Origin: Mesorhizobium loti
GTDB taxonomy: Bacteria; Pseudomonadota; Alphaproteobacteria; Rhizobiales; Rhizobiaceae
Assembly: GCA_002356515.1 (NCBI GenBank)
Contig: AP017605.1
Location: 124,001 to 188,000, forward strand
Direction: 5' to 3'
DNA length: 64,000 nucleotides
The notes beneath the pieces were generated by a model. It ran no database searches, had not been told where the DNA came from, and saw only the letters and a list, made by a program, of their open reading frames with translations. Each line of letters starts with the position of its first letter. Position 1 is the stretch's first letter. The position numbers and the translations under genes were made by a program. This document shows, one piece after another, positions 1-64,000 of this stretch.

Positions 1-712
1 TGCCCATCAGCCGCGCCGCCTGCAGTTCGTTCATCCCGGGCTCGATGCCTTGCAGGACGTTGCGCAGCCCTTGCGAGGTTAAGGTCGCGGCAAACTCAAA
101 GGCAGCCAACTGGTCTGCCTCGTTGATGGCGCGCAGGCCGTCGGTGGGGTTCATCAGCAGATTGGCGGCATTCACGACCGCGCCCTTGTCGCCGACAAGC
201 GTGCGCAGCGTATCGGCAAGGAAGGACGGCAGGTCGAGCGTCATCTCATCGAACCCGGCATCGCCGGCGCCAAAAGGCTTCCAGCCGATGGCGCCGATCC
301 TGTGGCCGGGCCTCAGGCCGCAACCGGCAAGGATGTCGGGCAGGGCGTCCGAGCGGTCGCGCGGCTGCGCCGGCAGCGAGAAGGTCTGGTAGAGCATGCG
401 CTCATAGGGGCCATCGCAGATTTCGGCATAACCCCAGCCCTCATTGCCAACGAGAAGTCTTGGCTGCTTGCCGGGAACGATGACCAGCAACGTCTCCTCG
501 AAGCGTGGATCGTAGCCTGAAAGATAGGCGACATTGGCGGCGTGTTCGCGGTCGCCATAGACGGCGAAGGCATCGAAGCCGGCCCTGGCGCCGCGCGCGA
601 TCAGCGCTTCGATGCGCGCCTCATAGGTCCTTCGCGCAACCAGCGGCATAACCGTCGGCTCGCCGAATTCCGGCAGCGACATGGATTTCAGGCCGACCGA
701 TGCGACAGGCAT
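1..712 (-). CDS. M24-family peptidase (Xaa-Pro aminopeptidase/creatinase type), N-terminal part, runs off left edge
   Basis: An open minus-strand frame starts at the ATG at 712-710 and stays open to the first base, so only about 237 N-terminal residues are present. The readable protein has the creatinase-N fold features of prolidases: an early segment MPLVARRTYEARIEAL, then a strand-rich YGDREHAANVAYLSGYDPRF region, and near the window edge the linker NEADQLAAFEFAA that precedes the metal-binding pita-bread domain. That catalytic domain lies outside the window, so activity cannot be judged. A GAGGG motif sits about 10 nt upstream of the ATG. The gene is divergent from ilvA. Family assignment is by pattern recognition; the substrate is unknown. 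Confidence 0.75.
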   Translation of the reverse strand, partial: MPVASVGLKSMSLPEFGEPTVMPLVARRTYEARIEALIARGARAGFDAFAVYGDREHAANVAYLSGYDPRFEETLLVIVPGKQPRLLVGNEGWGYAEICDGPYERMLYQTFSLPAQPRDRSDALPDILAGCGLRPGHRIGAIGWKPFGAGDAGFDEMTLDLPSFLADTLRTLVGDKGAVVNAANLLMNPTDGLRAINEADQLAAFEFAATLTSQGLRNVLQGIEPGMNELQAARLMG

Positions 713-905
713 GAACAAACGCCCTCAAGTGCTTGCAAGGATTTTGCGAATGCCCTTTGCGAAGGGGCATGAAGGGTCGAACAATGGCGTTGCCGGCCCG
801 GATATGCAATAGGCAGGATCGGCTGCGTCGGATCACGATAGACGCTTTGCGGCCAGGTTGATGACAGGGGTCCGCGAAAAACATGCGGCACAAGGTGGCT
901 TTCCG

Positions 906-2162
906 ATGACCAGTTTTTCCTCCCGCGTCGCTACCGCAGCCGCCGCGATCCGCCAGATCTTTCCGGAAACGCCGCTGCAGGAAAACGATTATCTGTCGAA
1001 GAAGACCGGCGCGCGGGTGCTGCTGAAGCGCGAGGATCTGAGCCCGGTACGCTCCTACAAGATCCGCGGCGCTTTCAACTTCTTCTGCAAAGCGCTTGCT
1101 GCCGGCAATCAGGCCGAACTGTTCGTCTGCGCGTCGGCCGGCAACCATGCGCAGGGCTTTGCCTTCGTCTGCCGTCACTTCGGCAAGAAGGGTGTGGTGT
1201 TCATGCCGGTGACGACGCCGCAGCAGAAGATCGACAAGACCAGGCTGTTCGGCGGTGAGTTCGTCGAGATCAGGCTGGTCGGCGACTTTTTCGACGACTG
1301 CTATCGCGCCGCCTTCGAATTCACCGAAAGCTCCGGCGCCCACATGGTGCCGCCCTTCGACCACAAGGACATCATCGAGGGGCAGGCGACGGTCGCCTAT
1401 GAGATCGCGGACCAGATGCCGGGCGCGCGCATGCCCGACATCATCATGCTGCCGGTCGGCGGCGGCGGGCTCGCTGCCGGCGTGACGCACTATTTCGCCG
1501 ATCAGGGCCGGGAGGCGCGTTTCGTTTTCTGCGAGCCGGCCGGCGCGCCGAGCCTGCATGACAGCCTCGCGGCCGGAAAACGCCTGAAGCTCGCCAAGGT
1601 CGACAACTTCGTCGATGGTGCTGCGGTCGCCGAGATCGGGCGCGAACCCTTGAGATACCTCAAGGAGTTCGCCGCTGACACCGTGCGGCTGATCCCGGAG
1701 AACCGACTCTGCGCGACCATGATCGAGATGCTCAACGTCGAAGGTGTCGTGCTCGAGCCGGCCGGCGCTTTGGCGATCGACGCGCTGAAGGATTTTTCCA
1801 GGAAGGAAATCCGCGGCAAGACCATTGTTGCCGTGGTTTCAGGTGGCAATTTCGATTTCGAGCGGCTGCCGGATGTCAAGGAGCGGGCGCTGCGCTACGA
1901 GGGCCTGAAGAAATACTTCATCATCCGCTTCCCGCAGCGGCCGGGCGCGCTGCGCGACTTCCTCGAAATGCTGGGTCCGGACGATGACATTGCGCGCTTT
2001 GAATATCTGAAGAAGTCGGCGCGCAATTTCGGCTCGGTGCTGATCGGCATCGAAACCAAGGACCGGCGCAATTTCGACCTGCTCAAGGCGAATTTCGAGG
2101 CCGAGGGCGTCCAGTATCAGGACATCACCGACAACGAGACATTGGCAGGGTTCATCATATGA
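906..2162 (+). CDS. ilvA: Threonine ammonia-lyase (threonine dehydratase)
   Basis: PLP enzyme that deaminates threonine to 2-oxobutanoate, the first step of isoleucine synthesis. The 418-residue protein has the fold II PLP-lysine motif SPVRSYKIRGAF (Lys52), the phosphate-binding glycine loop GGGGLAAG near residues 184-191, and one ACT-like regulatory domain in the last ~85 residues (starting KKYFIIRFPQRPGALRDF). That domain suggests the isoleucine-regulated biosynthetic form. The ATG at 906 was chosen because AAGGTGG lies 7 nt upstream; the frame is open further upstream to a TTG at 858, but those 16 residues do not look like the family. Its stop overlaps the next gene (ATGA), so the two are probably translated together. 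Confidence 0.93.
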   Translation: MTSFSSRVATAAAAIRQIFPETPLQENDYLSKKTGARVLLKREDLSPVRSYKIRGAFNFFCKALAAGNQAELFVCASAGNHAQGFAFVCRHFGKKGVVFMPVTTPQQKIDKTRLFGGEFVEIRLVGDFFDDCYRAAFEFTESSGAHMVPPFDHKDIIEGQATVAYEIADQMPGARMPDIIMLPVGGGGLAAGVTHYFADQGREARFVFCEPAGAPSLHDSLAAGKRLKLAKVDNFVDGAAVAEIGREPLRYLKEFAADTVRLIPENRLCATMIEMLNVEGVVLEPAGALAIDALKDFSRKEIRGKTIVAVVSGGNFDFERLPDVKERALRYEGLKKYFIIRFPQRPGALRDFLEMLGPDDDIARFEYLKKSARNFGSVLIGIETKDRRNFDLLKANFEAEGVQYQDITDNETLAGFII

Positions 2163-2713
2163 GCGCAAAGGTCTTCATCGCCTTGTTTTCCGGCATCAAT
2201 GTCGGCGGCAACCGCATCGTCAAGATGGCGGAGTTGCGGTCGTTCTTCGAGGACCTCGGCTTTTCCGATGTCGCCACCTATGTGCAGAGCGGCAATGTCG
2301 TGTTCAGGGCCGGCAAAGGCGACGCTGCTGCGCTGACCAAGCAGATCGAAGCGGCCTTCGAGAAGAAATGGGGTTTTCATTCGCGCATCATGGTGCGCGA
2401 CCTCTCGTGGTTCGAACGGCTGGTGAGTGCAAATCCCTATCCGGAAGCGGCCGCAGACCACACCAAGCTCCACGCCTACGCGCTGGAGCGCGAGCCGACC
2501 GCCGACGAGGTGGCGCGGCTGGCCGAGAAATGCACCGGCCCCGAGCGCTTCGAAGTCAAGGGCGACGTGCTCTACCTCAGCGCGCCGGACGGGCTCGGCA
2601 AGTCAGTCTTTGCCAACGTCATTCCGCGCGTTCTGAAGGTGCCGGGCACTGCGCGCAACTGGCGCTCGGTGCTGGCGCTGCTGGAGATGGCCGGGCAGGC
2701 CGGTAAAAACTAG
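2159..2713 (+). CDS. DUF1697 family protein
   Basis: A 184-residue protein recognised as DUF1697 by its N-terminus (FIALFSGINVGGNRIVKMAEL, FEDLGFSDVATYVQSGNVVF) and the C-terminal block TARNWRSVLALLEMA. Function is not established for the family. The start codon overlaps the ilvA stop by 4 bp, indicating translational coupling to ilvA, and the gene converges on the DUF2218 gene with only 5 bp between stops. No signal peptide or membrane segment is visible, so it is probably cytoplasmic. Confidence 0.85.
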   Translation: MSAKVFIALFSGINVGGNRIVKMAELRSFFEDLGFSDVATYVQSGNVVFRAGKGDAAALTKQIEAAFEKKWGFHSRIMVRDLSWFERLVSANPYPEAAADHTKLHAYALEREPTADEVARLAEKCTGPERFEVKGDVLYLSAPDGLGKSVFANVIPRVLKVPGTARNWRSVLALLEMAGQAGKN

Positions 2714-2718
2714 CCTGA

Positions 2719-3015
2719 TCACGCCGCTGTGGCTGGCCTCCAGTCGAAGGTCAGTTCCTCGCGGAAGGCAAAGCGTTTGATGTGATCGGCGACAACACTT
2801 TCCAGGCGCTCGAGCGATCCCGCTTCATCGGTCGACACCGTTATGTGCAGCGCGCTCACGTCGGCGTCCATGACGGTGCGTCCCAGCGACGTCAGGTCGA
2901 TGGTGCCGTGGGTCGGGTTGAACTCGACGGGGAATTTGTGCGCCCAGTGTTTGCACAGCTGCTGCAGGTATCGGCTGGCGTGCTCGGTGGCGACGTCGGC
3001 ATAGCTGGAAGGCAT
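2719..3015 (-). CDS. DUF2218 domain protein
   Basis: A 98-residue protein with the DUF2218 pattern: N-terminal HASRYLQQLCKHWAHKFPVEF followed by a small alpha/beta domain ending in the hydrophobic-aromatic segment FAFREELTFDW. DUF2218 proteins are small cytoplasmic proteins, often near siderophore or metal genes, with no settled function; nothing nearby here is an iron gene. The ATG at 3015 is preceded by AGGAG at 8 nt. The gene lies downstream of gloA on the same strand, separated by a hairpin. Confidence 0.8.
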   Translation of the reverse strand: MPSSYADVATEHASRYLQQLCKHWAHKFPVEFNPTHGTIDLTSLGRTVMDADVSALHITVSTDEAGSLERLESVVADHIKRFAFREELTFDWRPATAA

Positions 3016-3099
3016 GAATGACTTCTCCTGATCTGGGCGCTGGCCGACAGGCCAGGCGTGATGACCGCTCAGATAGGTGGTGTGGTGCGAAACGGCAAA

Positions 3100-3125
3100 G
3101 GCGGCCGGCTTTTACCCCGGCCGCC
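3100..3125 (-). terminator. Hairpin downstream of gloA, probable terminator
   Basis: Perfect 9-bp inverted repeat (GGCGGCCGG / CCGGCCGCC) with an 8-nt loop, 23 nt past the gloA stop on the minus strand. The following minus-strand T-tract is short (TTTG), so termination strength is uncertain. It also lies before the DUF2218 gene and would separate the two transcripts. Confidence 0.45.
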
Positions 3126-3147
3126 TCGCTTCAAGATGGCGTGATGG

Positions 3148-3588
3148 CTACCAGCTTCCGGTATTCGGCATCGACGCCCAGGGTTCGGCCTTGGCTTTCG
3201 GCGGGCCCTTCTGCAGAAGCTCGATGGAGATGCCGTCGGGCGAGCGGATGAAGGCCATGTTGCCGTCGCGCGGCGGCCGGTTGATGGTGACGCCATTGTC
3301 CATCAGATGCTGGCAGGTGGCGTAGATGTCATCGACCTCATAGGCGAGGTGGCCGAAATTGCGCCCGCCCTTGTAATCTTCCGGATCCCAATTGTAGGTC
3401 AGTTCAACCAAAGGCGCCTTGTCGTTGATGCCGCTCTGCTCGTCTTCGGAGGCGGCAAGGAAGATCAGCGTGAAGCGGCCCTGCTCGTTTTCGTAGCGGC
3501 GGACCTCCTTCAGCCCGAGCTTGTTGCAGTAGAAGTCGAGCGAGGCATCGACATCGGCGACGCGGACCATTGTGTGCAGATAGCGCAT
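3148..3588 (-). CDS. gloA: Lactoylglutathione lyase (glyoxalase I)
   Basis: Glyoxalase I converts the hemithioacetal of methylglyoxal and glutathione into S-lactoylglutathione. The 146-residue protein begins [20 protein letters not shown] and shows the paired beta-alpha-beta-beta-beta modules of the VOC fold, with metal-site features: His5, the glutamate in [18 protein letters not shown], and the C-terminal ISIELLQKG. The ATG at 3588 has GAGGAAA upstream; the frame is open further upstream, but the extra 48 residues are not family-like. Monocistronic by position. Cytoplasmic. Confidence 0.9.
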
Positions 3589-3805
3589 GAGTTTTCCTCG
3601 ATCTGTTGGGGTGCGGCGCAACATAGGATCGGCCCGGCGAAAGGGCAATCTCCCGCGGCCGGCGATGCCGGCAAAGAACAAATCCGGTATTCCCGCAATG
3701 AACCGTGAAAAAAGGCAGGGAAGGTCTTGCACACACCGGAAGCCGCGGTGTTAATCTGGTGTCAAGAATCAGTTGCGGTGTTCTTGCAAAAAAGGGGGCA
3801 TTCTT

Positions 3806-4402
3806 ATGGGGGAAAAGGCCTCTTTGACGGGGCGGGCCGGAACCCTTGGCGACGCCTTGACGCGCGACGAAGGCGGCGATGCCGCTGACCTGACCGAAAT
3901 TGCCGGCGCCATCAAGTGGTTCGATGTGGCCAAGGGCTATGGGTTCATCCTTCCCGATGACGGTGTTTCGGGCGATATCCTCCTCCATGTGACATGTCTT
4001 CGGCGGGACGGCTTCCAGACAGCCTTGGAAGGCGCGCGCGTGGTCTGCCTTGTCAAGCAGGGCGATCGCGGGCTGCAGGCTTTCCGGGTGCTTTCCATGG
4101 ATGTCACCACCGCTGTCCATCCAGCGGAAATGCAGGAGCAGCGCACCCATGTCGCGGTAACGCCGGAGAGCGGGCTCGAACGCGCCTTGGTCAAGTGGTT
4201 CAACCGCACAAAGGGCTTCGGCTTCCTGACGCGCGGCGAGGGCACCGAGGACATTTTCGTCCATATGGAAACCTTGCGCCGCTACGGCATCACCGAGCTT
4301 CGGCCGGGGCAGGTTGTGCTTGTCCGTTTCGGTCGCGGTGACAAAGGCCTTATGGCCGCCGAAATTCACCCCGATATGGGCACCTTGCCGGTTTCGCACT
4401 AG
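3806..4402 (+). CDS. Tandem cold-shock domain protein
   Basis: A 198-residue protein with two cold-shock domains. Domain 1 (about 34-99) has RNP1 KGYGFI and RNP2 DILLHV; domain 2 (about 126-190) has KGFGFL and DIFVHM. They are joined by a linker rich in E/Q/T/H. The fold binds single-stranded RNA or DNA and usually acts as an RNA chaperone; two-domain forms are known in alphaproteobacteria. An acidic N-terminal tail of about 30 residues precedes domain 1. Start ATG at 3806 follows the SD AAAGGGGG; an upstream TTG frame is unlikely. Domain 1 is the more divergent of the two. Probably monocistronic, with a hairpin immediately after the stop. Confidence 0.9.
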
Positions 4403-4434
4403 AACCGGCCCATCCCGATAAATCGGGGTGGTTC
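4402..4434 (+). terminator. Hairpin directly after the cold-shock gene
   Basis: Imperfect inverted repeat around CCATCCCGAT / ATCGGGGTGG, starting at the last base of the stop codon. It has no clear T-tract, and it merges with repeat-like sequence leading to the palindrome at 4457-4503. It may be a terminator or simply part of the repeat. Confidence 0.35.
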
Positions 4435-4456
4435 AGGCTCTAGCTCCTCTTTGTTT

Positions 4457-4503
4457 GACCATGATCTTGTCCGAAACCGGTTCCACTTTTCGGGATCATG
4501 GTC
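4457..4503. repeat. Short palindromic intergenic repeat, family A, copy 1
   Basis: A 47-bp palindrome with outer arms GACCATGATC / GATCATGGTC (perfect 10 bp) and inner CCGAAA / TTTTCGG around a central ACCGGTTCC. A second member with the same inner core is at 21701-21746. The design matches short palindromes that I recall as scattered between genes in Mesorhizobium and other rhizobia. It ends 28 bp before the DUF192 start, so it will be transcribed in that leader if the promoter is upstream. Confidence 0.75.
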
Positions 4504-4531
4504 TAGGACGATTTCCGGTCGAGGATTTTGG

Positions 4532-5095
4532 ATGGCTCACAGGAACTGGCTGACGGCGGGCGTGCTTTGCGCCATTGCTGCCTTGATCGTGGCCTCGGGC
4601 GCTTTCTTCTATTCTGAGCGTCCGACCTCGGCCGACAGCCGGGCGATGATTCTTCCGGTCGACCCGACGCCGCTGGTCGTTGTGACGAAAGATGGAAATC
4701 GCTCCTTTTCGATCGAAATCGCCGACACCGATACAGAGCGCGAAGCCGGCTTGATGTATCGCCAGGACATGGCGGACGATCACGGCATGCTGTTTGTCTT
4801 CGAAATACAGCAGCAGGTCAGTTTCTGGATGCAGAACACGCCGATGCCGCTTGACCTGATCTTTGTCGGCCAGGATGGCAAGATCCGGGCCATCAAGCAT
4901 GGCGAGCCGCAATCCCAGGCCATCATCTCGCCCGGCGTACCCGTGCGCTTCGTGCTCGAGCTCAAGGCCGGCACCGCCGCCAAATACGGCATCGAATATG
5001 GCGACCTGTTGCGCCACCCGGCTGTCGGCACAATATCTGGCCCTGGCATACCACCGTCGGACAAGGGCGATTCCCCGAACGTCGATTCCAACTGA
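4532..5095 (+). CDS. DUF192 family exported protein
   Basis: A 187-residue protein with an N-terminal membrane/signal segment (about residues 8-27, LTAGVLCAIAALIVASGAFF) followed by a DUF192 domain. The domain is marked by REAGLMYRQDM, MLFVFE, FWMQNTPMPLDLIFV and AKYGIEYGD. Family function is unknown; the domain is a small beta-barrel-like fold found on exported proteins. The C-terminal ~20 residues are Gly/Pro/Asp-rich and probably disordered. The ATG at 4532 was chosen because earlier residues would derive from the palindrome. The next gene starts 20 bp later, suggesting co-transcription. Confidence 0.85.
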   Translation: MAHRNWLTAGVLCAIAALIVASGAFFYSERPTSADSRAMILPVDPTPLVVVTKDGNRSFSIEIADTDTEREAGLMYRQDMADDHGMLFVFEIQQQVSFWMQNTPMPLDLIFVGQDGKIRAIKHGEPQSQAIISPGVPVRFVLELKAGTAAKYGIEYGDLLRHPAVGTISGPGIPPSDKGDSPNVDSN

Positions 5096-5115
5096 GCGCC
5101 GGGGATAGCCTTCCG

Positions 5116-5883
5116 ATGCAGTTTTTTTCCCATGACGGGTTCGATCTTGCCTTCCTCGACCGCCAACCGGCCTCGGGCGAGGGCGATCCCGTGCTCATGA
5201 TCCACGGCTTCGCTTCGAGCCACTATGTCAACTGGGTGTCACCCGGCTGGTTCAAGACGCTCAACGATGCCGGTTACCGCGCCATCGCCTTCGACAATCG
5301 CGGCCATGGCTCGTCATCGAAGAGCTATGACGAGGCCGATTATACGCCTGCAAAAATGGCCTCGGATGCCGCCGCCTTGCTCGATCATCTCGGCATCGAA
5401 CGGGCTCATGTCATGGGCTATTCGATGGGAGCGCGCATCGCGGCGTTCCTGGCACTGTCCGATCCGGACAAGGTGGCGACGCTGGTCTTTGGCGGCCTCG
5501 GCATCGGCATGATCGACGGTGTAGGCGATTGGGATCCGATCGCCGCGGCCCTGCTTGCCGACGATCCGACGGCGACCACCCATCCGCGCGGCCGCTCTTT
5601 CCGCGCCTTCGCCGACCAGACCCGCAGCGACCGTCGGGCGCTTGCTGCCTGCATCGCCAAATCGCGGGAGTTGCTGAGCGAGGACTACATTGCCCGCATC
5701 GCTCAACCGACGCTGGTCGCTGTCGGCACCACGGACGATATTGGCGGTTCGCCCGACGAGCTCGCCGCCTTGATGCCGAACGCCAGGGCTTTTCACATCG
5801 AGGGCAGGGACCATATGCTGGCGGTCGGCGACAAGACCTTCAAGCAACGCGTGCTGGAGTTTTATGCTGAATATCCGCTCTGA
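5116..5883 (+). CDS. Alpha/beta hydrolase
   Basis: A 255-residue alpha/beta-hydrolase with oxyanion-hole region MIHGFASSH, nucleophile elbow GYSMGAR (Ser in the middle), the conserved DNRGHGSS segment, and the catalytic His in GRDHML near the C-terminus. The acid residue is probably the Asp in VGTTDDIGG. No signal peptide is visible, so it is likely a cytoplasmic esterase or hydrolase of unknown substrate. It sits 20 bp behind the DUF192 gene and converges on speB. Confidence 0.85.
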   Translation: MQFFSHDGFDLAFLDRQPASGEGDPVLMIHGFASSHYVNWVSPGWFKTLNDAGYRAIAFDNRGHGSSSKSYDEADYTPAKMASDAAALLDHLGIERAHVMGYSMGARIAAFLALSDPDKVATLVFGGLGIGMIDGVGDWDPIAAALLADDPTATTHPRGRSFRAFADQTRSDRRALAACIAKSRELLSEDYIARIAQPTLVAVGTTDDIGGSPDELAALMPNARAFHIEGRDHMLAVGDKTFKQRVLEFYAEYPL

Positions 5884-5905
5884 CCTGGCATGCTGACACG
5901 TAGGG

Positions 5906-6871
5906 TCAGCCTGGCGCTCTCGCTGCTTGAACGGACTTCGCCAGCACGCACAGCAATTCGAACATCATCGTGGCGCCCGCCAGCGCCGTCATGCCGGCGA
6001 GATCGAATGGCGGTGACACTTCCACGACATCGGCGCCGACAATGTTCAATCCGTCGAGCAGGCGGACCATTTCCTGCGCCTCGCGGGTGGTGAAGCCGCC
6101 GAGCTCGGGCGTGCCTGTTCCCGGCGCCATCGACGGGTCGATGCAGTCGATGTCGAAGGTCACATAGGTCGGGCCGGTTCCGGCAATGGCGCGCGCTTCC
6201 TCCATGACGCTGGCCGCGCCACGCCTGACGAACTCCTCCATGTAGATGATACGAATGCCCTGGGCGACTGCCCAGTCATGCTCGCCGGGCTCGTAGATCG
6301 AGCCGCGAATGCCGATCTGCACGACCCGTTTGGGGTCGAGCAGGCCTTCCTCGATCGCGCGGCGGAAGGGCGTGCCGTGCGTATAAGGGTTGTCGCCGAA
6401 ATAGCGGTCATTGGTGTCGGAATGGGCATCGAAATGGATCATGCCGACCGGCCGATCCCTGGCGACGGCGCGCAGCACCGGCAGCGTCGTCAGATGGTCG
6501 CCGCCGGCGGCGAGCGGAATAGCGCCGGCCGCCACGATTGCCGCGATACCGTCCTCGATGCGCCTCAACCCGTCCATGAGATTGATCGGATTGACCGAGA
6601 GATCGCCGACATCGGCGACGTTGGCGATGCCGAACGGTTCGGTTCCCGAGACATGGTGGACGCGTCGCATCAGGCTCGACTGGTTGCGGATCTCGCGCGG
6701 GCCGTGCCGCGCGCCGGCGCGGTTGGTGGTGCCGCCATCCCACGGTATGCCGACCAGCGCGATGTCGAGGCCCTCGGCGCTCGCCACTGCCGGCAGCCGC
6801 ATGAAGGTCGAGAGCCCGGCAAAACGGGGCACGGCCGAGGCGTCGACCGGCTGGAAGAATTTGCTGCTCAT
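5906..6871 (-). CDS. speB: Agmatinase-type ureohydrolase
   Basis: Binuclear Mn ureohydrolase of the arginase/agmatinase family, 321 residues. Metal-ligand motifs are intact: GGDH (123-126), HFDAHSD (146-152) and FDIDCIDPSMAPGTGTPE. It would split a guanidino compound into urea and an amine (agmatine to putrescine if a true agmatinase). Guanidinobutyrase or guanidinopropionase cannot be excluded, because the family is hard to divide by sequence alone. It follows an HD-domain gene by 48 bp on the same strand. A putrescine-type uptake system lies at the far end of this window, but no link is shown. Confidence 0.82.
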   Translation of the reverse strand: MSSKFFQPVDASAVPRFAGLSTFMRLPAVASAEGLDIALVGIPWDGGTTNRAGARHGPREIRNQSSLMRRVHHVSGTEPFGIANVADVGDLSVNPINLMDGLRRIEDGIAAIVAAGAIPLAAGGDHLTTLPVLRAVARDRPVGMIHFDAHSDTNDRYFGDNPYTHGTPFRRAIEEGLLDPKRVVQIGIRGSIYEPGEHDWAVAQGIRIIYMEEFVRRGAASVMEEARAIAGTGPTYVTFDIDCIDPSMAPGTGTPELGGFTTREAQEMVRLLDGLNIVGADVVEVSPPFDLAGMTALAGATMMFELLCVLAKSVQAARAPG

Positions 6872-6919
6872 GATGTCGGCACCTCGGAAGAATTTGCTTT
6901 TGACGAAGCCTCGCGAAAA

Positions 6920-7534
6920 TCACGAGGGCTTTTGCAGGGTTTCCAGCGACCGCGCCATGTTCAGCCTGGCCTGCTGCTCGAAACGCTGGCGGAATTCCTC
7001 CGTATGGAAGATGTGCGGGCGGGCCAGGAAATCTTTCAGCACGGCACCCCGTCCGGCACGCCACATCGGCTCCGCCACCCAGTCATATTCGCGGCGGACC
7101 GCGCGTTCATAGGCATCGAACGCATCCGGCGCGGCACCCAGGATCGACAGGTCCATGTCGAGGAACAGGCTGGCGTCGCGTATAGCCGTCGCGTCGTCGA
7201 ACTGCGGTAGCTGGTGTGTGGCCGAGGCGAGGATCATTGCGCTGATGCGACCCAGGCGCCCGGCATCGGTGCGCTCCGCGAGCTTTGTCTCGGCAAGGGC
7301 GGCACTTCTGGCCTCATTGTCCTTGGCCTTGCTGTCGTAGATGGCATCGTGGAACCAGATCGCAGCTTCGACGGCTTCGGGATCGCCCAGCAGCGCCCGA
7401 TAGTCGCCGGCCAGCGCCAGCATGGCCTGGATATGGGCGAGGTTGTGGTAGTGGCGATCCCCGGCGTTATAGAGCGCCGAAAGCTCGGTTTTCAGGGCCG
7501 CGTCGATCAAAGGCTGGTCTTTCATTTCTATCAT
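6920..7534 (-). CDS. HD-domain predicted metal-dependent phosphohydrolase
   Basis: A 204-residue cytoplasmic protein of the HD superfamily, resembling the COG4339 predicted metal-dependent hydrolases. It has YHNLAHI near residue 30, WFHDAIYD (the HD pair) near 60, and ASATHQL followed by DMDLSILG, which complete the metal site. Substrate unknown. Two ATGs are possible (7534 and 7525); GGACGG sits directly against the first and 9 nt from the second, so the second may be the true start. Lies 48 bp upstream of speB, likely one transcript. Confidence 0.75.
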   Translation of the reverse strand: MIEMKDQPLIDAALKTELSALYNAGDRHYHNLAHIQAMLALAGDYRALLGDPEAVEAAIWFHDAIYDSKAKDNEARSAALAETKLAERTDAGRLGRISAMILASATHQLPQFDDATAIRDASLFLDMDLSILGAAPDAFDAYERAVRREYDWVAEPMWRAGRGAVLKDFLARPHIFHTEEFRQRFEQQARLNMARSLETLQKPS

Positions 7535-7655
7535 CCGTCCAGTTAATCGATCTCAGCCCTTCGGAGTCAAAGACCCAATCACTGCGAACCTTGCATGGGC
7601 CGGGGCTCTGGGGAATGTTGCCAGTCCAGGAAATATCCAAGCCAGGGAGGCTGAC

Positions 7656-8300
7656 ATGGCCAATACTCTAAGCAGCGAGACTCCAAGACCGGGGACGATC
7701 GACATGAAGCTGGAGGCCGTCATCATTGCCGTTGCGGATGCCGATCGGTCCAAGCGTTTTTATGGCGGCCTCGGTTGGCGGCTCGACGCCGACTTCGTCG
7801 TCGGCGACGCGTTCAGGGTCGTGCAGTTCACGCCGCCCGGCTCGCCGTGCTCGATCCATTTCGGCAAGGGCCTGACATCAGCCGCGCCAGGCTCGGCGAA
7901 GGGGCTTTATCTCGTGGTGTCCGATATCGTGGCGGCGCATGCCGAACTCGTGGCGCGCGGCGTCGAGGCGAGCGAGGTGTTTCATCGCGCCGGGCCTGGG
8001 CAGCCGCCGATCAGCGGCCGGCATCCGGAAGGGCGCAGTTATTCATCCTATGTCACGTTCAGCGATCCGGATGGCAACAGCTTCATACTGCAGGAAATCA
8101 CCCAGCGATTGCCTGGACGCGTGGATGCCAGCGAGACGATATTCACGTCGTCGGGCGAGCTTGCCGCGGCGCTGCGGCGTGCGGCGGCCGCACATGGCGA
8201 ACACGAGAAACGGACGGGCGGACAGCACGATGTGAACTGGCCCGACTGGTATGCCGAATATATGGTGGCTGAACAGGCCGGCACGCCGCTGCCGACTTGA
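7656..8300 (+). CDS. VOC/glyoxalase-fold protein with C-terminal WPDWYAEYM tail
   Basis: A 214-residue protein. Residues about 17-150 form a vicinal-oxygen-chelate domain: LEAVIIAVADADRSKRFY, SIHFGKG, LYLVVSDI, and FSDPDGNSFILQEI with a metal-ligand-like Glu. A ~45-residue tail with AHGEHEKRTGG and NWPDWYAEYM follows; I recognise this tail from other rhizobial VOC and stress-related proteins, but know no function for it. ATG at 7656 with AGGGAGG 5 nt upstream. It could be a lyase, dioxygenase-like enzyme or resistance protein; substrate unknown. Confidence 0.8.
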   Translation: MANTLSSETPRPGTIDMKLEAVIIAVADADRSKRFYGGLGWRLDADFVVGDAFRVVQFTPPGSPCSIHFGKGLTSAAPGSAKGLYLVVSDIVAAHAELVARGVEASEVFHRAGPGQPPISGRHPEGRSYSSYVTFSDPDGNSFILQEITQRLPGRVDASETIFTSSGELAAALRRAAAAHGEHEKRTGGQHDVNWPDWYAEYMVAEQAGTPLPT

Positions 8301-8572
8301 ACGGCGTCCATTGCAGCGCGGCGTCATCGGCGCCGCGCTGACCTTGAGCCTGCCACCAGATCGCTCTACGCCTTCCCCGCAGCCAGGCACGGAAGGCCGC
8401 CTTTCGGGGGGGGGCGGCGATCAAGGGTTCGTTTTCCATGGCTGCTTGAATTCCCGCGAACCAAATCCATTTGACAATGCACTAAGGAAAATTGAGTTCA
8501 ATCGTGCTATGATCTGGCTTATATGTGCGGCCGGACAACAGCCAAGCCAGCAGGACGCAGGACGAGACGTCG

Positions 8573-9421
8573 ATGAACAGCATCAGCATTTCCCGCCACA
8601 GCGCGTTGCAGCCGGTCGACCCGATCTGGCGTTCGATCCGTGACGAAGCGATGGACGCGGTCAACCGCGACCCCTTGCTCGCTGCCTTCCTCTATTCGAC
8701 GATCCTCAACCAGGAGAGCCTGGAAGAGGCGGTCATCCACCGGATCGCCGAGCGGCTTGCCCATCAGGATATCGGCTCCGACCTCATCCGCCAGACCTTC
8801 AAATCGATGCTGGCCGACGACAAGGAATGGCCGACGACGGTGCGTGTCGACATCCAGGCCTATTACGACCGCGACCCGGCCTGCGACCGTTTCATCATGC
8901 CGGTGCTCTATTTCAAGGGCTTTCACGCCATCCAGACCCATCGGCTGGCGCATTGGCTGTGGAACCAGGGCCGCAAGGATTTCGCGCTCTACCTGCAGAG
9001 CCGCTCGTCCTCGGTCTTCCAGACCGACATCAACCCGGCCGCCCGCATCGGCAAGGGCATCTTCATCGACCACGCCACCGGCCTCGTCGTCGGCGAGACC
9101 GCGGTCATCGAGGACGATGTGTCGATCCTACATGGCGTAACGCTGGGCGGAACCGGCAAGGCCGGTGGCGACCGCCATCCCAAGATCCGCCGTGGCGTGC
9201 TGATCGGCGCCGGCGCCAAGATTCTCGGAAACATCGAGATCGGCCATTGCTCCAAGGTCGCCGCCGGATCGGTTGTGCTGTCGCCCGTGCCGCACAACAA
9301 GACGGTTGCCGGCGTGCCGGCTCGCGTCGTCGGCGAGACCGGTTGCGACCAGCCGTCGCGCCAGATGGACCAGCTCCTGCCTTCGCAGTCGATGGACCAT
9401 GTGATCAGCTTCGATATCTGA
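8573..9421 (+). CDS. cysE: Serine O-acetyltransferase
   Basis: CysE acetylates serine with acetyl-CoA to give O-acetylserine for cysteine synthesis. The 282-residue protein has the alpha-helical N-terminal domain (residues ~20-140) and a left-handed beta-helix built of hexapeptide repeats, including FIDHATGLVVGE, LHGVTLGGTGK, RHPKIRRGVLIGAGA and VLSPVPHNKTVAGVPA. The C-terminal tail ends in SFDI, fitting the family's Ile-terminated tail that docks into O-acetylserine sulfhydrylase. The ATG at 8573 is preferred over a GTG at 8525, though its SD is weak. A DUF3126 gene follows, an arrangement I recall as common in Rhizobiales. Confidence 0.93.
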   Translation: MNSISISRHSALQPVDPIWRSIRDEAMDAVNRDPLLAAFLYSTILNQESLEEAVIHRIAERLAHQDIGSDLIRQTFKSMLADDKEWPTTVRVDIQAYYDRDPACDRFIMPVLYFKGFHAIQTHRLAHWLWNQGRKDFALYLQSRSSSVFQTDINPAARIGKGIFIDHATGLVVGETAVIEDDVSILHGVTLGGTGKAGGDRHPKIRRGVLIGAGAKILGNIEIGHCSKVAAGSVVLSPVPHNKTVAGVPARVVGETGCDQPSRQMDQLLPSQSMDHVISFDI

Positions 9422-9574
9422 TTTCCGCCCAGGCGCGTTGCCTGGCGTCGTTGCAATTTTGCCCGGCGGCGCTGTCGCTTCCGGTGCAATACGGCCGGCT
9501 TGCCTTTACATCGCCATTGTCGACGTGCCAGAAGCGCCCTTCAAACCAGCAAGCCCGATGATCGGAGAAGACTG

Positions 9575-9778
9575 TTGAAGCCGGACGAAATCAGAAAGCT
9601 GGACGCCTATTTCAAGCGCGTCTTCCAGAACCCCAAGCTTGAGGTCAAGGCACGGCCGCGCAAGGAAGATTCGGCCGAAGTCTATGTCGGCGACGAATTC
9701 CTCGGCATCGTCTTCAAGGACGAGGACGACGGCGACTACAATTTCTCGATGGCGATCCTCGACATCGATCTGGGCTGA
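9575..9778 (+). CDS. DUF3126 family protein, TTG start
   Basis: A 67-residue acidic protein, DUF3126 by the pattern KPDEIRKLDAYFKRVF, EVYVGDEFLGIV and YNFSMAILDID. Function unknown; cytoplasmic. The start is taken as TTG at 9575 because GGAGAA lies 5 nt upstream and the family begins exactly here (M/L-KPDEI). The open frame extends back to 9500, but those residues are not family-like. Located 153 bp after cysE. Confidence 0.82.
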   Translation: MKPDEIRKLDAYFKRVFQNPKLEVKARPRKEDSAEVYVGDEFLGIVFKDEDDGDYNFSMAILDIDLG

Positions 9779-9827
9779 GCCCGCAATCCAACGGCAGGCC
9801 GCGCCGGGCGTGGCCTGCCTTAATCTC

Positions 9828-10571
9828 TCAATGTCCGGTCTTCAGGATTCGCCCTGCCTCTGCCGTCATCGCCGCGTCGAGCGTCTGCCAGTCGTCAAGG
9901 AATTCCTTGGGAAAACGGTAGGTGAGGCTGAGATCGTCGCCGACATGGATGTCCCGCTCGCAGGGCGCCAGCGATTGATCGGCACTCGGTCCGCTCAGGC
10001 AGCGGGCCACGAAGGGATCCTTGCCCCCGCGCTTGCCGACCACCAGCACCTCGTTCAGATAGCCCGACTTCTCGTTGAAACCGTAAACCGTCGTGCCGCC
10101 GGGCCCCGGAACGCCGGGCTGGACGATCAGCGCGCTGTAGATCAGCGCGAACCGGCCGCTCATGTCGCGCGACATCATCTGTTGTTCGAAGGACAGGAAG
10201 ATGATGCTTCTGTTGGCTTCCGAGTGATTGAAATCGTCGCGGGCCGCCTCGCTGTAACCGTCCATCTGGGGATAGCGCAGATAAAGGTCGAGACGTGAGG
10301 CGATGCCGTCGCGCCGGGCCTGGTCGAAGCGGATCAAATTGGCCGGCACGGAAATCACATTGTTGCCGATCACCACCCGGCGCATCGTCGTGTCGTCGGA
10401 ATATCCGGCCATGGCGATGGTATGGCCGAACCACTTGCCGCCTAGGCTGATCGCCACCGACAGCAGGGCAAGTGCGGCGAAGGCATAGAACACCCGCTTC
10501 ATCAGCGTGGAATCGACCACGGTGAGTTCAGGGCCGTCGGCGATCGCTGCCTGCTTCATCTCGGTCCTCAT
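9828..10571 (-). CDS. Conserved membrane-anchored protein of unknown function
   Basis: A 247-residue protein with one N-terminal membrane segment (about residues 27-45, FYAFAALALLSVAISLGG) and a large, probably periplasmic domain. I recognise no named domain. Visible features are VVIGNNVISVPANLIRF, two cysteines separated by about 13 residues (VARCLSG and APCERD) that could form a disulfide, and a Phe-Pro-rich C-terminus. The ATG at 10571 was chosen by position; an upstream ATG-free extension of 11 residues is possible. Divergent from the membrane protein at 10676, with a 104-bp shared upstream region. Confidence 0.65.
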   Translation of the reverse strand: MRTEMKQAAIADGPELTVVDSTLMKRVFYAFAALALLSVAISLGGKWFGHTIAMAGYSDDTTMRRVVIGNNVISVPANLIRFDQARRDGIASRLDLYLRYPQMDGYSEAARDDFNHSEANRSIIFLSFEQQMMSRDMSGRFALIYSALIVQPGVPGPGGTTVYGFNEKSGYLNEVLVVGKRGGKDPFVARCLSGPSADQSLAPCERDIHVGDDLSLTYRFPKEFLDDWQTLDAAMTAEAGRILKTGH

Positions 10572-10675
10572 CCCAACCGCCCGTCTTGTGTCCCCAGGCG
10601 GCACACATCGCGCGGCACGGCTCTTGCAGCCTTCCTGAAACGACTGTGCGATTTCATGGTAAATGGAAGGTTAAG

Positions 10676-11011
10676 ATGGCTGAGATGGAACTCTTCCTGT
10701 TTGCTTTTGTCGTCGGGCTGACGGTTTGCGGGCTGACGGGTTCGACGATGGAATTGCTGTCGGGCCGCAAGGTCGCTTTCACCGAGCCCTATGTGTCGCC
10801 CGCGAATGTGCTGCGCTCGCTGGCCGCCACCGCATGCGCCGGGCCGTTCATGCTGGTCAACGATGCCCTCGATGCCCGCCGCGAAAACCGCATTTCGACG
10901 ATGGCGCTGCTCTCATGCGGCTGCACGGCGATCGCCTGGTCCCTGGCGCTTGGCATCGTCGTGCTTGCCATTGCCTCATGGGCAATAGGTCTCCTAGGGT
11001 CCGGCATCTGA
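10676..11011 (+). CDS. Small membrane protein of unknown function
   Basis: A 111-residue protein with hydrophobic segments at the N-terminus (LFLFAFVVGLTVCGLTG), the middle (ATACAGPFMLVNDA) and the C-terminus (LALGIVVLAIASWAIGLL), so two or three membrane passes. A short polar loop carries LDARRENRIS. ATG at 10676 with GGAAGG 5 nt upstream. It is followed by the gamma-carbonic-anhydrase gene 19 bp later and is probably co-transcribed with it. I do not recognise the family with confidence. Confidence 0.65.
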   Translation: MAEMELFLFAFVVGLTVCGLTGSTMELLSGRKVAFTEPYVSPANVLRSLAATACAGPFMLVNDALDARRENRISTMALLSCGCTAIAWSLALGIVVLAIASWAIGLLGSGI

Positions 11012-11030
11012 GGCGATTCGGAGACCGACA

Positions 11031-11558
11031 ATGCCGCTTTATGCGATCGACGGAACAGAGCCCAGCTTCGCCGATGCGGATACAAACTGGGTCGCCCCCG
11101 ATGCGACGCTGATCGGGAACGTGCAGGTCGGCCGCAATGCCGGCTTCTGGTTCGGCGTGGTCATTCGCGGCGACAACGAGCCTGTTGTCATCGGCGCCGA
11201 CACCAACGTGCAGGAACACACGGTCATGCACACAGATCCCGGCTTTCCGCTGACCATTGGCGAAGGCTGCACGATCGGCCACCGAGCCATGCTGCATGGC
11301 TGCTCGATCGGCGACAACAGCCTGATCGGCATGGGCGCCATCGTGCTGAACGGCGCCCGGATCGGCAGGAATTCGCTGGTCGGCGCCGGCGCACTGGTCA
11401 CCGAAGGCAAGGAATTTCCGGACAATTCGCTGATCGTGGGCTCGCCGGCCAAGGCGATCAGGGTGCTGGACGACGCAGCCGTCGCCAGGTTGCGCGGCTC
11501 GGCCGCGCACTACGTCGCCAACGGCAAACGCTTCAAGGCGGGGCTGAAGAAGGTTTGA
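11031..11558 (+). CDS. Gamma-carbonic anhydrase family protein
   Basis: A 175-residue left-handed beta-helix protein of the gamma-carbonic anhydrase/YrdA family. The three zinc-ligand histidines appear in place: QEHTVMH in one turn and IGHRAMLHG in the next. Hexapeptide repeats run from about residue 20 to 150, followed by a C-terminal helix. Such trimers may hydrate CO2 or act as acyl/acetyltransferases; the activity of this member is not evident from sequence. Starts 19 bp after the small membrane protein. Confidence 0.87.
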   Translation: MPLYAIDGTEPSFADADTNWVAPDATLIGNVQVGRNAGFWFGVVIRGDNEPVVIGADTNVQEHTVMHTDPGFPLTIGEGCTIGHRAMLHGCSIGDNSLIGMGAIVLNGARIGRNSLVGAGALVTEGKEFPDNSLIVGSPAKAIRVLDDAAVARLRGSAAHYVANGKRFKAGLKKV

Positions 11559-11596
11559 GGCCTGCTTTGGCGGATCCGCTCCGTTTCAGCGCCCAC

Positions 11597-12157
11597 TCAT
11601 CGTCCGTTGGATCCGCGTCTGGCCATCGCATCGCGCAGCAATGAAGCGCCGGCTTCAAAACCGGCAATGTCGGCTTCCTCTATGGCTGTCCTGTAGTCAT
11701 CGATGCGGGTTTCGAGCGTCGGGTCGGCGCCCGCCGCCAAAAGCAGGCGGATCGCGTCGGCGCTACGAATGGCCACCGAATAGTGAAGCGGCGTCCAGTC
11801 GTTCACGCCTCGCATGTTGGGATCGGCGCCAGCCTCGATCAACAGCTGGACGATTTCCAGTCGGTCGGCGCGGTCGGTGGACAGCGCCGCAATGATGGCC
11901 GGAAACCCACCATGATCCCCGTAATTCGGATCCGAGCCCGCATCCAGCAAGGCCGAGATGAAGCCGACAGGGCTCCAATAGATCGCGTATTCCAGCGGAT
12001 GCCCGAGGCCGAGTTCGAACGGCATGCGCTCGTCGAACCAGCCGGGCGAACCGCCCAAGGCCTTGCCAAGCCCATCGAAGTCACCAGCCTTGAAGGCATC
12101 GTCGATCGCCTTGAACAGACGATGGCGCTCGCATCGATCTTCCGGGATTTCCAACAT
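11597..12157 (-). CDS. Ankyrin-repeat protein
   Basis: A 186-residue protein with ankyrin repeats spanning about residues 50-165: HPLEYAIYWSPVGFISALLDAGSDPN, PAIIAALS...VQLLIEAGADPN, and TPLHYSVAIRSADAIRLLLAAGADP. No signal peptide is visible. Ankyrin repeats mediate protein-protein contacts, and no partner is suggested by the neighbours. It lies between convergent gamma-carbonic anhydrase and upstream NYN genes. The ATG at 12157 has no strong SD, so the start is less certain. Confidence 0.8.
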   Translation of the reverse strand: MLEIPEDRCERHRLFKAIDDAFKAGDFDGLGKALGGSPGWFDERMPFELGLGHPLEYAIYWSPVGFISALLDAGSDPNYGDHGGFPAIIAALSTDRADRLEIVQLLIEAGADPNMRGVNDWTPLHYSVAIRSADAIRLLLAAGADPTLETRIDDYRTAIEEADIAGFEAGASLLRDAMARRGSNGR

Positions 12158-12271
12158 CGCCGTGATCCAGAGGACGAAACCAACGGCCTACAATGCCTCG
12201 ATCCGCCGCCCATGCAAAGGATGTCGGATGCGCTGGGCAGCCGTGATCCTCTGCAGGCCAAGCGCCTGTCG

Positions 12272-13024
12272 TTAGGCTGATTTGATTTTTCCCTTTTTCC
12301 CGGCCGCAGGCTTGATTCGAATACGCATGGCTCCCCCTTTGGGCGCTTCGATTTCGAATTCGGCTGTACTCCTCACCAGGTCACTCAGTTTGCCGAAACC
12401 ATAGGTGCGAGGGTCAAAATCGGAGAAGAGGTTTGAGAGCTGCTTTCCGAATGTGCCGAGCAGCACCCAGCCATCTTCGCTGTCCATCTGGCCAATGACT
12501 TTCTTGAGTATGGGCAGCGCAGCGCTGGATGATTGAAGCGGCTTCGATGGAGGCGCGGTATCCGGGATGTTCGCCGGGCTGCGAAGAAGGTTTTCGGTGT
12601 AGATGAACCGGCGGCAAGCTTGCCGAAAGCTCTCCGGGGTCTTCTGCTCGCCGAACCCGAACACATCGACACCCTGTTCACGAATGCGTGCGGCAAGCCG
12701 GGTGAAATCGCTGTCGGAAGAAACCAGACAGAAACCGTCGAAGCGGCCGCTATGCAGCAGATCCATCGCGTCGATTACCAGTGTGATATCGGAAGCATTC
12801 TTGCCAGTGGTATAAGCGAACTGCTGCTGCGGAATGATTGCGTGCTTCGCCAATATGTCCGCCCAGCCCTTGGACCGGGTGCTGGAGAAGTCGCCATATA
12901 TGCGGCGCACGCTGGCCTCACCGATCTTCGCGATCTCCTCGAACAGGCCGTCGGCGATCTTGGCGGAGGTGTTGTCGGCATCGATAAGAACCGCAAGACG
13001 TGGTGATCTAGCTTCGGTCGGCAT
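12272..13024 (-). CDS. NYN-domain (PIN-like) nuclease with C-terminal OST-HTH/LOTUS domain
   Basis: A 250-residue protein. The N-terminal NYN domain (about 8-140) carries the acidic residues typical of PIN-like nucleases: LIDADNTS near residue 12, ITLVIDAMD near 80 and VSSDSDF near 104. After a Pro/Ser linker, residues ~170-235 match an OST-HTH/LOTUS domain (ILKKVIGQMDSEDGWVLL, FDPRTYGFGKLSDLV). The C-terminal tail is Lys-rich (KKGKIKSA) and could contact RNA. The family is predicted to cleave or bind RNA; no target is known here. ATG at 13024 follows AGGAGG 6 nt upstream. Confidence 0.87.
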   Translation of the reverse strand: MPTEARSPRLAVLIDADNTSAKIADGLFEEIAKIGEASVRRIYGDFSSTRSKGWADILAKHAIIPQQQFAYTTGKNASDITLVIDAMDLLHSGRFDGFCLVSSDSDFTRLAARIREQGVDVFGFGEQKTPESFRQACRRFIYTENLLRSPANIPDTAPPSKPLQSSSAALPILKKVIGQMDSEDGWVLLGTFGKQLSNLFSDFDPRTYGFGKLSDLVRSTAEFEIEAPKGGAMRIRIKPAAGKKGKIKSA

Positions 13025-13123
13025 AAGACCTCCTGCGGCTGACATCTTCTCAACATATGGCGGCGCGAATACACACCTGCCATCGAAATTGGATCAATTT
13101 TAGCAGCTGCCGCCAGAAATGGC

Positions 13124-13152
13124 GGAGCCGGCCCGGGGACGGGGCCGGCTCC
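13124..13152 (-). terminator. GC-rich hairpin between the BTLCP and NYN genes
   Basis: Perfect 11-bp inverted repeat (GGAGCCGGCCC / GGGCCGGCTCC) with a 7-nt loop, downstream of the BTLCP gene on the minus strand and upstream of the NYN gene. No T-tract follows on the minus strand, so it may be a weak or factor-assisted stop, or part of a repeat mosaic that continues to 13286. Confidence 0.35.
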
Positions 13153-13156
13153 TTAG

Positions 13157-13286
13157 ACCCGGTCGTTGGGGACGGGGAGGGTGGGGACTCGACCGGGTTT
13201 CTCCTTAAGCGCCTCGCGTCGATGCGACGCGCTAAACCTCTGTTTTATGCATGTCGCAAACCATTGCCCCTTTGGGCGACATGCAT
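13157..13286. repeat. Palindromic repeat mosaic in the BTLCP-NYN intergenic region
   Basis: Three inverted repeats in series: ACCCGGTCG / CGACCGGGT (13157-13165 with 13190-13198), CGCGTCG / CGACGCG within 13215-13231, and a perfect 11-bp pair ATGCATGTCGC / GCGACATGCAT (13247-13257 with 13276-13286, 18-nt loop). The last element, preceded by TGTTTT, resembles a palindrome I recall as abundant between genes in Mesorhizobium. The mosaic begins 5 bp past the hairpin at 13124-13152. Confidence 0.65.
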
Positions 13287-13293
13287 TGGCGCC

Positions 13294-13902
13294 CTAGCGG
13301 ACGCTGGCGACCGCGTCGGAGCGGCCGTCGTTGATCGTCACCCAAACGCCGGAATTCTCCGTCGATTGACGCTTGAGATAGGTGTAGTCGGTGTCCGTCC
13401 AGGACAGCACCTTGGTTTCCAGATTGTCGAGGATGAACTCGCCGAGGCTGGTGCGCACGGTCAGCACGGCGTGGCCGTCGCCATTCGGCTGGCGCGCGAC
13501 CGTCATCAAGAGATCACCCGCCGGCACACCCACATCCATCAGTTCGCGGCGCTTCTCCAGCGCATAGTCCTCGCAATCGCCATAGCCATTGTCGGGATAG
13601 GCCCAGTACTCCTCGACACCGTAATTTTCCATGTCGGTGCGCGGCTTGACGCGCGTGTTGACCGAATTGTTGATGCTGACGATCGTCGCCCAGAGCTTGC
13701 GGGTCAGGTCGACCGGCGTGCCTTTGGGCGTCTTCTCGTTGCATTCGCCAGGGATACGCTGGCAGAACTCATAATGGCCAACTGGCTGCGTGGTGCGACC
13801 GCCGGTGTGCATATAGGCCGGTCCCGCGGCATATGCTGATCCCCAAGCGGAAAGCTGCATCGCCATTGCCAACAGCAACAGCTTGCCCCTCTTTGCTTTC
13901 AT
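13294..13902 (-). CDS. Exported transglutaminase-like cysteine protease (BTLCP/DUF920, LapG-related)
   Basis: A 202-residue protein with a cleavable-looking signal peptide (residues 1-25, hydrophobic core LLLLAMAMQLSAW, ending SAYAAG). The bacterial transglutaminase-like cysteine proteinase domain follows. Its triad is visible: Cys in NGYGDCEDYAL, His in DGHAVLTV and Asp in FILDNLE. The best-known relative is LapG, a periplasmic protease that releases surface adhesins under c-di-GMP control; this member's substrate is unknown. Upstream (13903-14144) is AT-rich and probably holds its promoter. PilZ and PAS genes lie just upstream on the same strand. Confidence 0.87.
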   Translation of the reverse strand: MKAKRGKLLLLAMAMQLSAWGSAYAAGPAYMHTGGRTTQPVGHYEFCQRIPGECNEKTPKGTPVDLTRKLWATIVSINNSVNTRVKPRTDMENYGVEEYWAYPDNGYGDCEDYALEKRRELMDVGVPAGDLLMTVARQPNGDGHAVLTVRTSLGEFILDNLETKVLSWTDTDYTYLKRQSTENSGVWVTINDGRSDAVASVR

Positions 13903-14144
13903 TTTTAGTCTCCCCGTTCGAAGGAGACGTTGCCACAGCTGGATTTATTTGACGCAAAGGCGCGAAGTAGACTTTAAGTAAAACGCCGGTAGAATAAACA
14001 TAAAATTTGAATCATTTGAGTATTGAATTGTTTGGATTGCCGGGACTGGCCGGATGGGCGCGAGACCTCCGGGGCTGGTAGCGGCTTGAGGCTGCTCGAG
14101 GCGCGTCGATCGCTTCCAGATGGGGTCGATTGGCAGTTGCCAGA

Positions 14145-14173
14145 AACAAAAAACCGGCCGCGAAGGGCCGGTT
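14145..14173 (-). terminator. Rho-independent terminator of the PilZ gene
   Basis: Arms AACCGGCC / GGCCGGTT (14152-14159 and 14166-14173) with a 6-nt loop, followed on the minus strand by TTTTTT then GTTT. It lies 24 nt past the PilZ gene stop, in the right orientation for that gene, and separates it from the BTLCP gene. Confidence 0.85.
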
Positions 14174-14197
14174 GATCGAGGCATCCTGCCCGTGCGG

Positions 14198-14815
14198 TCA
14201 GGCGCGTGGCGTGTTGAATTCGGAATCGAGCGTTTCGGGGCGCTGGATGACGGCGAATTCGATGGCGACGCCATCCTCGAAATGGCGAACGATCTGGCCG
14301 CGCATGGTGCCGAGCATGACCTGGACGCCGATCGCCGGCTTGACGTCGATCTCGATCGCCGCGCCCGACAGCGACAGGTCGATGATCCGGCACTGGTACT
14401 GGCGGCCGTCGGTGAGCTGCAGCACGCTGGTCGGGTTGCGCGGCGCGACGCGCTCGTGGCGGCGGTCTTCCGGCAGGTCGAGTTCGTGTTTGTTGGCAAG
14501 CCAGGTCAGCTGCGCCGCGAGCTTGTCCTTCTTGCGGTCGGACGCGATCACGGTCATGGCGAAGCCGTCCTGCAGCGTGCGCGTAACGACGCCTTCGATG
14601 CGGCCGATATGGTCGATATAGGCGATGACTTTTTCGCCGGGCATGCCAATGCGATCGGTGCGGAGCGCGACGTTGCCGGGCGACATGTCGACAACCTGGC
14701 AAGGATGCTCGGTGCGGTCTTCCAGCATGAATCGTCCGTATATCTTGACCCGGACGCGCTGAAAGTTACGCCTTTCAGCTTGGGACGGCGCGTAGTCGAC
14801 CGCCGCTGACCTCAT
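14198..14815 (-). CDS. Tandem PilZ-domain protein
   Basis: A 205-residue cytoplasmic protein with two PilZ-like domains. The first has RRNFQRVRVKIYG with DMSPGNVAL (residues ~15-90). The second has RRHERVAPRN with DLSLSGAAIEID (~118-195). PilZ domains bind cyclic di-GMP through an RxxxR motif and a D/NxSxxG motif; both domains keep recognisable versions, the second DxSxxG being the better. It is probably a c-di-GMP effector acting on motility, polysaccharide or adhesion, with target unknown. A terminator follows the stop. Confidence 0.85.
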   Translation of the reverse strand: MRSAAVDYAPSQAERRNFQRVRVKIYGRFMLEDRTEHPCQVVDMSPGNVALRTDRIGMPGEKVIAYIDHIGRIEGVVTRTLQDGFAMTVIASDRKKDKLAAQLTWLANKHELDLPEDRRHERVAPRNPTSVLQLTDGRQYQCRIIDLSLSGAAIEIDVKPAIGVQVMLGTMRGQIVRHFEDGVAIEFAVIQRPETLDSEFNTPRA

Positions 14816-14934
14816 GACTGCCTACACCCCGTTTGGCATTCCCGCGCGCCGATGCGAGGGACTTCATCAAAGAAGTACAACAAAGCGGGTTAACAAAGGG
14901 AAAAAACGAGCCTGTAAGATTGTGCGATCATCAA

Positions 14935-15567
14935 CTATTCCTCGCGCCCGCCGTCGAAGACGACGAGATGGCGGATGCGGCGCGCCCGGCCAAGCGCCGA
15001 GATCGTGTCAGGGGCCTCGAGTTCGGCCGGAACAAGCGAGGGAACGTCGATCGCCGGGCGGTTGTTGAGCAGTTCTTTTTCCGGATCGATGACACGGATC
15101 GAATCGATCATGGCGTCCGTGATCGGGTCGGCGCCCAGCCAGAACGGCTTCTCCGCGGCACTGATCACACCGAGACAGCGCGGGTTTTCGATGCCGCCGT
15201 CGAGCGGCAAGGCAAGCAATTCGAACTTGTTGGAGCGGCCGTTGCGGCTAAAACCCTCGAACATGATCAGCACCACTGATTTCTGGTCGAAAACCCCATG
15301 AATCAGCCGTGAAACCAGACGCTGATCCTTCTCGCGCCACAGGGATGGGAAGGAGAACCCCTTGAGTTCGCGGCCATAGCAGGCGCAGAGCCTGGTGCCG
15401 GCCAGGCGGAAGACGGGTTGCCCGCGTGTGTCCTTCTCCAGGATGAACGTATCGGCCAGGAGCGACTTGATATCGGCGGGCTCAACTTCCGAACGCTTCG
15501 GAGCAGGGCGTCCGTCACGCAGGCGGTTCCAATAATGGAACAGCGTGATCGATCCGTTTTGGTTCAT
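14935..15567 (-). CDS. PAS-domain protein
   Basis: A 210-residue protein with a PAS-like domain spanning about residues 20-145 (pattern LFHYWNRLRDGRPAPKRSEV, FRLAGTRLCACYGREL, and FELLALPLDGG). It resembles the short PAS proteins (COG5388-like) common in Rhizobiales. No output domain follows, so it may sense a ligand and act through partners. The ATG at 15567 has GGAG about 9 nt upstream; an ATG 13 codons earlier is less likely. It lies upstream of the PilZ gene on the same strand, with a 119-bp gap. Confidence 0.8.
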   Translation of the reverse strand: MNQNGSITLFHYWNRLRDGRPAPKRSEVEPADIKSLLADTFILEKDTRGQPVFRLAGTRLCACYGRELKGFSFPSLWREKDQRLVSRLIHGVFDQKSVVLIMFEGFSRNGRSNKFELLALPLDGGIENPRCLGVISAAEKPFWLGADPITDAMIDSIRVIDPEKELLNNRPAIDVPSLVPAELEAPDTISALGRARRIRHLVVFDGGREE

Positions 15568-16151
15568 GGTATGCTGCTCCGCGCATTCTGTCGTCTGATG
15601 TCCCATCGGTGAACAGAAGGGCGCCCTCCGATGACCTACATGCGTTGCGGAGCAGGAAGCGTGCCAGCATCGTTAACACTTGTTCACGGGTCGGGGCCGT
15701 TAAGGTTAACAACTGGTTTACGTTGCGCCCGGGCAGGCCCTATGGCACACCAAAACCACTCCAGAAGCGGTCGTTTCGCGACGATCGGCAGCACTTCAGT
15801 CAAGGGTTTTAGGGGAGCAGGGGGCTCGACCGGCCGTTCAAGGGAAACCTTGGACGGCTTCTTTTTTGATTCGCGCCCTGTGATTCGCGGTTAACGGCGG
15901 GCATGATTTTTCGCTTATCGCGACACCTGCGGCGGTCCGGTGATCAATAGCGCAGGGATAGCCTGATCCCAGCGCTGTGTGACAGGCAGCAAGCAACATT
16001 TGCCAATCACACGCGGCGAAAGAGAAAAATCTACGTTCCGAGCGGTTCTGTCGCCGCTGTACCCTTGCAAATTCGCTCCTTGAGGCACGACGGCGGCGAT
16101 CCCGCGGTCCGGAGACGTGCCTTGTCAGCGTAATTCTCTGGGGAAACCTTC
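15568..16151. promoter_or_regulatory. 584-bp divergent intergenic region; CtrA-like box at 15706-15720
   Basis: Non-coding region between the divergent PAS gene and sugar-binding-protein gene. At 15706-15720 TTAA-N7-TTTA departs by one base from the CtrA consensus TTAA-N7-TTAA, and it is preceded by GTTAAGG. It lies about 140 bp upstream of the PAS start. Close to 16152 the SD GGGGAAA is visible. I found no gene, RNA or strong sigma-70 promoter in the remainder. Confidence 0.3.
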
Positions 16152-17195
16152 ATGAAGACCTCTATCCTTGGACTGATCACGGCCGGCTTGCTCTCCGGCG
16201 CCATTCCGCTCAGTGCCGCTCACGCTGCCGGGATCGCGGGTGCTCCCGCTCCTTTCGACAAGGGCGGCGTGAAAGTGGCGCTTGTCACCTTCATCTCGGC
16301 CGGCGATTTCTTTCAGGCCTATCAGGCCGGCGCGACGAAACAGGCGAAGGCGCTCGACATCGACCTGCAGATCTTTTCCGGCCGGCAGGACGCGGCCGCG
16401 CAGCGTGACCAGATCGAGCAGGCGATCAATCTCGGCGTCCAGGCCATCATCATCGACCATGGCCAGCCTGAAGCGCTGAAGGACGTCGCGCAGAAGGCCC
16501 TCGATGCCGGCATCAAGGTCGTCGCTTTCGACGTCAATCTCGACAACCCGAAGATCCCGCAGGTCGAACAGTCCGATCACGAGCTTGCCAAGGCTTCGCT
16601 CGGCCAGGCGCTCAAGGACAACGGCACCTCGTTCCAGGCCGGTTATGTCTATGTCGCCGGCTTCGCGCCGCTCGACCGCCGCAACGAAATCTGGGACGAG
16701 ACCAAGAAGGCCAATCCCGGCATCGTCGAGAAGGCGCGCTGGGGGACGGTCAACGACACGACCGCGGTATCGACGGCCGACCAGACCAAGGCGGCGTTCC
16801 AGGCCAATCCCGACATCTCGGTCGTCTTTGCTCCCTATGACGAGTTCGCGCGCGGCGTGAAGCTCGCCACCGACGAGCTCGGCATCTCCAAGAAGGTGAA
16901 GATCTATTCGGCCGACGTGTCCACCGCCGACATCACCGAAATCACAGCGGAAGGAAGCCCGTGGGTCGCCACCGCGGCCACCAATCCTGCCGTCGTCGGC
17001 GCGGTTTCGGTGCGGGCGGCGGCCAAGCTGATCGCCGGCGAGGATCCCGGTCACAACATCGTCGTCAAGCCGGTGCTGCTGACACAGGAAGAGCTGCGCA
17101 AGAACGGCATCAAGACAGTCGAGGGCCTCGACGCCAAGCTTCCGGCCTTCGGCCAGAGCGACGCGGCATCGGCCAGTTGGATCCCGTCAAACTGA
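16152..17195 (+). CDS. Periplasmic sugar-binding protein of a ribose-type ABC transporter
   Basis: A 347-residue protein with a signal peptide (residues 1-25, ending AAHAAG) and the peripla_BP_4 fold. Visible elements are KVALVTFISAGDFFQAYQAGA, IFSGRQDAAAQRDQIEQAI, AIIIDHGQPEAL, KVVAFDVN and VVFAPYDEFARG. It would capture a sugar or sugar-like ligand for uptake, the exact ligand being unknown. The permease and ATPase lie just downstream but on the opposite strand, so the binding protein is transcribed separately. ATG follows the SD GGGGAAA. Confidence 0.85.
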   Translation: MKTSILGLITAGLLSGAIPLSAAHAAGIAGAPAPFDKGGVKVALVTFISAGDFFQAYQAGATKQAKALDIDLQIFSGRQDAAAQRDQIEQAINLGVQAIIIDHGQPEALKDVAQKALDAGIKVVAFDVNLDNPKIPQVEQSDHELAKASLGQALKDNGTSFQAGYVYVAGFAPLDRRNEIWDETKKANPGIVEKARWGTVNDTTAVSTADQTKAAFQANPDISVVFAPYDEFARGVKLATDELGISKKVKIYSADVSTADITEITAEGSPWVATAATNPAVVGAVSVRAAAKLIAGEDPGHNIVVKPVLLTQEELRKNGIKTVEGLDAKLPAFGQSDAASASWIPSN

Positions 17196-17202
17196 TCTTT
17201 TT

Positions 17203-17236
17203 CTCCTCTCCCTCGCGGGCAAGCGAGGGAGAGGAG
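17203..17236. terminator. Long perfect hairpin between convergent ABC transporter genes
   Basis: Perfect 14-bp inverted repeat (CTCCTCTCCCTCGC / GCGAGGGAGAGGAG) with a 6-nt loop, 7 bp past the binding-protein stop and 12 bp past the permease stop. A T-run is on the 5' side for the plus strand, and an A-run follows on the minus strand, so neither side has the usual U-tract. It probably ends both transcripts or protects their 3' ends. Confidence 0.55.
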
Positions 17237-17248
17237 ATATTGATTGGG

Positions 17249-18268
17249 TTAGCGCTTCTTTCCCAGGCCGAAGGTCAGTGCCAAGGCTCCAACCAGCACG
17301 ACGCCCTTGACGAAGTCCTGCGTGTAATAGGGCGCGTTCAACATGGTGAGACCGTTGAGCAGCACGCCGACGAAGATCGCACCGACCACCGTGCCGATCA
17401 CATGCGGGCGACGCTTGTCGAGCACGGCATAGCCGATCAGCGAGGCTGCCACCGCATCGAGCAGCAGAGAATTGCCCGCCGAGACGTCGCCACGGCCGAC
17501 GCGGGAGGCCACGATCAGCCCTCCCAGCGAAGCAAGCGTGCCTGACAGTATATAGGCCCAGAGCCGGTATCTCTTGGTCGCTGCGCCGGCAAGATGCGCG
17601 GCCGTTTCATTGCCGCCGATAGCGTAGAAGACGCGGCCCCAGCGCGTGCGCTCCATCAGGAACCAGGCGAGCACGGCGACGGTAGCCATGACCACGACAG
17701 ACAGGGGGATCGTATCGAAGAGCCGGGACCGGCCGAGGATCAGGAACGCCGGATCATAGGCGCCGGGCACCGTCGAGCCGTCGGGAAGCACCATGCCGGC
17801 AGTGATCGAGCGGCCACCGGTCGGGATCAGCTGCAGGCCGGCAAGCAGGAACATGGTCGCCAGCGTGGCGAGAAGATCGGGCACGCCGACGCGGACGATC
17901 AGCAGCCCGTTGACGAAGCCGATGAAGGCACCCATCAGCAAGACCAGCACCATGGTCTGGGCCGCGTCCAGCTGCCACACGACCATGGCATAGCTCGCCG
18001 CCATCACCGACGAAGCGGCGATGCTGCCGACCGACAGGTCGAAGCCGTCGGCCGCCATGGTGATCGACACGCCGACGCCGAGGATCGCCACCACCGAAAC
18101 CGCCTGCAGGATCGAGAACAGATTGGCCGAGCGGATGAAGGCAGGCTGCGCGTACCAGAACCCCACCACCATCAACGCCAGCAGCACGAAGAGGGCGTAG
18201 CGGCGGGTTTCGCGGAAAAGCGACGTGCGCGAGGCGGACGGCTGCGCCGTCGTCGTCGGATAGGTCAT
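17249..18268 (-). CDS. Sugar ABC transporter permease (RbsC type)
   Basis: A 339-residue inner-membrane permease with eight or more hydrophobic segments and family motifs of the ribose/xylose group (branched-chain-type fold): GVGVSITMAADGFDLSVGSIAA near residue 75, GFVNGLLIVRVGVPDLLATLATMF, FYAIGGNETAAHLAGA and LDAVAASLIGYAVLDKRRPHV. It forms the channel with the ATPase encoded immediately upstream; their genes overlap by 4 bp (ATGA). Confidence 0.88.
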   Translation of the reverse strand: MTYPTTTAQPSASRTSLFRETRRYALFVLLALMVVGFWYAQPAFIRSANLFSILQAVSVVAILGVGVSITMAADGFDLSVGSIAASSVMAASYAMVVWQLDAAQTMVLVLLMGAFIGFVNGLLIVRVGVPDLLATLATMFLLAGLQLIPTGGRSITAGMVLPDGSTVPGAYDPAFLILGRSRLFDTIPLSVVVMATVAVLAWFLMERTRWGRVFYAIGGNETAAHLAGAATKRYRLWAYILSGTLASLGGLIVASRVGRGDVSAGNSLLLDAVAASLIGYAVLDKRRPHVIGTVVGAIFVGVLLNGLTMLNAPYYTQDFVKGVVLVGALALTFGLGKKR

Positions 18269-19821
18269 CTGTGGTCTCCGGCCTTGTCGCTCTCGACCTT
18301 GCCGATCTGGTCGGTCAGCGAGCCATGGCCGTCTCCGGCCTCATGAAGTGTGTGGTTGCGCATGACGAGGATGCGGTCTGCAACCTCCAGCGCCTCTTCG
18401 GTGTCGCTGGTCGCGATCAGCGTGGCGGAACCGCTTTGGCTGTTACGGATCGCGGCGATCAAATCGGCGCGTGCGCCGACGTCGACGCCCTGGAACGGCT
18501 CATCGAGCAGCAGCAGCCGGCAAGGTGCGGCCTGCCAGCGGGCGAGCACGACCTTTTGCTGGTTGCCGCCGGAAAGCTCGTCGAGCGTGTCGTCGGGTCC
18601 GCGCGCCTTGATGCCGAGCCGCGCTATTGCATCGGCCGCGACCTTGCGTTCGCGGGCTGTGTGCAGCAGACCACTCGGAAACCAGCGCTTGAGATGCGGC
18701 AGGGCGATCGTACCGGCGATCGAGGCGCCGGGAACTTCGGGCGGCAGCAAGGATGATTGCCAGCGGTCCTCGGCGACCATGAAGACGCCGCTTTCGATCG
18801 ACTGTGCCGGCCCGCTCGACAGCCATGGCTTTCCGTCGAGCACGAAGCCGCCTTGCGCCAGCGTTTCCAGTCCGAAAAGTGCGCGCAGCAGCCGGCTCTT
18901 GCCCGAGCCGAGCGTGCCGGTGATGGCGACGACCTCGCCGGAGCGCAGGTCGAGATCGAAAGGCTCCGCCTCGGCAACCAGCCGCGCGCGCCTGATGGAG
19001 GCGATGATCGGCGCGGTTGATGCCTTGCTGTCATGTGTGGCGGCTTCCAATGTCCGGCCGATCATGGCCGCGACGGCGGCCGGAAAATCGATCGGCCTGG
19101 CAAAGGCACCGACGATGCGGCCGCCGCGAATGACGACGGCGCGGTCGGCGATCGCCGCAAGGTCGCCAAGCCGGTGCGAAATATAGAGGATTGCCATGCC
19201 GCCGGCGCGCAGGCGGCGGATGATGGCGAACAGACGCTCGGCTTCCGTGGTCGACAGGCTCGATGTCGGTTCGTCGAGGATGAGCACGGAGGCCCTGGCC
19301 GCGACGGCGCGGGCAATGGCGATCAACTGGCGTTCCGCCGGGCGCAGATCGATGAAGTCGCGATCGAGCTGCAGATCGAGGTCGATCAGCGCCGCGACCG
19401 CGCGCGCTCGCCGGCGGATCGATGCCGCCGAGACGAGGAAACGCCCCGTGCGGCCGCAAAGCTCGTCAAGCAACAGGTTTTCGGCAACCGCCAATCCGGC
19501 AGCACCCGCCTGGTCGGTCGCCTGGTGCACCGTGGCGATGCCGGCGGCCTTGGCGGCGCTGGGCGAGGCGAAGGTGACAATGTTGCCGCCCAGCGTGATC
19601 GTGCCCGCGTCAGGCGTGTAGGACCCCGAAAGAATCTTCACCAAGGTCGATTTGCCGGCGCCGTTGGCGCCCATCAGCGCAACGACCTCACCGGGCGCGA
19701 CGGCAAGATCGGCGCCGGCGAGTGCGCGTGTCGGCCCGAAGGATTTCTCGATCCCGTTGACGGAGACGGCGATGGTTGAGTTTGCTGGGGGCAAGATGCG
19801 TGAGCTTCGGGTTATGGGCAT
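18265..19821 (-). CDS. Sugar ABC transporter ATPase with two ABC domains (RbsA type)
   Basis: A 518-residue double ATPase. Domain 1 has Walker A GANGAGKST, a degenerate signature LRPAERQLIAIARA and Walker B VLILDEPTSSLS. Domain 2 has a relaxed Walker A GTLGSGKSR, signature LSGGNQQKVVLARW and Walker B LLLLDEPFQG. Relaxed second P-loops are usual in this group. It energises the permease encoded downstream (4-bp overlap). The ATG at 19821 lacks a strong SD. With the convergent binding protein it makes a full sugar importer. Confidence 0.88.
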   Translation of the reverse strand: MPITRSSRILPPANSTIAVSVNGIEKSFGPTRALAGADLAVAPGEVVALMGANGAGKSTLVKILSGSYTPDAGTITLGGNIVTFASPSAAKAAGIATVHQATDQAGAAGLAVAENLLLDELCGRTGRFLVSAASIRRRARAVAALIDLDLQLDRDFIDLRPAERQLIAIARAVAARASVLILDEPTSSLSTTEAERLFAIIRRLRAGGMAILYISHRLGDLAAIADRAVVIRGGRIVGAFARPIDFPAAVAAMIGRTLEAATHDSKASTAPIIASIRRARLVAEAEPFDLDLRSGEVVAITGTLGSGKSRLLRALFGLETLAQGGFVLDGKPWLSSGPAQSIESGVFMVAEDRWQSSLLPPEVPGASIAGTIALPHLKRWFPSGLLHTARERKVAADAIARLGIKARGPDDTLDELSGGNQQKVVLARWQAAPCRLLLLDEPFQGVDVGARADLIAAIRNSQSGSATLIATSDTEEALEVADRILVMRNHTLHEAGDGHGSLTDQIGKVESDKAGDHR

Positions 19822-20071
19822 TGCGCTTGGGGCGGCGAGTTTTGGCCGTCGTTCTCACCCGTTATGGCGCCGCATTCTAGGGAGGGGGCTCGTCGCTTCC
19901 GAGAACGCGCGTTGCGAGTTTTTCAAACCCCGGAGCAATTCCGCTTCGTTTCCTTTCGTTTCATAGCAAATGAGGGCGACGCGGTACGTCGTGTTCGCCG
20001 TTTCGAGAAACAGAATTGTTCCAAGTCGGCCATCCTTGCTCTAAAGCTCGCGCATCGAATCCTAGGACCAG

Positions 20072-20836
20072 ATGCGTATGAGTGAACCGGTAAGCCCTTC
20101 GGAAGCCGAACCCACCGAACCGACGCCGGAGCCCCGGCGTGAGCCGGTCTTCAACCTGCCTCCCGTGGTGCTGGCGGTGATCGGCATTTGCGCTGCCGTC
20201 TATCTGCTGCAGCAATATGTGCTGAACGACGAGCAGCAGATGACGCTGCTCTATGATGGGGCCTTCATCCCCGTCCTCTACACCGGACAATACGGTTTCG
20301 ATTGGTTCCTGTTCACGCGGCCCTTCACCTATGCTTTCATGCATGGCGGGTTTGCCCATATCGCCATCAACATGGTCTGGCTCGCGGCCTTTGGCTCGCC
20401 GCTGGCCAATCGTTTGGGCGCGCTCCGCTTCGCGCTGTTTTTCGCTGTGACCGGGCTGGCTTCGGTGGCGCTGTTCTGGGCCGTGCACCCCTATGGCGAG
20501 GCGCCGCTGGTCGGTGCCTCCGGCTCGATCTCCGGCATGATGGGGGCCGCCGCGCGCTTCGGTTTCCGCACCGATCGTTCGGCCGGCAAGGCGGCCTTCG
20601 CCGGCCCGGTGCTGCCGATCGCCATTGTCTGGCGTTTGCGTGGCGTCGGGATCTTCCTTGCCGTGTGGATGATCATCAACCTCGCCACTGGCCTTCTCGG
20701 CTTTGCGCCTGGAATAGACGGTCAGATTGCCTGGGAGGCCCATATTGGCGGCTTCGTCGCCGGCTTCTTCGGCCTGCGCTGGTTCGACCGGCGATGGCAG
20801 TCGCCTGAGTGGGAAACCACCGACCACCACACTTGA
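20072..20836 (+). CDS. Rhomboid-family intramembrane serine protease
   Basis: A 254-residue polytopic protein with a Glu/Pro-rich cytoplasmic N-terminus and about six membrane segments. Catalytic motifs are present: Ser150 in GASGSISGMMG and the His in EAHIGGFVAGFFG, plus the supporting HGGFAHIAINMVWL segment. Rhomboids cut membrane protein substrates within the bilayer; no substrate is indicated. Two starts are possible (20072 and 20078); AGGACC lies 4 and 10 nt upstream respectively. Followed 88 bp later by a CBS-domain gene. Confidence 0.9.
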   Translation: MRMSEPVSPSEAEPTEPTPEPRREPVFNLPPVVLAVIGICAAVYLLQQYVLNDEQQMTLLYDGAFIPVLYTGQYGFDWFLFTRPFTYAFMHGGFAHIAINMVWLAAFGSPLANRLGALRFALFFAVTGLASVALFWAVHPYGEAPLVGASGSISGMMGAAARFGFRTDRSAGKAAFAGPVLPIAIVWRLRGVGIFLAVWMIINLATGLLGFAPGIDGQIAWEAHIGGFVAGFFGLRWFDRRWQSPEWETTDHHT

Positions 20837-20924
20837 AATGCAGCCGATCACGGCGCACGATGTTCACTCTTACGTGAAAGCCGGTCAGGGCAGGAACCGG
20901 CAGGCAAAAGCAGAGGAGGACGCC

Positions 20925-21356
20925 ATGACGGTTAAGGCAATTCTAGAGAGAAAAGGCCACGACGTGTTGACGCTCGGGCCGAATGAAAAACTTAGCGTGG
21001 CCATCCGCATGCTCGCCGACCACAAGATCGGTGCGCTGGTCATCACCAACGGCGATCGCAAGATCGTCGGCATTCTTTCTGAGCGCGATATCGTGCGTGT
21101 CGTCGCCAAGGAGGGTGCCGCCGCACTTGATATTGCGGTGCGTTCGGCGATGACGCCGAAGGTGAAGATCTGCAACGAGAACCACACGGTCAACGAGGTG
21201 ATGGAGATCATGACCAGGGGCCGTTTCCGCCATCTGCCGGTGGAAAAGGACGGCCTGCTCGATGGCATCGTCTCCATCGGTGACGTGGTCAAGCGCCGCA
21301 TCGAGGATGTCGAGCGCGAGGCGGATGAGATCAGGGCCTATATCGCCACCGCCTGA
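20925..21356 (+). CDS. CBS-domain pair protein
   Basis: A 143-residue protein with two CBS motifs: residues ~8-65 (TLGPNEKLSVAIRMLADHKIGALVI, GILSERDIVR) and ~75-130 (MTPKVKICNENHTVNEVMEIM, FRHLPVEKDGLLDGIVSIGDVVK). Stand-alone CBS pairs bind adenine nucleotides or NAD and usually regulate partners; no partner is visible nearby. ATG at 20925 follows GAGGAGGA. The frame is open upstream, but that sequence overlaps the rhomboid gene and is not family-like. Confidence 0.9.
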   Translation: MTVKAILERKGHDVLTLGPNEKLSVAIRMLADHKIGALVITNGDRKIVGILSERDIVRVVAKEGAAALDIAVRSAMTPKVKICNENHTVNEVMEIMTRGRFRHLPVEKDGLLDGIVSIGDVVKRRIEDVEREADEIRAYIATA

Positions 21357-21403
21357 GCGGCGAAAGGAACCGCCGGCCGGAGACCCGACCGGCGGAACCA
21401 TTT

Positions 21404-21703
21404 CTATCTGTTGTCGAGTTCGGAACGGACGAGTTCGAGCCCGCGCCTCGTGATGCGGTAGGGACCGCCGCCCGACGACGAAACTGCCTTTTTCCGCTTC
21501 AGCTTTCGAAACAGGCCGAGATCGACGCCCGGATAATGCCAGCCCTCACGGGTCAGGCATTTGACGGAGGCGATCCGCTTTTTCTCGTTCTTTTCGATTT
21601 CAATGCGTCCGCCCTGCGCAAGCAGGTGCAGGATGCGCTGTCCCACAGCGCCGCGCGTCCTCTTGGACGCGCAAAGGACGCTGTGGCACTTATAACTTGG
21701 CAC
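21404..21703 (-). CDS. YjhX-family protein (UPF0386) with repeat-encoded N-terminus
   Basis: A 99-residue frame. From residue 22 on it matches the YjhX/UPF0386 family, named in E. coli for a putative toxin (QRILHLLAQGGRIE, CLTREGWHYPG, LFRKLKRKKAV, PYRITRRGLELV, ending LDNR). The usual N-terminus (about MNISRNEQR) is missing. The first ~20 codons instead run through two palindromic repeats (21643-21686 and 21701-21746). GTG at 21703 with GGAAAGGA 4 nt upstream is one start. GTG at 21646, giving an 80-residue product close to the family's ~85, is another. It may be a damaged or repeat-rewired gene. No partner antitoxin was recognised. Confidence 0.7.
   Translation of the reverse strand: MPSYKCHSVLCASKRTRGAVGQRILHLLAQGGRIEIEKNEKKRIASVKCLTREGWHYPGVDLGLFRKLKRKKAVSSSGGGPYRITRRGLELVRSELDNR
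21643..21686. repeat. Palindromic repeat, family B, inside the 5' end of the YjhX-family ORF
   Basis: A 44-bp palindrome: outer arms CCACAGCG / CGCTGTGG, inner arms GCGCGTCC / GGACGCGC, 4-nt centre, with a small asymmetry (2 versus 6 nt) between the arm pairs. It resembles a palindrome that I recall as frequent between rhizobial genes. It covers codons 7-20 of the YjhX-family frame. Confidence 0.7.
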
Positions 21704-21746
21704 ATGATCCTTTCCGAAAATCGGTTCCGATTTTCGGGGTCATGTG
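21701..21746. repeat. Short palindromic intergenic repeat, family A, copy 2
   Basis: A 46-bp palindrome with arms CACATGATCC / GGGTCATGTG (one mismatch) and a perfect inner pair CCGAAAATC / GATTTTCGG. It shares its design and the CGGTTCC centre with the copy at 4457-4503. On the minus strand it contains GGAAAGGA and, 4 nt later, the GTG used as the first possible start of the YjhX-family ORF. Confidence 0.75.
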
Positions 21747-21798
21747 CTGCGCGAAATATCCATAGGGAGAGTTTTCCGGAAAAACGAAAAATGCCGCC

Positions 21799-21816
21799 GC
21801 CGCGAAGCTTCGCGGC
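21799..21816. repeat. Perfect 18-bp palindrome and neighbouring hairpin upstream of gatB
   Basis: GCCGCGAAG / CTTCGCGGC is a perfect palindrome. A second imperfect hairpin (GCCCTGCCTCG / CGAGGTCAGGGC) follows about 20 bp later. Both lie in the 299-bp non-coding stretch (21747-22045) before gatB. The rest of the stretch shows no gene. They may be part of the same repeat-rich patch or of the gatB leader. Confidence 0.4.
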
Positions 21817-22045
21817 ACGGGGCTTCAGGTTTTGTCGCCCTGCCTCGCTACGAGGTCAGGGCCTTACCGGGACTGAGCGTAAGTGGACATCCACTCTCCA
21901 TTAGGATGAGCGTCCTATAGGCGAAAGCAGCTGAAAAGGCCAGCCCGCGGCTTTGCGCTTGTCTCTTTTGGCGGTTTGCACTAGCGAAGTTGCACACCAA
22001 AGTATGCGTCCACGCATATTCAGCAGTTCCAATATGTAGGCCCCC

Positions 22046-23551
22046 ATGTCCCTGATCGATACCCGCACGCCCGACGCTAAACGCCTGATCTCCGGCGCCA
22101 CCGGCGACTGGGAAATCATCATCGGTCTTGAGGTGCACGCGCAGGTCATCTCGGAAGCAAAACTGTTTTCCGGCGCCTCGACCGCTTTCGGTGCGGCGCC
22201 GAACGCCAATGTCAGCCTGGTCGATGCGGCAATGCCGGGCATGCTGCCGGTCATCAACGAGGAATGCGTCAAGCAGGCCATCCGCACCGGCCTCGGGCTG
22301 AAGGCACAGATCAACCACAAGTCGGTTTTCGACCGGAAGAACTATTTTTATCCGGACTTGCCGCAGGGCTACCAGATTTCGCAGTTCAAGCAGCCGATCG
22401 TCGGCGAGGGCACGGTGATCGTTTCGGTCGGACCGGACCGGCAGGGCGAGTTCGAGGACATCGAGGTCGGCATCGAGCGGCTGCATCTGGAACAGGATGC
22501 CGGCAAGTCGATGCACGACCAGCATCCGACCATGTCCTATGTCGACCTCAACCGTTCAGGCGTGGCACTGATGGAGATCGTCTCCAAGCCTGACCTGCGT
22601 TCCGGCGATGAGGCCAAGGCCTATGTCACCAAGCTGCGCACCATCATGCGCTATCTCGGCACCTGCGACGGCAACATGGATGAAGGCTCGCTGCGCGCCG
22701 ACGTCAACGTCTCGGTACGCCGGCCCGGTGGCGAGTTCGGCACGCGCTGCGAGATCAAGAACATGAACTCGATCCGCTTCATCGGCCAGGCCATCGACTA
22801 TGAGGCGCGCCGCCAGATCGCCATCCTCGAGGACGGCGGCAAGATCGACCAGGAAACGCGGCTGTACGATGCCGTCAAGGGCGAGACGCGCTCGATGCGC
22901 TCGAAGGAAGAAGCGCACGATTACCGCTATTTCCCCGATCCCGATCTTCTGCCGCTGGAATTCGACCAGGCCTATGTCGACGCGCTGGCCAAAGGACTGC
23001 CGGAACTGCCCGACGACAAAAAGGCGCGGCTCATCACCTCGCTGGGTCTGTCGACCTACGACGCTTCGATCCTTGTGTCGGAAAAGTCGATCGCCGACTA
23101 TTTCGAGAAGGTGGCCTCCGGCCGCGACGGCAAGCTCGCCGCCAACTGGGTCATCAACGATCTGCTCGGCCAATTGAACAAGGCCGGCAAGGATATTGAA
23201 AATGCTCCGGTTTCGCCCGATCAGCTCGGCGCGATTGTCGACCTGATCAAGGATGGCACCATCTCCGGCAAGATCGCCAAGGACCTGTTCGAGATCGTCT
23301 GGAACGAGGGCGGCGATCCGCGTCAGCTGGTCGAGAGCCGCGGCATGAAGCAGGTCACCGACGCCGGCGCCATCGAGAAGGCGGTCGACGAGGTGATCAC
23401 GGCCAATCCCGACAAGGTCGAACAGGCGCGCGCCAAGCCGACCATGGCCGGCTGGTTTGTCGGCCAGGTGATGAAGGCGACGGGCGGCAAGGCCAATCCG
23501 CAAGCGGTCAACGACCTCGTCAAGGCCAAGCTCGGCATTTCGGATCAATGA
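22046..23551 (+). CDS. gatB: Asp-tRNA(Asn)/Glu-tRNA(Gln) amidotransferase subunit B
   Basis: GatB transfers ammonia from GatA to misacylated Glu-tRNA(Gln) or Asp-tRNA(Asn). The 501-residue protein has the family start [13 protein letters not shown], the signatures [42 protein letters not shown] and the C-terminal YqeY-like tail domain ending VKAKLGIS. Length is normal. gatC and gatA are not adjacent, so the complex is encoded at split loci. Its stop overlaps the start of the next gene (ATGA). Confidence 0.96.
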
Positions 23552-24243
23552 GCACAGACGCAAAGCCGGGCAATCCGGCAAGCGTCTCGCCGGCCCTGTT
23601 GATTATCGGCGCCGTGCTGCTTTTTGTCGGCACGTCGCTGCATCCGATGCATGAAGATCCGAACGATGCGCTTGCCGCCTTCGGTGAATATGCCGCCGAC
23701 CATATCTGGCTCTACAGCCACATGGCACAGCTTGCCGGCGTCTTCGCGATGGTTGCGGGGCTGCTGCTCATCCTTGGCCGTCTGTCCAACGGTCCGGCCC
23801 GTGGCTGGGCCCTTCTGACGATCGTCTTCGGCGCGGCATCGTTGGCGGCGGCCGCTGCCTTGCAGGCCGTCGACGGCATCGCGCTGAAGGCGGTGGTCAA
23901 CGCCTGGGCCGCAGCCGATGCGGCGGCAAAACCGTCGCTGTTCAGCGCCGCTTTCGCCGTGCGCCAGGTTGAAGTCGGCTTTGCCGCGATCAGCGCCATG
24001 CTGCTCGGCTTGACGGTTCTGCTCGCCACTACCGCCCTGCATCAGGCCAGGCGCTGTCCGTTGTGGCTGTCGCTGCTCGGTGGCGCCGGTGCTGTGGGCG
24101 TCCTGTTCGGCGGCTTGGCCACCGCGGCAACCGGATTCTCCGGCCTTGCCATGGCCGCCAACATGCCGGGCAGCATGGTGCTTCTGGTCTGGGTCGTGCT
24201 GCTTGCGGTGATCGATTTCAGACGCGACCGCGCTACGGCATAG
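23548..24243 (+). CDS. Multi-pass membrane protein of unknown function, coupled to gatB
   Basis: A 231-residue inner-membrane protein with about six hydrophobic segments (for example [66 protein letters not shown]). I recognise no characterised family. The [24 protein letters not shown] loop between the first segments is the most distinctive part. Starts within the gatB stop (4-bp overlap), so translation is probably coupled. A GNAT gene follows 15 bp later. Confidence 0.7.
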
Positions 24244-24258
24244 GCGGGAGAGAAAGCG

Positions 24259-24735
24259 ATGTTTGTCCGCACCGCAGGTGAACGCGACCTTGATGCAATC
24301 CGGGCGGTGCTGGTCGAAACCTGGCATGCGACGTATGACGCTATATACGGCGCCGCAAAGGTCACCGAGATCACCGACGAATGGCATTCGATTGCCTCGC
24401 TGAAGGCGCGGCTGATCAAGCCGAACAGCGACTTCCTTGTTGCCGATGACGGCAAGCGCATTGGCGGCGTGGCTTTTGCCGAAAGCATCGACGGCGGCAA
24501 GCTGGTTGTCCTGAAACAACTCTACGTGCTGCCCAGCCTGCAGGGGCGGGGTATCGGCGGCATGCTGCTCGACGAGATCATCGAGAGTTTCCCCGAGGCC
24601 GACGCCATTCGCCTGGAGGTGGAGGCGCAGAACACGCGCGCCATCGCCTTCTACGAAGCGAACGGTTTTATACGATCTGGCGATGCAGGCGAACGCACCG
24701 GGACGCTTGTCTACCGCCGCTCTCTTGCCGGGTGA
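24259..24735 (+). CDS. GNAT-family N-acetyltransferase
   Basis: A 158-residue GNAT protein. The N-terminal motif VRTAGERDLDAIRAVLVETW, the central strand LVVLKQLYVLPSLQGRGIGGMLLDEII (acetyl-CoA pyrophosphate loop QGRGIG), and the C-terminal RLEVEAQNTRAIAFYEANGF are all present. It acetylates an amine on an unknown small molecule or protein. Third gene of an apparent gatB-membrane protein-GNAT transcript, 15 bp after its neighbour. Confidence 0.9.
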   Translation: MFVRTAGERDLDAIRAVLVETWHATYDAIYGAAKVTEITDEWHSIASLKARLIKPNSDFLVADDGKRIGGVAFAESIDGGKLVVLKQLYVLPSLQGRGIGGMLLDEIIESFPEADAIRLEVEAQNTRAIAFYEANGFIRSGDAGERTGTLVYRRSLAG

Positions 24736-24890
24736 CTGACGTCTCAAGGAAATCCGGATCACCTTCGCGCGAGCGGCACGACATGTGCCCTCTTTTCATT
24801 TGACGGCCTGAGGGTCACACACCAAGCTGCGGGCAGCTGACCGTGCGGAAGCCGGAATGGGCTGGCGCGCAAGGCGGCGAGGGGGGAACC

Positions 24891-25589
24891 ATGCCAAGCT
24901 TGCCGGAACTGATGCCGACGCAGGTGTCGGACGAAACCTTTGGTGGCGTCACCTATCACATAGCGGGCGAACTGGTGCCCGTGCTGTCGGTCGATGTGAC
25001 GCAAATGCCTGTCTATTTCGAGCACCACATCCTGTTGTGGAAGAACTCCGCCATCACCATTGGCCTGAAATCGCTGAAAGGCGCGCTGAAGCGCATGATG
25101 GCCGGCATGCAGATCTTCGTCACCGAGGCGTCGGGGGCGGGTATCATCGCCTTCAGCCGCGACGGGCCCGGCCACATCGTGCCGATCCATCTCAGGCGCG
25201 GCGAGGAGATCCAGGTGCGCGAACACCAGTTTCTCGCCGCCACCGGCAATGTCGACTACACATTCGAGCGTGTCCGCGGGCTGGCGACGATGCTGTTTGG
25301 CCAGAGTGGCTTCTTCATCGACCGTTTTCGTGGCGATAGCGGCGACGGCATCGTCTGGCTGCACGGCTACGGCAATGTCTTCGAGAAAACGCTTGCTGCT
25401 GGCGAGACCATCGACATCGAGCCGGGCGGCTGGCTGTTCAAGGATACCTCGGTGAGGATGGAAACCAAGATCGACCGCCTGTCGAGCGGCTTCTTCGGCG
25501 CCAACATGAATTTCATCGTCAACCGCTTCACCGGCCCGGGACGCGTTGGCATCCAGTCGATGTATCTGCATATGCCGACGGAGGAGTAG
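24891..25589 (+). CDS. AIM24/TIGR00266 family protein
   Basis: A 232-residue beta-rich protein of the AIM24 (TIGR00266) family: VTYHIAGELVPVLSVDV, GLKSLKGALKRMMAG, LRRGEEIQVREHQFLAATGNVDY, GIVWLHGYGNVFEKTLAAGETIDIEPGGWLFKD. The family is named after a yeast mitochondrial protein; its bacterial role is unclear. No signal peptide is visible. ATG at 24891 is preceded by GAGGGGGG; a GTG 16 codons earlier is in frame but less likely. Confidence 0.88.
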   Translation: MPSLPELMPTQVSDETFGGVTYHIAGELVPVLSVDVTQMPVYFEHHILLWKNSAITIGLKSLKGALKRMMAGMQIFVTEASGAGIIAFSRDGPGHIVPIHLRRGEEIQVREHQFLAATGNVDYTFERVRGLATMLFGQSGFFIDRFRGDSGDGIVWLHGYGNVFEKTLAAGETIDIEPGGWLFKDTSVRMETKIDRLSSGFFGANMNFIVNRFTGPGRVGIQSMYLHMPTEE

Positions 25590-25654
25590 GCACGTGCCGG
25601 AAATCTCGGATGGGCGACGCGCCAGGGGACAAAGCGTGGCGTAGCCCAGTCCGC

Positions 25655-26506
25655 TCAGGCAACGGGAACGTCCACATTGTCGATCAGCCGGGTCTTGCCA
25701 AGCCAGGCGGCGGCGAGCAGGCGCCCGACGCGGTCGCGGCGCCAGGGCGCCAGTGTCAGGCTTTCGCGGGCCTCGACATAGTCGACTTTCTGGAAGCCGG
25801 TGGCGATCAGGGCGCGGCTGGCTTCACCGGTCGCGTCATCTTGATGTGCACCGGCCGCCAGCGCCGCTGCTGCCTTGTGCAGGATCGCGTTGAGCTGGCG
25901 GGCGACCGCGAGTTCAGACTCGCTGAGATAGGCGTTGCGTGACGACATGGCGAGACCATGCGCGTCGCGTATGGTCGGGGCGCCGATGATCTCGACGGGC
26001 AGGTCGAGGTCGCGGCAGAGCTGCCGGACGACACAAAGCTGCTGATAGTCCTTCTCGCCAAAGACCGCATAGTCGGGCGTTGCCTGGAGGAAGAGCTTGG
26101 CCACAACGGTGGCGACGCCCTCAAAAAAGGTCGGGCGAAAGTCCGATTCAAGCCCGGCGGAGGGGCCGCCGACCGCGATCCTGGTGGCGAAGCCGGCGGG
26201 ATACATCGCGCCGACCGTGGGCGTGAAGGCAAGATCGGCCTTGACCGTCGCCAGCAGATCCAGGTCGCGGGCGAGCCGGCGCGGATACTTGTCGAGATCC
26301 TCGCTCGGCGCGAACTGCGTCGGGTTGACGAAAATCGACACCACGCAGCGCTCGGCTTTTCCCCTGGCGATCCTGATCAGCGAGAGATGCCCTTCATGCA
26401 GCGCGCCCATGGTTGGCACCATGGCGACGCGCAAGCCATCGCGCCTCCAGTCACCGATCCGCGCGCGAAGTGCGGCGACGCTGTCGACGACGTCAGGCCG
26501 GCTCAT
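25655..26506 (-). CDS. panC: Pantothenate synthetase
   Basis: PanC joins pantoate and beta-alanine using ATP to give pantothenate (vitamin B5). The 283-residue protein has the HIGH-like PTMGALHEGHLSLI, the FVNPTQFAPSEDLDKYPR segment, VFGEKDYQQL and the KMSKS-like AMSSRNAYLS. Its ATG overlaps the panB stop by 4 bp (ATGA), so panB-panC is one operon. Confidence 0.96.
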   Translation of the reverse strand: MSRPDVVDSVAALRARIGDWRRDGLRVAMVPTMGALHEGHLSLIRIARGKAERCVVSIFVNPTQFAPSEDLDKYPRRLARDLDLLATVKADLAFTPTVGAMYPAGFATRIAVGGPSAGLESDFRPTFFEGVATVVAKLFLQATPDYAVFGEKDYQQLCVVRQLCRDLDLPVEIIGAPTIRDAHGLAMSSRNAYLSESELAVARQLNAILHKAAAALAAGAHQDDATGEASRALIATGFQKVDYVEARESLTLAPWRRDRVGRLLAAAWLGKTRLIDNVDVPVA

Positions 26507-27363
26507 GTCTCATCTCCGCCGTTTGAGCCCGAAAAGGCTTTTGAGCCCGAAAAGACATGGGCAGGGCCGGGGAATGTCCGGTCTCGCACCTCCGCTGCAT
26601 AGCGCTCGGCGGCGTGCGCGATCACGCTGCGCAGATCGGCATATTCCTTGACGAATTTCGGCACCCGGTCGACGGTCAGCCCGACCATGTCGTCGATGAC
26701 CAGGATCTGGCCATCGCAGTCACCGCTGGCCCCGATGCCGATGGTTGGAATGGCGATGCGGCGGGTGATGTCGGCGGCGACCGCCTCGATGGTGCCTTCG
26801 ATGACCACGGAGAACGCGCCGGCTTTTTCGACGGCGAGCGCGTCGGCCATCAGCGCCGCGACGTTCTCGTCCGTGCGGCCCTTGATCTTGTAGCCGCCAT
26901 CCTTCTCCACCGATTGCGGCAGCAGGCCGATATGGCCCATGACCGGAATGCCTGCGGCGACAATTGCCGCGATCTGCCCGGCCATGTCGACGCCACCTTC
27001 GAGTTTCACCGCCTGGCAGCCGGTCTCATCGACGATGCGCCGCGCCGAGGCCACCGCCTGCGCCGCCGAATCCTCATAGCTGCCCGCCGGCATGTCGACG
27101 ACGACGCAGGCCCTGGCCGAGCCGCGCATCACGGCTTGCCCGTGCGCGATCATCATCTCGAGCGAGGCGCCCAGCGTTGTCGCATGGCCATGCAGGACCA
27201 TGGCGACGCTGTCGCCGACCAGGAGCAGGTCGACATGCGGATCAAGCAGGCGAGCGACGGGATAAGTGTAGGCTGTCAGGCAGACCAGTGGTGTGCCGCT
27301 CTTGCGGCGACGAATCAGCTCGGCGCCGATGCGAATGTCGGTGGTCGGCAATTCCGTGGCCAA
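26503..27363 (-). CDS. panB: 3-methyl-2-oxobutanoate hydroxymethyltransferase (ketopantoate synthase)
   Basis: PanB adds a hydroxymethyl group from 5,10-methylene-THF to 2-oxoisovalerate, the first committed step to pantothenate. The 286-residue TIM barrel has LVCLTAYTYPVARLLD, LLVGDSVAMVLHGHATT, VKLEGG, MGHIGLLPQSV and ITRRIAIPTIGIGAS. The C-terminus carries a short repeat (FSGSKAFSGSNGG) not needed for the fold. First gene of the panBC operon, divergent from the NDUFA12 gene with a 230-bp gap. Confidence 0.96.
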   Translation of the reverse strand: MATELPTTDIRIGAELIRRRKSGTPLVCLTAYTYPVARLLDPHVDLLLVGDSVAMVLHGHATTLGASLEMMIAHGQAVMRGSARACVVVDMPAGSYEDSAAQAVASARRIVDETGCQAVKLEGGVDMAGQIAAIVAAGIPVMGHIGLLPQSVEKDGGYKIKGRTDENVAALMADALAVEKAGAFSVVIEGTIEAVAADITRRIAIPTIGIGASGDCDGQILVIDDMVGLTVDRVPKFVKEYADLRSVIAHAAERYAAEVRDRTFPGPAHVFSGSKAFSGSNGGDET

Positions 27364-27593
27364 TCGTCACCTCCCTCGGCCCATGGCCGGATTGGATATC
27401 CGCATGGGCGCGCTGAGCTTTAGAAAGAGCGCAAAGGCTTGGCAAGCGCGCATCCTGCCGCCTCTCGGGATCACGGGCTTGTGTCGGCTCCTTGGCGCGC
27501 CATTTGCGCGCTGCCTGCGGCAAAACCCTTGCCTTCCCGAATGCCTGACGCCATAAGCAGGAAACAGGCGCCGCCTGCGCAAAGGGTTCCGAG

Positions 27594-27992
27594 ATGAAGA
27601 CTTTCCTGACGCAGTTTTTCACCTGGTGGAACAGCCAGACGCTGGGAACGCGTCTGCACACATGGCGGTACGGCAAGAGGGTCGGCCAGGACGAGGTCGG
27701 CAATGTCTATTACGAAGGCGGCGTCGATTCGGAAGGCCGCACGCGCCGTTGGGTCATCTACCGCAACTATTCCGAAGCCTCGGCCATTCCGCCCGGCTGG
27801 CACGGCTGGATCCATCACCGTGTCGACCTCGCGCCGCCCAGTGACGACTACAAGCCGCGCGACTGGCAGAAGCCGCACCAGCCCAATCTGACCGGCACGC
27901 CGGCGGCCTATCGCCCGAAGGGTTCGGTGCTGACCAATCAGCATCGCCCGCAGGTCACGGGTGACTACGACGCGTGGACGCCCGGGTCGTAA
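27594..27992 (+). CDS. NDUFA12-like accessory subunit of NADH:ubiquinone oxidoreductase (complex I)
   Basis: A 132-residue protein of the NDUFA12/B17.2 family, recognised by TWWNSQTLGTRLHTWRYG, VGQDEVGNVYYEGG, RRWVIYRNYSEASAIPPGWHGWIHH and WQKPHQPNLTGTPAAYRPKGS. This accessory subunit is shared by mitochondrial and alphaproteobacterial complex I and sits on the peripheral arm; here it is far from any nuo operon. The DUF2155 gene follows 158 bp downstream, an order I recall as conserved in Rhizobiales. The SD is weak. Confidence 0.92.
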   Translation: MKTFLTQFFTWWNSQTLGTRLHTWRYGKRVGQDEVGNVYYEGGVDSEGRTRRWVIYRNYSEASAIPPGWHGWIHHRVDLAPPSDDYKPRDWQKPHQPNLTGTPAAYRPKGSVLTNQHRPQVTGDYDAWTPGS

Positions 27993-28150
27993 CGACCCGG
28001 CTGGTAACAGCGCCCCGACTTGTCACGGCACGAAGTGCAGGCCGGTCCTTTATCGCCACAATTGGTGTTTAGCTGCTTGCTGATCAGAAAACGGCGACTA
28101 GCCTTGGCGATCGACGGAATCACCCGGGCGCGAACCACCGGTACCCCTAT

Positions 28151-28753
28151 ATGAGCTTTTTCAACCTGATACCGACGGGAGGCCTGACGCTAGCCGCCAG
28201 CCTCGCCGTCAGCACCGCGGCTTTTGCGGCTTCGCCCACACCGGCTGTACCCGCCGCGCCCGCCCCGGCGGCGCCTGCTGGATCGGACCGCATCACCAAT
28301 CCGGTCGCCGAGTTCGCCGGCATCGACAAGATCACCGGCCGCATCATCACCTTCGACGTCTATATCGACGAGACGGTGCAGTTCGGTGCTTTGCAGGTGA
28401 CGCCGCGCGTCTGCTATTCGCGGCCGCAGACTGAGGAGCCGAGGACCGATTCCTTCGTCGAGGTCGACGAGATCACGCTCGACCGCAAGATCCGCCGCAT
28501 CTTCACCGGCTGGATGTTCGCCGAAAGTCCGGGGCTCAACGCCGTTGAGCATGCCGTCTATGACGTCTGGCTGAAGGAATGCAAGCAGAAGTCGGACGTA
28601 CCGGCGCCCGACGCAACCAAGGCTGACGCCACCAAGGCCGACGCCCCGAAGCCGGCCGCCACCAAGCCTGCCGCCGCCAAGCCGCCGGCAGCGGCCAGCC
28701 CGGATGCGGAACAGCCCGATCTTACGGAACCGGGCGCCACCGACGCCAACTGA
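28151..28753 (+). CDS. DUF2155 exported protein
   Basis: A 200-residue protein with an N-terminal signal peptide (residues 1-27, ending AAFAAS), an Ala/Pro-rich spacer, and a DUF2155 domain (about 50-150). The domain is marked by ITGRIITFDVYIDETVQFGAL, VTPRVCYSRPQTEEPRTDSFV and FTGWMFAESPGLNAVEHAVYDVWL, with two conserved cysteines. The last ~50 residues are a low-complexity tail of D/A-T-K-A-D and A-A-K-P units. Role unknown; the pairing with the NDUFA12 gene hints at an envelope or respiratory role. Confidence 0.85.
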   Translation: MSFFNLIPTGGLTLAASLAVSTAAFAASPTPAVPAAPAPAAPAGSDRITNPVAEFAGIDKITGRIITFDVYIDETVQFGALQVTPRVCYSRPQTEEPRTDSFVEVDEITLDRKIRRIFTGWMFAESPGLNAVEHAVYDVWLKECKQKSDVPAPDATKADATKADAPKPAATKPAAAKPPAAASPDAEQPDLTEPGATDAN

Positions 28754-28828
28754 TCCCCCGGAACCGTCACGTCCATCATGCGTTGGACCATTGACGACCG
28801 CGCATCGATGCGCCCGGAGGATATTTCG

Positions 28829-29215
28829 ATGTCAGACAGCAAGCGGATCACGGCGAGCAAGGAAGAGTTGCTCGAACTCGAAAAAGGGTTCTGGACAGGG
28901 GACGAGGCCTACTACGCGGCCAATGCCGACACGGAATGCCTGGTGGCATTTCCGCAAATGGCAAAGGCGATGGACAATGCCGATCTGGCCAAGACCGCAA
29001 CCAAGCCCAACCGCTGGCGCGATCTCGATATCGAGCTCAAGGGAATCATCGAACCGGGCAGTGATATCGTCATGCTGACCTACGAGGCGCATGCGACTCG
29101 GGAGAATGGCGACCCTTACGCGGCGCTGGTCAGCACCGGCTATGTCCATCGTGTCAACGGCTGGAAGATGATGTTCCATTCGCAGACGCCGCTGGAGGCT
29201 GCAGCGAAGACCTGA
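28829..29215 (+). CDS. NTF2-like (SnoaL/DUF4440-type) protein
   Basis: A 128-residue cone-fold protein: KEELLELEKGFWTGDEAYY, CLVAFPQMAK, DIELKGIIEPGSDIVMLTYEAHATRENG and ALVSTGYVHRVNGWKMMFHSQTPL. The pattern fits DUF4440-type NTF2-like proteins, which bind or convert small molecules or act as stress proteins. The ATG at 28829 has GGAGGA about 9 nt upstream. It converges on the sigma-1.1-like gene with 25 bp between stops. Confidence 0.8.
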   Translation: MSDSKRITASKEELLELEKGFWTGDEAYYAANADTECLVAFPQMAKAMDNADLAKTATKPNRWRDLDIELKGIIEPGSDIVMLTYEAHATRENGDPYAALVSTGYVHRVNGWKMMFHSQTPLEAAAKT

Positions 29216-29240
29216 TCATCTGGGTGGTCCGGCGGATCGT

Positions 29241-29423
29241 TTACTCGGTGATACGTATCCCATGCTCGGAGAGAGCAGCCAATATGTCTTCAATCTCGGT
29301 CGAACTGAATTCACGTTTGGGAAGCAGTTGGTCGAGCTGACCCATTGTGGCGTCTCTGCCCTTTGTGATCAGCGCTTGAACAATCGGCTGCATATCCGCT
29401 CGAAGGTGGATTTCGCTCGACAT
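29241..29423 (-). CDS. Stand-alone sigma-70 region 1.1-like small protein
   Basis: A 60-residue acidic protein that matches region 1.1 of primary sigma factors along most of its length. It has ALITKGRDATMGQLDQLLP followed by FSSTEIEDILAALSEHGIRITE, next to the RpoD pattern (K)RGYVTMDELNSVLP...TSEQIEDTMSMLSDMGINVIE. No region 1.2-4 follows, so it cannot be a sigma factor. In full-length sigma, region 1.1 is a DNA mimic occupying the RNA polymerase channel; a free copy could act in trans, which is inference. GGAGAG precedes the ATG by 6 nt. It starts 13 bp after the aat stop and is the last gene of the aroQ-accBC-aat run. Confidence 0.8.
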   Translation of the reverse strand: MSSEIHLRADMQPIVQALITKGRDATMGQLDQLLPKREFSSTEIEDILAALSEHGIRITE

Positions 29424-29436
29424 CGAAGCTCTCCGG

Positions 29437-30054
29437 TCACGGAAAAAAGATCGCCTCGCCCTTCAACGCATCGGCGAGCATCTTCTCATACTTGCCGCGT
29501 GGCACGTCGACGGCGCCAAAGCGCTTGAGGTGCTCGGTGGTGAATTGGGTATCAAGTAGCGCGAAGCCGCGCGCCTTCAAGCGTTCGACGAGATGCACGA
29601 GGCAGATCTTCGACGCATCCGTCTCCTTGGAAAACATGCTTTCGCCGAAGAACACCCGTCCGAGTGACACACCATAGAGGCCGCCGACCAACTGGTCCTC
29701 ATGCCAGGCCTCGACCGAATGGCAGTGGCCCATGCGGTGTAGTTGCACATAGGCCTCGCGGATCGGCGCGTTGATCCAGGTCGAGCGCCGCTCCTCGCGC
29801 TTTTCGGCGCAACCGTCGATCGTGGCCTCGAAATCGAAGTCGAAGCGTATGTCGAATGGGCTTTTGCGGATCGCTTTCTTCAGGCTTTTGGGTGTGTGGA
29901 ACCCGTCGAGCGGGATGATGCCGCGCGTCTCCGGCCGGACCCAGAAGACTTCCGGGTCGTTGGCGCTTTCGGCCATCGGGAAGACGCCCGAGGCATAGGC
30001 CTTGAGCAGGAGGTCGGTGGGGATGCGATAGCCGGGTGCGTAGGGACGGGTCAT
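29437..30054 (-). CDS. aat: Leucyl/phenylalanyl-tRNA-protein transferase
   Basis: Aat attaches Leu or Phe to proteins with N-terminal Lys or Arg, marking them for ClpS/ClpAP degradation (N-degron pathway). The 205-residue protein has the family pattern: [79 protein letters not shown] and [21 protein letters not shown]. Separated from accC by 12 bp, so probably co-transcribed. Confidence 0.95.
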
Positions 30055-30066
30055 CGCGTCCCCGGA

Positions 30067-31410
30067 CTATTCTTCCTTGGCCAGGTATTTTTCCAGCCAA
30101 TGGATATCATAGTCGCCATTGGCGATGTCGGCATTGCCGACCAGATCGCGAAACAGCGGCAAGGTTGTCTTGATGCCATCGACGACGAATTCATCCAGCG
30201 CCCGCCTCAACCGCATCATGCACTCGACGCGGTTGCGCCCATGCACGATCAGCTTGCCGATCAGGCTGTCGTAATAGGGCGGGATCTTGTAGCCGGAATA
30301 GACGCCGGAATCGACGCGGATGCCGAGACCGCCCGGCGTGTGGAAATGGGTGATGGTGCCGGGTGAGGGGGTGAAGGTGCGCGGATCCTCGGCGTTGATT
30401 CGGCATTCGATGGCGTGGCCATTGAACTTGATGTCTTCCTGCTTGACCGAAAGACCGCCACCGGAAGCGACGCGGATCTGCTCATGCACGAGATCGATGC
30501 CGGTGATCGCTTCCGTCACCGGATGCTCGACCTGCAGGCGCGTGTTCATCTCGATGAAATAGAACTCGCCATTCTCGTACAGGAACTCGATCGTGCCGGC
30601 GCCGGAATAGCCGAGATCGGCGATGGCTTTGGCGCAGATGCCGCCGATGCGGGACCGCTCCTCGGCGTTGAGCGCCGGCGAATTGGCCTCTTCCCAGACT
30701 TTCTGGTGGCGCCGTTGCAGCGAACAGTCGCGTTCGCCGAAATGCACGCCGCGGCCAAAGCCGTCGCCGAACACCTGCACTTCGATATGGCGCGGCTTCT
30801 GCAGGTACTTTTCGATGTAGACGGCGTCGTCGCCAAAAGCGGCGCCCGCTTCCGTGCGCGCCGTCTGCAAGGCGACCTCGAGGTCCTCCTCGGTGAGTGC
30901 AACCTTCATGCCACGGCCGCCGCCGCCGGCCGAGGCCTTGATGATCACGGGATAGCCGATTTCGGCAGCAATGCGCTTGGCTTCCTTCTCATCGGTCACC
31001 GCGCCGTCGGAGCCGGGCACCACCGGAATGCCGAGGCGCTTGGCGGTGCGCTTGGCCTCGATCTTGTCGCCCATAATGCGGATATGGTCGCCGGACGGGC
31101 CGATGAAGGTGATGTTGTGCGCGGCCAATATGTCGGCGAACTTGGCATTCTCCGACAGAAAGCCGTAGCCTGGATGCACGGCGTCGGCGCCGGTGATCTC
31201 GCAGGCCGCGACGATCTGATGGATGTTGAGATAGCTGTCGCGCGATGGCGGCGGGCCGATGCACACGCTTTCGTCGGCGAGCCTGACATGCATGGCGTCG
31301 GCGTCGGCGGTCGAATGCACCACCACCGTCTGGATGCCGAGTTCCTTGCAGGCGCGAAGCACCCGAAGCGCGATTTCGCCGCGATTGGCGATGAGGATCT
31401 TCTGGAACAT
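30067..31410 (-). CDS. accC: Acetyl-CoA carboxylase, biotin carboxylase subunit
   Basis: AccC carboxylates biotin on AccB using ATP and bicarbonate, the first half-reaction of malonyl-CoA formation. The 447-residue protein begins [20 protein letters not shown] and has the ATP-grasp glycine loop [10 protein letters not shown], the [14 protein letters not shown] segment, [16 protein letters not shown] and [12 protein letters not shown]. Length is standard. It follows accB by 10 bp in the aroQ-accB-accC-aat operon. Confidence 0.97.
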
Positions 31411-31420
31411 CCGGCCCGCT

Positions 31421-31882
31421 CTACTCGATCACGACGAGCGGCATGCCGTATTCGACCGGCGTCGCGTCCTCGAACAGGATCGCCGTCACCGTGCCGGCGC
31501 GCGGCGAGGGGATCTGGTTCATCGTCTTCATCGCCTCGATGATCAGCAGCGTCTGGCCTTCCTTGACCTTCTGGCCGACCTCGATGAACGCCTTGGCGTC
31601 GGGCGACGGCGCCAGATAGGCGGTGCCGACCATCGGCGAGGTGACCGCGTTCTTCGATACGTCGACCGCTGCCGGGGCGGCCGCGGCAGCGGGCTGGGCA
31701 GCTGCCGCCGGCGCATAGCTGGGCTGGGGGGCTGCAATCGCGTGGACGGCAGGTGCCTGCCGCGACACGCGCACCTTCAAGTCACCCAGTTCGACCTCGA
31801 TTTCGGTCAGGTTGGTGTCATTCAGTATGCCCGCCAGATCGCGGATCAGTTGCTGGTCAACACCGGTCTTCTTTATCGACAT
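31421..31882 (-). CDS. accB: Acetyl-CoA carboxylase, biotin carboxyl carrier protein
   Basis: A 153-residue BCCP. N-terminal [31 protein letters not shown], an Ala/Pro-rich flexible linker (about 55-85), and a C-terminal biotinyl domain with the biotin lysine in EAMKTMNQ (Lys119, 34 residues from the end). The start at 31882 matches the family and has AAGG upstream. An in-frame ATG at 31912, ten codons earlier, overlaps the aroQ stop as ATGA and could serve for coupled translation, so the N-terminus is not certain. Confidence 0.94.
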
Positions 31883-31908
31883 TTTCGAGCCTTCTGTTTG
31901 TTGGCCGG

Positions 31909-32343
31909 TCATAGGCGTGCGGCCAGCGCCTGTAGCGCCAGCGTGTAACCGAGCGGCCCAAAGCCACAGATCATGCCGACGGCGACCGGCGCGACCATGG
32001 AGACGTGGCGGAATGATTCCCGCGCATGGATGTTGGAAAGGTGAACTTCGGCGACCGGCAGCGGCGCAACCGAACGGATGGCGTCGTGGATCGCGATCGA
32101 GGTGTGGCTGTAGGCACCCGGATTGATGACGATGCCGGCGGCCTTGTCGCCGGCTTCCTGGATCCAGTCGACGAGATCGCCCTCATGGTTCGACTGGCGG
32201 AAATCGATCTCGAGCCCGAGCGCCGTGCCGGCCTGCTTGCAGTCGTCGGCGATCGCGGCAAGCGTCTTGCCGCCATAGATGCCCGGCTCGCGCTTGCCGA
32301 GCGCGTTGAGATTGGGACCGTTCAGGACGAAAACCGTTTTCAA
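31909..32343 (-). CDS. aroQ: 3-dehydroquinate dehydratase, type II
   Basis: AroQ dehydrates 3-dehydroquinate to 3-dehydroshikimate in aromatic amino acid synthesis. The 144-residue protein has the type II motifs [19 protein letters not shown] (active-site Tyr), [46 protein letters not shown] and [11 protein letters not shown]. The start codon is TTG at 32343; the family begins here and no ATG fits. It heads the acc operon. Confidence 0.95.
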
Positions 32344-32361
32344 AAAAGCCGACCTTTTCCG

Positions 32362-32382
32362 GCGCCGGTATCAAACCGGCGC
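32362..32382 (-). terminator. Hairpin in the dsbA-like/aroQ spacer
   Basis: Perfect 8-bp stem (GCGCCGGT / ACCGGCGC) with a 5-nt loop, about 20 nt upstream of the aroQ start and 107 nt past the DsbA-like stop on the minus strand. A T6 run lies 14 nt after it, inside the aroQ SD-start region. It could end the upstream transcript or influence aroQ expression; evidence is structural only. Confidence 0.3.
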
Positions 32383-32488
32383 GCTGGGCCTCTATACCGG
32401 GCATAGCCGTCCGCGAAAAGAGCGCAAGTGCGTTCTTTCACTGTCCACAACAGGCCGAAATCCGCCCGTGAAGAAAACCCCTGGCTGA

Positions 32489-33325
32489 TCAAAGCGCGGC
32501 TTTCGCCGCCTCGATCTTTTGCGTCAGCACTTCCTGCCCGAGAGCCCCAAACACCACCTCATTGCCGACGACATAGGACGGCGTTCCGGTGATCGACAGC
32601 TTATTGGCAAGATCATAGGTCTTGGAGAAGGCCTCGGTGATCGACGGGTCCTTCATCTTCTCGCGCAGCGTCGCCTCGTCGGCGCCGAGCGAAAGCGCGA
32701 TCTTGATCGCGGCCGCCTCGGTGGCGCGTCCCTGGCCGCCGAGCAGTGCGTTGTGGAACTCGCCGTATTTTTCCGGCTTCATCAGATGGAAGGCCATCGA
32801 GACGACGCTGGCTTTTTGCGAATCCGGGCCGAGGATCGGGAATTCCTTGAGCACGAAGCGCAGATCCGGATCAGCCTTGGTCAGGGCTCGCATGTCCTCG
32901 ATGGCGCGTTTGCAGAAGCCGCAATTGTAGTCGTAGAACTCAACGATCGTCACCTTGCCGTTCGGGTTGCCGACGATGCCGTCGAAGCTGGAGTTGAAGA
33001 TCTGCTCCTTGGCGTTCTTGATGACGCCCAGCGCGGCGATCCGTTGTTCTTCCTTCTGCTTGGCCTCGAGCGCGTCCTGCACTTCGAGCAGCACTTCCGG
33101 GTTCTTCAGGAGGTAGTCGCGGATTATGCCCTCGACCTCGGTGCGGTCGATCTTGGTATCGGCCGCCTTGGTGTCGGCCCCTGCCGTCTGGACAGGCTGA
33201 GTCGCCTGGACAGGCTGCGTTGTACCGGCCTTGGCAATCTGCGGGCTGCCGGCGACGAAACCGAAAGCCAGCATGGCGAGGGCCACAGCGATCCCCGTTG
33301 TGCCCAGCAGCAGTGCCTTTTTCAT
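32489..33325 (-). CDS. Exported thioredoxin-fold protein, DsbA family
   Basis: A 278-residue exported protein. Residues 1-33 form a signal or anchor sequence. A short TQPVQA/TQPVQT duplication (36-47) and a charged helical stretch (~60-110) precede the thioredoxin fold, with active-site CGFC (135-138) in EFYDYNCGFCKRA and the cis-proline loop ITGTPSYVV. It probably acts as a periplasmic thiol oxidoreductase (disulfide formation or isomerisation). It lies 64 bp downstream of the M48 protease gene on the same strand, consistent with a shared role in envelope protein quality. Confidence 0.9.
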   Translation of the reverse strand: MKKALLLGTTGIAVALAMLAFGFVAGSPQIAKAGTTQPVQATQPVQTAGADTKAADTKIDRTEVEGIIRDYLLKNPEVLLEVQDALEAKQKEEQRIAALGVIKNAKEQIFNSSFDGIVGNPNGKVTIVEFYDYNCGFCKRAIEDMRALTKADPDLRFVLKEFPILGPDSQKASVVSMAFHLMKPEKYGEFHNALLGGQGRATEAAAIKIALSLGADEATLREKMKDPSITEAFSKTYDLANKLSITGTPSYVVGNEVVFGALGQEVLTQKIEAAKAAL

Positions 33326-33389
33326 CGTTCTCGTTCCTTTTGCCTGTTTCCCAGTCCGGCTGTGTCGCAGCGCGTGATCGGAAGGTTCA

Positions 33390-34781
33390 CTAGATCTTGC
33401 TTGTCGATTTGTAGTTTATGATATCCTGGGCGCGTATCCAACGCGGCTCGCCGCGCTTCATCTGCTGCTGCGCGCGCATGGCGAAGATCTTCGCATCCTT
33501 GTAGTTACCGGAATAGAAATGACCTTCGGCCGTGGCAAGCTCGGCGCCCGGTATGTCACCCAACTCGCCGTAAGCCTGCGCCAGGTAACGATACCCCTCG
33601 GCATTTTCCTTGTCGCGACCCAGGCCATTGTTGATCTGCACGACGGCTTTCTTCAGCGCGTCAGGCGTGCCGACCGCCATCAGCGCCTGGCCAAGCGAGA
33701 CGGGCAGCAAGCCGGACCGCGCGGGATCGAGGCTGACCGCCTTGGCATAGGCTTCGGCTGCATCCTTGGGCTTGTTCGCCTTCATCAAAATGTCGCCGCG
33801 CAATTCCTGGAAATAGGGGTTCTTGGGTTGGGCCTTGATCAGGGCATTGGTCTTGGCGAGTGCGCCGGCGATGTCACCGTAAAGGTAGGTCGACTGGGCA
33901 TCGCCATAGAGTGCCGCGAGGCTGCCCCGCATCTTTTGCATCAGCCTGCCGGCGGTGGCCTTGCCTTCCATATAGACGGCGATCTTCACCCGCATCATGT
34001 CATGGCGCTGCTGCAGCGCCGGCGGGTCAGGCTTGTCGACATTCGGGCTCTGCTTCACCAGCACTTCGAGATTGGCGATGCGTTCCTGCGGCATCGGGTG
34101 GCTGATCCGGTAGGGATCGATCTGCGCACCCGACAGGGACAGCGCGGTCTGGAAGCGGCGGAACGTCTTCAGCATGCCCATGCCGGACTGGCCGGTGGCG
34201 TTGAGATAGGTGATGGCGGATCGGTCGGCTGTTATCTCTTCGGTGCGTTGGTAGGCGAGGATGCTGCGCTGTGCCATCTCGCCGCCGCCGGCGGCAACGC
34301 CCATGCCGGCGCCGGCAAGGCCGCGGCTGTTGGTGGTGGCGCCCGCAACGATCGCACCCGCGCCAAGCAAGGTGGCGATGATGGCCATCGTCTTGGCGCG
34401 CTCGAGCTGGTCACGCAGTTTCTGCTGGTGGCCGCCGGCGATATGGCCGGCCTCGTGCGCGATGACGCCGATGATTTCGTTCGGCGTTTCGGCCGTCATC
34501 AGCGCGCCGGTGTTGATGAACAGCCGGCGCCCGGTGACGAAAGCGTTGAAGCTGGAATCGTTGACCAGCACGATATCGATGCCATCATTCGCCAGCCCCG
34601 CCGCCTTGAAGATCGGCCGCGCGTAGTCACGCACCAGAGCCTCGATCTCGGCATCGCGCACCACCGGCACGCTTTGGGCGAAGGCGGTGACCGAACTCGC
34701 CACGGCGACGGCGACGCCAAGCGAAAGCGTCGCGAAAACACGCGCGATCTTGGCAATCGTCGATCTGGGTCGGCTCAACAT
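33390..34781 (-). CDS. Periplasmic M48-family metalloprotease with TPR tail (BepA-like)
   Basis: A 463-residue protein with signal peptide (residues ~12-36, ending TAFAQS), an M48 peptidase domain with zinc motif HEAGH (109-113) in VIAHEAGHIAGGH, the third ligand region ERTEEITADRSAITYL, and a TPR-rich C-terminal half (for example NPYFQELRGDILMKANKPKDAAEAYAKAV). This layout is that of BepA/YfgC, which handles outer-membrane protein assembly. Followed by the DsbA-like gene. Divergent from the aminotransferase gene. Confidence 0.92.
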   Translation of the reverse strand: MLSRPRSTIAKIARVFATLSLGVAVAVASSVTAFAQSVPVVRDAEIEALVRDYARPIFKAAGLANDGIDIVLVNDSSFNAFVTGRRLFINTGALMTAETPNEIIGVIAHEAGHIAGGHQQKLRDQLERAKTMAIIATLLGAGAIVAGATTNSRGLAGAGMGVAAGGGEMAQRSILAYQRTEEITADRSAITYLNATGQSGMGMLKTFRRFQTALSLSGAQIDPYRISHPMPQERIANLEVLVKQSPNVDKPDPPALQQRHDMMRVKIAVYMEGKATAGRLMQKMRGSLAALYGDAQSTYLYGDIAGALAKTNALIKAQPKNPYFQELRGDILMKANKPKDAAEAYAKAVSLDPARSGLLPVSLGQALMAVGTPDALKKAVVQINNGLGRDKENAEGYRYLAQAYGELGDIPGAELATAEGHFYSGNYKDAKIFAMRAQQQMKRGEPRWIRAQDIINYKSTSKI

Positions 34782-34929
34782 GACGTGTCCACTGGTAGAC
34801 GAGCGGGCGAAAGATGAAAAGTCGGCACCGGAAAAACTTCCTCAACTTGTGATCCTCACATCAATCGGGCATTTGTGCGGCGCATGTATTCGAGGGCATA
34901 GCGTGCCCAACCGTCGGGATAGGGATAAA

Positions 34930-36078
34930 ATGGTCGTTTCGCTCTCACGCCGTGGCAATGTCGAGCCATTCCACGCCATGGATGTGCTGGCCGAAGCAAA
35001 CAGGCTGAAGGCCCAGGGCGTGCCGGTGATCTCCATGGCGGTCGGCCAGCCCTCCGATCCCGCGCCTGCACGGGTTCGCGCCGCCGCGGCCAAGGCCTTG
35101 GAGCACGGTCGCATCGGCTACACCGACACGCTGGGATTGGCCGGTCTGCGCAAGGCGATCGCCGAGCACTACGCGGATCACTATCGGCTTGAAGTCGAGC
35201 CTGGCCGGATCGCGGTGACCACGGGTTCGTCGGCGGCCTTCAATCTTGCCTTCCTGGCGATGTTCGATCCGGGCGACCGCGTTGCGATCGCAGCACCTGG
35301 CTATCCTGCCTATCGCAACATCATGGCGGCACTCGGCATCGAAGTGGTCGAGATCGAGCTCGGCGACGCGGCCTATTTGCATGCCGGTCATCTGGAGGCC
35401 GCGCATCGCGAGAAGCCGTTGAAGGGTGTCCTGTTTGCAAGTCCGGCCAACCCGACCGGCGCGGTCATACCGGCCGACGAACTGGCGGCTCTGGTCAATA
35501 CGGCGGAGACATTGGGGATCGCCGTCATTTCCGACGAGATCTACCATCGGTTGGCCTACGGCGCCCCTGACACCTCGGCACTTGCCTTCGGCAACAGCGT
35601 GACGGTGATCAATTCCTTCTCGAAATACTATTGCATGACCGGCTGGCGCATCGGCTGGATGGTGCTGCCGGAAGAGCTGGTGCGGCCGGTCGAGCGTATT
35701 GCCCAGAGCCTCTACATCTCGCCGCCGGAGCTGTCGCAGATCGCCGCGATCGAGGCCTTTGCCGCGACCGATGAGCTGGAAGCGGTCAAAGGCCGCTACG
35801 CCTGGAATCGCGAACTGCTGATGACGCGCCTGCCGGAACTCGGCTTTCCGCTGGCTGCACCCATGGATGGCGCCTTCTATGCTTTTTGCGATGTCACAAG
35901 GCACACCAATGACAGCATGGCTTTCGCGCGCAAGATGCTGGCCGAGGCGCATGTGGCGGCGACGCCCGGCCGCGACTTCGACACCCAGGCAGGGCATCGC
36001 ACGATGCGTTTTTCCTACGCCGGCAGCCATGATGACATGGTCGAGGCGATGGCGCGCATCGAACGCTGGTTGAGGTAG
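34930..36078 (+). CDS. Pyridoxal-phosphate aminotransferase, class I/II
   Basis: A 382-residue fold I aminotransferase: [77 protein letters not shown], the PLP lysine in [16 protein letters not shown] (Lys232), and the C-terminal [12 protein letters not shown] with the substrate-carboxylate Arg. It belongs with aspartate/tyrosine-type enzymes, substrate not defined. ATG at 34930 is preceded by AGGGAT; a longer frame from 34687 overlaps the M48 gene and is rejected. glsA follows after 4 bp. Confidence 0.9.
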
Positions 36079-36082
36079 CACC

Positions 36083-37030
36083 ATGCCGGAATTCGAACAG
36101 GCCCCCAAACTTGATCTGGCATTGGCAGAAGTCGCCGCCGAAATGGCCGAGCGCACCGATCGCGGCGATGTCGCGACCTACATTCCCCAATTGGGCAAGG
36201 TGGATCCGAAAAAATTCGGCATCGCTGCCGTCACCAATGACGGCCGCGTGCTGGTGGCGGGCGATGCCGACCAGCCTTTCTCCATCCAGAGTATCTCCAA
36301 GGTGTTCACACTGACGCTGGCGCTCGGCAATGTCGGCGATGCGCTGTGGAAACGGGTCGGGCGCGAGCCGTCGGGCAATCCGTTCAATTCGATCGTCCAG
36401 CTCGAGCATGAGAACGGCATTCCGCGCAATCCCTTCATCAATGCCGGCGCCATCGTCATTTCCGACATCCTGCTTGCCGGCCACCAGCCGCGCGAGGCGA
36501 TCGGCGAGATCCTGCGTTTCATCCAGTTCCTTGCCGATGACGACACCATCATCATCGACCGCGAGGTCGCCGCCTCCGAACGCGCCACCGGCTACCGCAA
36601 CTTCGCGCTGGCCAACTACATGAAATCCTTTGGCAATCTTCATCATGCGCCGGAACTGGCGCTCGGCGTCTATTTTCACCATTGCGCCATCGCCATGAGT
36701 TGCCGGCAACTGGCGATGGCCGGTCGTTTCCTTGCCAATGGCGGCAAGAACCCGGCCACCGGATATCAGGTGGTGTCGGCGGAGCGGGCGCGGCGCATCG
36801 GCGCCATGATGCTGACCTGCGGCCACTATGACGGCTCCGGCGACTTCGCCTTCCGCGTCGGCATTCCGGGAAAAAGCGGCGTCGGCGGCGGCATATTGGG
36901 CATCGTGCCTGGAGTGGCCTCGCTCGCCGTCTGGTCGCCCGGTCTCAACGCCAACGGCAATTCCAAGCTCGGTTCGATCGCGCTGGAGAAGTTGGCCAGG
37001 ATGATGAACTGGTCGATCTTCGCGCCATAG
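36083..37030 (+). CDS. glsA: Glutaminase
   Basis: Serine-dependent beta-lactamase-fold glutaminase converting glutamine to glutamate and ammonia. The 315-residue protein has the SxxK pair Ser70-Ile-Ser-Lys73 in [12 protein letters not shown], the [14 protein letters not shown] block, [10 protein letters not shown], and [19 protein letters not shown]. It is 4 bp from the aminotransferase gene, so the two likely work on related amino-nitrogen metabolism. A large palindrome and a bidirectional terminator follow. Confidence 0.95.
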
Positions 37031-37041
37031 GACTTACCGAT

Positions 37042-37159
37042 ATTCAGGTGAGGCCGGCCTGCAAATGGCCAATACCTGCGCTTCCGGTACTCACGTACAT
37101 TAAGTACGCTCCGCTCCGGTTCTCGGTATTAGCCATTTTTGACTCGGCCTGACCTGAAT
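37042..37159. repeat. 118-bp nested palindrome between glsA and rne
   Basis: Outer arms 37042-37056 and 37145-37159 pair with one mismatch (ATTCAGGTGAGGCCG). Middle arms 37063-37076 and 37125-37138 also pair with one mismatch (AAATGGCCAATACC). The centre holds a GTAC-rich segment around ATTAA. The structure could fold into a long hairpin in RNA of either strand. The central wording resembles a repeat I recall from alphaproteobacterial genomes. Confidence 0.6.
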
Positions 37160-37194
37160 CTCAGTAAGTGCTTGCGTCACGGCGGCACCGGCAA

Positions 37195-37231
37195 AAAATC
37201 CCGCGCAATCTTTCGATCGGCGCGGGATTTT
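37195..37231. terminator. Bidirectional rho-independent terminator for glsA and rne
   Basis: Perfect 12-bp stem AAAATCCCGCGC / GCGCGGGATTTT with a 13-nt loop. On the plus strand it ends in TTTTCTT (for glsA); on the minus strand in TTTTTT (for rne, whose stop is 35 bp away). Confidence 0.88.
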
Positions 37232-37265
37232 CTTATCTGGAAATCACTTCAACCAACTGAAAAGC

Positions 37266-40226
37266 TTAGAAAAAGCCCTTCCGCTGCCACCAGCCGGCAC
37301 GCTTCGGCTTTTCTTCGGTCTTGGCTTCCGGTTCATCGGCGACGGTCGAGGAAACCACCGGCACCACTGGTGCATCGATGGCAGCCGGCTTGCGTCGCGA
37401 CGGCCGGGCCTTTGCAGGCTCTTCCACCACGGCAGCAACCACTGTTTCCTCGGCAACCGCCACTGGAGACTCGACCGGCGTTTCCGCGGCCGCTTCGACA
37501 ACAGTCGTTTCGGTGACGGCCTCGGCGGCTGCTTTCTTCGGCTTAGCTGCGCGACGCGGCTTCTTGAGCTTCTCTGTGCTCGGCACCTCTTCGCTCACCG
37601 CAGCCACCGGCTCATCAACGGCAACGGCAGCCACGGGCTCGATCGACACAGGCTCGCTTTCGGAAGCATCAGCCTCCGAAGCCTCGGTCGCCTCGCCGGC
37701 GCTTGCCTCGGTCTCGCCTTCGCCGTCTTCGCGACGGTTGCGCTTGCCGCCGCGCTTGCCGCGCCGGCGCTTCTTGCCCTGGCTGTCATCCGCCGCCTGC
37801 ACCGCCTCGTCAGAGGCGCTGGCAACGATCGGAGCAGCGTCGTCTGTCTCGGTGTCGTCATCGTCCGCCGCGTTTGCCGGGCTGGCGAAGTCGCCGGCCG
37901 GAGCGGAGACGGATGAGCCATCCGTCGGGGCGCCATGCTCGCGGTCGCGATCCCTGCCGCCGCGCCGTCTGCGGCGCTTGCGGCGCTTGCGGTCGCGGCC
38001 TTCGCCATCCTCGCCGCCGGCAGGCCGCGGCTGCTGGTTCTGCTGCGGCTGCTGGCGTGGCTGCTCGGCCTGAACCACGACCTCATCATCCTCCTCGACG
38101 ACGACAATCTCGTCCTCGGGCTCCTCCGGCTCGACATAGGCCGGCAGACTGCGCACCTCGACAAAGCCCTCGGGCTTTTCGGCCAGGGCGCCGCGGAAGA
38201 TCGCATAGTGCTGTGCGCCAACCGTATCGTCCGCCTCGATGGTGATGGTCAGGCCGAAGCGGCTTTCGAGCTCCACCAGCGTGCCGCGCTTGTGGTTGAG
38301 CACGTAGAGCGCGGTCGCCGCCGGCGTGCGCACAGTGATGTGGCTGCGCGAATCCTTGAGCAGGAATTCCTCGATCGCCCGCACCACCATCAGCGCGACC
38401 GACGAATCGGACCTGACATGGCCGGTGCCGCCGCAATGCGGGCACGGCTTCATGGTCGATTCCAGCACGCTGGCGCGGATGCGCTGGCGTGACATCTCCA
38501 TCAGGCCGAAATGCGAGATGCGGCCGACCTGGATGCGGGCACGGTCGTTCTTGAGGTGATCCTTCAGCCGCTTCTCGACGGAGCGGTTGTTGCGGTTCTC
38601 CTCCATGTCGATGAAGTCGATGACGATCAGGCCGGCCAGATCACGCAGCCTCAGCTGACGGGCAACCTCTTCGGCCGCTTCCAGATTGGTGTGGAGTGCC
38701 GTGTCCTCAATCGAGTGTTCCTTGGTGGAGCGACCCGAATTGACGTCGATGGCGACCAGCGCCTCGGTCTGGTTGATGATGATGTAGCCACCGCTCTTCA
38801 GCGTCACTTGCGGCTGCAGCATGCGGTCGAGTTGCGCCTCGATGCCGTTGCGCACGAAGATCGGTGTCGTGTCGCGGAACGGCTGAACCACCTTGGCGTG
38901 GCTCGGCATCAGCATGCGCATGAAGTCCTTGGCCTCGCGATAGCCTTCCTCGCCGGATACAAGAATCTCGTCGATATCCTTGTTGTAGAGGTCGCGCACC
39001 GAGCGCTTGATCAGGCTGCCTTCCTCATAGACGAGGGCAGGGGCGGTGGACTGGAGCGTGAGATTGCGGACATTTTCCCAAAGCCGCATCAGATATTCAT
39101 AGTCGCGCTTGATCTCGGCCTTGGTGCGGCTCTCGCCGGCGGTGCGCAGGATGACGCCCATGCCTTGCGGCACTTCGAGATCGGCGACGACCTCCTTGAG
39201 GCGCTTGCGGTCGACCGCGCTGGTGATCTTGCGCGAAATGCCGCCGCCGCGCGCCGTGTTCGGCATCAGCACGGAATAGCGGCCGGCAAGCGACAGATAG
39301 GTGGTGAGTGCGGCGCCTTTGTTGCCGCGCTCTTCCTTGACGACCTGCACCAGCAGGATCTGCCGGCGCTTGATCACTTCCTGGATCTTGTACTGGCGGC
39401 GCACCGGCTTGCGGCGGTTGCGCACTTCTTCCAGCGCGTCCTCGGCGCCGACCGATTCGACCTCGTGATCGTCGGGATGCGAGGACTGTACTTCCTCCAG
39501 CATGCCGCGATCATTGTCGCTGGAGGTGGCTTCGCTGCCCTGTTCCGCCTGCGGGACGGGCTCGGAAATCACATCGCCTTCGACAGAGGCGGCGATCGAT
39601 GTCGGGCCGCCCTCGCGGGGTTCGGTTTCGTCCTGTTCGGCGGAACCTTCACCATGGCCGGACGCATCGGCATGCCCCGAGCTATCTGAGTGCTCTGAAT
39701 GGTCTGATGTATCGGCTGCGTGTTCTATGATCTCGGAGGTGTGGGAGATCTCCTCGACAACGATGTCGCCATTGTCGTTGCCTTCGCTTGGCTCGCCGGA
39801 GCCTTCGCCTGTCTCGCCCGCATCGCGCTTGTGCTCGCCGCGGTCGCGGCTCTTGCCGCCACGCCGGCGCCCGCGCCGTCCGCGATCGCGGCTCTGGCGG
39901 TCATCGCCGTCACCGTCCTCGTCCTCCTCGTCCTCGGCCTCCTGCGCTTCGGCGCGCAGCAGTGCCTGACGGTCGGCGACCGGGATCTGGTAGTAATCGG
40001 GGTGTATTTCACTGAAGGCGAGAAAACCGTGACGGTTGCCGCCATATTCGACAAAGGCTGCCTGAAGGGAGGGTTCGACGCGCGTTACGCGGGCGAGGTA
40101 GATATTTCCTTTGAGCTGCTTCTTGTCCTGGGATTCAAAGTCGAATTCTTCGATACGGTTACCGCGTACGACGACAACTCGTGTTTCCTCCGGGTGGGAG
40201 GCGTCTATCAGCATTTTGTTGGGCAT
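37266..40226 (-). CDS. rne: Ribonuclease E/G
   Basis: Endoribonuclease that starts mRNA decay and processes rRNA, and scaffolds the degradosome. The 986-residue protein begins with the S1 domain (GNIYLARVTRVEPSLQAAFVEYGG). That domain is interrupted by a highly charged insert of ~200 residues (about 85-310) and resumes at RRKPVRRQYKIQEVIKRRQ. The catalytic core has AIDVNSGRSTKEHSIEDTALHTN and LAGLIVIDFIDMEE (the two acidic metal ligands) and the zinc-link CPHCGGTGH. The last ~270 residues are disordered, rich in Arg/Lys and Ala/Glu/Val, and end in a short conserved GWWQRKGFF. The start at 40226 is preceded by a long leader. Confidence 0.95.
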   Translation of the reverse strand: MPNKMLIDASHPEETRVVVVRGNRIEEFDFESQDKKQLKGNIYLARVTRVEPSLQAAFVEYGGNRHGFLAFSEIHPDYYQIPVADRQALLRAEAQEAEDEEDEDGDGDDRQSRDRGRRGRRRGGKSRDRGEHKRDAGETGEGSGEPSEGNDNGDIVVEEISHTSEIIEHAADTSDHSEHSDSSGHADASGHGEGSAEQDETEPREGGPTSIAASVEGDVISEPVPQAEQGSEATSSDNDRGMLEEVQSSHPDDHEVESVGAEDALEEVRNRRKPVRRQYKIQEVIKRRQILLVQVVKEERGNKGAALTTYLSLAGRYSVLMPNTARGGGISRKITSAVDRKRLKEVVADLEVPQGMGVILRTAGESRTKAEIKRDYEYLMRLWENVRNLTLQSTAPALVYEEGSLIKRSVRDLYNKDIDEILVSGEEGYREAKDFMRMLMPSHAKVVQPFRDTTPIFVRNGIEAQLDRMLQPQVTLKSGGYIIINQTEALVAIDVNSGRSTKEHSIEDTALHTNLEAAEEVARQLRLRDLAGLIVIDFIDMEENRNNRSVEKRLKDHLKNDRARIQVGRISHFGLMEMSRQRIRASVLESTMKPCPHCGGTGHVRSDSSVALMVVRAIEEFLLKDSRSHITVRTPAATALYVLNHKRGTLVELESRFGLTITIEADDTVGAQHYAIFRGALAEKPEGFVEVRSLPAYVEPEEPEDEIVVVEEDDEVVVQAEQPRQQPQQNQQPRPAGGEDGEGRDRKRRKRRRRRGGRDRDREHGAPTDGSSVSAPAGDFASPANAADDDDTETDDAAPIVASASDEAVQAADDSQGKKRRRGKRGGKRNRREDGEGETEASAGEATEASEADASESEPVSIEPVAAVAVDEPVAAVSEEVPSTEKLKKPRRAAKPKKAAAEAVTETTVVEAAAETPVESPVAVAEETVVAAVVEEPAKARPSRRKPAAIDAPVVPVVSSTVADEPEAKTEEKPKRAGWWQRKGFF

Positions 40227-40877
40227 TATTTCGTTTCCCCCCGGCAGCCGTCAGCCGCAGCTGGCAGGGCAAAGCCCGCTGCTGTGTGTCTGGAGAATGG
40301 GTGCCGGATAATTGAATGTCCGCCGGACGGTGCCTGCGTGTCATGGCGGTGCCGCCCGCAGCCATACTGGCGCGGTTTGATGCGGACCTTTCCATGATTG
40401 CGCTTGAAGCCATCGTCACCAGCAGAACCTTTTGAACCAAAGCCCGGAAACCGGACCAGCTTGTTTGCTCATACAGAGCCGGCACGGGAACAAACCCGGC
40501 CGTTTTCCTCACGCAGGCGATTCCCCCGCCACGGGAGCACACCTGCGAAATTCGTCGCAATCACCTGAACCCTTTTCGCGTGAAGCGAAAGGAGCCGCCT
40601 TTCATCTGACCCTGTAGCAGGAAGCTGCGGAGGAGGGCGGTTCCAGGATTGCAGTGATCCACTATCGCTTTTATGATTTGGCGGGTTGGAAGGCAACCCC
40701 GATTTCCGATGCCGGCAAAAAGCAGTTCCGTAACGTAAGCCTGGGTTCCGATCCTTGCGTGAAAAGGCTTGGTTAACCTTCTCTGGATACCAATCGTTAA
40801 TCGAGTTCGCGGCCTAACCGGCACTTCGACGAAACGAGCGGGCGCCTGGCGCCAAACCGGGAGCGACTGGAAGAGAG
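40227..40877. promoter_or_regulatory. 651-bp divergent intergenic region, probable long rne leader and amiC promoter region
   Basis: No convincing gene is present. A hairpin CCTTTTCGC / GCGAAAGG (one bulge) lies near 40570-40591, and GGTTAACC-like and GTTAATCG motifs lie at about 40769-40804, nearer amiC. Long 5' leaders that mediate RNase E autoregulation are known in enterobacteria; that this one acts so is inference. Short frames here have no family-like sequence. Confidence 0.4.
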
Positions 40878-42140
40878 ATGGGACTGGCAGGCTTCACAGG
40901 CAAGGGATGTCGTGTCGGTGGCCGGATTCTCGGCGCCCTATGCCTTCTGCTGCTGGTGGTGATTTCCCACGCCTCTTCCTCGGTTGCCAATGCCGCCGAC
41001 GCGCCGCTGGTGGCAAAAGGCTACAAGATGGCCGGCGATGCCACCAAGATGCGCATCGTCATGGATTTCGATCGCGAGCCTGACATCAAATGGTTTCTGC
41101 TGCGCGGCCCCAATCGCCTGGTCATCGACCTGGCGAATACCAGGCTGGCCATCGACGCCAAGGATCTGAAGCCGCGCGGCCTGGTCAAGGGCGTGCGCCT
41201 GGGCGCGCTCGGCGAGGGCGTTTCGCGGCTGATCCTCACCGGCAAGGGGCCGTTCGCCGTCGACAAGCTGGATGTGCTCAAGAATGAGGACGGAACCGGC
41301 TACCGCATCGCGATCGACATGTCGGCGGCCTCGGAACGGGAGTTCGACGCCGCCCTTGCCAACCAGGCGCTGACCACGGGATCGACGGTTTCAACCGACA
41401 AGGGCGGGCGGGTAGGCACCGGGCCGGTTTCCAATCCGGGCCACCGCTTCACGGTCGTTATCGACCCCGGCCATGGCGGCGTCGACGGCGGCGCCGAGGG
41501 TCTGAACGGCACGATCGAGAAGAATATCACGCTGGCCTTCGCCACGGAGCTGCGCGACAAGCTCGCGGCCGTCGGCAAATACGATGTCTTCATGACCCGC
41601 GACACCGACGAATATCTGCGTCTGGACGACCGCGTGCGCATTGCCCGTCAGCATGAGGCCGATCTGCTGATTTCGATCCATGCCGATACAATCAGCGTCA
41701 AGGGCATCCGCGGCGCCACCGTCTACACCGTCTCCGACAAGGCGTCGGATCCCGAGGCGCAGGCGCTTGCCGACCGCGAAAACCTCTCCGACCAGTTCGC
41801 CGGCATGGTCATCAAGGACGATAACAAGGAAGTGACCGACATCCTGATCGACCTGATCCGCCGCGAGACGCACACATTTTCGATGAGTTTCGCCCACACA
41901 TTGGTCGGTCAGCTGTCGACCAGCGTCGGCCTCATCAACAATCCGCAGCGTTCCGCAGGCTTCAAGGTGCTGAAGGCACCGGACGTGCCATCCGTTCTGG
42001 TCGAACTTGGCTATCTCTCGAATGCCAAGGACGAGGCGCAGCTGCTCGACGCCGAATGGCGCGGCAAGGCCGCACAAAGCATCACCAACGCCGTTGCGCT
42101 GTTTGCCTCCGCCCGGGCCGGAACGGTGACCGGAGGTTGA
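40878..42140 (+). CDS. amiC: N-acetylmuramoyl-L-alanine amidase with AMIN domain
   Basis: Periplasmic zinc amidase that removes peptide stems from peptidoglycan during daughter-cell separation. The 420-residue protein has a signal sequence (to ~residue 40, ending VANAAD), an AMIN targeting domain (~45-155: KMRIVMDFDREPDIKWFLL) and an amidase_3 catalytic domain (~190-410). The catalytic domain shows VVIDPGHGGVDGGAEG (zinc His), EKNITLAFATELRDKL with the Glu ligand, LISIHADTI (zinc His), and PSVLVELGYLSN with the catalytic Glu. It is followed 214 bp later by the PBP1A gene. Confidence 0.94.
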   Translation: MGLAGFTGKGCRVGGRILGALCLLLLVVISHASSSVANAADAPLVAKGYKMAGDATKMRIVMDFDREPDIKWFLLRGPNRLVIDLANTRLAIDAKDLKPRGLVKGVRLGALGEGVSRLILTGKGPFAVDKLDVLKNEDGTGYRIAIDMSAASEREFDAALANQALTTGSTVSTDKGGRVGTGPVSNPGHRFTVVIDPGHGGVDGGAEGLNGTIEKNITLAFATELRDKLAAVGKYDVFMTRDTDEYLRLDDRVRIARQHEADLLISIHADTISVKGIRGATVYTVSDKASDPEAQALADRENLSDQFAGMVIKDDNKEVTDILIDLIRRETHTFSMSFAHTLVGQLSTSVGLINNPQRSAGFKVLKAPDVPSVLVELGYLSNAKDEAQLLDAEWRGKAAQSITNAVALFASARAGTVTGG

Positions 42141-42354
42141 CATGGCTGGTGGCGCCTGCAACCTGAGGCAGCGTTGCTGGATGACAACACCCGGTGCCTT
42201 TTATTTCCGGCGCGCGGTCACGAAATCAGGCCTTGCCGTATTTTGTCCACATGGTGGCGACATGGGTTTTCGATTACGGATTGGGACCGGCTCGAAAGCT
42301 TGCGTGGAAGGCGGCTTCGTTTAGGAAATTCCCGAACCAAGGACTGGAGCGGGT

Positions 42355-44799
42355 ATGATTCGTCTCATTGGCTATTTTTTCGGCATCGGCACGACGCTGG
42401 CCCTTCTGGCCGCGGCGGGCCTTGCGCTTTACATCGGCCATGTAGCAAAGGATCTGCCTGACTACGAAGTGCTGGCCAAGTACGAACCGCCGGTGACCAC
42501 CCGCATCCATGCCTCGGATGGCTCTCTGATGGCGGAGTATGCGCGCGAACGGCGCCTGTATTTGCCGATTCAGGCGATCCCGGATCGCGTCAAGGCGGCC
42601 TTCCTGTCCGCCGAGGACAAGAACTTCTACAGCCATCCCGGTGTTGACATAACGGGGTTGGGCAGAGCGGTGCTCACTTACGTTTCGGGTGGACCGATGC
42701 AGGGTGGTTCGACGATCACCCAGCAGGTTGCCAAGAACTTCCTTCTCACCAACGAGCGCTCCCTGGAACGCAAGGTCAAGGAGGCCATCCTTTCGTTCCG
42801 CATCGAGCAGGCCTATTCCAAGGATCGTATCCTTGAACTCTATCTCAATGAGATTTTCTTTGGCTTCAACGCCTATGGTGTCGCCGGCGCCGCACTGACC
42901 TATTTCGATAAATCGGTGAACGAACTGACCGTGGCCGAGGCCGCTTATCTGGCATCGCTCCCGAAAGGTCCGGCCAACTACAATCCCTTCAAGCATGCCG
43001 ATCGCGCGATTGAGCGGCGAAACTGGGTCATCGGCCAGATGGTCGAGAACGGTTACGTGACCCCCGAAGAGGGTGCGAAGGCGAAGGCCGAGCCGCTTGG
43101 TGTCGCCCCGCGCCGCACCGGCTCCTATTTGTTCGCGGGCGAATATTTCACCGAAGAGGTTCGTCGACAGATCATCGCCCGCTATGGCGAGAACGCGCTC
43201 TATGAGGGCGGCCTTTCCATCCGCACGACCCTTGACCCGAAGGTTCAGCTCATTGCCCGCAAGGCGATGCAGAACGGTTTGATGAAATACGACACGCTGC
43301 GCGGCTATCGCGGTCCGGTGACGTCGATCGACGTGTCCGGCGACTGGGGACCTCCACTGGGCGCCGTCAAGGGACTGGAAGACGTTCCCGAATGGTCGCT
43401 CGCCGTCGTGCTCGACTCCTCGGCGTCAGGCCTCTCGATCGGCCTGCAGCCCGCACGCCAGGCGTCGGGCGACATCGTCAAGGAGCGTGTCGAAGGCACC
43501 GTCAGCAAGGACGACATGGGCTTTGCCATGCGCCATGTGGTCGACGGCAAGACGGTCAAGGCCAAGTCGCCGTCCGACGTGCTGAAGCCGGGCGACGTCA
43601 TCTTCGTGCAGAAGAACGAAGGTTCCGACAACACCTACAGCTTGCGTCAGGTTCCCGAGGTGGAAGGCGGTCTGATCGCCATGGATCCGCACACTGGCCG
43701 CGTGCTGGCCATGGTCGGCGGCTTCTCCTATTCGCAGTCGGAATTCAACCGCGCCACCCAGGCGATGCGCCAACCGGGTTCCTCGTTCAAGCCGATCGTC
43801 TATTCGGCCGCGCTCGACAACGGCTATACGCCGGCCTCGGTGATCATGGACGGACCGATCACCATCCAGAGCGGCAACACGACCTGGACGCCGAAGAACT
43901 ATGACGGCACGGTCGCCGGGCCGGCAACCCTGCGTTCCGGCATCGAGAAGTCACGCAACCTGATGACGGTGCGGCTTGCCAACGACATGGGCATGAAGCT
44001 GGTCGTCGAATATGCCGAGCGCTTCGGCGTCTATGACCATCTGGCGCCGTATCTGCCGATGGCGCTGGGCTCCGGCGAGACGACCGTCATGCGCATGGTT
44101 TCGGCCTATTCGATCATGGCCAATGGCGGCAAGTCGATCAAGCCATCGCTGATCGACCGCATCCAGGACCGCTACGGCAAGACCGTGTTCAAACAGGACG
44201 AGCGTGGCTGCGAAGGCTGCAACGCGCCTGAATGGAAGAACCAGCCGGAGCCGGAACTGGTCGACAATTCCGAGCAGGTGCTCGATCCGATGACCGCCTA
44301 TCAGATCACTTCCATGATGGAAGGCGTGGTGCAGCGCGGCACCGGCGCCACCATCGGCGAGCTTGGCCGCCACATCGCCGGCAAGACCGGCACCACCAAC
44401 GACGAGAAGGACGCCTGGTTCATCGGCTACACGCCGAACCTCGTGGTTGGTCTCTACATGGGCTACGACACGCCGCGCGGCCTCGGCCATGGCGCCACCG
44501 GCGGCGGTCTGGCCGCCCCGATCTTCAAGGATTTCATGCGCGTCGCGCTGGACGGCACGCCCAATGTCGACTTCAAGGTTCCCGACGGTATGAACCTGAT
44601 CGCCATCAATCGCAAGACCGGCATGCGTGCCGCGTCGGGCGATCCGGGCACCATCATCGAGGCCTTCAAGCCGGGCACCGGTCCCGCCGACAGCTATTGG
44701 GTGATCGGCATGGGGGCCGATGGCTCCAACGCCTCGGGCGGCGCATTGTCGCCGCAGGCCAACCAGGCCATCCAGGACGGCGGCGGCGGCCTTTACTGA
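42355..44799 (+). CDS. mrcA: Penicillin-binding protein 1A, bifunctional transglycosylase/transpeptidase
   Basis: Class A PBP that polymerises and cross-links peptidoglycan. The 814-residue protein has one N-terminal membrane anchor (~5-28). A GT51 domain follows with the catalytic Glu87 in LSAEDKNFYSHPG, GGSTITQQVAKNF and LNEIFFG. An OB-like insert (~300-440) precedes the transpeptidase domain: SSFK at 476-479 (nucleophile Ser476), SRN at 533-535 and KTGTT from 677. Length fits PBP1A. The gene follows amiC and precedes prfB, an order I recall from other Rhizobiales. Confidence 0.95.
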   Translation: MIRLIGYFFGIGTTLALLAAAGLALYIGHVAKDLPDYEVLAKYEPPVTTRIHASDGSLMAEYARERRLYLPIQAIPDRVKAAFLSAEDKNFYSHPGVDITGLGRAVLTYVSGGPMQGGSTITQQVAKNFLLTNERSLERKVKEAILSFRIEQAYSKDRILELYLNEIFFGFNAYGVAGAALTYFDKSVNELTVAEAAYLASLPKGPANYNPFKHADRAIERRNWVIGQMVENGYVTPEEGAKAKAEPLGVAPRRTGSYLFAGEYFTEEVRRQIIARYGENALYEGGLSIRTTLDPKVQLIARKAMQNGLMKYDTLRGYRGPVTSIDVSGDWGPPLGAVKGLEDVPEWSLAVVLDSSASGLSIGLQPARQASGDIVKERVEGTVSKDDMGFAMRHVVDGKTVKAKSPSDVLKPGDVIFVQKNEGSDNTYSLRQVPEVEGGLIAMDPHTGRVLAMVGGFSYSQSEFNRATQAMRQPGSSFKPIVYSAALDNGYTPASVIMDGPITIQSGNTTWTPKNYDGTVAGPATLRSGIEKSRNLMTVRLANDMGMKLVVEYAERFGVYDHLAPYLPMALGSGETTVMRMVSAYSIMANGGKSIKPSLIDRIQDRYGKTVFKQDERGCEGCNAPEWKNQPEPELVDNSEQVLDPMTAYQITSMMEGVVQRGTGATIGELGRHIAGKTGTTNDEKDAWFIGYTPNLVVGLYMGYDTPRGLGHGATGGGLAAPIFKDFMRVALDGTPNVDFKVPDGMNLIAINRKTGMRAASGDPGTIIEAFKPGTGPADSYWVIGMGADGSNASGGALSPQANQAIQDGGGGLY

Positions 44800-44821
44800 C
44801 GGGTCCCAATGCCTGACCGCT

Positions 44822-44843
44822 GGGCTGGCCTCGGGGCCGGCCC
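44822..44843 (+). terminator. Hairpin after mrcA
   Basis: 9-bp stem GGGCTGGCC / GGCCGGCCC with one mismatch and a TCGG loop, 23 nt past the stop, followed by ATTTCGCTTT. Likely a transcription stop for mrcA, with an imperfect T-tract. Confidence 0.5.
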
Positions 44844-44927
44844 ATTTCGCTTTACACGTGGCGGCGCCGTCCCTATGTATCGCGCCGACCGAAGTGTCAC
44901 TTCAGCAACAGGACAAAATACCAGGCC

Positions 44928-46059
44928 ATGCGCGCGGAAACGCAGAATATTGTCGACGAGATCAGGCAGGCGATAACCCTGCTGAGGAGGCATCTTTGAC
45001 TGGGATCAGGCCATAAAGCGGCTTGAATACCTGAATGTGCGCGCCGAGGACGCCAGCCTCTGGAACGAACCGCTGGAAGCGCAGAAGCTGATGCGCGAAC
45101 GCCAGGGCCTCGAGGAAGGCATCGCGGCGGTCAAGGGCCTGACCCAGGCGCTGGAAGACAATATCGGCCTGATCGAACTCGGCGAGGAAGAGGGCGACGA
45201 GGGCGTTATCGCCGAGGCCGAAGCGGCGATCCGCTCGATGCAGGGCGAGGCCAAGGCCCGCCAGGTCGAAACGCTGCTGTCGGGCGAGGCGGACGCCAAC
45301 GACACCTATCTCGAAGTTCATGCCGGCGCCGGCGGCACCGAGAGCCAGGACTGGGCCTCGATGCTGCTGCGCATGTACACGCGCTGGGCCGAACGCCGCC
45401 GCTTCAAGGTCGAGGTGCTGGAAGTGCATGACGGCGAAGAGGCCGGCATCAAATCCGCTACGCTCTTGATCAAGGGCCACAATGCCTATGGCTGGCTGAA
45501 GACCGAATCCGGTGTCCACCGCCTGGTGCGCATTTCGCCCTATGACAGCAATGCGCGCCGCCATACGTCCTTCTCCAGCATCTGGGTCTACCCAGTCGTC
45601 GATGACAGGATCGAGATCGATGTTTCGGAATCGGATGTGCGCATCGACACTTACCGCTCATCGGGTTCTGGCGGCCAGCACGTCAACACCACCGATTCGG
45701 CCGTGCGCATCACCCATATCGCCACGGGCATCGCGGTCGCCTGCCAGGCCGAGCGTTCGCAGCATAAGAACAAGGCCAAGGCCTGGGAGATGCTGCGCTC
45801 GCGCCTCTACGAGGAAGAGTTGAAGAAGCGCGAAGCCGTCGCCAATGCCACCGAAGCCTCGAAGAGCGACATCGGCTGGGGTCACCAGATCCGCTCTTAC
45901 GTGCTGCAGCCCTATCAGTTGGTGAAGGATCTGCGCACCGGCGTCGAAAGCACCAGCCCGTCGAGCGTGCTCGACGGCGACCTCGACGATTTCATGGAAG
46001 CCTCGCTGTCGCAACGCATCGAGGGTGGTGCTGGTGAGGCCGTGGCGGATCTGGACTAG
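44928..46059 (+). CDS. prfB: Peptide chain release factor 2, expressed by programmed +1 frameshift
   Basis: RF2 releases proteins at UGA and UAA. It is encoded as join(44928..44996, 44998..46059), about 376 residues. The first 23 codons end at an in-frame TGA (44997-44999), and shifting +1 at CTT gives GAC TGG GAT CAG GCC and the rest of RF2. The recoding signal is intact: GAGGAGG at 44984-44990, a 3-nt spacer, then CTTTGAC, exactly as in E. coli prfB. The main body has [14 protein letters not shown] in place of the usual SPF tripeptide region, and the peptidyl-transferase motif GSGGQHVN (GGQ at 248-250). RF2 thereby senses its own level: low RF2 pauses at TGA and shifts. Confidence 0.95.
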
Positions 46060-46327
46060 CTCCGTCCGCCACCAAACCCGCATTTGCCACCGCTCGCATC
46101 TTCGGGGAACATCTTGTTGCTGCCCCAAGCGGCCGGACGACGGATGCGGTCCGGCTACGCAGCAATTTCTTGCGCCGACTCACATTTCGGCTCACCATTT
46201 AAGGCAGGAGGAGACAAAAGCATTTATGGCCGGTCGCGGCATATCTGCTGACGATTGGCCGCTGGGAAGACACGTTCCGGGAACGGGCAGGCGTAACGCT
46301 TGAACCTCGTTTGAAAGGAACGTTCCC

Positions 46328-46705
46328 ATGTTTGCCGCCAATTCCAGATCGGCCATCGCCGGTCCATCGGTTGGCCAGCTTCTCCTTCCTCTGTTTGCAG
46401 CCTCAGCGATCGCGCTCATGACGATGCCTGCCTTGGCACATGACGCAAAACCGACCGCGGCCAAGCCGCAAGGCTGGAGCTATCCGTTCGCCTGCTGTGC
46501 GAACTACGACTGCCACGAAGTGTCGCAAACCTCGATCAGCGAGCGCCCGGAAGGTTATGTCATCAAGGACACCGGGGAGGTGCTGGCCTACAGCGACAGA
46601 CGCATCAAGGATTCGCCCGACGGTGAATTCCATTGGTGTGCGCACGAGGCTGGCCTCGATGCCGGCAAGACCATCTGCCTGTTCGTGCCGCCATCGTCAT
46701 ACTGA
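46328..46705 (+). CDS. Small exported cysteine-containing protein, unknown function
   Basis: A 125-residue protein with an N-terminal signal sequence (to ~residue 38, ending MPALAHD). The mature part has GWSYPFACCANYDCHEV and later FHWCAHEAG and KTICLFVPP: five cysteines, which suggests disulfides or metal binding. Similar small exported proteins are widespread in Rhizobiales in my recollection, none with known function. It has its own 268-bp upstream region and no obvious operon partner. Confidence 0.65.
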   Translation: MFAANSRSAIAGPSVGQLLLPLFAASAIALMTMPALAHDAKPTAAKPQGWSYPFACCANYDCHEVSQTSISERPEGYVIKDTGEVLAYSDRRIKDSPDGEFHWCAHEAGLDAGKTICLFVPPSSY

Positions 46706-46813
46706 GTCTGCTGTCGGCTGTTCAGGCGTAGAGCCTGCTGACAGGCAGTTGTCAGGATCGCTTCTTTATGGTGCCCTGCCGCATGGGCGGCGGACAATGG
46801 AGAGGTGATGTTG

Positions 46814-47182
46814 ATGACCATCAAGGCGAGCTGCCACTGCAAGGCGACGACATTCGAGGTTTCTGAGGCACCGCAGACGGTGACGCAATGCACCTGCTCG
46901 TTCTGCTCGAAACGCGGCTCGCTCTGGGCTTACTACGTCCCGTCGCAGTTCAAGCTGACCAGTCCGCCGGAAAACGTTTCTGTCTATCAGTGGGGGTCGA
47001 AAACCGTGAAGCACGGGTTTTGCGCGACCTGCGGCTGCGGCACTTTCACCGAAACACCGGATTGGTCCACCGGCGAGCCGGATTTCGACAATCCGAAGAT
47101 TAGCGTCAACTCGCGGTTGTTCGATGATTTCGATCTCGACAAGGTGGAAGTGGTGGTCATAGACGGCAAGAATCTCTGGTAG
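46814..47182 (+). CDS. GFA-family (CENP-V/GFA fold) zinc protein
   Basis: A 122-residue protein of the glutathione-dependent formaldehyde-activating (GFA) fold: KASCHCKATTFEV, QCTCSFCSKRGSLWAYY, and KHGFCATCGCGTFTE, supplying the Cys ligands for structural and catalytic zinc. Family members are mostly of unproven activity, and the formaldehyde role is shown only for a few. ATG at 46814 is preferred (GGAGAGG 9 nt upstream) over GTG at 46805 or ATG at 46808. Confidence 0.87.
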   Translation: MTIKASCHCKATTFEVSEAPQTVTQCTCSFCSKRGSLWAYYVPSQFKLTSPPENVSVYQWGSKTVKHGFCATCGCGTFTETPDWSTGEPDFDNPKISVNSRLFDDFDLDKVEVVVIDGKNLW

Positions 47183-47332
47183 CCGGCCAAGGCGGTCGTC
47201 ATGTAATTGGCCCCGGGAAAAGCCGTCCTCGGCGCTTTTCCCGTTCCGCTTTTCGCCGCAATTCATGGTACAAGTCGCGGGAAGGGCTGATTTGGCGCCG
47301 TCGAAAAGGCGCGACTTGGAGAGGGACCATCT

Positions 47333-47983
47333 ATGAAGAAAACCGTGCTCGTCGTCGTGGCGACGGCTCTGCTCGTGAGCGCCTGCACCACCACCGATCC
47401 GTATACGGGCGACCAGAAGATTTCCAACACGGCAGCAGGTGCCGGCCTTGGTGCCCTGGCAGGCGCTAGCCTTGGTCTGCTTGCCGGTGGCAATGACCGC
47501 CGTAACGCGCTGATCGGCGCTGGCATCGGTGCACTGGCCGGCGGCGCCATCGGCGCCACCATGGATCAGAACGAAGCAGAACTGCGCCGGCAGCTCGAGG
47601 GCACTGGTGTCAGCGTCACCCGCAGTGGCGACCAGATCATCCTCAACATGCCGTCGGACATCACCTTCAATGTCGATCAGGATGCGGTCAAGCCCGGCTT
47701 CTATCCGGTGCTGAACTCGGTTGCACTGGTGCTGAAGAAATTCAAGCAGACCACCGTCGACGTGTTCGGCCACACCGATTCGACCGGCGGCGACCAGCAC
47801 AATTTCGATCTGTCACAGCGCCGCGCGCTGGCGGTCGCCAACTATCTGTCCGGTCAGGGCGTCGATCAGCGCCGCTTCGCCGTCACCGGCTTCGGCAAGA
47901 CGCGGCCGATCGCATCCAATGCGACGGCCGCCGGCCGCGAGCAGAACCGTCGCGTCGAGATCCAGCTGTCGCCGCTCACCTGA
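47333..47983 (+). CDS. OmpA-family outer-membrane lipoprotein with glycine-zipper segment
   Basis: A 216-residue lipoprotein: signal peptide with lipobox LVSAC (Cys18), a glycine-zipper region (~35-75, GAGLGALAGASLGLLAGG and GIGALAGGAIGATM), and an OmpA-like peptidoglycan-binding domain (~100-212). The last contains VFGHTDSTGGDQHNFDLSQRRALAVANYL and a C-terminal NRRVEI. It tethers the outer membrane to the wall. A strong terminator follows. Confidence 0.92.
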   Translation: MKKTVLVVVATALLVSACTTTDPYTGDQKISNTAAGAGLGALAGASLGLLAGGNDRRNALIGAGIGALAGGAIGATMDQNEAELRRQLEGTGVSVTRSGDQIILNMPSDITFNVDQDAVKPGFYPVLNSVALVLKKFKQTTVDVFGHTDSTGGDQHNFDLSQRRALAVANYLSGQGVDQRRFAVTGFGKTRPIASNATAAGREQNRRVEIQLSPLT

Positions 47984-48004
47984 TCTTTTCGGCAATCGAA
48001 TGCG

Positions 48005-48031
48005 AAACGGCCCCCAAGCGGGGCCGTTTTT
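48005..48031 (+). terminator. Rho-independent terminator of the OmpA lipoprotein gene
   Basis: 10-bp stem AAACGGCCCC / GGGGCCGTTT with a 5-nt loop and a T5 run, 22 nt past the stop. Confidence 0.9.
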
Positions 48032-48228
48032 GCTTGCCCGGCCATCGACGCTCTCCAGATTGCTCCGCTTAAATATTAGATAGTTCTAAATAACAACTTT
48101 CCCGTAGTCATCGAAAGGGCTAGCATCGTCACCGTTCCAGAGGGGATGAGGCGGTACTACCGGCCGCGCAATAAGCATTTTCCCGCCTCGGTCTTGCACG
48201 GCCAGATCAGAAAGTCTGGGAGGAATGC

Positions 48229-48837
48229 ATGACAAGAACAGCCAGCCTTGGACGCTGCGGCGTCCTCGCTTTGACCGGCATTTTGGGTGTGTGGTTGGGA
48301 CTCGCCACGGCTCGGGCCGAGGACGCCAACAAGGCCGATATCGAAGCCTTGAAGAAATCATTGGCCAAGTATGAAGACTACACCGCAGCTGTCCGCGACC
48401 TCTATCTGTCGACCGTCGGCTGCGTCTATTACAGCGGAGAAAAAATAGCGGGCGCGATGGATTATCCGAAAGGCGCCATGGGCATCCATTTCGTCAACGT
48501 CCCCAGCGTCGGCCAGAAACTCGATCCGATGAAGCCCAACGTCCTGATCTACGAGCCGACCAAGAAAGGCCTGAAGTTGGTCGGTGTGGAATGGCTGGTG
48601 CCGCTGACGCCGGACGTCAAAGCACCGCCGAAGCTGTTTGGCCAAACCTTCATGGGGCCGATGGAGGGACACTATCCGCTCATCCCGAGGGAATTCGTCC
48701 ACTACGACCTTCACGCCTGGCTGTTCAGGGACAATCCGAACGGCATGTTCAGTCCGACGAACCCCAACGTGAAATGCAACAAGGCCGAGTTTCCGATGCT
48801 GGAGAAGCCGACCAAGATGATGCCTGGGCCGATGTAA
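48229..48837 (+). CDS. Exported protein of unknown function
   Basis: A 202-residue protein with a signal peptide (to ~residue 30, ending ATARAE), then a helical stretch (ADIEALKKSLAKYEDY) and a compact domain. That domain has GAMGIHFVN, LDPMKPNVLIYEPTKKGLKLVGVEWLVP and EFVHYDLHAWLFRDNPNGMFSPTNPNVKC. The HYDLHAWLFRDNP block is distinctive and I recall it in other bacterial hypothetical proteins, but know no function. Two cysteines remain in the mature part. It stands alone, with an AT-rich upstream patch (48060-48100). Confidence 0.7.
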   Translation: MTRTASLGRCGVLALTGILGVWLGLATARAEDANKADIEALKKSLAKYEDYTAAVRDLYLSTVGCVYYSGEKIAGAMDYPKGAMGIHFVNVPSVGQKLDPMKPNVLIYEPTKKGLKLVGVEWLVPLTPDVKAPPKLFGQTFMGPMEGHYPLIPREFVHYDLHAWLFRDNPNGMFSPTNPNVKCNKAEFPMLEKPTKMMPGPM

Positions 48838-49004
48838 CGGGCGACCCAAGCCAATGCATGTCGTCCAGGAGTGGCTCTGGTTTCGAGAGCAGCACGGCAT
48901 GCATGAAACAGGACTAGGCGCGTCGCCTGAATCCGTTCGAAGCGATGCATGGAGTTCGCCGAGGGGGGCAAGCCGGTTGGCTTGCCGCCCGAAGGCTGTC
49001 GGGA

Positions 49005-50654
49005 TCAGACCTTGGCGACGATGCGCATGAAGGCCGGCATGTCATCGCCAAAGCCCACGGTGGTGTCGTTGTCTTCCTGGTGGCGGTGACGGGCAGGGCG
49101 GTTGCTGTCGCGCTGCGGCCTGGTGTCACCCCGTTCCGGTGCGCGCTGCTCGTTGCGATCGGAGGATTTGCGCTCCGTGTTGTCCGAGCGGATCGCCTCC
49201 TTGCGCGCGCGCCGTTCGCCGATGTCGGCGACAGCCGTCTCAGCCACATCGGGCTGTTCTTGCTGTGCGATGACCGGAGAGGCATCTTCCTCTGCATGTC
49301 TGGCGCGACGCTCGCCGCCCTTTTTGCGCTCGCCCCTGTCTTTGCGATCATCGTCCTTGCGGCCGGCGCGACGCGGCGCGCCCTTGCCCCGGCGCGGTGC
49401 ATCGTCTTCACTTTCGCTGGCGACCACGGTCGACAGGTCACCGTCATGCCACTCGATCTTGTTGCCGATCAGCCGTTCGATGGCGTCGATATACTTGGTG
49501 TCCGACTTGGTCGCGATGGTGAACGACTTGCCGGAGCGCCCGGCGCGGCCCGTGCGGCCAATGCGGTGGACATAGTCCTCGGCATGGATCGGTACGTCAT
49601 AGTTGAAGACGTGGCTGACATCGGGGATGTCGAGACCGCGCGCGGCGACGTCCGAAGCCACGAGGTAGCGCAGCTTTCCGTCACGGAAATTGGCCAACAT
49701 CTGCATGCGGGCGCGCTGGTCCATGTCGCCATGCAGGGCGCCGGCATCGAAATCATACTTCAGCAGCGAGCGGAACAGTTCCGACACCTCGACCTTGCGG
49801 TTGCAGAAGATGATGGCGTTCTTCAACTCCGCGTCTTCGGCCTTGATGAGATTGCGCAGCGTCTCGCGCTTGTCCCAGGGCTTCGAACCGGATTTGACCA
49901 GCCGCTGGATGATGTTGGTGGCGGCCGACGCCGCCTTCGAAACTTCGACACGCACGGGCGCGTGCAGGAATTTCTCCGTCAGCTTGGTGATTTCCGGCGG
50001 CATGGTCGCCGAGAAGAACAGCGTCTGCCGGGTGAACGGGATCATCTCGCAGATGCGCTCGATATCGGGAATGAAGCCCATGTCGAGCATACGGTCGGCT
50101 TCGTCGATGACGAGAATCTCGACACCGTTGAGCAAAAGCTTACCGCGCTCGCGGTGGTCGAGCAGACGACCCGGCGTCGCGATCAGCACGTCGGCGCCGC
50201 GCTCCAGCTTCTTGTCCTGCTCGTCGAACGACACGCCGCCGATCAAAAGCGCGATGTTGAGCTTGTGGTTCTTGCCGTATTTGACGAAGTTTTCTTCGAC
50301 CTGCGCGGCAAGCTCACGCGTCGGCTCCAGGATCAGCGTGCGCGGCATCCGGGCGCGGGCACGGCCCTTTTCCAGCCGGGTCAGCATCGGCAGCACGAAG
50401 GAGGCGGTCTTGCCGGTGCCGGTCTGGGCTATGCCCAGCACGTCCTTGCCGAGCAAGGCGTGCGGGATCGCACCAGCCTGGATCGGAGTCGGCTGCGTGT
50501 AGCCGGCATCGGTAACTGCGGAAAGCACCTTCGGCGACAGGCCGAGGTCTGAAAAGGTCAACGCTTCTTGAGCGATCGTGGTGTCTGAGGACAAGTGTTG
50601 TTGTCTTTGGCTGGTTCGGGGAGGCGCAACGTTATTCGTCGCGGCAAGCGCCAC
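49005..50654 (-). CDS. DEAD-box ATP-dependent RNA helicase (RhlE-like)
   Basis: A 549-residue helicase. It has the Q motif (YTQPTPIQAGAIP), motif I AQTGTGKT, PTRELAAQ, TPGRLLD, the DEAD box in LVIDEADRMLDMGF, SAT, and the C-terminal lobe with ALHGDMDQRAR and HRIGRTGRAGRSG. The last ~150 residues are disordered and Arg/Asp/Glu-rich (for example GERKKGGERRARHAEED), ending in MPAFMRIVAKV. It likely remodels RNA or ribosomes in decay or cold adaptation. The start is uncertain: GTG at 50654 (used here) or a TTG near 50591. Confidence 0.92.
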   Translation of the reverse strand: MALAATNNVAPPRTSQRQQHLSSDTTIAQEALTFSDLGLSPKVLSAVTDAGYTQPTPIQAGAIPHALLGKDVLGIAQTGTGKTASFVLPMLTRLEKGRARARMPRTLILEPTRELAAQVEENFVKYGKNHKLNIALLIGGVSFDEQDKKLERGADVLIATPGRLLDHRERGKLLLNGVEILVIDEADRMLDMGFIPDIERICEMIPFTRQTLFFSATMPPEITKLTEKFLHAPVRVEVSKAASAATNIIQRLVKSGSKPWDKRETLRNLIKAEDAELKNAIIFCNRKVEVSELFRSLLKYDFDAGALHGDMDQRARMQMLANFRDGKLRYLVASDVAARGLDIPDVSHVFNYDVPIHAEDYVHRIGRTGRAGRSGKSFTIATKSDTKYIDAIERLIGNKIEWHDGDLSTVVASESEDDAPRRGKGAPRRAGRKDDDRKDRGERKKGGERRARHAEEDASPVIAQQEQPDVAETAVADIGERRARKEAIRSDNTERKSSDRNEQRAPERGDTRPQRDSNRPARHRHQEDNDTTVGFGDDMPAFMRIVAKV

Positions 50655-50786
50655 GCGCCTGCAAGATTGGCAATGCGATTAGGCGCAAGCCCGCGATTTG
50701 TCAACAGAAACGGGCGGGATTGGCGCGATTGTGAAGTTGTAACCTTAATCGCGATGCTTAATCCGGCCGCTTCTCTCTGTGCCGGC

Positions 50787-51560
50787 TCAATACCGGAACT
50801 GTTCAGCCAGGATGCGCTCGTTCCAGGAGTGGTTGGGGTCAAACAGCAAGGTCGCCGTCGCTGACGGCGACTCCCGCACCGTTACCGAAGTCACCGCCTT
50901 GACCTCCGTATGGTCGGCGGCGGCATTTACCGGCCGCTTTTCCGGCTCCAGAATGTCGAAGCGCACGGTTGCCTTGTTGGAGAGCAATGCGCCACGCCAG
51001 CGGCGCGGGCGAAACGGGCTGACCGGCGTCAGTGCCAGCAGCGGCGCGTCGAGCGGCAGGATCGGGCCGTGCGCGGAAAGATTGTAGGCGGTGGATCCGG
51101 CCGGCGTCGCGATCATGACGCCATCGCAGCTGAGTTCCTCGAGCCGTATCTGGTCGTCGACGCTGATGCGGATCTTGGCCGTCTGATAGGATTGGCGCCA
51201 CAGCGCAACTTCGTTGATCGCCAGCGCCGAAAGGGTTTCGCCTTCCGAGGTGACGGCCAGCATTTCCAGCGGGCGGATGGTTTCCGCGACCGCTGCCGCG
51301 ATCCGCTCGGTAAGCCCCCCGGAACGGTACTCGTTCATCAGGAACCCGATGGTGCCACGGTTCATGCCGTAGACTTTCTTTCCCGTTCCCATCGTGTCGC
51401 GCAAGGTCTGCAGCAGGAAGCCGTCGCCGCCCAGGGCCACCACAACGGCGGCATCCGCGATTGAACACTGGCCATAGCGCGCCGACAGGCTTTCCAGCGC
51501 CGCCTTGGCGTCTGCTGTGTCGGACGAGACGAAGGCGATGCTGTTGGCGGCTGTGCTCAT
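50787..51560 (-). CDS. nadK: NAD kinase
   Basis: NadK phosphorylates NAD to NADP. The 257-residue protein has the GGDG motif in [31 protein letters not shown], the [25 protein letters not shown] block and a C-terminal beta-sandwich. ATG at 51560 with GGGGAG upstream. The reading frame stays open far upstream to 52175, but that part is Ser/Arg-rich, overlaps a likely plus-strand gene and is not NadK-like. Transcribed alone by position. Confidence 0.94.
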
Positions 51561-51774
51561 GGCTCCCCGATCGCGACCGATTGCGGCGGGTCTGGCCGCG
51601 CGCCAGCGCCGGGGTAGCATGGTGCGGGCAGGTCTGCAAAGAGAGCCGTTGCGCCACGGGGCAAAGCCACGCCGCGACAGCATCGTCCCGACCGGCAGGT
51701 CGCGCTTCATGACAGGGCACGCGCGAATGTGATGGTTAAGGCGGGGCTTAAAGTCTCGTAAAGGTGGAGGGATC

Positions 51775-52092
51775 ATGTTAGCCGGCATGGATGGCGTGGG
51801 GGCGCCCGCAGCACTGCCGTATCCTTCGGGACGGCAAGAGGACGCTGCGGCACTTTTGATTTGTGCGCATGATTCCCGGAAATATCTTGATGTTCGGGGC
51901 ACGCACCAACCAGACGAGGCCGACATATTGCCGGTAGCACGCCTGATCATCGTCTTTGTCATGCTGGGTGGCTTCGCGCTCGTCTTCGCCGAGATTGTGC
52001 GCCAGTCGGAAGAAATGAGCAGCAGACCGCTACCGACGGCGTCACGCTGTGGCGATGCTACGGGAATGCCTTGCCCGCAAAGGGCACTGTAG
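51775..52092 (+). CDS. Possible small membrane protein
   Basis: A 105-residue frame with a single clear hydrophobic segment near residues 54-71 ([20 protein letters not shown]), an ATG at 51775 and a strong SD (AGGTGGAGGG, 3-12 nt upstream). I recognise no family and the flanks are low in predicted structure, so it may or may not be a real gene. It lies opposite an open but unlikely extension of nadK. Confidence 0.4.
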
Positions 52093-52315
52093 GTCGCCAA
52101 AATCCGCGCACGCATCCGCACCCTATACCCGGCCGCAGTTTCATCCTTGGCCGGTCGGATTACCCGCTGGCGCAAGATAAGTTTGATCGTTGCAATTGCG
52201 GTATCGATGAAAGCACTGGTAGAAGACTTTCGGATCTCGATAGGACATTGTTCCCATCGCTCCCGGAAAACAAGCTGAGGCGCGTTGACCGGTCAGTTTC
52301 TGGAAGGGAATGCGC

Positions 52316-53287
52316 ATGCCACGCAATGTGTTGGTTTCTGGTGGCTGCGGCTTCATTGGCTCCCACCTTGTCGATCGCCTGCTGCGGCGCGATGATCTGG
52401 AAACGCTTGTCGTCGTCGACAATCTGTGGACCGGGTTGCGCGACAACATTGGCCATGTCACGGATCCGCGGTTCAGCCTGAAGATTGCCGATGCCGAAAG
52501 CTTCACGGCCAGCCGGCATTTCGATGAGATCATCCATCTGGCGTCACCGGCGTCACCCGTATGGTACATGCGCGAGCCGGTCCGCACGATCAAGGCCAAC
52601 ATAGGTGGTGCGCTCAACCTTCTGTCGCTGCTCAGGCCCGGCGGGCGTTTCTGCTTCGCCTCGACCTCGGAAGTCTATGGCGATCCCCTGGTGTCGCCGC
52701 AGCCGGAGAGCTACCGAGGATCGGTGGACTGCACCGGGCCAAGGGCTTCCTATGACGAGAGCAAGCGCTGCACCGAGGCGCTGCTGTTTGAGCAGCAACG
52801 CGTCAGCGGGCTCGATGTGCGCGTCGTCAGGCTGTTCAACACCTATGGGCCGCGAACACGCATTGATGACGGCCGCGCCGTTTCGAATTTTGTCAGCCAG
52901 GCCCTGACCACGGGAATCCTGACCGTCTATGGCGACGGCTTGCAATCGCGCAGCTGGGGTTACGTCGACGATATCGTCGATGGCTTGGAGCGCTTCTTCT
53001 GGCGTGACAGCATCTCGCACCTGGGCCCCTTGAACATCGGCAACAATCGCGAGGTCTCTGTTCTCGAGACCGCGAAATTCGTCAGCTCGCTCGTTCCGGG
53101 CAGCCGCATCGAACACCATGCGCCTGTCCCGCAGGATCCGACCAACCGGTGCCCGGACTTGACCCTGGTAAGACAGGTTCTTCCCGGATGGGAGGCAAAG
53201 ACCAGCTACCAGGAAGGGATCCGGCGTACCTTCGAATGGTTCCGCCGACAGATTGTGACTGACAGCAGATCGGCGGCATCAGCCTAA
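52316..53287 (+). CDS. NAD-dependent epimerase/dehydratase, UDP-glucuronate decarboxylase-like
   Basis: A 323-residue extended SDR protein close to UXS enzymes, which turn UDP-glucuronate into UDP-xylose. It has the Rossmann motif GGCGFIGSHL near residue 9, LASPASPVWYMREPVRTI, ASTSEVYGDPLVSPQPESYRG, the catalytic Tyr-x-x-x-Lys in SYDESKRCTEALLFE, RLFNTYGPRTRIDDGR and YGDGLQSRSWGYVDDIV. UDP-xylose may feed surface polysaccharide. ATG at 52316 is preferred (GGAAGGG 7 nt upstream). Convergent with glf (37 bp). Confidence 0.85.
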   Translation: MPRNVLVSGGCGFIGSHLVDRLLRRDDLETLVVVDNLWTGLRDNIGHVTDPRFSLKIADAESFTASRHFDEIIHLASPASPVWYMREPVRTIKANIGGALNLLSLLRPGGRFCFASTSEVYGDPLVSPQPESYRGSVDCTGPRASYDESKRCTEALLFEQQRVSGLDVRVVRLFNTYGPRTRIDDGRAVSNFVSQALTTGILTVYGDGLQSRSWGYVDDIVDGLERFFWRDSISHLGPLNIGNNREVSVLETAKFVSSLVPGSRIEHHAPVPQDPTNRCPDLTLVRQVLPGWEAKTSYQEGIRRTFEWFRRQIVTDSRSAASA

Positions 53288-53323
53288 GCGCCGGACGTTT
53301 TTGGCGGTTTCAGACCCGACCCG

Positions 53324-54508
53324 TCATAGCGATCGTGAAACCGAATCGAGCCTGCCGGTGAAATAGGGCTCAAGCACGGTTTCGAAGGCCTTCAAGGCGG
53401 CGCCGATCGCCTGATGCATGTCGAGATACCGGTAGGTGCCCAGCCGTCCGCCGAGATGCAGGTCTTTCTCGGCCGCCGCCCGTTCGAGATAGCGACGGTA
53501 CACCGCCTGATCCCGGCGCGTGTCGATCGGATAGTAGGGCTCGTCGGTGCGGCCGGCAAAACGCGAATATTCGCGGCCGACAAGTGTCTTGTCGCTCTTG
53601 TGCTGGCGTTCAGGATTGAAATGCCGGAATTCGACGACGCGGGTGTAGGGCACGGTTTCGTCGGCATAGTTCATGATCGCCGTGCCCTGATGATCCGGCG
53701 TGTCCATGACCTCGAGATCGACGTCGATGGTCCGCCAGCCGAGTTCGCCCTCTGAGTAGTCGAAATAGCGGTCGATCGGACCGGTGTAGACAACCGGCAG
53801 GCCTTTCGGCAGCAGGGGTTTGATATCGAAGAAGTCGACGCCAAGCCGTGTTTCGATAAGCTCGTGCGCGAGCATCTTTTCGAAGATCGCCGTATAGCCA
53901 TCCACTGGCTGGCCCTGGAAGCGGTCATTGAAGTAGCCGTCCTCGAATGTATAGCGGACCGGCAGGCGCGCGATGATCTGCGCTGGCAGTTCGCGCGGGT
54001 CCGTTTGCCATTGCTTGGCGGTGTAGCCCTTGATGAAAGCCTCGTAGAGTGGACGGCCGACGAGGGAGATCGCCTTCTCCTCGAGATTGGCCGGCGGACG
54101 ATCGCCAAGCTCGGCCGCCTGTCCGGTAATCATGCCGCGCGCCTCGTCCGGGCTCAACCGCTTGCCGAAGAACTGGCAGATCGTGGCGAGGTTGATCGGC
54201 AGCGGATAGACCTTGTCGCGATAGGTCGAGAACGCCCGATGGCGATAGGTCGTGAAACCGGTGAAGGCGCGCAGATAATTCCAGACCTCCTCGTTGGACG
54301 TGTGGAACAGATGCGGCCCGTAGCGATGGATCTCGACGCCGGTGGCGGGATCTTGTTCGGTAAAGGCATTGCCGCCAATGTGCTGGCGCCGGTCGATCAC
54401 CAACACGCGCCGGCCGAGTTGCGTGGCGATACGCTCGGCGAGCGTCGCGCCATAAAAGCCGGCGCCGACGATGAGAATGTCGACTTTGCTGAGCAGGTTC
54501 TTGTCCAT
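53324..54508 (-). CDS. glf: UDP-galactopyranose mutase
   Basis: Flavoenzyme that interconverts UDP-galactopyranose and UDP-galactofuranose, the donor of Galf in bacterial surface glycans. The 394-residue protein has the FAD-binding start ILIVGAGFYGATLAERIA, IDRRQHIGGNAF, RYGPHLFHTSNEEVWNYL, FIKGYTAKQWQTDP, and the conserved VVYTGPIDRYFDY and GREYSRFAGRTDEPYYPI regions with substrate-contacting residues. ATG at 54508; an upstream in-frame extension of 35 Arg-rich residues is rejected. It lies between the UXS-like gene and a glycosyltransferase-like gene. Confidence 0.95.
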   Translation of the reverse strand: MDKNLLSKVDILIVGAGFYGATLAERIATQLGRRVLVIDRRQHIGGNAFTEQDPATGVEIHRYGPHLFHTSNEEVWNYLRAFTGFTTYRHRAFSTYRDKVYPLPINLATICQFFGKRLSPDEARGMITGQAAELGDRPPANLEEKAISLVGRPLYEAFIKGYTAKQWQTDPRELPAQIIARLPVRYTFEDGYFNDRFQGQPVDGYTAIFEKMLAHELIETRLGVDFFDIKPLLPKGLPVVYTGPIDRYFDYSEGELGWRTIDVDLEVMDTPDHQGTAIMNYADETVPYTRVVEFRHFNPERQHKSDKTLVGREYSRFAGRTDEPYYPIDTRRDQAVYRRYLERAAAEKDLHLGGRLGTYRYLDMHQAIGAALKAFETVLEPYFTGRLDSVSRSL

Positions 54509-54843
54509 TCGCGGATCCGACGCCCTTGTGGTTCGAGTTGATCTGCGCAAGGTCATCGGCTTGGACCATTGCCTGCGCAGCAGATGCCAAAGTCGCCTCT
54601 TCCACTTATGCACCTGGCCAAAAGCCCTGCGGTTCAGGGCTGTTATAGCGAGCCCCTACACCAAAGCCGGATGAATGCGAAGGGCCACCAACGGGAGGGT
54701 GCCTTTTGTCTGGCATTGTCAGGCCGATGTCTTGCGCGGTGCTTTGCAACACACCGCGAATCTGGAAACGCTGAAATGATCGGCTCTAGGCTCGCCACGG
54801 GCCGCAGGCTAAACAAAACACGCGACCATTGCGGGGCGAACTC
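54509..54843. promoter_or_regulatory. 335-bp divergent intergenic region between glf and the glycosyltransferase-like gene
   Basis: Holds the divergent upstream regions of both genes. I see no gene-like frame, hairpin or repeat of note; the likely SD of the downstream gene (GGGGCG) is at its right end. Confidence 0.4.
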
Positions 54844-55794
54844 ATGAAGCTGATTGTTGTGACCCCGGCAGGCCGCGAAAAGTATCTGCGCCTGCTCAGC
54901 CACCATGTTCTGAAAAGTCCGGAGGTGCACGAATGGCATCTGTGGGACAATTGCCGCAACGAATCTGACCGCGCCTATCTCCGGCGATTGGCAGCCAGTG
55001 ATCCGCGCTGCAAGATAAAGACGCTTCCAAACGCCGACGGCACCATCAACGTCATCGGCAGGTTCTTTCGCTTCTGTGACGATGCCGACGCTCTCTATCT
55101 GCGCCTCGACGACGACGTGGTTTTTCTGGAGGAGGGCTTCCTCCCCGGATTCAAGGCGCGGGCCATGGCGGAAAAGGGGGCGGCCCTCTGGTATGCACCG
55201 CTGATCATCAACAACGCGGTCTGCAGCAGCCTGATCAAGAACCTTTCCAGGGTTCTGATCGAAGGGCCGCTCACTTGCCAGGCGATGTGCCCCTTTTCCT
55301 GGGCACATGCCAGCTTTCCCGAAGCGCTTCATCCGGTCTTCATCGAGGCTGTGCGGACGAACCGGCTGGGTGATTTCCGCGTACCTGACCGGGAAGTCAG
55401 GCTGGGGCGCTTCTCGATCAACGCGATCGGGTTTTTCGGGTCGGATGTCCTGGACATCGGCGAGCTTTTCTACCCGCCGCCGGGAAATGATGAAGAGGAA
55501 TGGCTGTCAGCGACCTTGCCGGCAAAGCTCGATCGGCCGGGCAAGGTTTTCGGCGATCTGGTCGCCGCGCATTTCAGCTTCTACACACAGGAGCAGCGTC
55601 TGCTGCAGACCAGCATCCTTGACGACTACTATGCGCTCGCCGGCCTGCCGGCTCCGCTTTACGAGAAGCCGGTTGTCCGAATGAGACTGAAGGATCGCTT
55701 GAGGCCGTGGCGAAAGCCAAGGAATCGCGGGCCAGACTATCGGATTTCGCTTCCGCCGGTGACCGTGACTGAGGTCACCGGCCGATCGCTGTAG
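54844..55794 (+). CDS. Glycosyltransferase-like protein with DDD motif
   Basis: A 316-residue cytoplasmic protein. Its start resembles a GT-A nucleotide-sugar fold (KLIVVTPAGREKYLRLL), with a DxD-like metal motif in ADALYLRLDDDVVFLEEGF near residue 85 and a later SINAIGFFGSDV segment. I recognise no named family, so the glycosyltransferase role is inferred from the motif and from the UXS and glf neighbours. ATG at 54844 follows GGGGCG; a TTG five codons earlier is in frame. Confidence 0.6.
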   Translation: MKLIVVTPAGREKYLRLLSHHVLKSPEVHEWHLWDNCRNESDRAYLRRLAASDPRCKIKTLPNADGTINVIGRFFRFCDDADALYLRLDDDVVFLEEGFLPGFKARAMAEKGAALWYAPLIINNAVCSSLIKNLSRVLIEGPLTCQAMCPFSWAHASFPEALHPVFIEAVRTNRLGDFRVPDREVRLGRFSINAIGFFGSDVLDIGELFYPPPGNDEEEWLSATLPAKLDRPGKVFGDLVAAHFSFYTQEQRLLQTSILDDYYALAGLPAPLYEKPVVRMRLKDRLRPWRKPRNRGPDYRISLPPVTVTEVTGRSL

Positions 55795-56063
55795 CGTCCA
55801 CCATTTCTGTCTAGGAGGCTGCGGGGCACTTGATAGAGCCTCCGAACGCATGCTTGCGAAAAGATATTGACTATATAGTTAGTTATAATCTAGCTTTTGT
55901 CATAACCGAGTTGGCCAGCCGGCATGTGCCGGTGAATGGCCGCGAGTGGGGAATGCCGTGACAGTCGTCCAGCCCGTCATCGGGGAAGGGCGCCACCAGG
56001 CTTGATCAGCAGCAGACGGACCGAGGCGGCGACGCAGCCGGTCCCAACAATGGGAGCACTAGC
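55795..56063. promoter_or_regulatory. Upstream region of the PotD-like gene with an AT-rich patch
   Basis: A marked AT-rich stretch (about 55861-55900, with ATTGACTATATAG and GTTATAATC) stands out from the GC-rich surroundings. TATAAT at 55884 fits a -10, but TTGACT lies only 11 bp away, so no standard spaced promoter is formed. It is the best candidate promoter area for the binding-protein gene. Confidence 0.35.
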
Positions 56064-57098
56064 ATGAACTGGAAACTGACCGCGGCCGCCGTCGGGCTGT
56101 CGCTGCTCGCCGTGACAGGCGTCGCCCGCGCCGATGGCGAGCTCAACATCTACAATTGGGGCAACTACACCAGCCCGGACCTCATCAAGAAGTTCGAGGA
56201 GACCTACAAGATCAAGGTCACCGTCACCGACTACGATTCCAACGACACCGCTCTGGCCAAGGTCCGTCAGGGCGCGTCCGGCTATGACATCGTGGTGCCG
56301 TCGGCCAGCGTCGTGCCGGTCTGGATCAGCGAAGGTCTGCTCCTGGAGACCGATCCTAACAAGATGGAGAATTTCAAGAATGTCGATCCGCGATGGGTCG
56401 ACGTTCCCTTCGATCCGGGCCGCAAATACACCGTTCCGTGGCAATGGGGCACGACGGGTATCTCCGTGAACAAGTCGGTCTACGCCGGCGACCCGAACAC
56501 CTCGGCGCTTTTCCTCGACCCGCCGCCGGAGCTTGTCGGCAAGATCAATGTCGTCCCCGAAATGGGGGACATCATGTTCCTCGCCATCGCCTATGAGGGC
56601 GGCAAATACTGCACCAACGACATGCAGGTGCTGAAGAAGGTGCATGACAAGCTGGTCGAGGCGAAGGCGAAATGGCTCTCGCTCGACTACGCGGCCGTCG
56701 ACGGCCTGGGCAGGGGCGACATCGCCGCTGGCGTCAACTGGAACGGCATATCGCTGCGCGAGCGGCTTGTGAACGACAAGATCGTCTACGGCTATCCCAA
56801 GGAAGGTTTTCCGATCTGGATGGACAATGTCGCCGTCCTCAAGGACGCCAAGAATGTCGAGAACGCCAAGCTGTTCCAGAATTTCATCATGGACCCCAAG
56901 AACGCCGCGCTGATTTCGGCTTTCGCCCGTTACGCCAACGGCATCAAGGGCTCCGAGGCTTTCCTGCCGGACGACATGAAGACCGCGCCCGAGGTGGTGG
57001 TACCGGCGGAATTCGCCGCCAAGGGCCAGTTCATGCCGGCCTGTCCGTCGGATGTGCAGGCGCTCTACACGAAAATTTGGACCGACCTCCAGAAATAG
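56064..57098 (+). CDS. Periplasmic polyamine-type substrate-binding protein (PotD/PotF-like)
   Basis: A 344-residue exported binding protein: signal peptide (1-23, ending GVARAD), then the typical PotD start [59 protein letters not shown] and [21 protein letters not shown]. Substrates of the family are putrescine, spermidine or related amines; specificity is not clear. It has no permease beside it. The nearest permease set is 5 kb away on the opposite strand with its own binding protein. An amidase gene follows 94 bp later. Confidence 0.87.
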
Positions 57099-57192
57099 CG
57101 TCGCCGGACGACCCCGACAGCCGCCGGGCCGCTACGCGCGGTCCGGCAACCCTTCATGCCAGGTGCGGTCTCGCGATCGCAGGAGACTTCCC

Positions 57193-58620
57193 ATGTCCGA
57201 TCTCGACCTTTGCTACATGCCGGCCCATGAGGCGCTGCGGCTGTTCAAGGCGAAGAAACTGTCGCCCGTCGAACTGATGCAGGCCACCATTCGCCGCGCC
57301 GAAGCCACCAGATCGGCGATCAACTGCTTCACCTTCACGCATTTCGAAGAGGCGATGAAGCTGGCCGCCAAAGCCGAGGCGAAATACGCCAAGGGCGCCA
57401 GGTCCGGCGCGCTCGAGGGGCTGCCGATCGGCATCAAGGACGAAAGCTACATCAAGGGCAAGCCGACTTCGCATGGTTCGCTGCTGTCCAGGGATGCCAT
57501 AGGCGGCCACACCTCGACGATGAACGAGCGCATCATGAAGGCCGGCGGCATCGTGCATGCCCGCACGGCGACGCCCGAGTTCAGCTGCGCCGGCTACACC
57601 TGGTCGAAGCGGTGGGGCGTCACCCGCAATCCCTGGAATCCAGATTTCACGCCGGGCGGTTCGTCGGGCGGTGCTGCGGCAACGCTCGCTTCCGGCACAT
57701 CGTCGATCGCCACCGGTTCCGACATTGCCGGATCGATCCGCATTCCGGCCTCGGCCTGCGGTCTCGTCGGCTACAAGCCGCCCTACGGCCGCAATCCCGA
57801 CGATCCGCCCTTCAACCTCGATTTCTATTGCCACACCGGGCCGCTGGCGCGAAACGTCAGAGATGCGATCCTGCTGCAGAACGTCATGGCGGGACCGAGC
57901 CCGCTCGACATCGCCACGCTTCGTCCCAAGCTGCGCCTGCCGCTCGACTACAAGCCGATCAAGGGCTGGAAGATCGCCTTCTCGATGGATCTCGGTTCCT
58001 TCGAAGTCGACCCCGACGTGCGCAAGAACACGCTTGCCGCCTGCGATGTGTTCCGTTCGCTGGGCGCCACGGTCGAGGAAGTCGATCTTGGCTGGGACGA
58101 CGGGGTGCTCAAGGCCGGAATGGCCTATCTCGAGCACCTGTTCGGCGCGTCGCTGTCGCAACTGCTTGCCGAGCACGCCAGCGACATGACCAGCTATGCT
58201 AGGCGGTTTGCCGAGGACGGGCAAAAGTCCAAAGCCACCGACTTCGTAGCGACGCTGGACGTGGCGGCCAGGATGTACCAGACGCTCGGCCCGCTGCTGG
58301 AGACCTACGATGTGTTGATCTGCCCGACAAACGCGCTGCCCGCGGTGCCGGCGGAATTCGACCAGACCAGGGACAGGGTCGAGATCAACGGCAAAGAGGT
58401 GAACCCCTCGCTGGGCTGGGTGATGACGACGCCGTTCAACATGCTGAGCCGTTGCCCGGTTCTGTCCATCCCGTCGGGCCACGCCGCCAGCGGCGTGCCG
58501 ACAGGCATCCAGATCGTCGGCCGCACCTATAGCGATGCCGATGTCTTCCGGGCCGGACTGGCCTATGAAACGGCTCGGGGGCAATGGTATGGGAACACCG
58601 GGACACGCCCGTCGCTCTGA
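57193..58620 (+). CDS. Amidase (amidase-signature family)
   Basis: A 475-residue amidase with the Ser-Ser-Lys catalytic set: Lys in EGLPIGIKDESYIKG, the cis-Ser region PGGSSGGAAATLASG, and the nucleophile in GSDIAGSIRIPASACG. No signal peptide, so cytoplasmic; it would hydrolyse an amide (carboxylic amide, N-acyl amine or similar), and the exact substrate is unknown. ATG at 57193 with GGAGAC upstream. Likely co-transcribed with the PotD-like gene, which suggests that the imported ligand or a derivative is the substrate. Confidence 0.9.
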   Translation: MSDLDLCYMPAHEALRLFKAKKLSPVELMQATIRRAEATRSAINCFTFTHFEEAMKLAAKAEAKYAKGARSGALEGLPIGIKDESYIKGKPTSHGSLLSRDAIGGHTSTMNERIMKAGGIVHARTATPEFSCAGYTWSKRWGVTRNPWNPDFTPGGSSGGAAATLASGTSSIATGSDIAGSIRIPASACGLVGYKPPYGRNPDDPPFNLDFYCHTGPLARNVRDAILLQNVMAGPSPLDIATLRPKLRLPLDYKPIKGWKIAFSMDLGSFEVDPDVRKNTLAACDVFRSLGATVEEVDLGWDDGVLKAGMAYLEHLFGASLSQLLAEHASDMTSYARRFAEDGQKSKATDFVATLDVAARMYQTLGPLLETYDVLICPTNALPAVPAEFDQTRDRVEINGKEVNPSLGWVMTTPFNMLSRCPVLSIPSGHAASGVPTGIQIVGRTYSDADVFRAGLAYETARGQWYGNTGTRPSL

Positions 58621-58675
58621 GTCATTCCGGGATGAGCCGCGTGTCATATGCCGAAGTAAACTTATGCGGCGGGAT

Positions 58676-59398
58676 ATGCCCGCCGCGGGTCCGAAAGTCC
58701 TGACGAAAATGGCGCAACGCAAGGCAACCGCGAAGCCGGAGAAACGCAAGGTCGTGACGACGAAGGGCGCGGCAAACGATGCCGCGCCGCCCAAGGATCG
58801 CCGGCGCGAGCGCGGCGAAGCGAGCGTCCAGCGCATCATCGACGCCACCATCGAGCTCATCGCGGAGGAGGGCCTGGCAAGCCTCACCATGCAGCGCATC
58901 GCCGAACATGTCGGATCGTCCAACGCGCTGGTGGTCTTTCATTTCCGCAGCAAGGAGAATTTGTTCCGAGCCGTGCTGCAGTATCTCAGCGATCAGTATG
59001 ACGCGCTTTGGATCAGCCTGGTGCGGGCGCCCGGCCTGTCGCCAGTCGAAAGGCTGCTTGGCGCCGTCGATTGCGCGCAGCGTTTCGCCCGGCAGCATCC
59101 GCAATGGGTGTCAGTCTTCGTCGTGTTCTCCAGCGACCGCAAGAGCATGCAGATCTACAATGAAATCGGCCTGCCGAGCGATCTCGCCTACACCGCCGAA
59201 GCGCGCGAGCTGCTCGTCGAGATTTCGCGCAGCGGCGGCTATGCCGGCGTCGACATCAACACCTTGTCGGAGAGCCTGAATTACCTGGTTCACGGCGCCT
59301 GGTATTGGGACCATCTGAACCCGTCGAGCCGTGACACCAATGTGCTGCGCAAGACCATGCTGCTCCTGCTGCATCAGGCCTTTCCGCGGCATTTTTGA
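58676..59398 (+). CDS. TetR/AcrR-family transcriptional regulator
   Basis: A ~240-residue regulator with an N-terminal basic tail and a TetR HTH (RIIDATIELIAEEGLASLTMQRIAEHVGSSNALVVFHFRSKENLF), then a long helical ligand domain. It probably represses the preceding amine/amidase genes in response to a ligand. The start is uncertain: ATG at 58664, 58676 or 58709; 58676 is used here, but none has a strong SD. Downstream of the amidase by 55 bp. Confidence 0.85.
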   Translation: MPAAGPKVLTKMAQRKATAKPEKRKVVTTKGAANDAAPPKDRRRERGEASVQRIIDATIELIAEEGLASLTMQRIAEHVGSSNALVVFHFRSKENLFRAVLQYLSDQYDALWISLVRAPGLSPVERLLGAVDCAQRFARQHPQWVSVFVVFSSDRKSMQIYNEIGLPSDLAYTAEARELLVEISRSGGYAGVDINTLSESLNYLVHGAWYWDHLNPSSRDTNVLRKTMLLLLHQAFPRHF

Positions 59399-59546
59399 AT
59401 TGGGGTGAGGGGCGGGGTGGCTAGGCGAAGGCCGGCGGCGCAATTTTCAGCCGAAGCTGCTCGATCCTCTTGAGTTGCAAACGAAACATGATACAATCGT
59501 AGGGTGTATATACGCAATACAAGGTTGCGTGACGGGGGGCAGGCGA

Positions 59547-60101
59547 ATGTGGCATTGGGCAATACTGCTGCTATTGATTGGCGTGCCAGTTTTCTTCGCT
59601 ACTCGCTCGACACGCAAACGCCCACGACCTCCGAAAGACCTCGAGGGATTTGGCGGCTGGCTGATGCTGCTGGCGATAGGTCAGTCATTGTCACCGTTGC
59701 GCACACTTTTGGAGTTGGCCAGATCGGTCAAAGACTACCAGCGGCTCATCACACTGCCTAATGGGCCTTTGGCGGTGTATGGCGAAGCCGCCCTCAATCT
59801 GGCCTTTCTGGTGCTTCAACTCGTGGTACTTATTTCGATGCTGAGGCGAAGCCAGCACTTCCCGAAACTGTTTATATGCCAATGGTTTGCGATCCCTCTC
59901 TTGTTCATCCTGGACACCGTTTGGATATCAAGAACACTTAGTATCCCGATGAGCCAGCTCCTTGACGGGGATACATTGATATCGGCCGTGATAGCCGTCG
60001 CCACCACGGGGCTTTGGGCCGCTTATGTCTACAGGTCGGTCAGGGTGAGAAATACATTCGGTGGCGATACGGCAGCCATTCAGGCTGCGACGTTTTCTTA
60101 G
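59547..60101 (+). CDS. DUF2569 membrane protein
   Basis: A 184-residue inner-membrane protein with four hydrophobic segments. The hallmark DLEGFGGWLMLLAIGQSLSPLRTL of DUF2569 (YdgK-like) is near residue 32. Function is unknown. Base composition is visibly lower in G+C than its neighbours, so it may have been acquired. ATG at 59547 with GGGGGGCAGG upstream; a longer frame from 59475 is less likely. Convergent with the MBL gene. Confidence 0.8.
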   Translation: MWHWAILLLLIGVPVFFATRSTRKRPRPPKDLEGFGGWLMLLAIGQSLSPLRTLLELARSVKDYQRLITLPNGPLAVYGEAALNLAFLVLQLVVLISMLRRSQHFPKLFICQWFAIPLLFILDTVWISRTLSIPMSQLLDGDTLISAVIAVATTGLWAAYVYRSVRVRNTFGGDTAAIQAATFS

Positions 60102-60152
60102 AAGGTCCGCTGGGCCGGGCGCAGCCGGCCAAATCGCGAGCGCACGGTCCCT

Positions 60153-60914
60153 TTACGGGCTCTGCCGCAGGTGGCAGCCGGCCTGCCGTTTCTGCGCCAG
60201 ATACTCGTCGATCAGCTGGTGGTAGCGCACCTTGCCGAAGCTCGGGAAATGGCCGCCATGCACGACCGAGACATCGAGGTCGCGCATGGCGAGCAGCGTC
60301 GCCATGTAGTCTGGAATATCCGAGTGATAGACGTCGTCGATCAGCGGGCCGTCATAGATGATGTCGCCGGACAACAGGATGCCGGTCTTCTCCTCGTAGA
60401 GCGCGATGCCTCCGGGTGAATGGCCGGGTGTGTGGATCACCTCGAAGCCCCGGTCGCCGAGATCGACGACGTCGCCATGGTCGAGCAGGCGGTCGGCCGG
60501 GGCCGGCAGGATCCGGTAGCGGGACGACTCCCAGCCCTGCGGCAATCGATCGAACATCTCGTCCGTCGCATAGCGGTCGGCCACCGTCCATTCGTTGCGC
60601 GGATCGGCGAGGATTTTTGCTTCGGCACGGTGCACGCACCGGTCGGGAAATTCGTGATGGCAGCCGATATGGTCGAAATGCGTGTGGCTGGCGACGCAGG
60701 TCAGCTTGCGCTCAGTGACCAGCGGCACATGTGTGCGCAGGCTGAAATGGCCGAGGCCGGTGTCGAACAGGAGATCACGGTCGCGGCCGCGCACATGCCA
60801 GATGTTGCAGCGGAAGAACGGTTTGATCCATGGCTCGTGGATCAGCGTGACGCCGTCGGCCATGCGGATGGTCTCATACCAGTTCGCAGCGTCGATGACG
60901 GGAAGCATGCTCAT
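60153..60914 (-). CDS. Metallo-beta-lactamase-fold hydrolase
   Basis: A 253-residue MBL-fold protein with the metal motifs SHTHFDHIGCH (HxHxDH), VIHTPGHSPGG, LLSGDIIYD and VVHGGHFPS. The fold serves glyoxalase II, lactonases, phosphodiesterases and others; this one's substrate is unknown. The ATG (60914 or 60908) lies 3 bp after the ATPase stop, so it is the last gene of the PotDBCA-like operon and probably acts on the imported compound or its product. Confidence 0.85.
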   Translation of the reverse strand: MSMLPVIDAANWYETIRMADGVTLIHEPWIKPFFRCNIWHVRGRDRDLLFDTGLGHFSLRTHVPLVTERKLTCVASHTHFDHIGCHHEFPDRCVHRAEAKILADPRNEWTVADRYATDEMFDRLPQGWESSRYRILPAPADRLLDHGDVVDLGDRGFEVIHTPGHSPGGIALYEEKTGILLSGDIIYDGPLIDDVYHSDIPDYMATLLAMRDLDVSVVHGGHFPSFGKVRYHQLIDEYLAQKRQAGCHLRQSP

Positions 60915-60917
60915 CGG

Positions 60918-61982
60918 TCAGTTCGCCAGCAGGATGATGTCGCCAGCGTTGCACGAAACCGCGATTGTGTCGCCAGCCTGAACTGTCGCCGTGGCCGGAG
61001 CCTTGGCGATGAATTGCAGCGCGCGGTCCTGCATGGAGGTGGCCAGAACACGTTTGAAGCTGCCCTGGAAGACGACATCGTCGATCCTGGCCTCGCCAAG
61101 CGCCACGGCCGCCGAGGCCGCGCCGAGGACAAGGTGCTCCGGTCGTATGGCCAGCGCAACCGCTGAACCCGCCGGCAAAGCGTTGGGCAGCGAGACGGAT
61201 CCGACCGGCGTCGTGACAGTGCTTGTCCTGTCCCCGGCCTGCGCGACCGTGCCGGCAAGGATCGTGCTTTCACCCATGAAGGTCGCCGAAAAGCGCGTCG
61301 CCGGCCTGGCATAGACGCGCTCGGGCGGCCCTTCGTCCTCGATGCGGCCGTCATTCATCACCACGCAATGATCGGCCAATGCCATCGCTTCTTCCTGGTC
61401 GTGGGTGACATGGATGAAGGCGGTGCCGACGCGCTTCTGGATCGCCTTCAACTCGTCCTGCATCTGCCGGCGCAGTTTGAGGTCGAGCGCGCCGAGCGGC
61501 TCGTCAAGCAGCAGCACCGCCGGCTCGATCACCAGCGCTCGCGCCAGCGCCACGCGCTGGCGTTGCCCGCCGGAAAGCTGGTGCGGCTTCTTGTCGAAGG
61601 CGGCAGCCAGCCCAACCAGCGCCAGCGCCTCGCGCGCCTTTGCCGCCCGCGTCGCACCATCGACGCCTTGCATGCGCAACCCAAAGCCGACATTGCCGCC
61701 GACGCTCATATGCGGGAACAGCGCATAGTCCTGGAACACCGTCGTCGTAGGGCGTTTCGCTGGCGGCACCGCCGTACAGTCCTCGCCGCGGATGAAAACC
61801 TTGCCTTCGCTGGGCGTGACGAAGCCGCCCAGGATCGACAACAGCGTCGTCTTGCCGGAACCCGACGGCCCAAGCAGGATCGTGTAGCTGCCGGGCTCGA
61901 TCCGCAGCGAGACGCCTTTCAGCACCGCCAGCTGCCCGAAACGGTGCGAAACAGCGCGGATATCGACGAGGGGCGCGGTCAT
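60918..61982 (-). CDS. Polyamine-type ABC transporter ATP-binding protein (PotA-like)
   Basis: A 354-residue ATPase: Walker A GPSGSGKTT, Q-loop VFQDYALFPHMSV, signature LSGGQRQRVALARAL, Walker B LLLDEPLGALD, H-loop HVTHDQEEA, then a C-terminal TOBE-like domain (~240-350). ATG at 61982 overlaps the preceding permease stop (ATGA). It energises the two permeases upstream. Confidence 0.93.
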   Translation of the reverse strand: MTAPLVDIRAVSHRFGQLAVLKGVSLRIEPGSYTILLGPSGSGKTTLLSILGGFVTPSEGKVFIRGEDCTAVPPAKRPTTTVFQDYALFPHMSVGGNVGFGLRMQGVDGATRAAKAREALALVGLAAAFDKKPHQLSGGQRQRVALARALVIEPAVLLLDEPLGALDLKLRRQMQDELKAIQKRVGTAFIHVTHDQEEAMALADHCVVMNDGRIEDEGPPERVYARPATRFSATFMGESTILAGTVAQAGDRTSTVTTPVGSVSLPNALPAGSAVALAIRPEHLVLGAASAAVALGEARIDDVVFQGSFKRVLATSMQDRALQFIAKAPATATVQAGDTIAVSCNAGDIILLAN

Positions 61983-62761
61983 GCTTTTCTCCGGCGCAGC
62001 AATGTCAGTTCGAACAGCACGACCAGCACGATGGAGACGGCGAAGACCAGCGAACCGACCGCGTTGGTTTTCGGGTTGAGGCCGGAGCGCAGCAGGTTCC
62101 AGATTTCCACCGGCAGCGTGGTGTCGAAGCGGGTCAGCAGGAAGGAGATCACGAATTCGTCCCAGGAGAAGGTCATCGACAGGAAGAAGCCGGCGAAGAT
62201 GGCGGGCGCCATCACCGGCACGGTAATCAGCAGGAGCACCTTCCATTCCGGCGCGCCGAGGTCACGCGCGGCGCGCTCGATGTTGATCTGGTGATCGCCC
62301 ATCTGGCTGTAGATGATGGCAAAGCACAGCGGCAGGTTGATCACGACGTGGCCGATGCCTGCGGCAAGCAGCGATTTCGGCACGCCAGCCCAGTTGAACA
62401 GCACCAGCAATCCCATGCCGATGATGAGATAGCTGACCGTCAGCGGCAGCGTGATCAGCCCGCGCAGCAGGCCGGAGCCGGGCAGCACGAAGCGGGCGAA
62501 ACCCCAGGCGGAGAGGAAGCCGAGCGTGACGGCGGTGGCCGAGGAGATCGACGCCACCAGCAGCGAGTTGACCAGCGCCGACGTCAGCCGCGTGTCGCTG
62601 AGAACCGCGTCGTACCAGCGCAGCGACGGGCCGGTGAAGGGCGGGATCGGAAACGACGTCGCCTGCAGCGAAAACAGCACCAGCACGACAACCGGCAGGA
62701 AGATGAAGCCGTAGACGGCAAGCGCATAGAGCCAGGACGCGACGCGGACAATCCTGCGCAT
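61979..62761 (-). CDS. Polyamine-type ABC transporter permease (PotC-like)
   Basis: A 260-residue inner-membrane protein with six hydrophobic segments and the EAA-type loop ERAARDLGAPEWKVLLLITVPVMAPAIFAG that contacts the ATPase. It begins MRRIVRVASWLYALAVYGFIFLPVVVLVLFS. It starts 1 bp after the upstream permease stop and overlaps the ATPase gene by 4 bp. Confidence 0.92.
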   Translation of the reverse strand: MRRIVRVASWLYALAVYGFIFLPVVVLVLFSLQATSFPIPPFTGPSLRWYDAVLSDTRLTSALVNSLLVASISSATAVTLGFLSAWGFARFVLPGSGLLRGLITLPLTVSYLIIGMGLLVLFNWAGVPKSLLAAGIGHVVINLPLCFAIIYSQMGDHQINIERAARDLGAPEWKVLLLITVPVMAPAIFAGFFLSMTFSWDEFVISFLLTRFDTTLPVEIWNLLRSGLNPKTNAVGSLVFAVSIVLVVLFELTLLRRRKA

Positions 62762-62762
62762 C

Positions 62763-63629
62763 TCAGGCCCGCTCGATCTTCAGCCAGCGCGCGCAGGCGA
62801 GGTAGGCGATGGTGACGACCGCCATCAGGATGATCGACAGCGCCGAGGCCAGCGGAAAATCGCCGCGCCGGCCGATCTGCATCATCACCAGTTGCGGCAT
62901 CAAAAGCTCGTTGTTGCCGCCCAGAATCTGCGGCGTGATGTAGTCGCCGATGCACAGCACGAAGGTGAGGAAGGCACCGACCATGATGCCGGGCAAGGTC
63001 AGCGGCAAGATGACATGCAGGAAGGTGCGCACCGGCCCGGCGCCGAGATCGGCCGCTGCCTTGCGGTAGCTCGGGCTGAGCTGCTTGAGGTTGGCGAAAA
63101 TGGTCAGCGTCAGAAGCATGACGAAGAAATGCACGAAGCCGATGACGGTGGCCAAGCGCGTGTTGGCGAGCTGCAGCGGCTCGCTGATCAGGCCGGAACC
63201 GGTGAGCGCGCGGTTGATGACACCGTTCTGCGCCAGCACCAGCAGCCAGGAATAGGAACGCACGACGTAAGAAGTCCAGAACGGCAGCACGGCCAGCATC
63301 AGCGCCAGCCGCTGCCAGCGTTCCGGCACCTGTTCGGCGAGGATCCAGGCGAAGGGATAGGCAAGCAGCACCGAAACCACGGTGACGATTGCCGTCACCT
63401 GCAACGAGTTCACCATCGCCTGCCAATAGGAAGGGTTGGTGAAGAACTGGCTGTAGTTGGTCAGCGTGAAACCGCCGCCCTCATGCGCCGTGAGGCTGGA
63501 AAACCCCATGGCGATGAACGGCAGCACGAAGAACAGCAGCGTCCAGCCGAGCGCCGGCGTGACCAGCGCCCAGGCCAGGGCATGGCCCGCCCGGGGCAGG
63601 GCACGCCCGCTATTCCTGGCAGAGCTCAA
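62763..63629 (-). CDS. Polyamine-type ABC transporter permease (PotB-like)
   Basis: A ~288-residue permease with six or so membrane segments (for example LAWALVTPALGWTLLFFVLPFIAMGFSSL and VIGFVHFFVMLLTLTIFANL) and the ATPase-contact loop YRKAAADLGAGPVRTFLHVILPLTLPGIMVG. No good ATG is near the expected start; TTG at 63629, 13 bp after the binding-protein stop, is the best choice but has no clear SD. Confidence 0.88.
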   Translation of the reverse strand: MSSARNSGRALPRAGHALAWALVTPALGWTLLFFVLPFIAMGFSSLTAHEGGGFTLTNYSQFFTNPSYWQAMVNSLQVTAIVTVVSVLLAYPFAWILAEQVPERWQRLALMLAVLPFWTSYVVRSYSWLLVLAQNGVINRALTGSGLISEPLQLANTRLATVIGFVHFFVMLLTLTIFANLKQLSPSYRKAAADLGAGPVRTFLHVILPLTLPGIMVGAFLTFVLCIGDYITPQILGGNNELLMPQLVMMQIGRRGDFPLASALSIILMAVVTIAYLACARWLKIERA

Positions 63630-63642
63630 GAGCGGTATCAGC

Positions 63643-64000
63643 TCACTTCGCCTGCAGCATTTCGGTCCACATGTCCTGCATCTTCTTGTCGAGATCGGCG
63701 TTCGGCGCCGGATAGGCTTGCGCACGGGCGAGGAAGTCCGGCTGCTCGTCGAAGCGTAGCACCTTTTTTTGGTCGTCCGTCAGCGCCGCCTTGGTGTTGG
63801 CGGGCATGCCCCAATAGCAGGAGGAGGTGGCAAGCCGCGCCTGGCCTTCGGGGCTCATAATGTACTGGATGAACTTCAGCGCCAAATCCTTGTTCTTGGA
63901 ATCCTTGAACATGGCCAGCGACTGCGACCACAGCACCGCCCCTTCCTTGGGAATGGAGAAATCCAGCGCCGGGTTCTCCTTGGCCAACCCCGCCGTCACC
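63643..64000 (-). CDS. Polyamine-type substrate-binding protein, C-terminal part, runs off right edge
   Basis: The last ~118 residues of a PotD-like periplasmic protein (AGLAKENPALDFSIPKEGAVLWSQSLAMFKDSKNKDLALKF, IQYIMSPEGQARLA, ending DMWTEMLQAK). Its N-terminus and signal peptide lie beyond 64000. It is the first gene of the transporter operon and a paralogue of the protein at 56064. Two cysteine-free stretches aside, nothing unusual is visible. Confidence 0.9.
   Translation of the reverse strand, partial: VTAGLAKENPALDFSIPKEGAVLWSQSLAMFKDSKNKDLALKFIQYIMSPEGQARLATSSCYWGMPANTKAALTDDQKKVLRFDEQPDFLARAQAYPAPNADLDKKMQDMWTEMLQAK

Follow-up and report, generated by a model that had tools for sequence, protein, structure and literature searches.

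The window, a stretch of 64,000 nucleotides of the Mesorhizobium loti contig AP017605.1, carries on its minus strand aroQ (type II 3-dehydroquinate dehydratase, 31909..32343, TIGR01088), accB (biotin carboxyl carrier protein, 31421..31912, TIGR00531), accC (biotin carboxylase subunit, 30067..31410, TIGR00514) and aat (leucyl/phenylalanyl-tRNA--protein transferase, 29437..30054, TIGR00667), followed in series by an open reading frame (ORF) of 60 codons at 29241..29423, with successive gaps of -4, 10, 12 and 13 bp. This last gene, also on the minus strand, runs from an ATG start to a TAA stop and encodes MSSEIHLRADMQPIVQALITKGRDATMGQLDQLLPKREFSSTEIEDILAALSEHGIRITE. Its ATG lies 13 bp past the aat stop (29437), and a Shine-Dalgarno motif, GGAGAG (29429..29434, minus strand), precedes it by 5 bp. 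Coordinates and spacing thus agree with the 60-residue minus-strand gene described in an earlier note, and the NCBIfam matches confirm the identities given there for the upstream aroQ-accBC-aat genes. On the plus strand, a convergent gene of 145 amino acids (28778..29215) bounds the insertion site; scans against Pfam and NCBIfam returned zero matches for its product, which by eye we take to be NTF2/SnoaL-like. The interval between aat and this convergent gene (29216..29436) is ~205 bp longer in carriers of the ORF than in non-carriers.

The ORF encodes a stand-alone sigma-70 region 1.1 protein that is under selection, and is not a decayed sigma gene. The profile check bore out the claimed match to region 1.1: against Pfam PF03979 (Sigma70_r1_1) the protein scores 27.8 bits (E 2.5e-6; cut-off 22.5), with residues 14-60 aligned to positions 6-55 of the 81 in the profile, and the Pfam scan showed no other family above its own cut-off. 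Against a purpose-built profile of Hyphomicrobiales RpoD region 1.1 the protein reaches 31.5 bits, where the best of 2000 shuffles gave 9.4 bits. When the same profile was run on all 1138 frames of at least 30 codons in the window, the frame of the ORF scored 30.8 bits and the runner-up 1.9. Ten relatives were likewise scanned with Sigma70_r1_1; nine lie over the cut-off and one (P0002) under it, at 21.2 bits. Regions 1.2-4 of group 1 sigma factors are absent from the ORF, which stops at 60 amino acids, just as the earlier note had read it, and the extra DNA at the site amounts to only ~205 bp. Only two region-1.1 matches in the host genome lie over the cut-off: the ORF and, at another site, a single full rpoD (C1:2275329, 86.1 bits).

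In sequence family and globular span, and tentatively in a predicted three-helix fold, the protein resembles region 1.1 of RpoD (PF03979; PDB 2k6x, 5mww and 7ye1). An AlphaFold2 model places the helices at residues 9-21, 27-33 and 41-53, and in a structure search with this model the top two PDB matches are sigma-1.1 domains, both weak. The structural scores are modest, and re-ranking with VIA put 3ol4 and 3ol3, two entries of an uncharacterised mycobacterial protein, slightly above 5mww, within tie range. Unlike RpoD, it is encoded by a separate gene, lacks regions 1.2-4 and has fewer acidic sites. Its net charge is -4 (pI 4.97), and it stops at the point where RpoD goes on into its acidic linker (net -14 in the 60 residues that follow). 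The idea of an acidic DNA mimic is weakened accordingly: where the RpoD core has 12 acidic positions, the protein keeps six and loses six, and the linker is absent altogether.

A recent copy of the host's own rpoD can be rejected as the source of the gene. Region 1.1 of Mesorhizobium RpoD is nearly invariant in the loci read, whereas the 60-residue protein matches host RpoD at 19 of 58 ungapped positions. Furthermore, in a tree of 42 rows and 58 columns, in which columns are few and branches long according to the tool's own warning, the 12 pieces of RpoD group together (91/97; 94% of bootstraps); the stand-alone proteins are thus no recent duplicates of the rpoD in the same genome. The same tree unites the Methylobacterium proteins (100/100), groups those of Bradyrhizobium weakly (71/59) and places those of Mesorhizobium near Methylobacterium with weak support; the stand-alone proteins may have a single origin. 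A phage origin was rejected, as the protein gave no tblastn match at E 10 or better in 50,697 phage records. A plasmid origin is not supported either, since the seven plasmid records that matched are all below 60% identity; the match falls on an annotated rpoD in three of them and on no annotated feature in four.

Within Mesorhizobium the gene is accessory and rare. The full 60-codon ORF is present in 7 of 146 genomes, always between aat and the same convergent gene. An eighth copy, in M. huakuii NBRC 15243 (L065:5001-5180), is a pseudogene: a stop interrupts its reading frame at codon 45, and its Shine-Dalgarno sequence is altered. The copy in a second M. huakuii entry (P0006) is intact. The region downstream of aat was fetched for 60 non-carriers out of 139, first the 20 closest by aat and then a hand-picked remainder; in none of them does the ORF follow aat. 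The gap between aat and the convergent gene measures 223-235 bp in all eight carriers, pseudogene included. Among the 56 fetched non-carriers in which the convergent gene was found, 55 have a gap of -1 to 87 bp; the outlier, at 1023 bp, was measured from a partial match of that gene. The surplus of ~205 bp is near the size of the ORF plus its Shine-Dalgarno sequence. A frameshifted or decayed full sigma gene, named at the outset as the finding that would overturn the call, was looked for by means of these empty sites, and nothing beyond the ~205 bp was found.

The carriers do not form one clade in an aat tree of 68 rows (8 carriers, 60 non-carriers). Carrier state changes six times on this tree, at least four of the changes being forced by well-supported branches, and the carriers nevertheless cluster more than in most random reshuffles, 9 of 500 of which gave a value as low. 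GC3 is 0.57-0.63 for the ORF of the seven intact carriers and 0.76-0.84 for aat. This history fits gain at one site followed by spread or loss through recombination.

Selection on the ORF is purifying, yet the constraint is weaker than on aat: pooled dN/dS is 0.24 compared with 0.07 across the seven intact carriers. Against the divergent copy of genome G156, dN/dS is 0.06-0.16, with synonymous sites near saturation, and two close pairs of carriers give 1.03 and 0.93. Variable columns at codon positions 1, 2 and 3 number 22, 12 and 38 in the seven carriers, and GGAGAG is exact in four of these, with one-base variants in the other three. Reading the locus as an RNA element was rejected, as an Rfam scan gave no match at the gathering threshold and the folding z-score is -0.53. 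As a side observation, the G156 ORF (L040) has a dS of 1.2-3.6 where its aat has 0.4-0.8, which hints at a separate history.

Similar proteins occur well beyond this genus. A profile search restricted to short proteins gave 709 matches at E <=0.001, which may include contig-end fragments; among the 120 matches listed, lengths are 50-122 amino acids and many of the named ones are called "RNA polymerase sigma factor region1.1 domain-containing protein". The expectation that short region-1.1 proteins may already be annotated was therefore correct: databases name them automatically by domain, and the names seen record no function. Named proteins of this kind from Mesorhizobium, Bradyrhizobium and Methylobacterium share with the 60-residue protein the stand-alone region 1.1. 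In Methylobacterium, each of 88 genomes out of 111 has a single match, and the other 23 gave none. The Methylobacterium proteins (L161-L167, L181-L184) are highly conserved and differ from the 60-residue protein in their length of ~98 amino acids, an extra predicted and conserved N-terminal helix and other neighbours. In Bradyrhizobium, at least 46 of 195 genomes carry one or more short copies and at least 68 show more than one match when rpoD is counted in; some of the open frames behind these counts are long, and their starts are putative. Some genomes of this genus, such as G556 and G575, carry two or more short copies.

Across a sample of the order, at least 17 of 397 genomes have two or more region-1.1 matches, namely the host genome, eight of Methylobacterium, four of Bradyrhizobium and four others; 16 of the 17 were searched again. 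Second matches that look like contig-end or frame-broken rpoD (G325, G504) were dropped from the stand-alone count, and those of G500 and G519 are under the cut-off. The second match of one Methylobacterium genome (G359) lies in a frame of 294 amino acids, not of the short type, and a third match in G452 lies in one of 557. In a class-wide sample of 385 genomes, the host genome, G260 and G1181 have two matches among those listed; this survey and that of Bradyrhizobium used an alignment of the Bradyrhizobium type and may miss divergent forms. The 60-codon ORF belongs with these stand-alone region-1.1 proteins, being a short, selected ORF that consists of region 1.1 only.

What such a protein may do can be approached from region 1.1 itself. 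According to PMC4598750, region 1.1 keeps free sigma in a compact state in which the DNA-binding determinants are hidden, and in the holoenzyme it occupies the DNA channel as a gate; PMC6970531 reports that its removal raises thrABC transcription ~32-fold. A close parallel is the delta subunit (RpoE) of Firmicutes, likewise separately encoded and likewise possessing a sigma-1.1-like domain, which in delta binds RNA polymerase. As described in PMC7749165, this N-terminal domain of delta resembles sigma-1.1, binds between jaw and shelf and anchors an acidic tail; competition with nucleic acid for the main channel is the work of the tail and not of the domain. Delta has a disordered acidic C-terminal region with a net charge of -47, whereas the 60-residue protein ends after the domain; Pfam lists no delta family for it, although weak matches may be filtered. 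The phage inhibitors of RNA polymerase T7 Gp2 and Ocr are also small and make use of sigma-1.1 or the DNA channel (PMC7064336); no relation to the 60-residue protein is apparent, and the same 50,697 phage records gave no match to it. Among open-licence full texts, no study of stand-alone region-1.1 proteins surfaced, part of the listings (in one case the best 12 of 453 papers) being judged by title and opening of the abstract.

Our best guess is that the protein may modulate RNA polymerase or sigma in trans, comparable to the N-terminal domain of delta without the acidic tail. That it is an isolated sigma-1.1 domain acting in trans on the transcription machinery is a reading to which we give somewhat less than an even chance. 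The protein would dock on core RNA polymerase either at the rim of the main channel, in or close to the position taken by sigma-1.1, or on the jaw/shelf surface, as the delta domain does in Bacillus. Docking would shift the ejection of sigma-1.1, open-complex formation or the competition of RpoD with sigma factors that lack region 1.1, and the effect would be modest and dispensable. Since only half of the acidic positions are kept and neither linker nor tail is present, docking on RNA polymerase or RpoD with modest competition is favored over strong DNA mimicry. The same losses count against an action in trans, as do the assignment of channel competition to the tail of delta (PMC7749165), the rare carriage, the M. 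huakuii pseudogene, the two pairs with dN/dS near 1, a constraint weaker than that on aat, the modest structural scores and the ranking of 3ol4 and 3ol3 above 5mww within tie range.

Since stand-alone copies also occur in Bradyrhizobium and in the majority of the Methylobacterium genomes covered, these proteins may be small tuners of RNA polymerase. A broader proposal, which we regard as rather unlikely, is that Hyphomicrobiales possess a family of freely diffusing sigma-1.1 domains that would gate in trans, either supplying the region-1.1 checkpoint to holoenzymes with a sigma factor devoid of it or competing with the tethered copy in RpoD holoenzyme, and would thereby retune sigma competition. 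If true, Alphaproteobacteria would have their own counterpart of the delta subunit of Firmicutes, reached by freeing the sigma domain itself. Region 1.1 is known from primary sigma factors; genes for this domain alone would offer a natural way to test its action in trans, and plant-associated bacteria would then seem to have a class of RNA polymerase modulators that has gone unrecognised. While the domain and its automatic name in databases were already known, the present analysis adds the distribution of such genes, their insertion site in Mesorhizobium and the single-copy form of Methylobacterium. The better experimental subject is the Methylobacterium protein, not that of Mesorhizobium.

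Other explanations have to be weighed against a modulator of RNA polymerase. An anti-sigma-like action on free RpoD, holding its DNA-binding regions in trans, draws on the sequence family of the protein and on the compaction of free sigma by region 1.1 (PMC4598750), yet RpoD's own tethered copy would presumably need to be displaced, and we consider this improbable. Similarly small is the chance that the ORF is a horizontally moved accessory gene of little or no benefit in Mesorhizobium and in the process of being lost: its low GC3, the scattering of carriers over the aat tree and the pseudogene would all fit, but purifying selection over the near-saturated synonymous distance to G156, the partial clustering of carriers and the high conservation of the Methylobacterium relatives argue otherwise. 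A truncated sigma remnant or a chance ORF, suggested by the shortness and the rarity of the gene within the genus, has a negligible probability and is in effect refuted by the empty sites, the tree and the codon-position bias; the insert is too small for a sigma gene, and a piece of the nearly invariant RpoD region 1.1 would sit poorly with the 19 of 58 identities and with the separate RpoD group.

It is also unlikely, though less so than these, that the domain has been repurposed outside initiation, as a small regulator or partner, be it of a metabolic enzyme encoded next to it or of some other nucleic-acid protein. The sequence profiles point to RpoD, 139 of the 146 Mesorhizobium genomes lack the gene, and the neighbours differ by genus and share no apparent pathway. 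Of 11 distinct Methylobacterium loci, nine have class II DAHP synthase 3' of the gene; it was not found within the flanks of the other two (L181 and L182). A molybdopterin oxidoreductase precedes the gene in six of the seven loci with 5-kb upstream flanks. In Bradyrhizobium, glycogen phosphorylase (glgP) lies 3' in 10 of 15 distinct loci (L157, L158 and L169-L176 among them). Because the flanks of many loci extend for 1.5 kb only, further such cases may be hidden. The earlier suggestion that the operon position ties the protein to malonyl-CoA or N-degron gene expression found no support, nor did an operon-specific role, given the sparse carriage, the 60 empty sites and the differing neighbours across genera. 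AroQ, like DAHP synthase, is an enzyme of the shikimate route; aside from this curiosity no pathway common to these neighbours and aroQ-accBC-aat is apparent. One divergent Bradyrhizobium copy adjoins, on the other strand, a biotin-carboxylase-like gene (L159:3170-4525) with 49% identity to accC.
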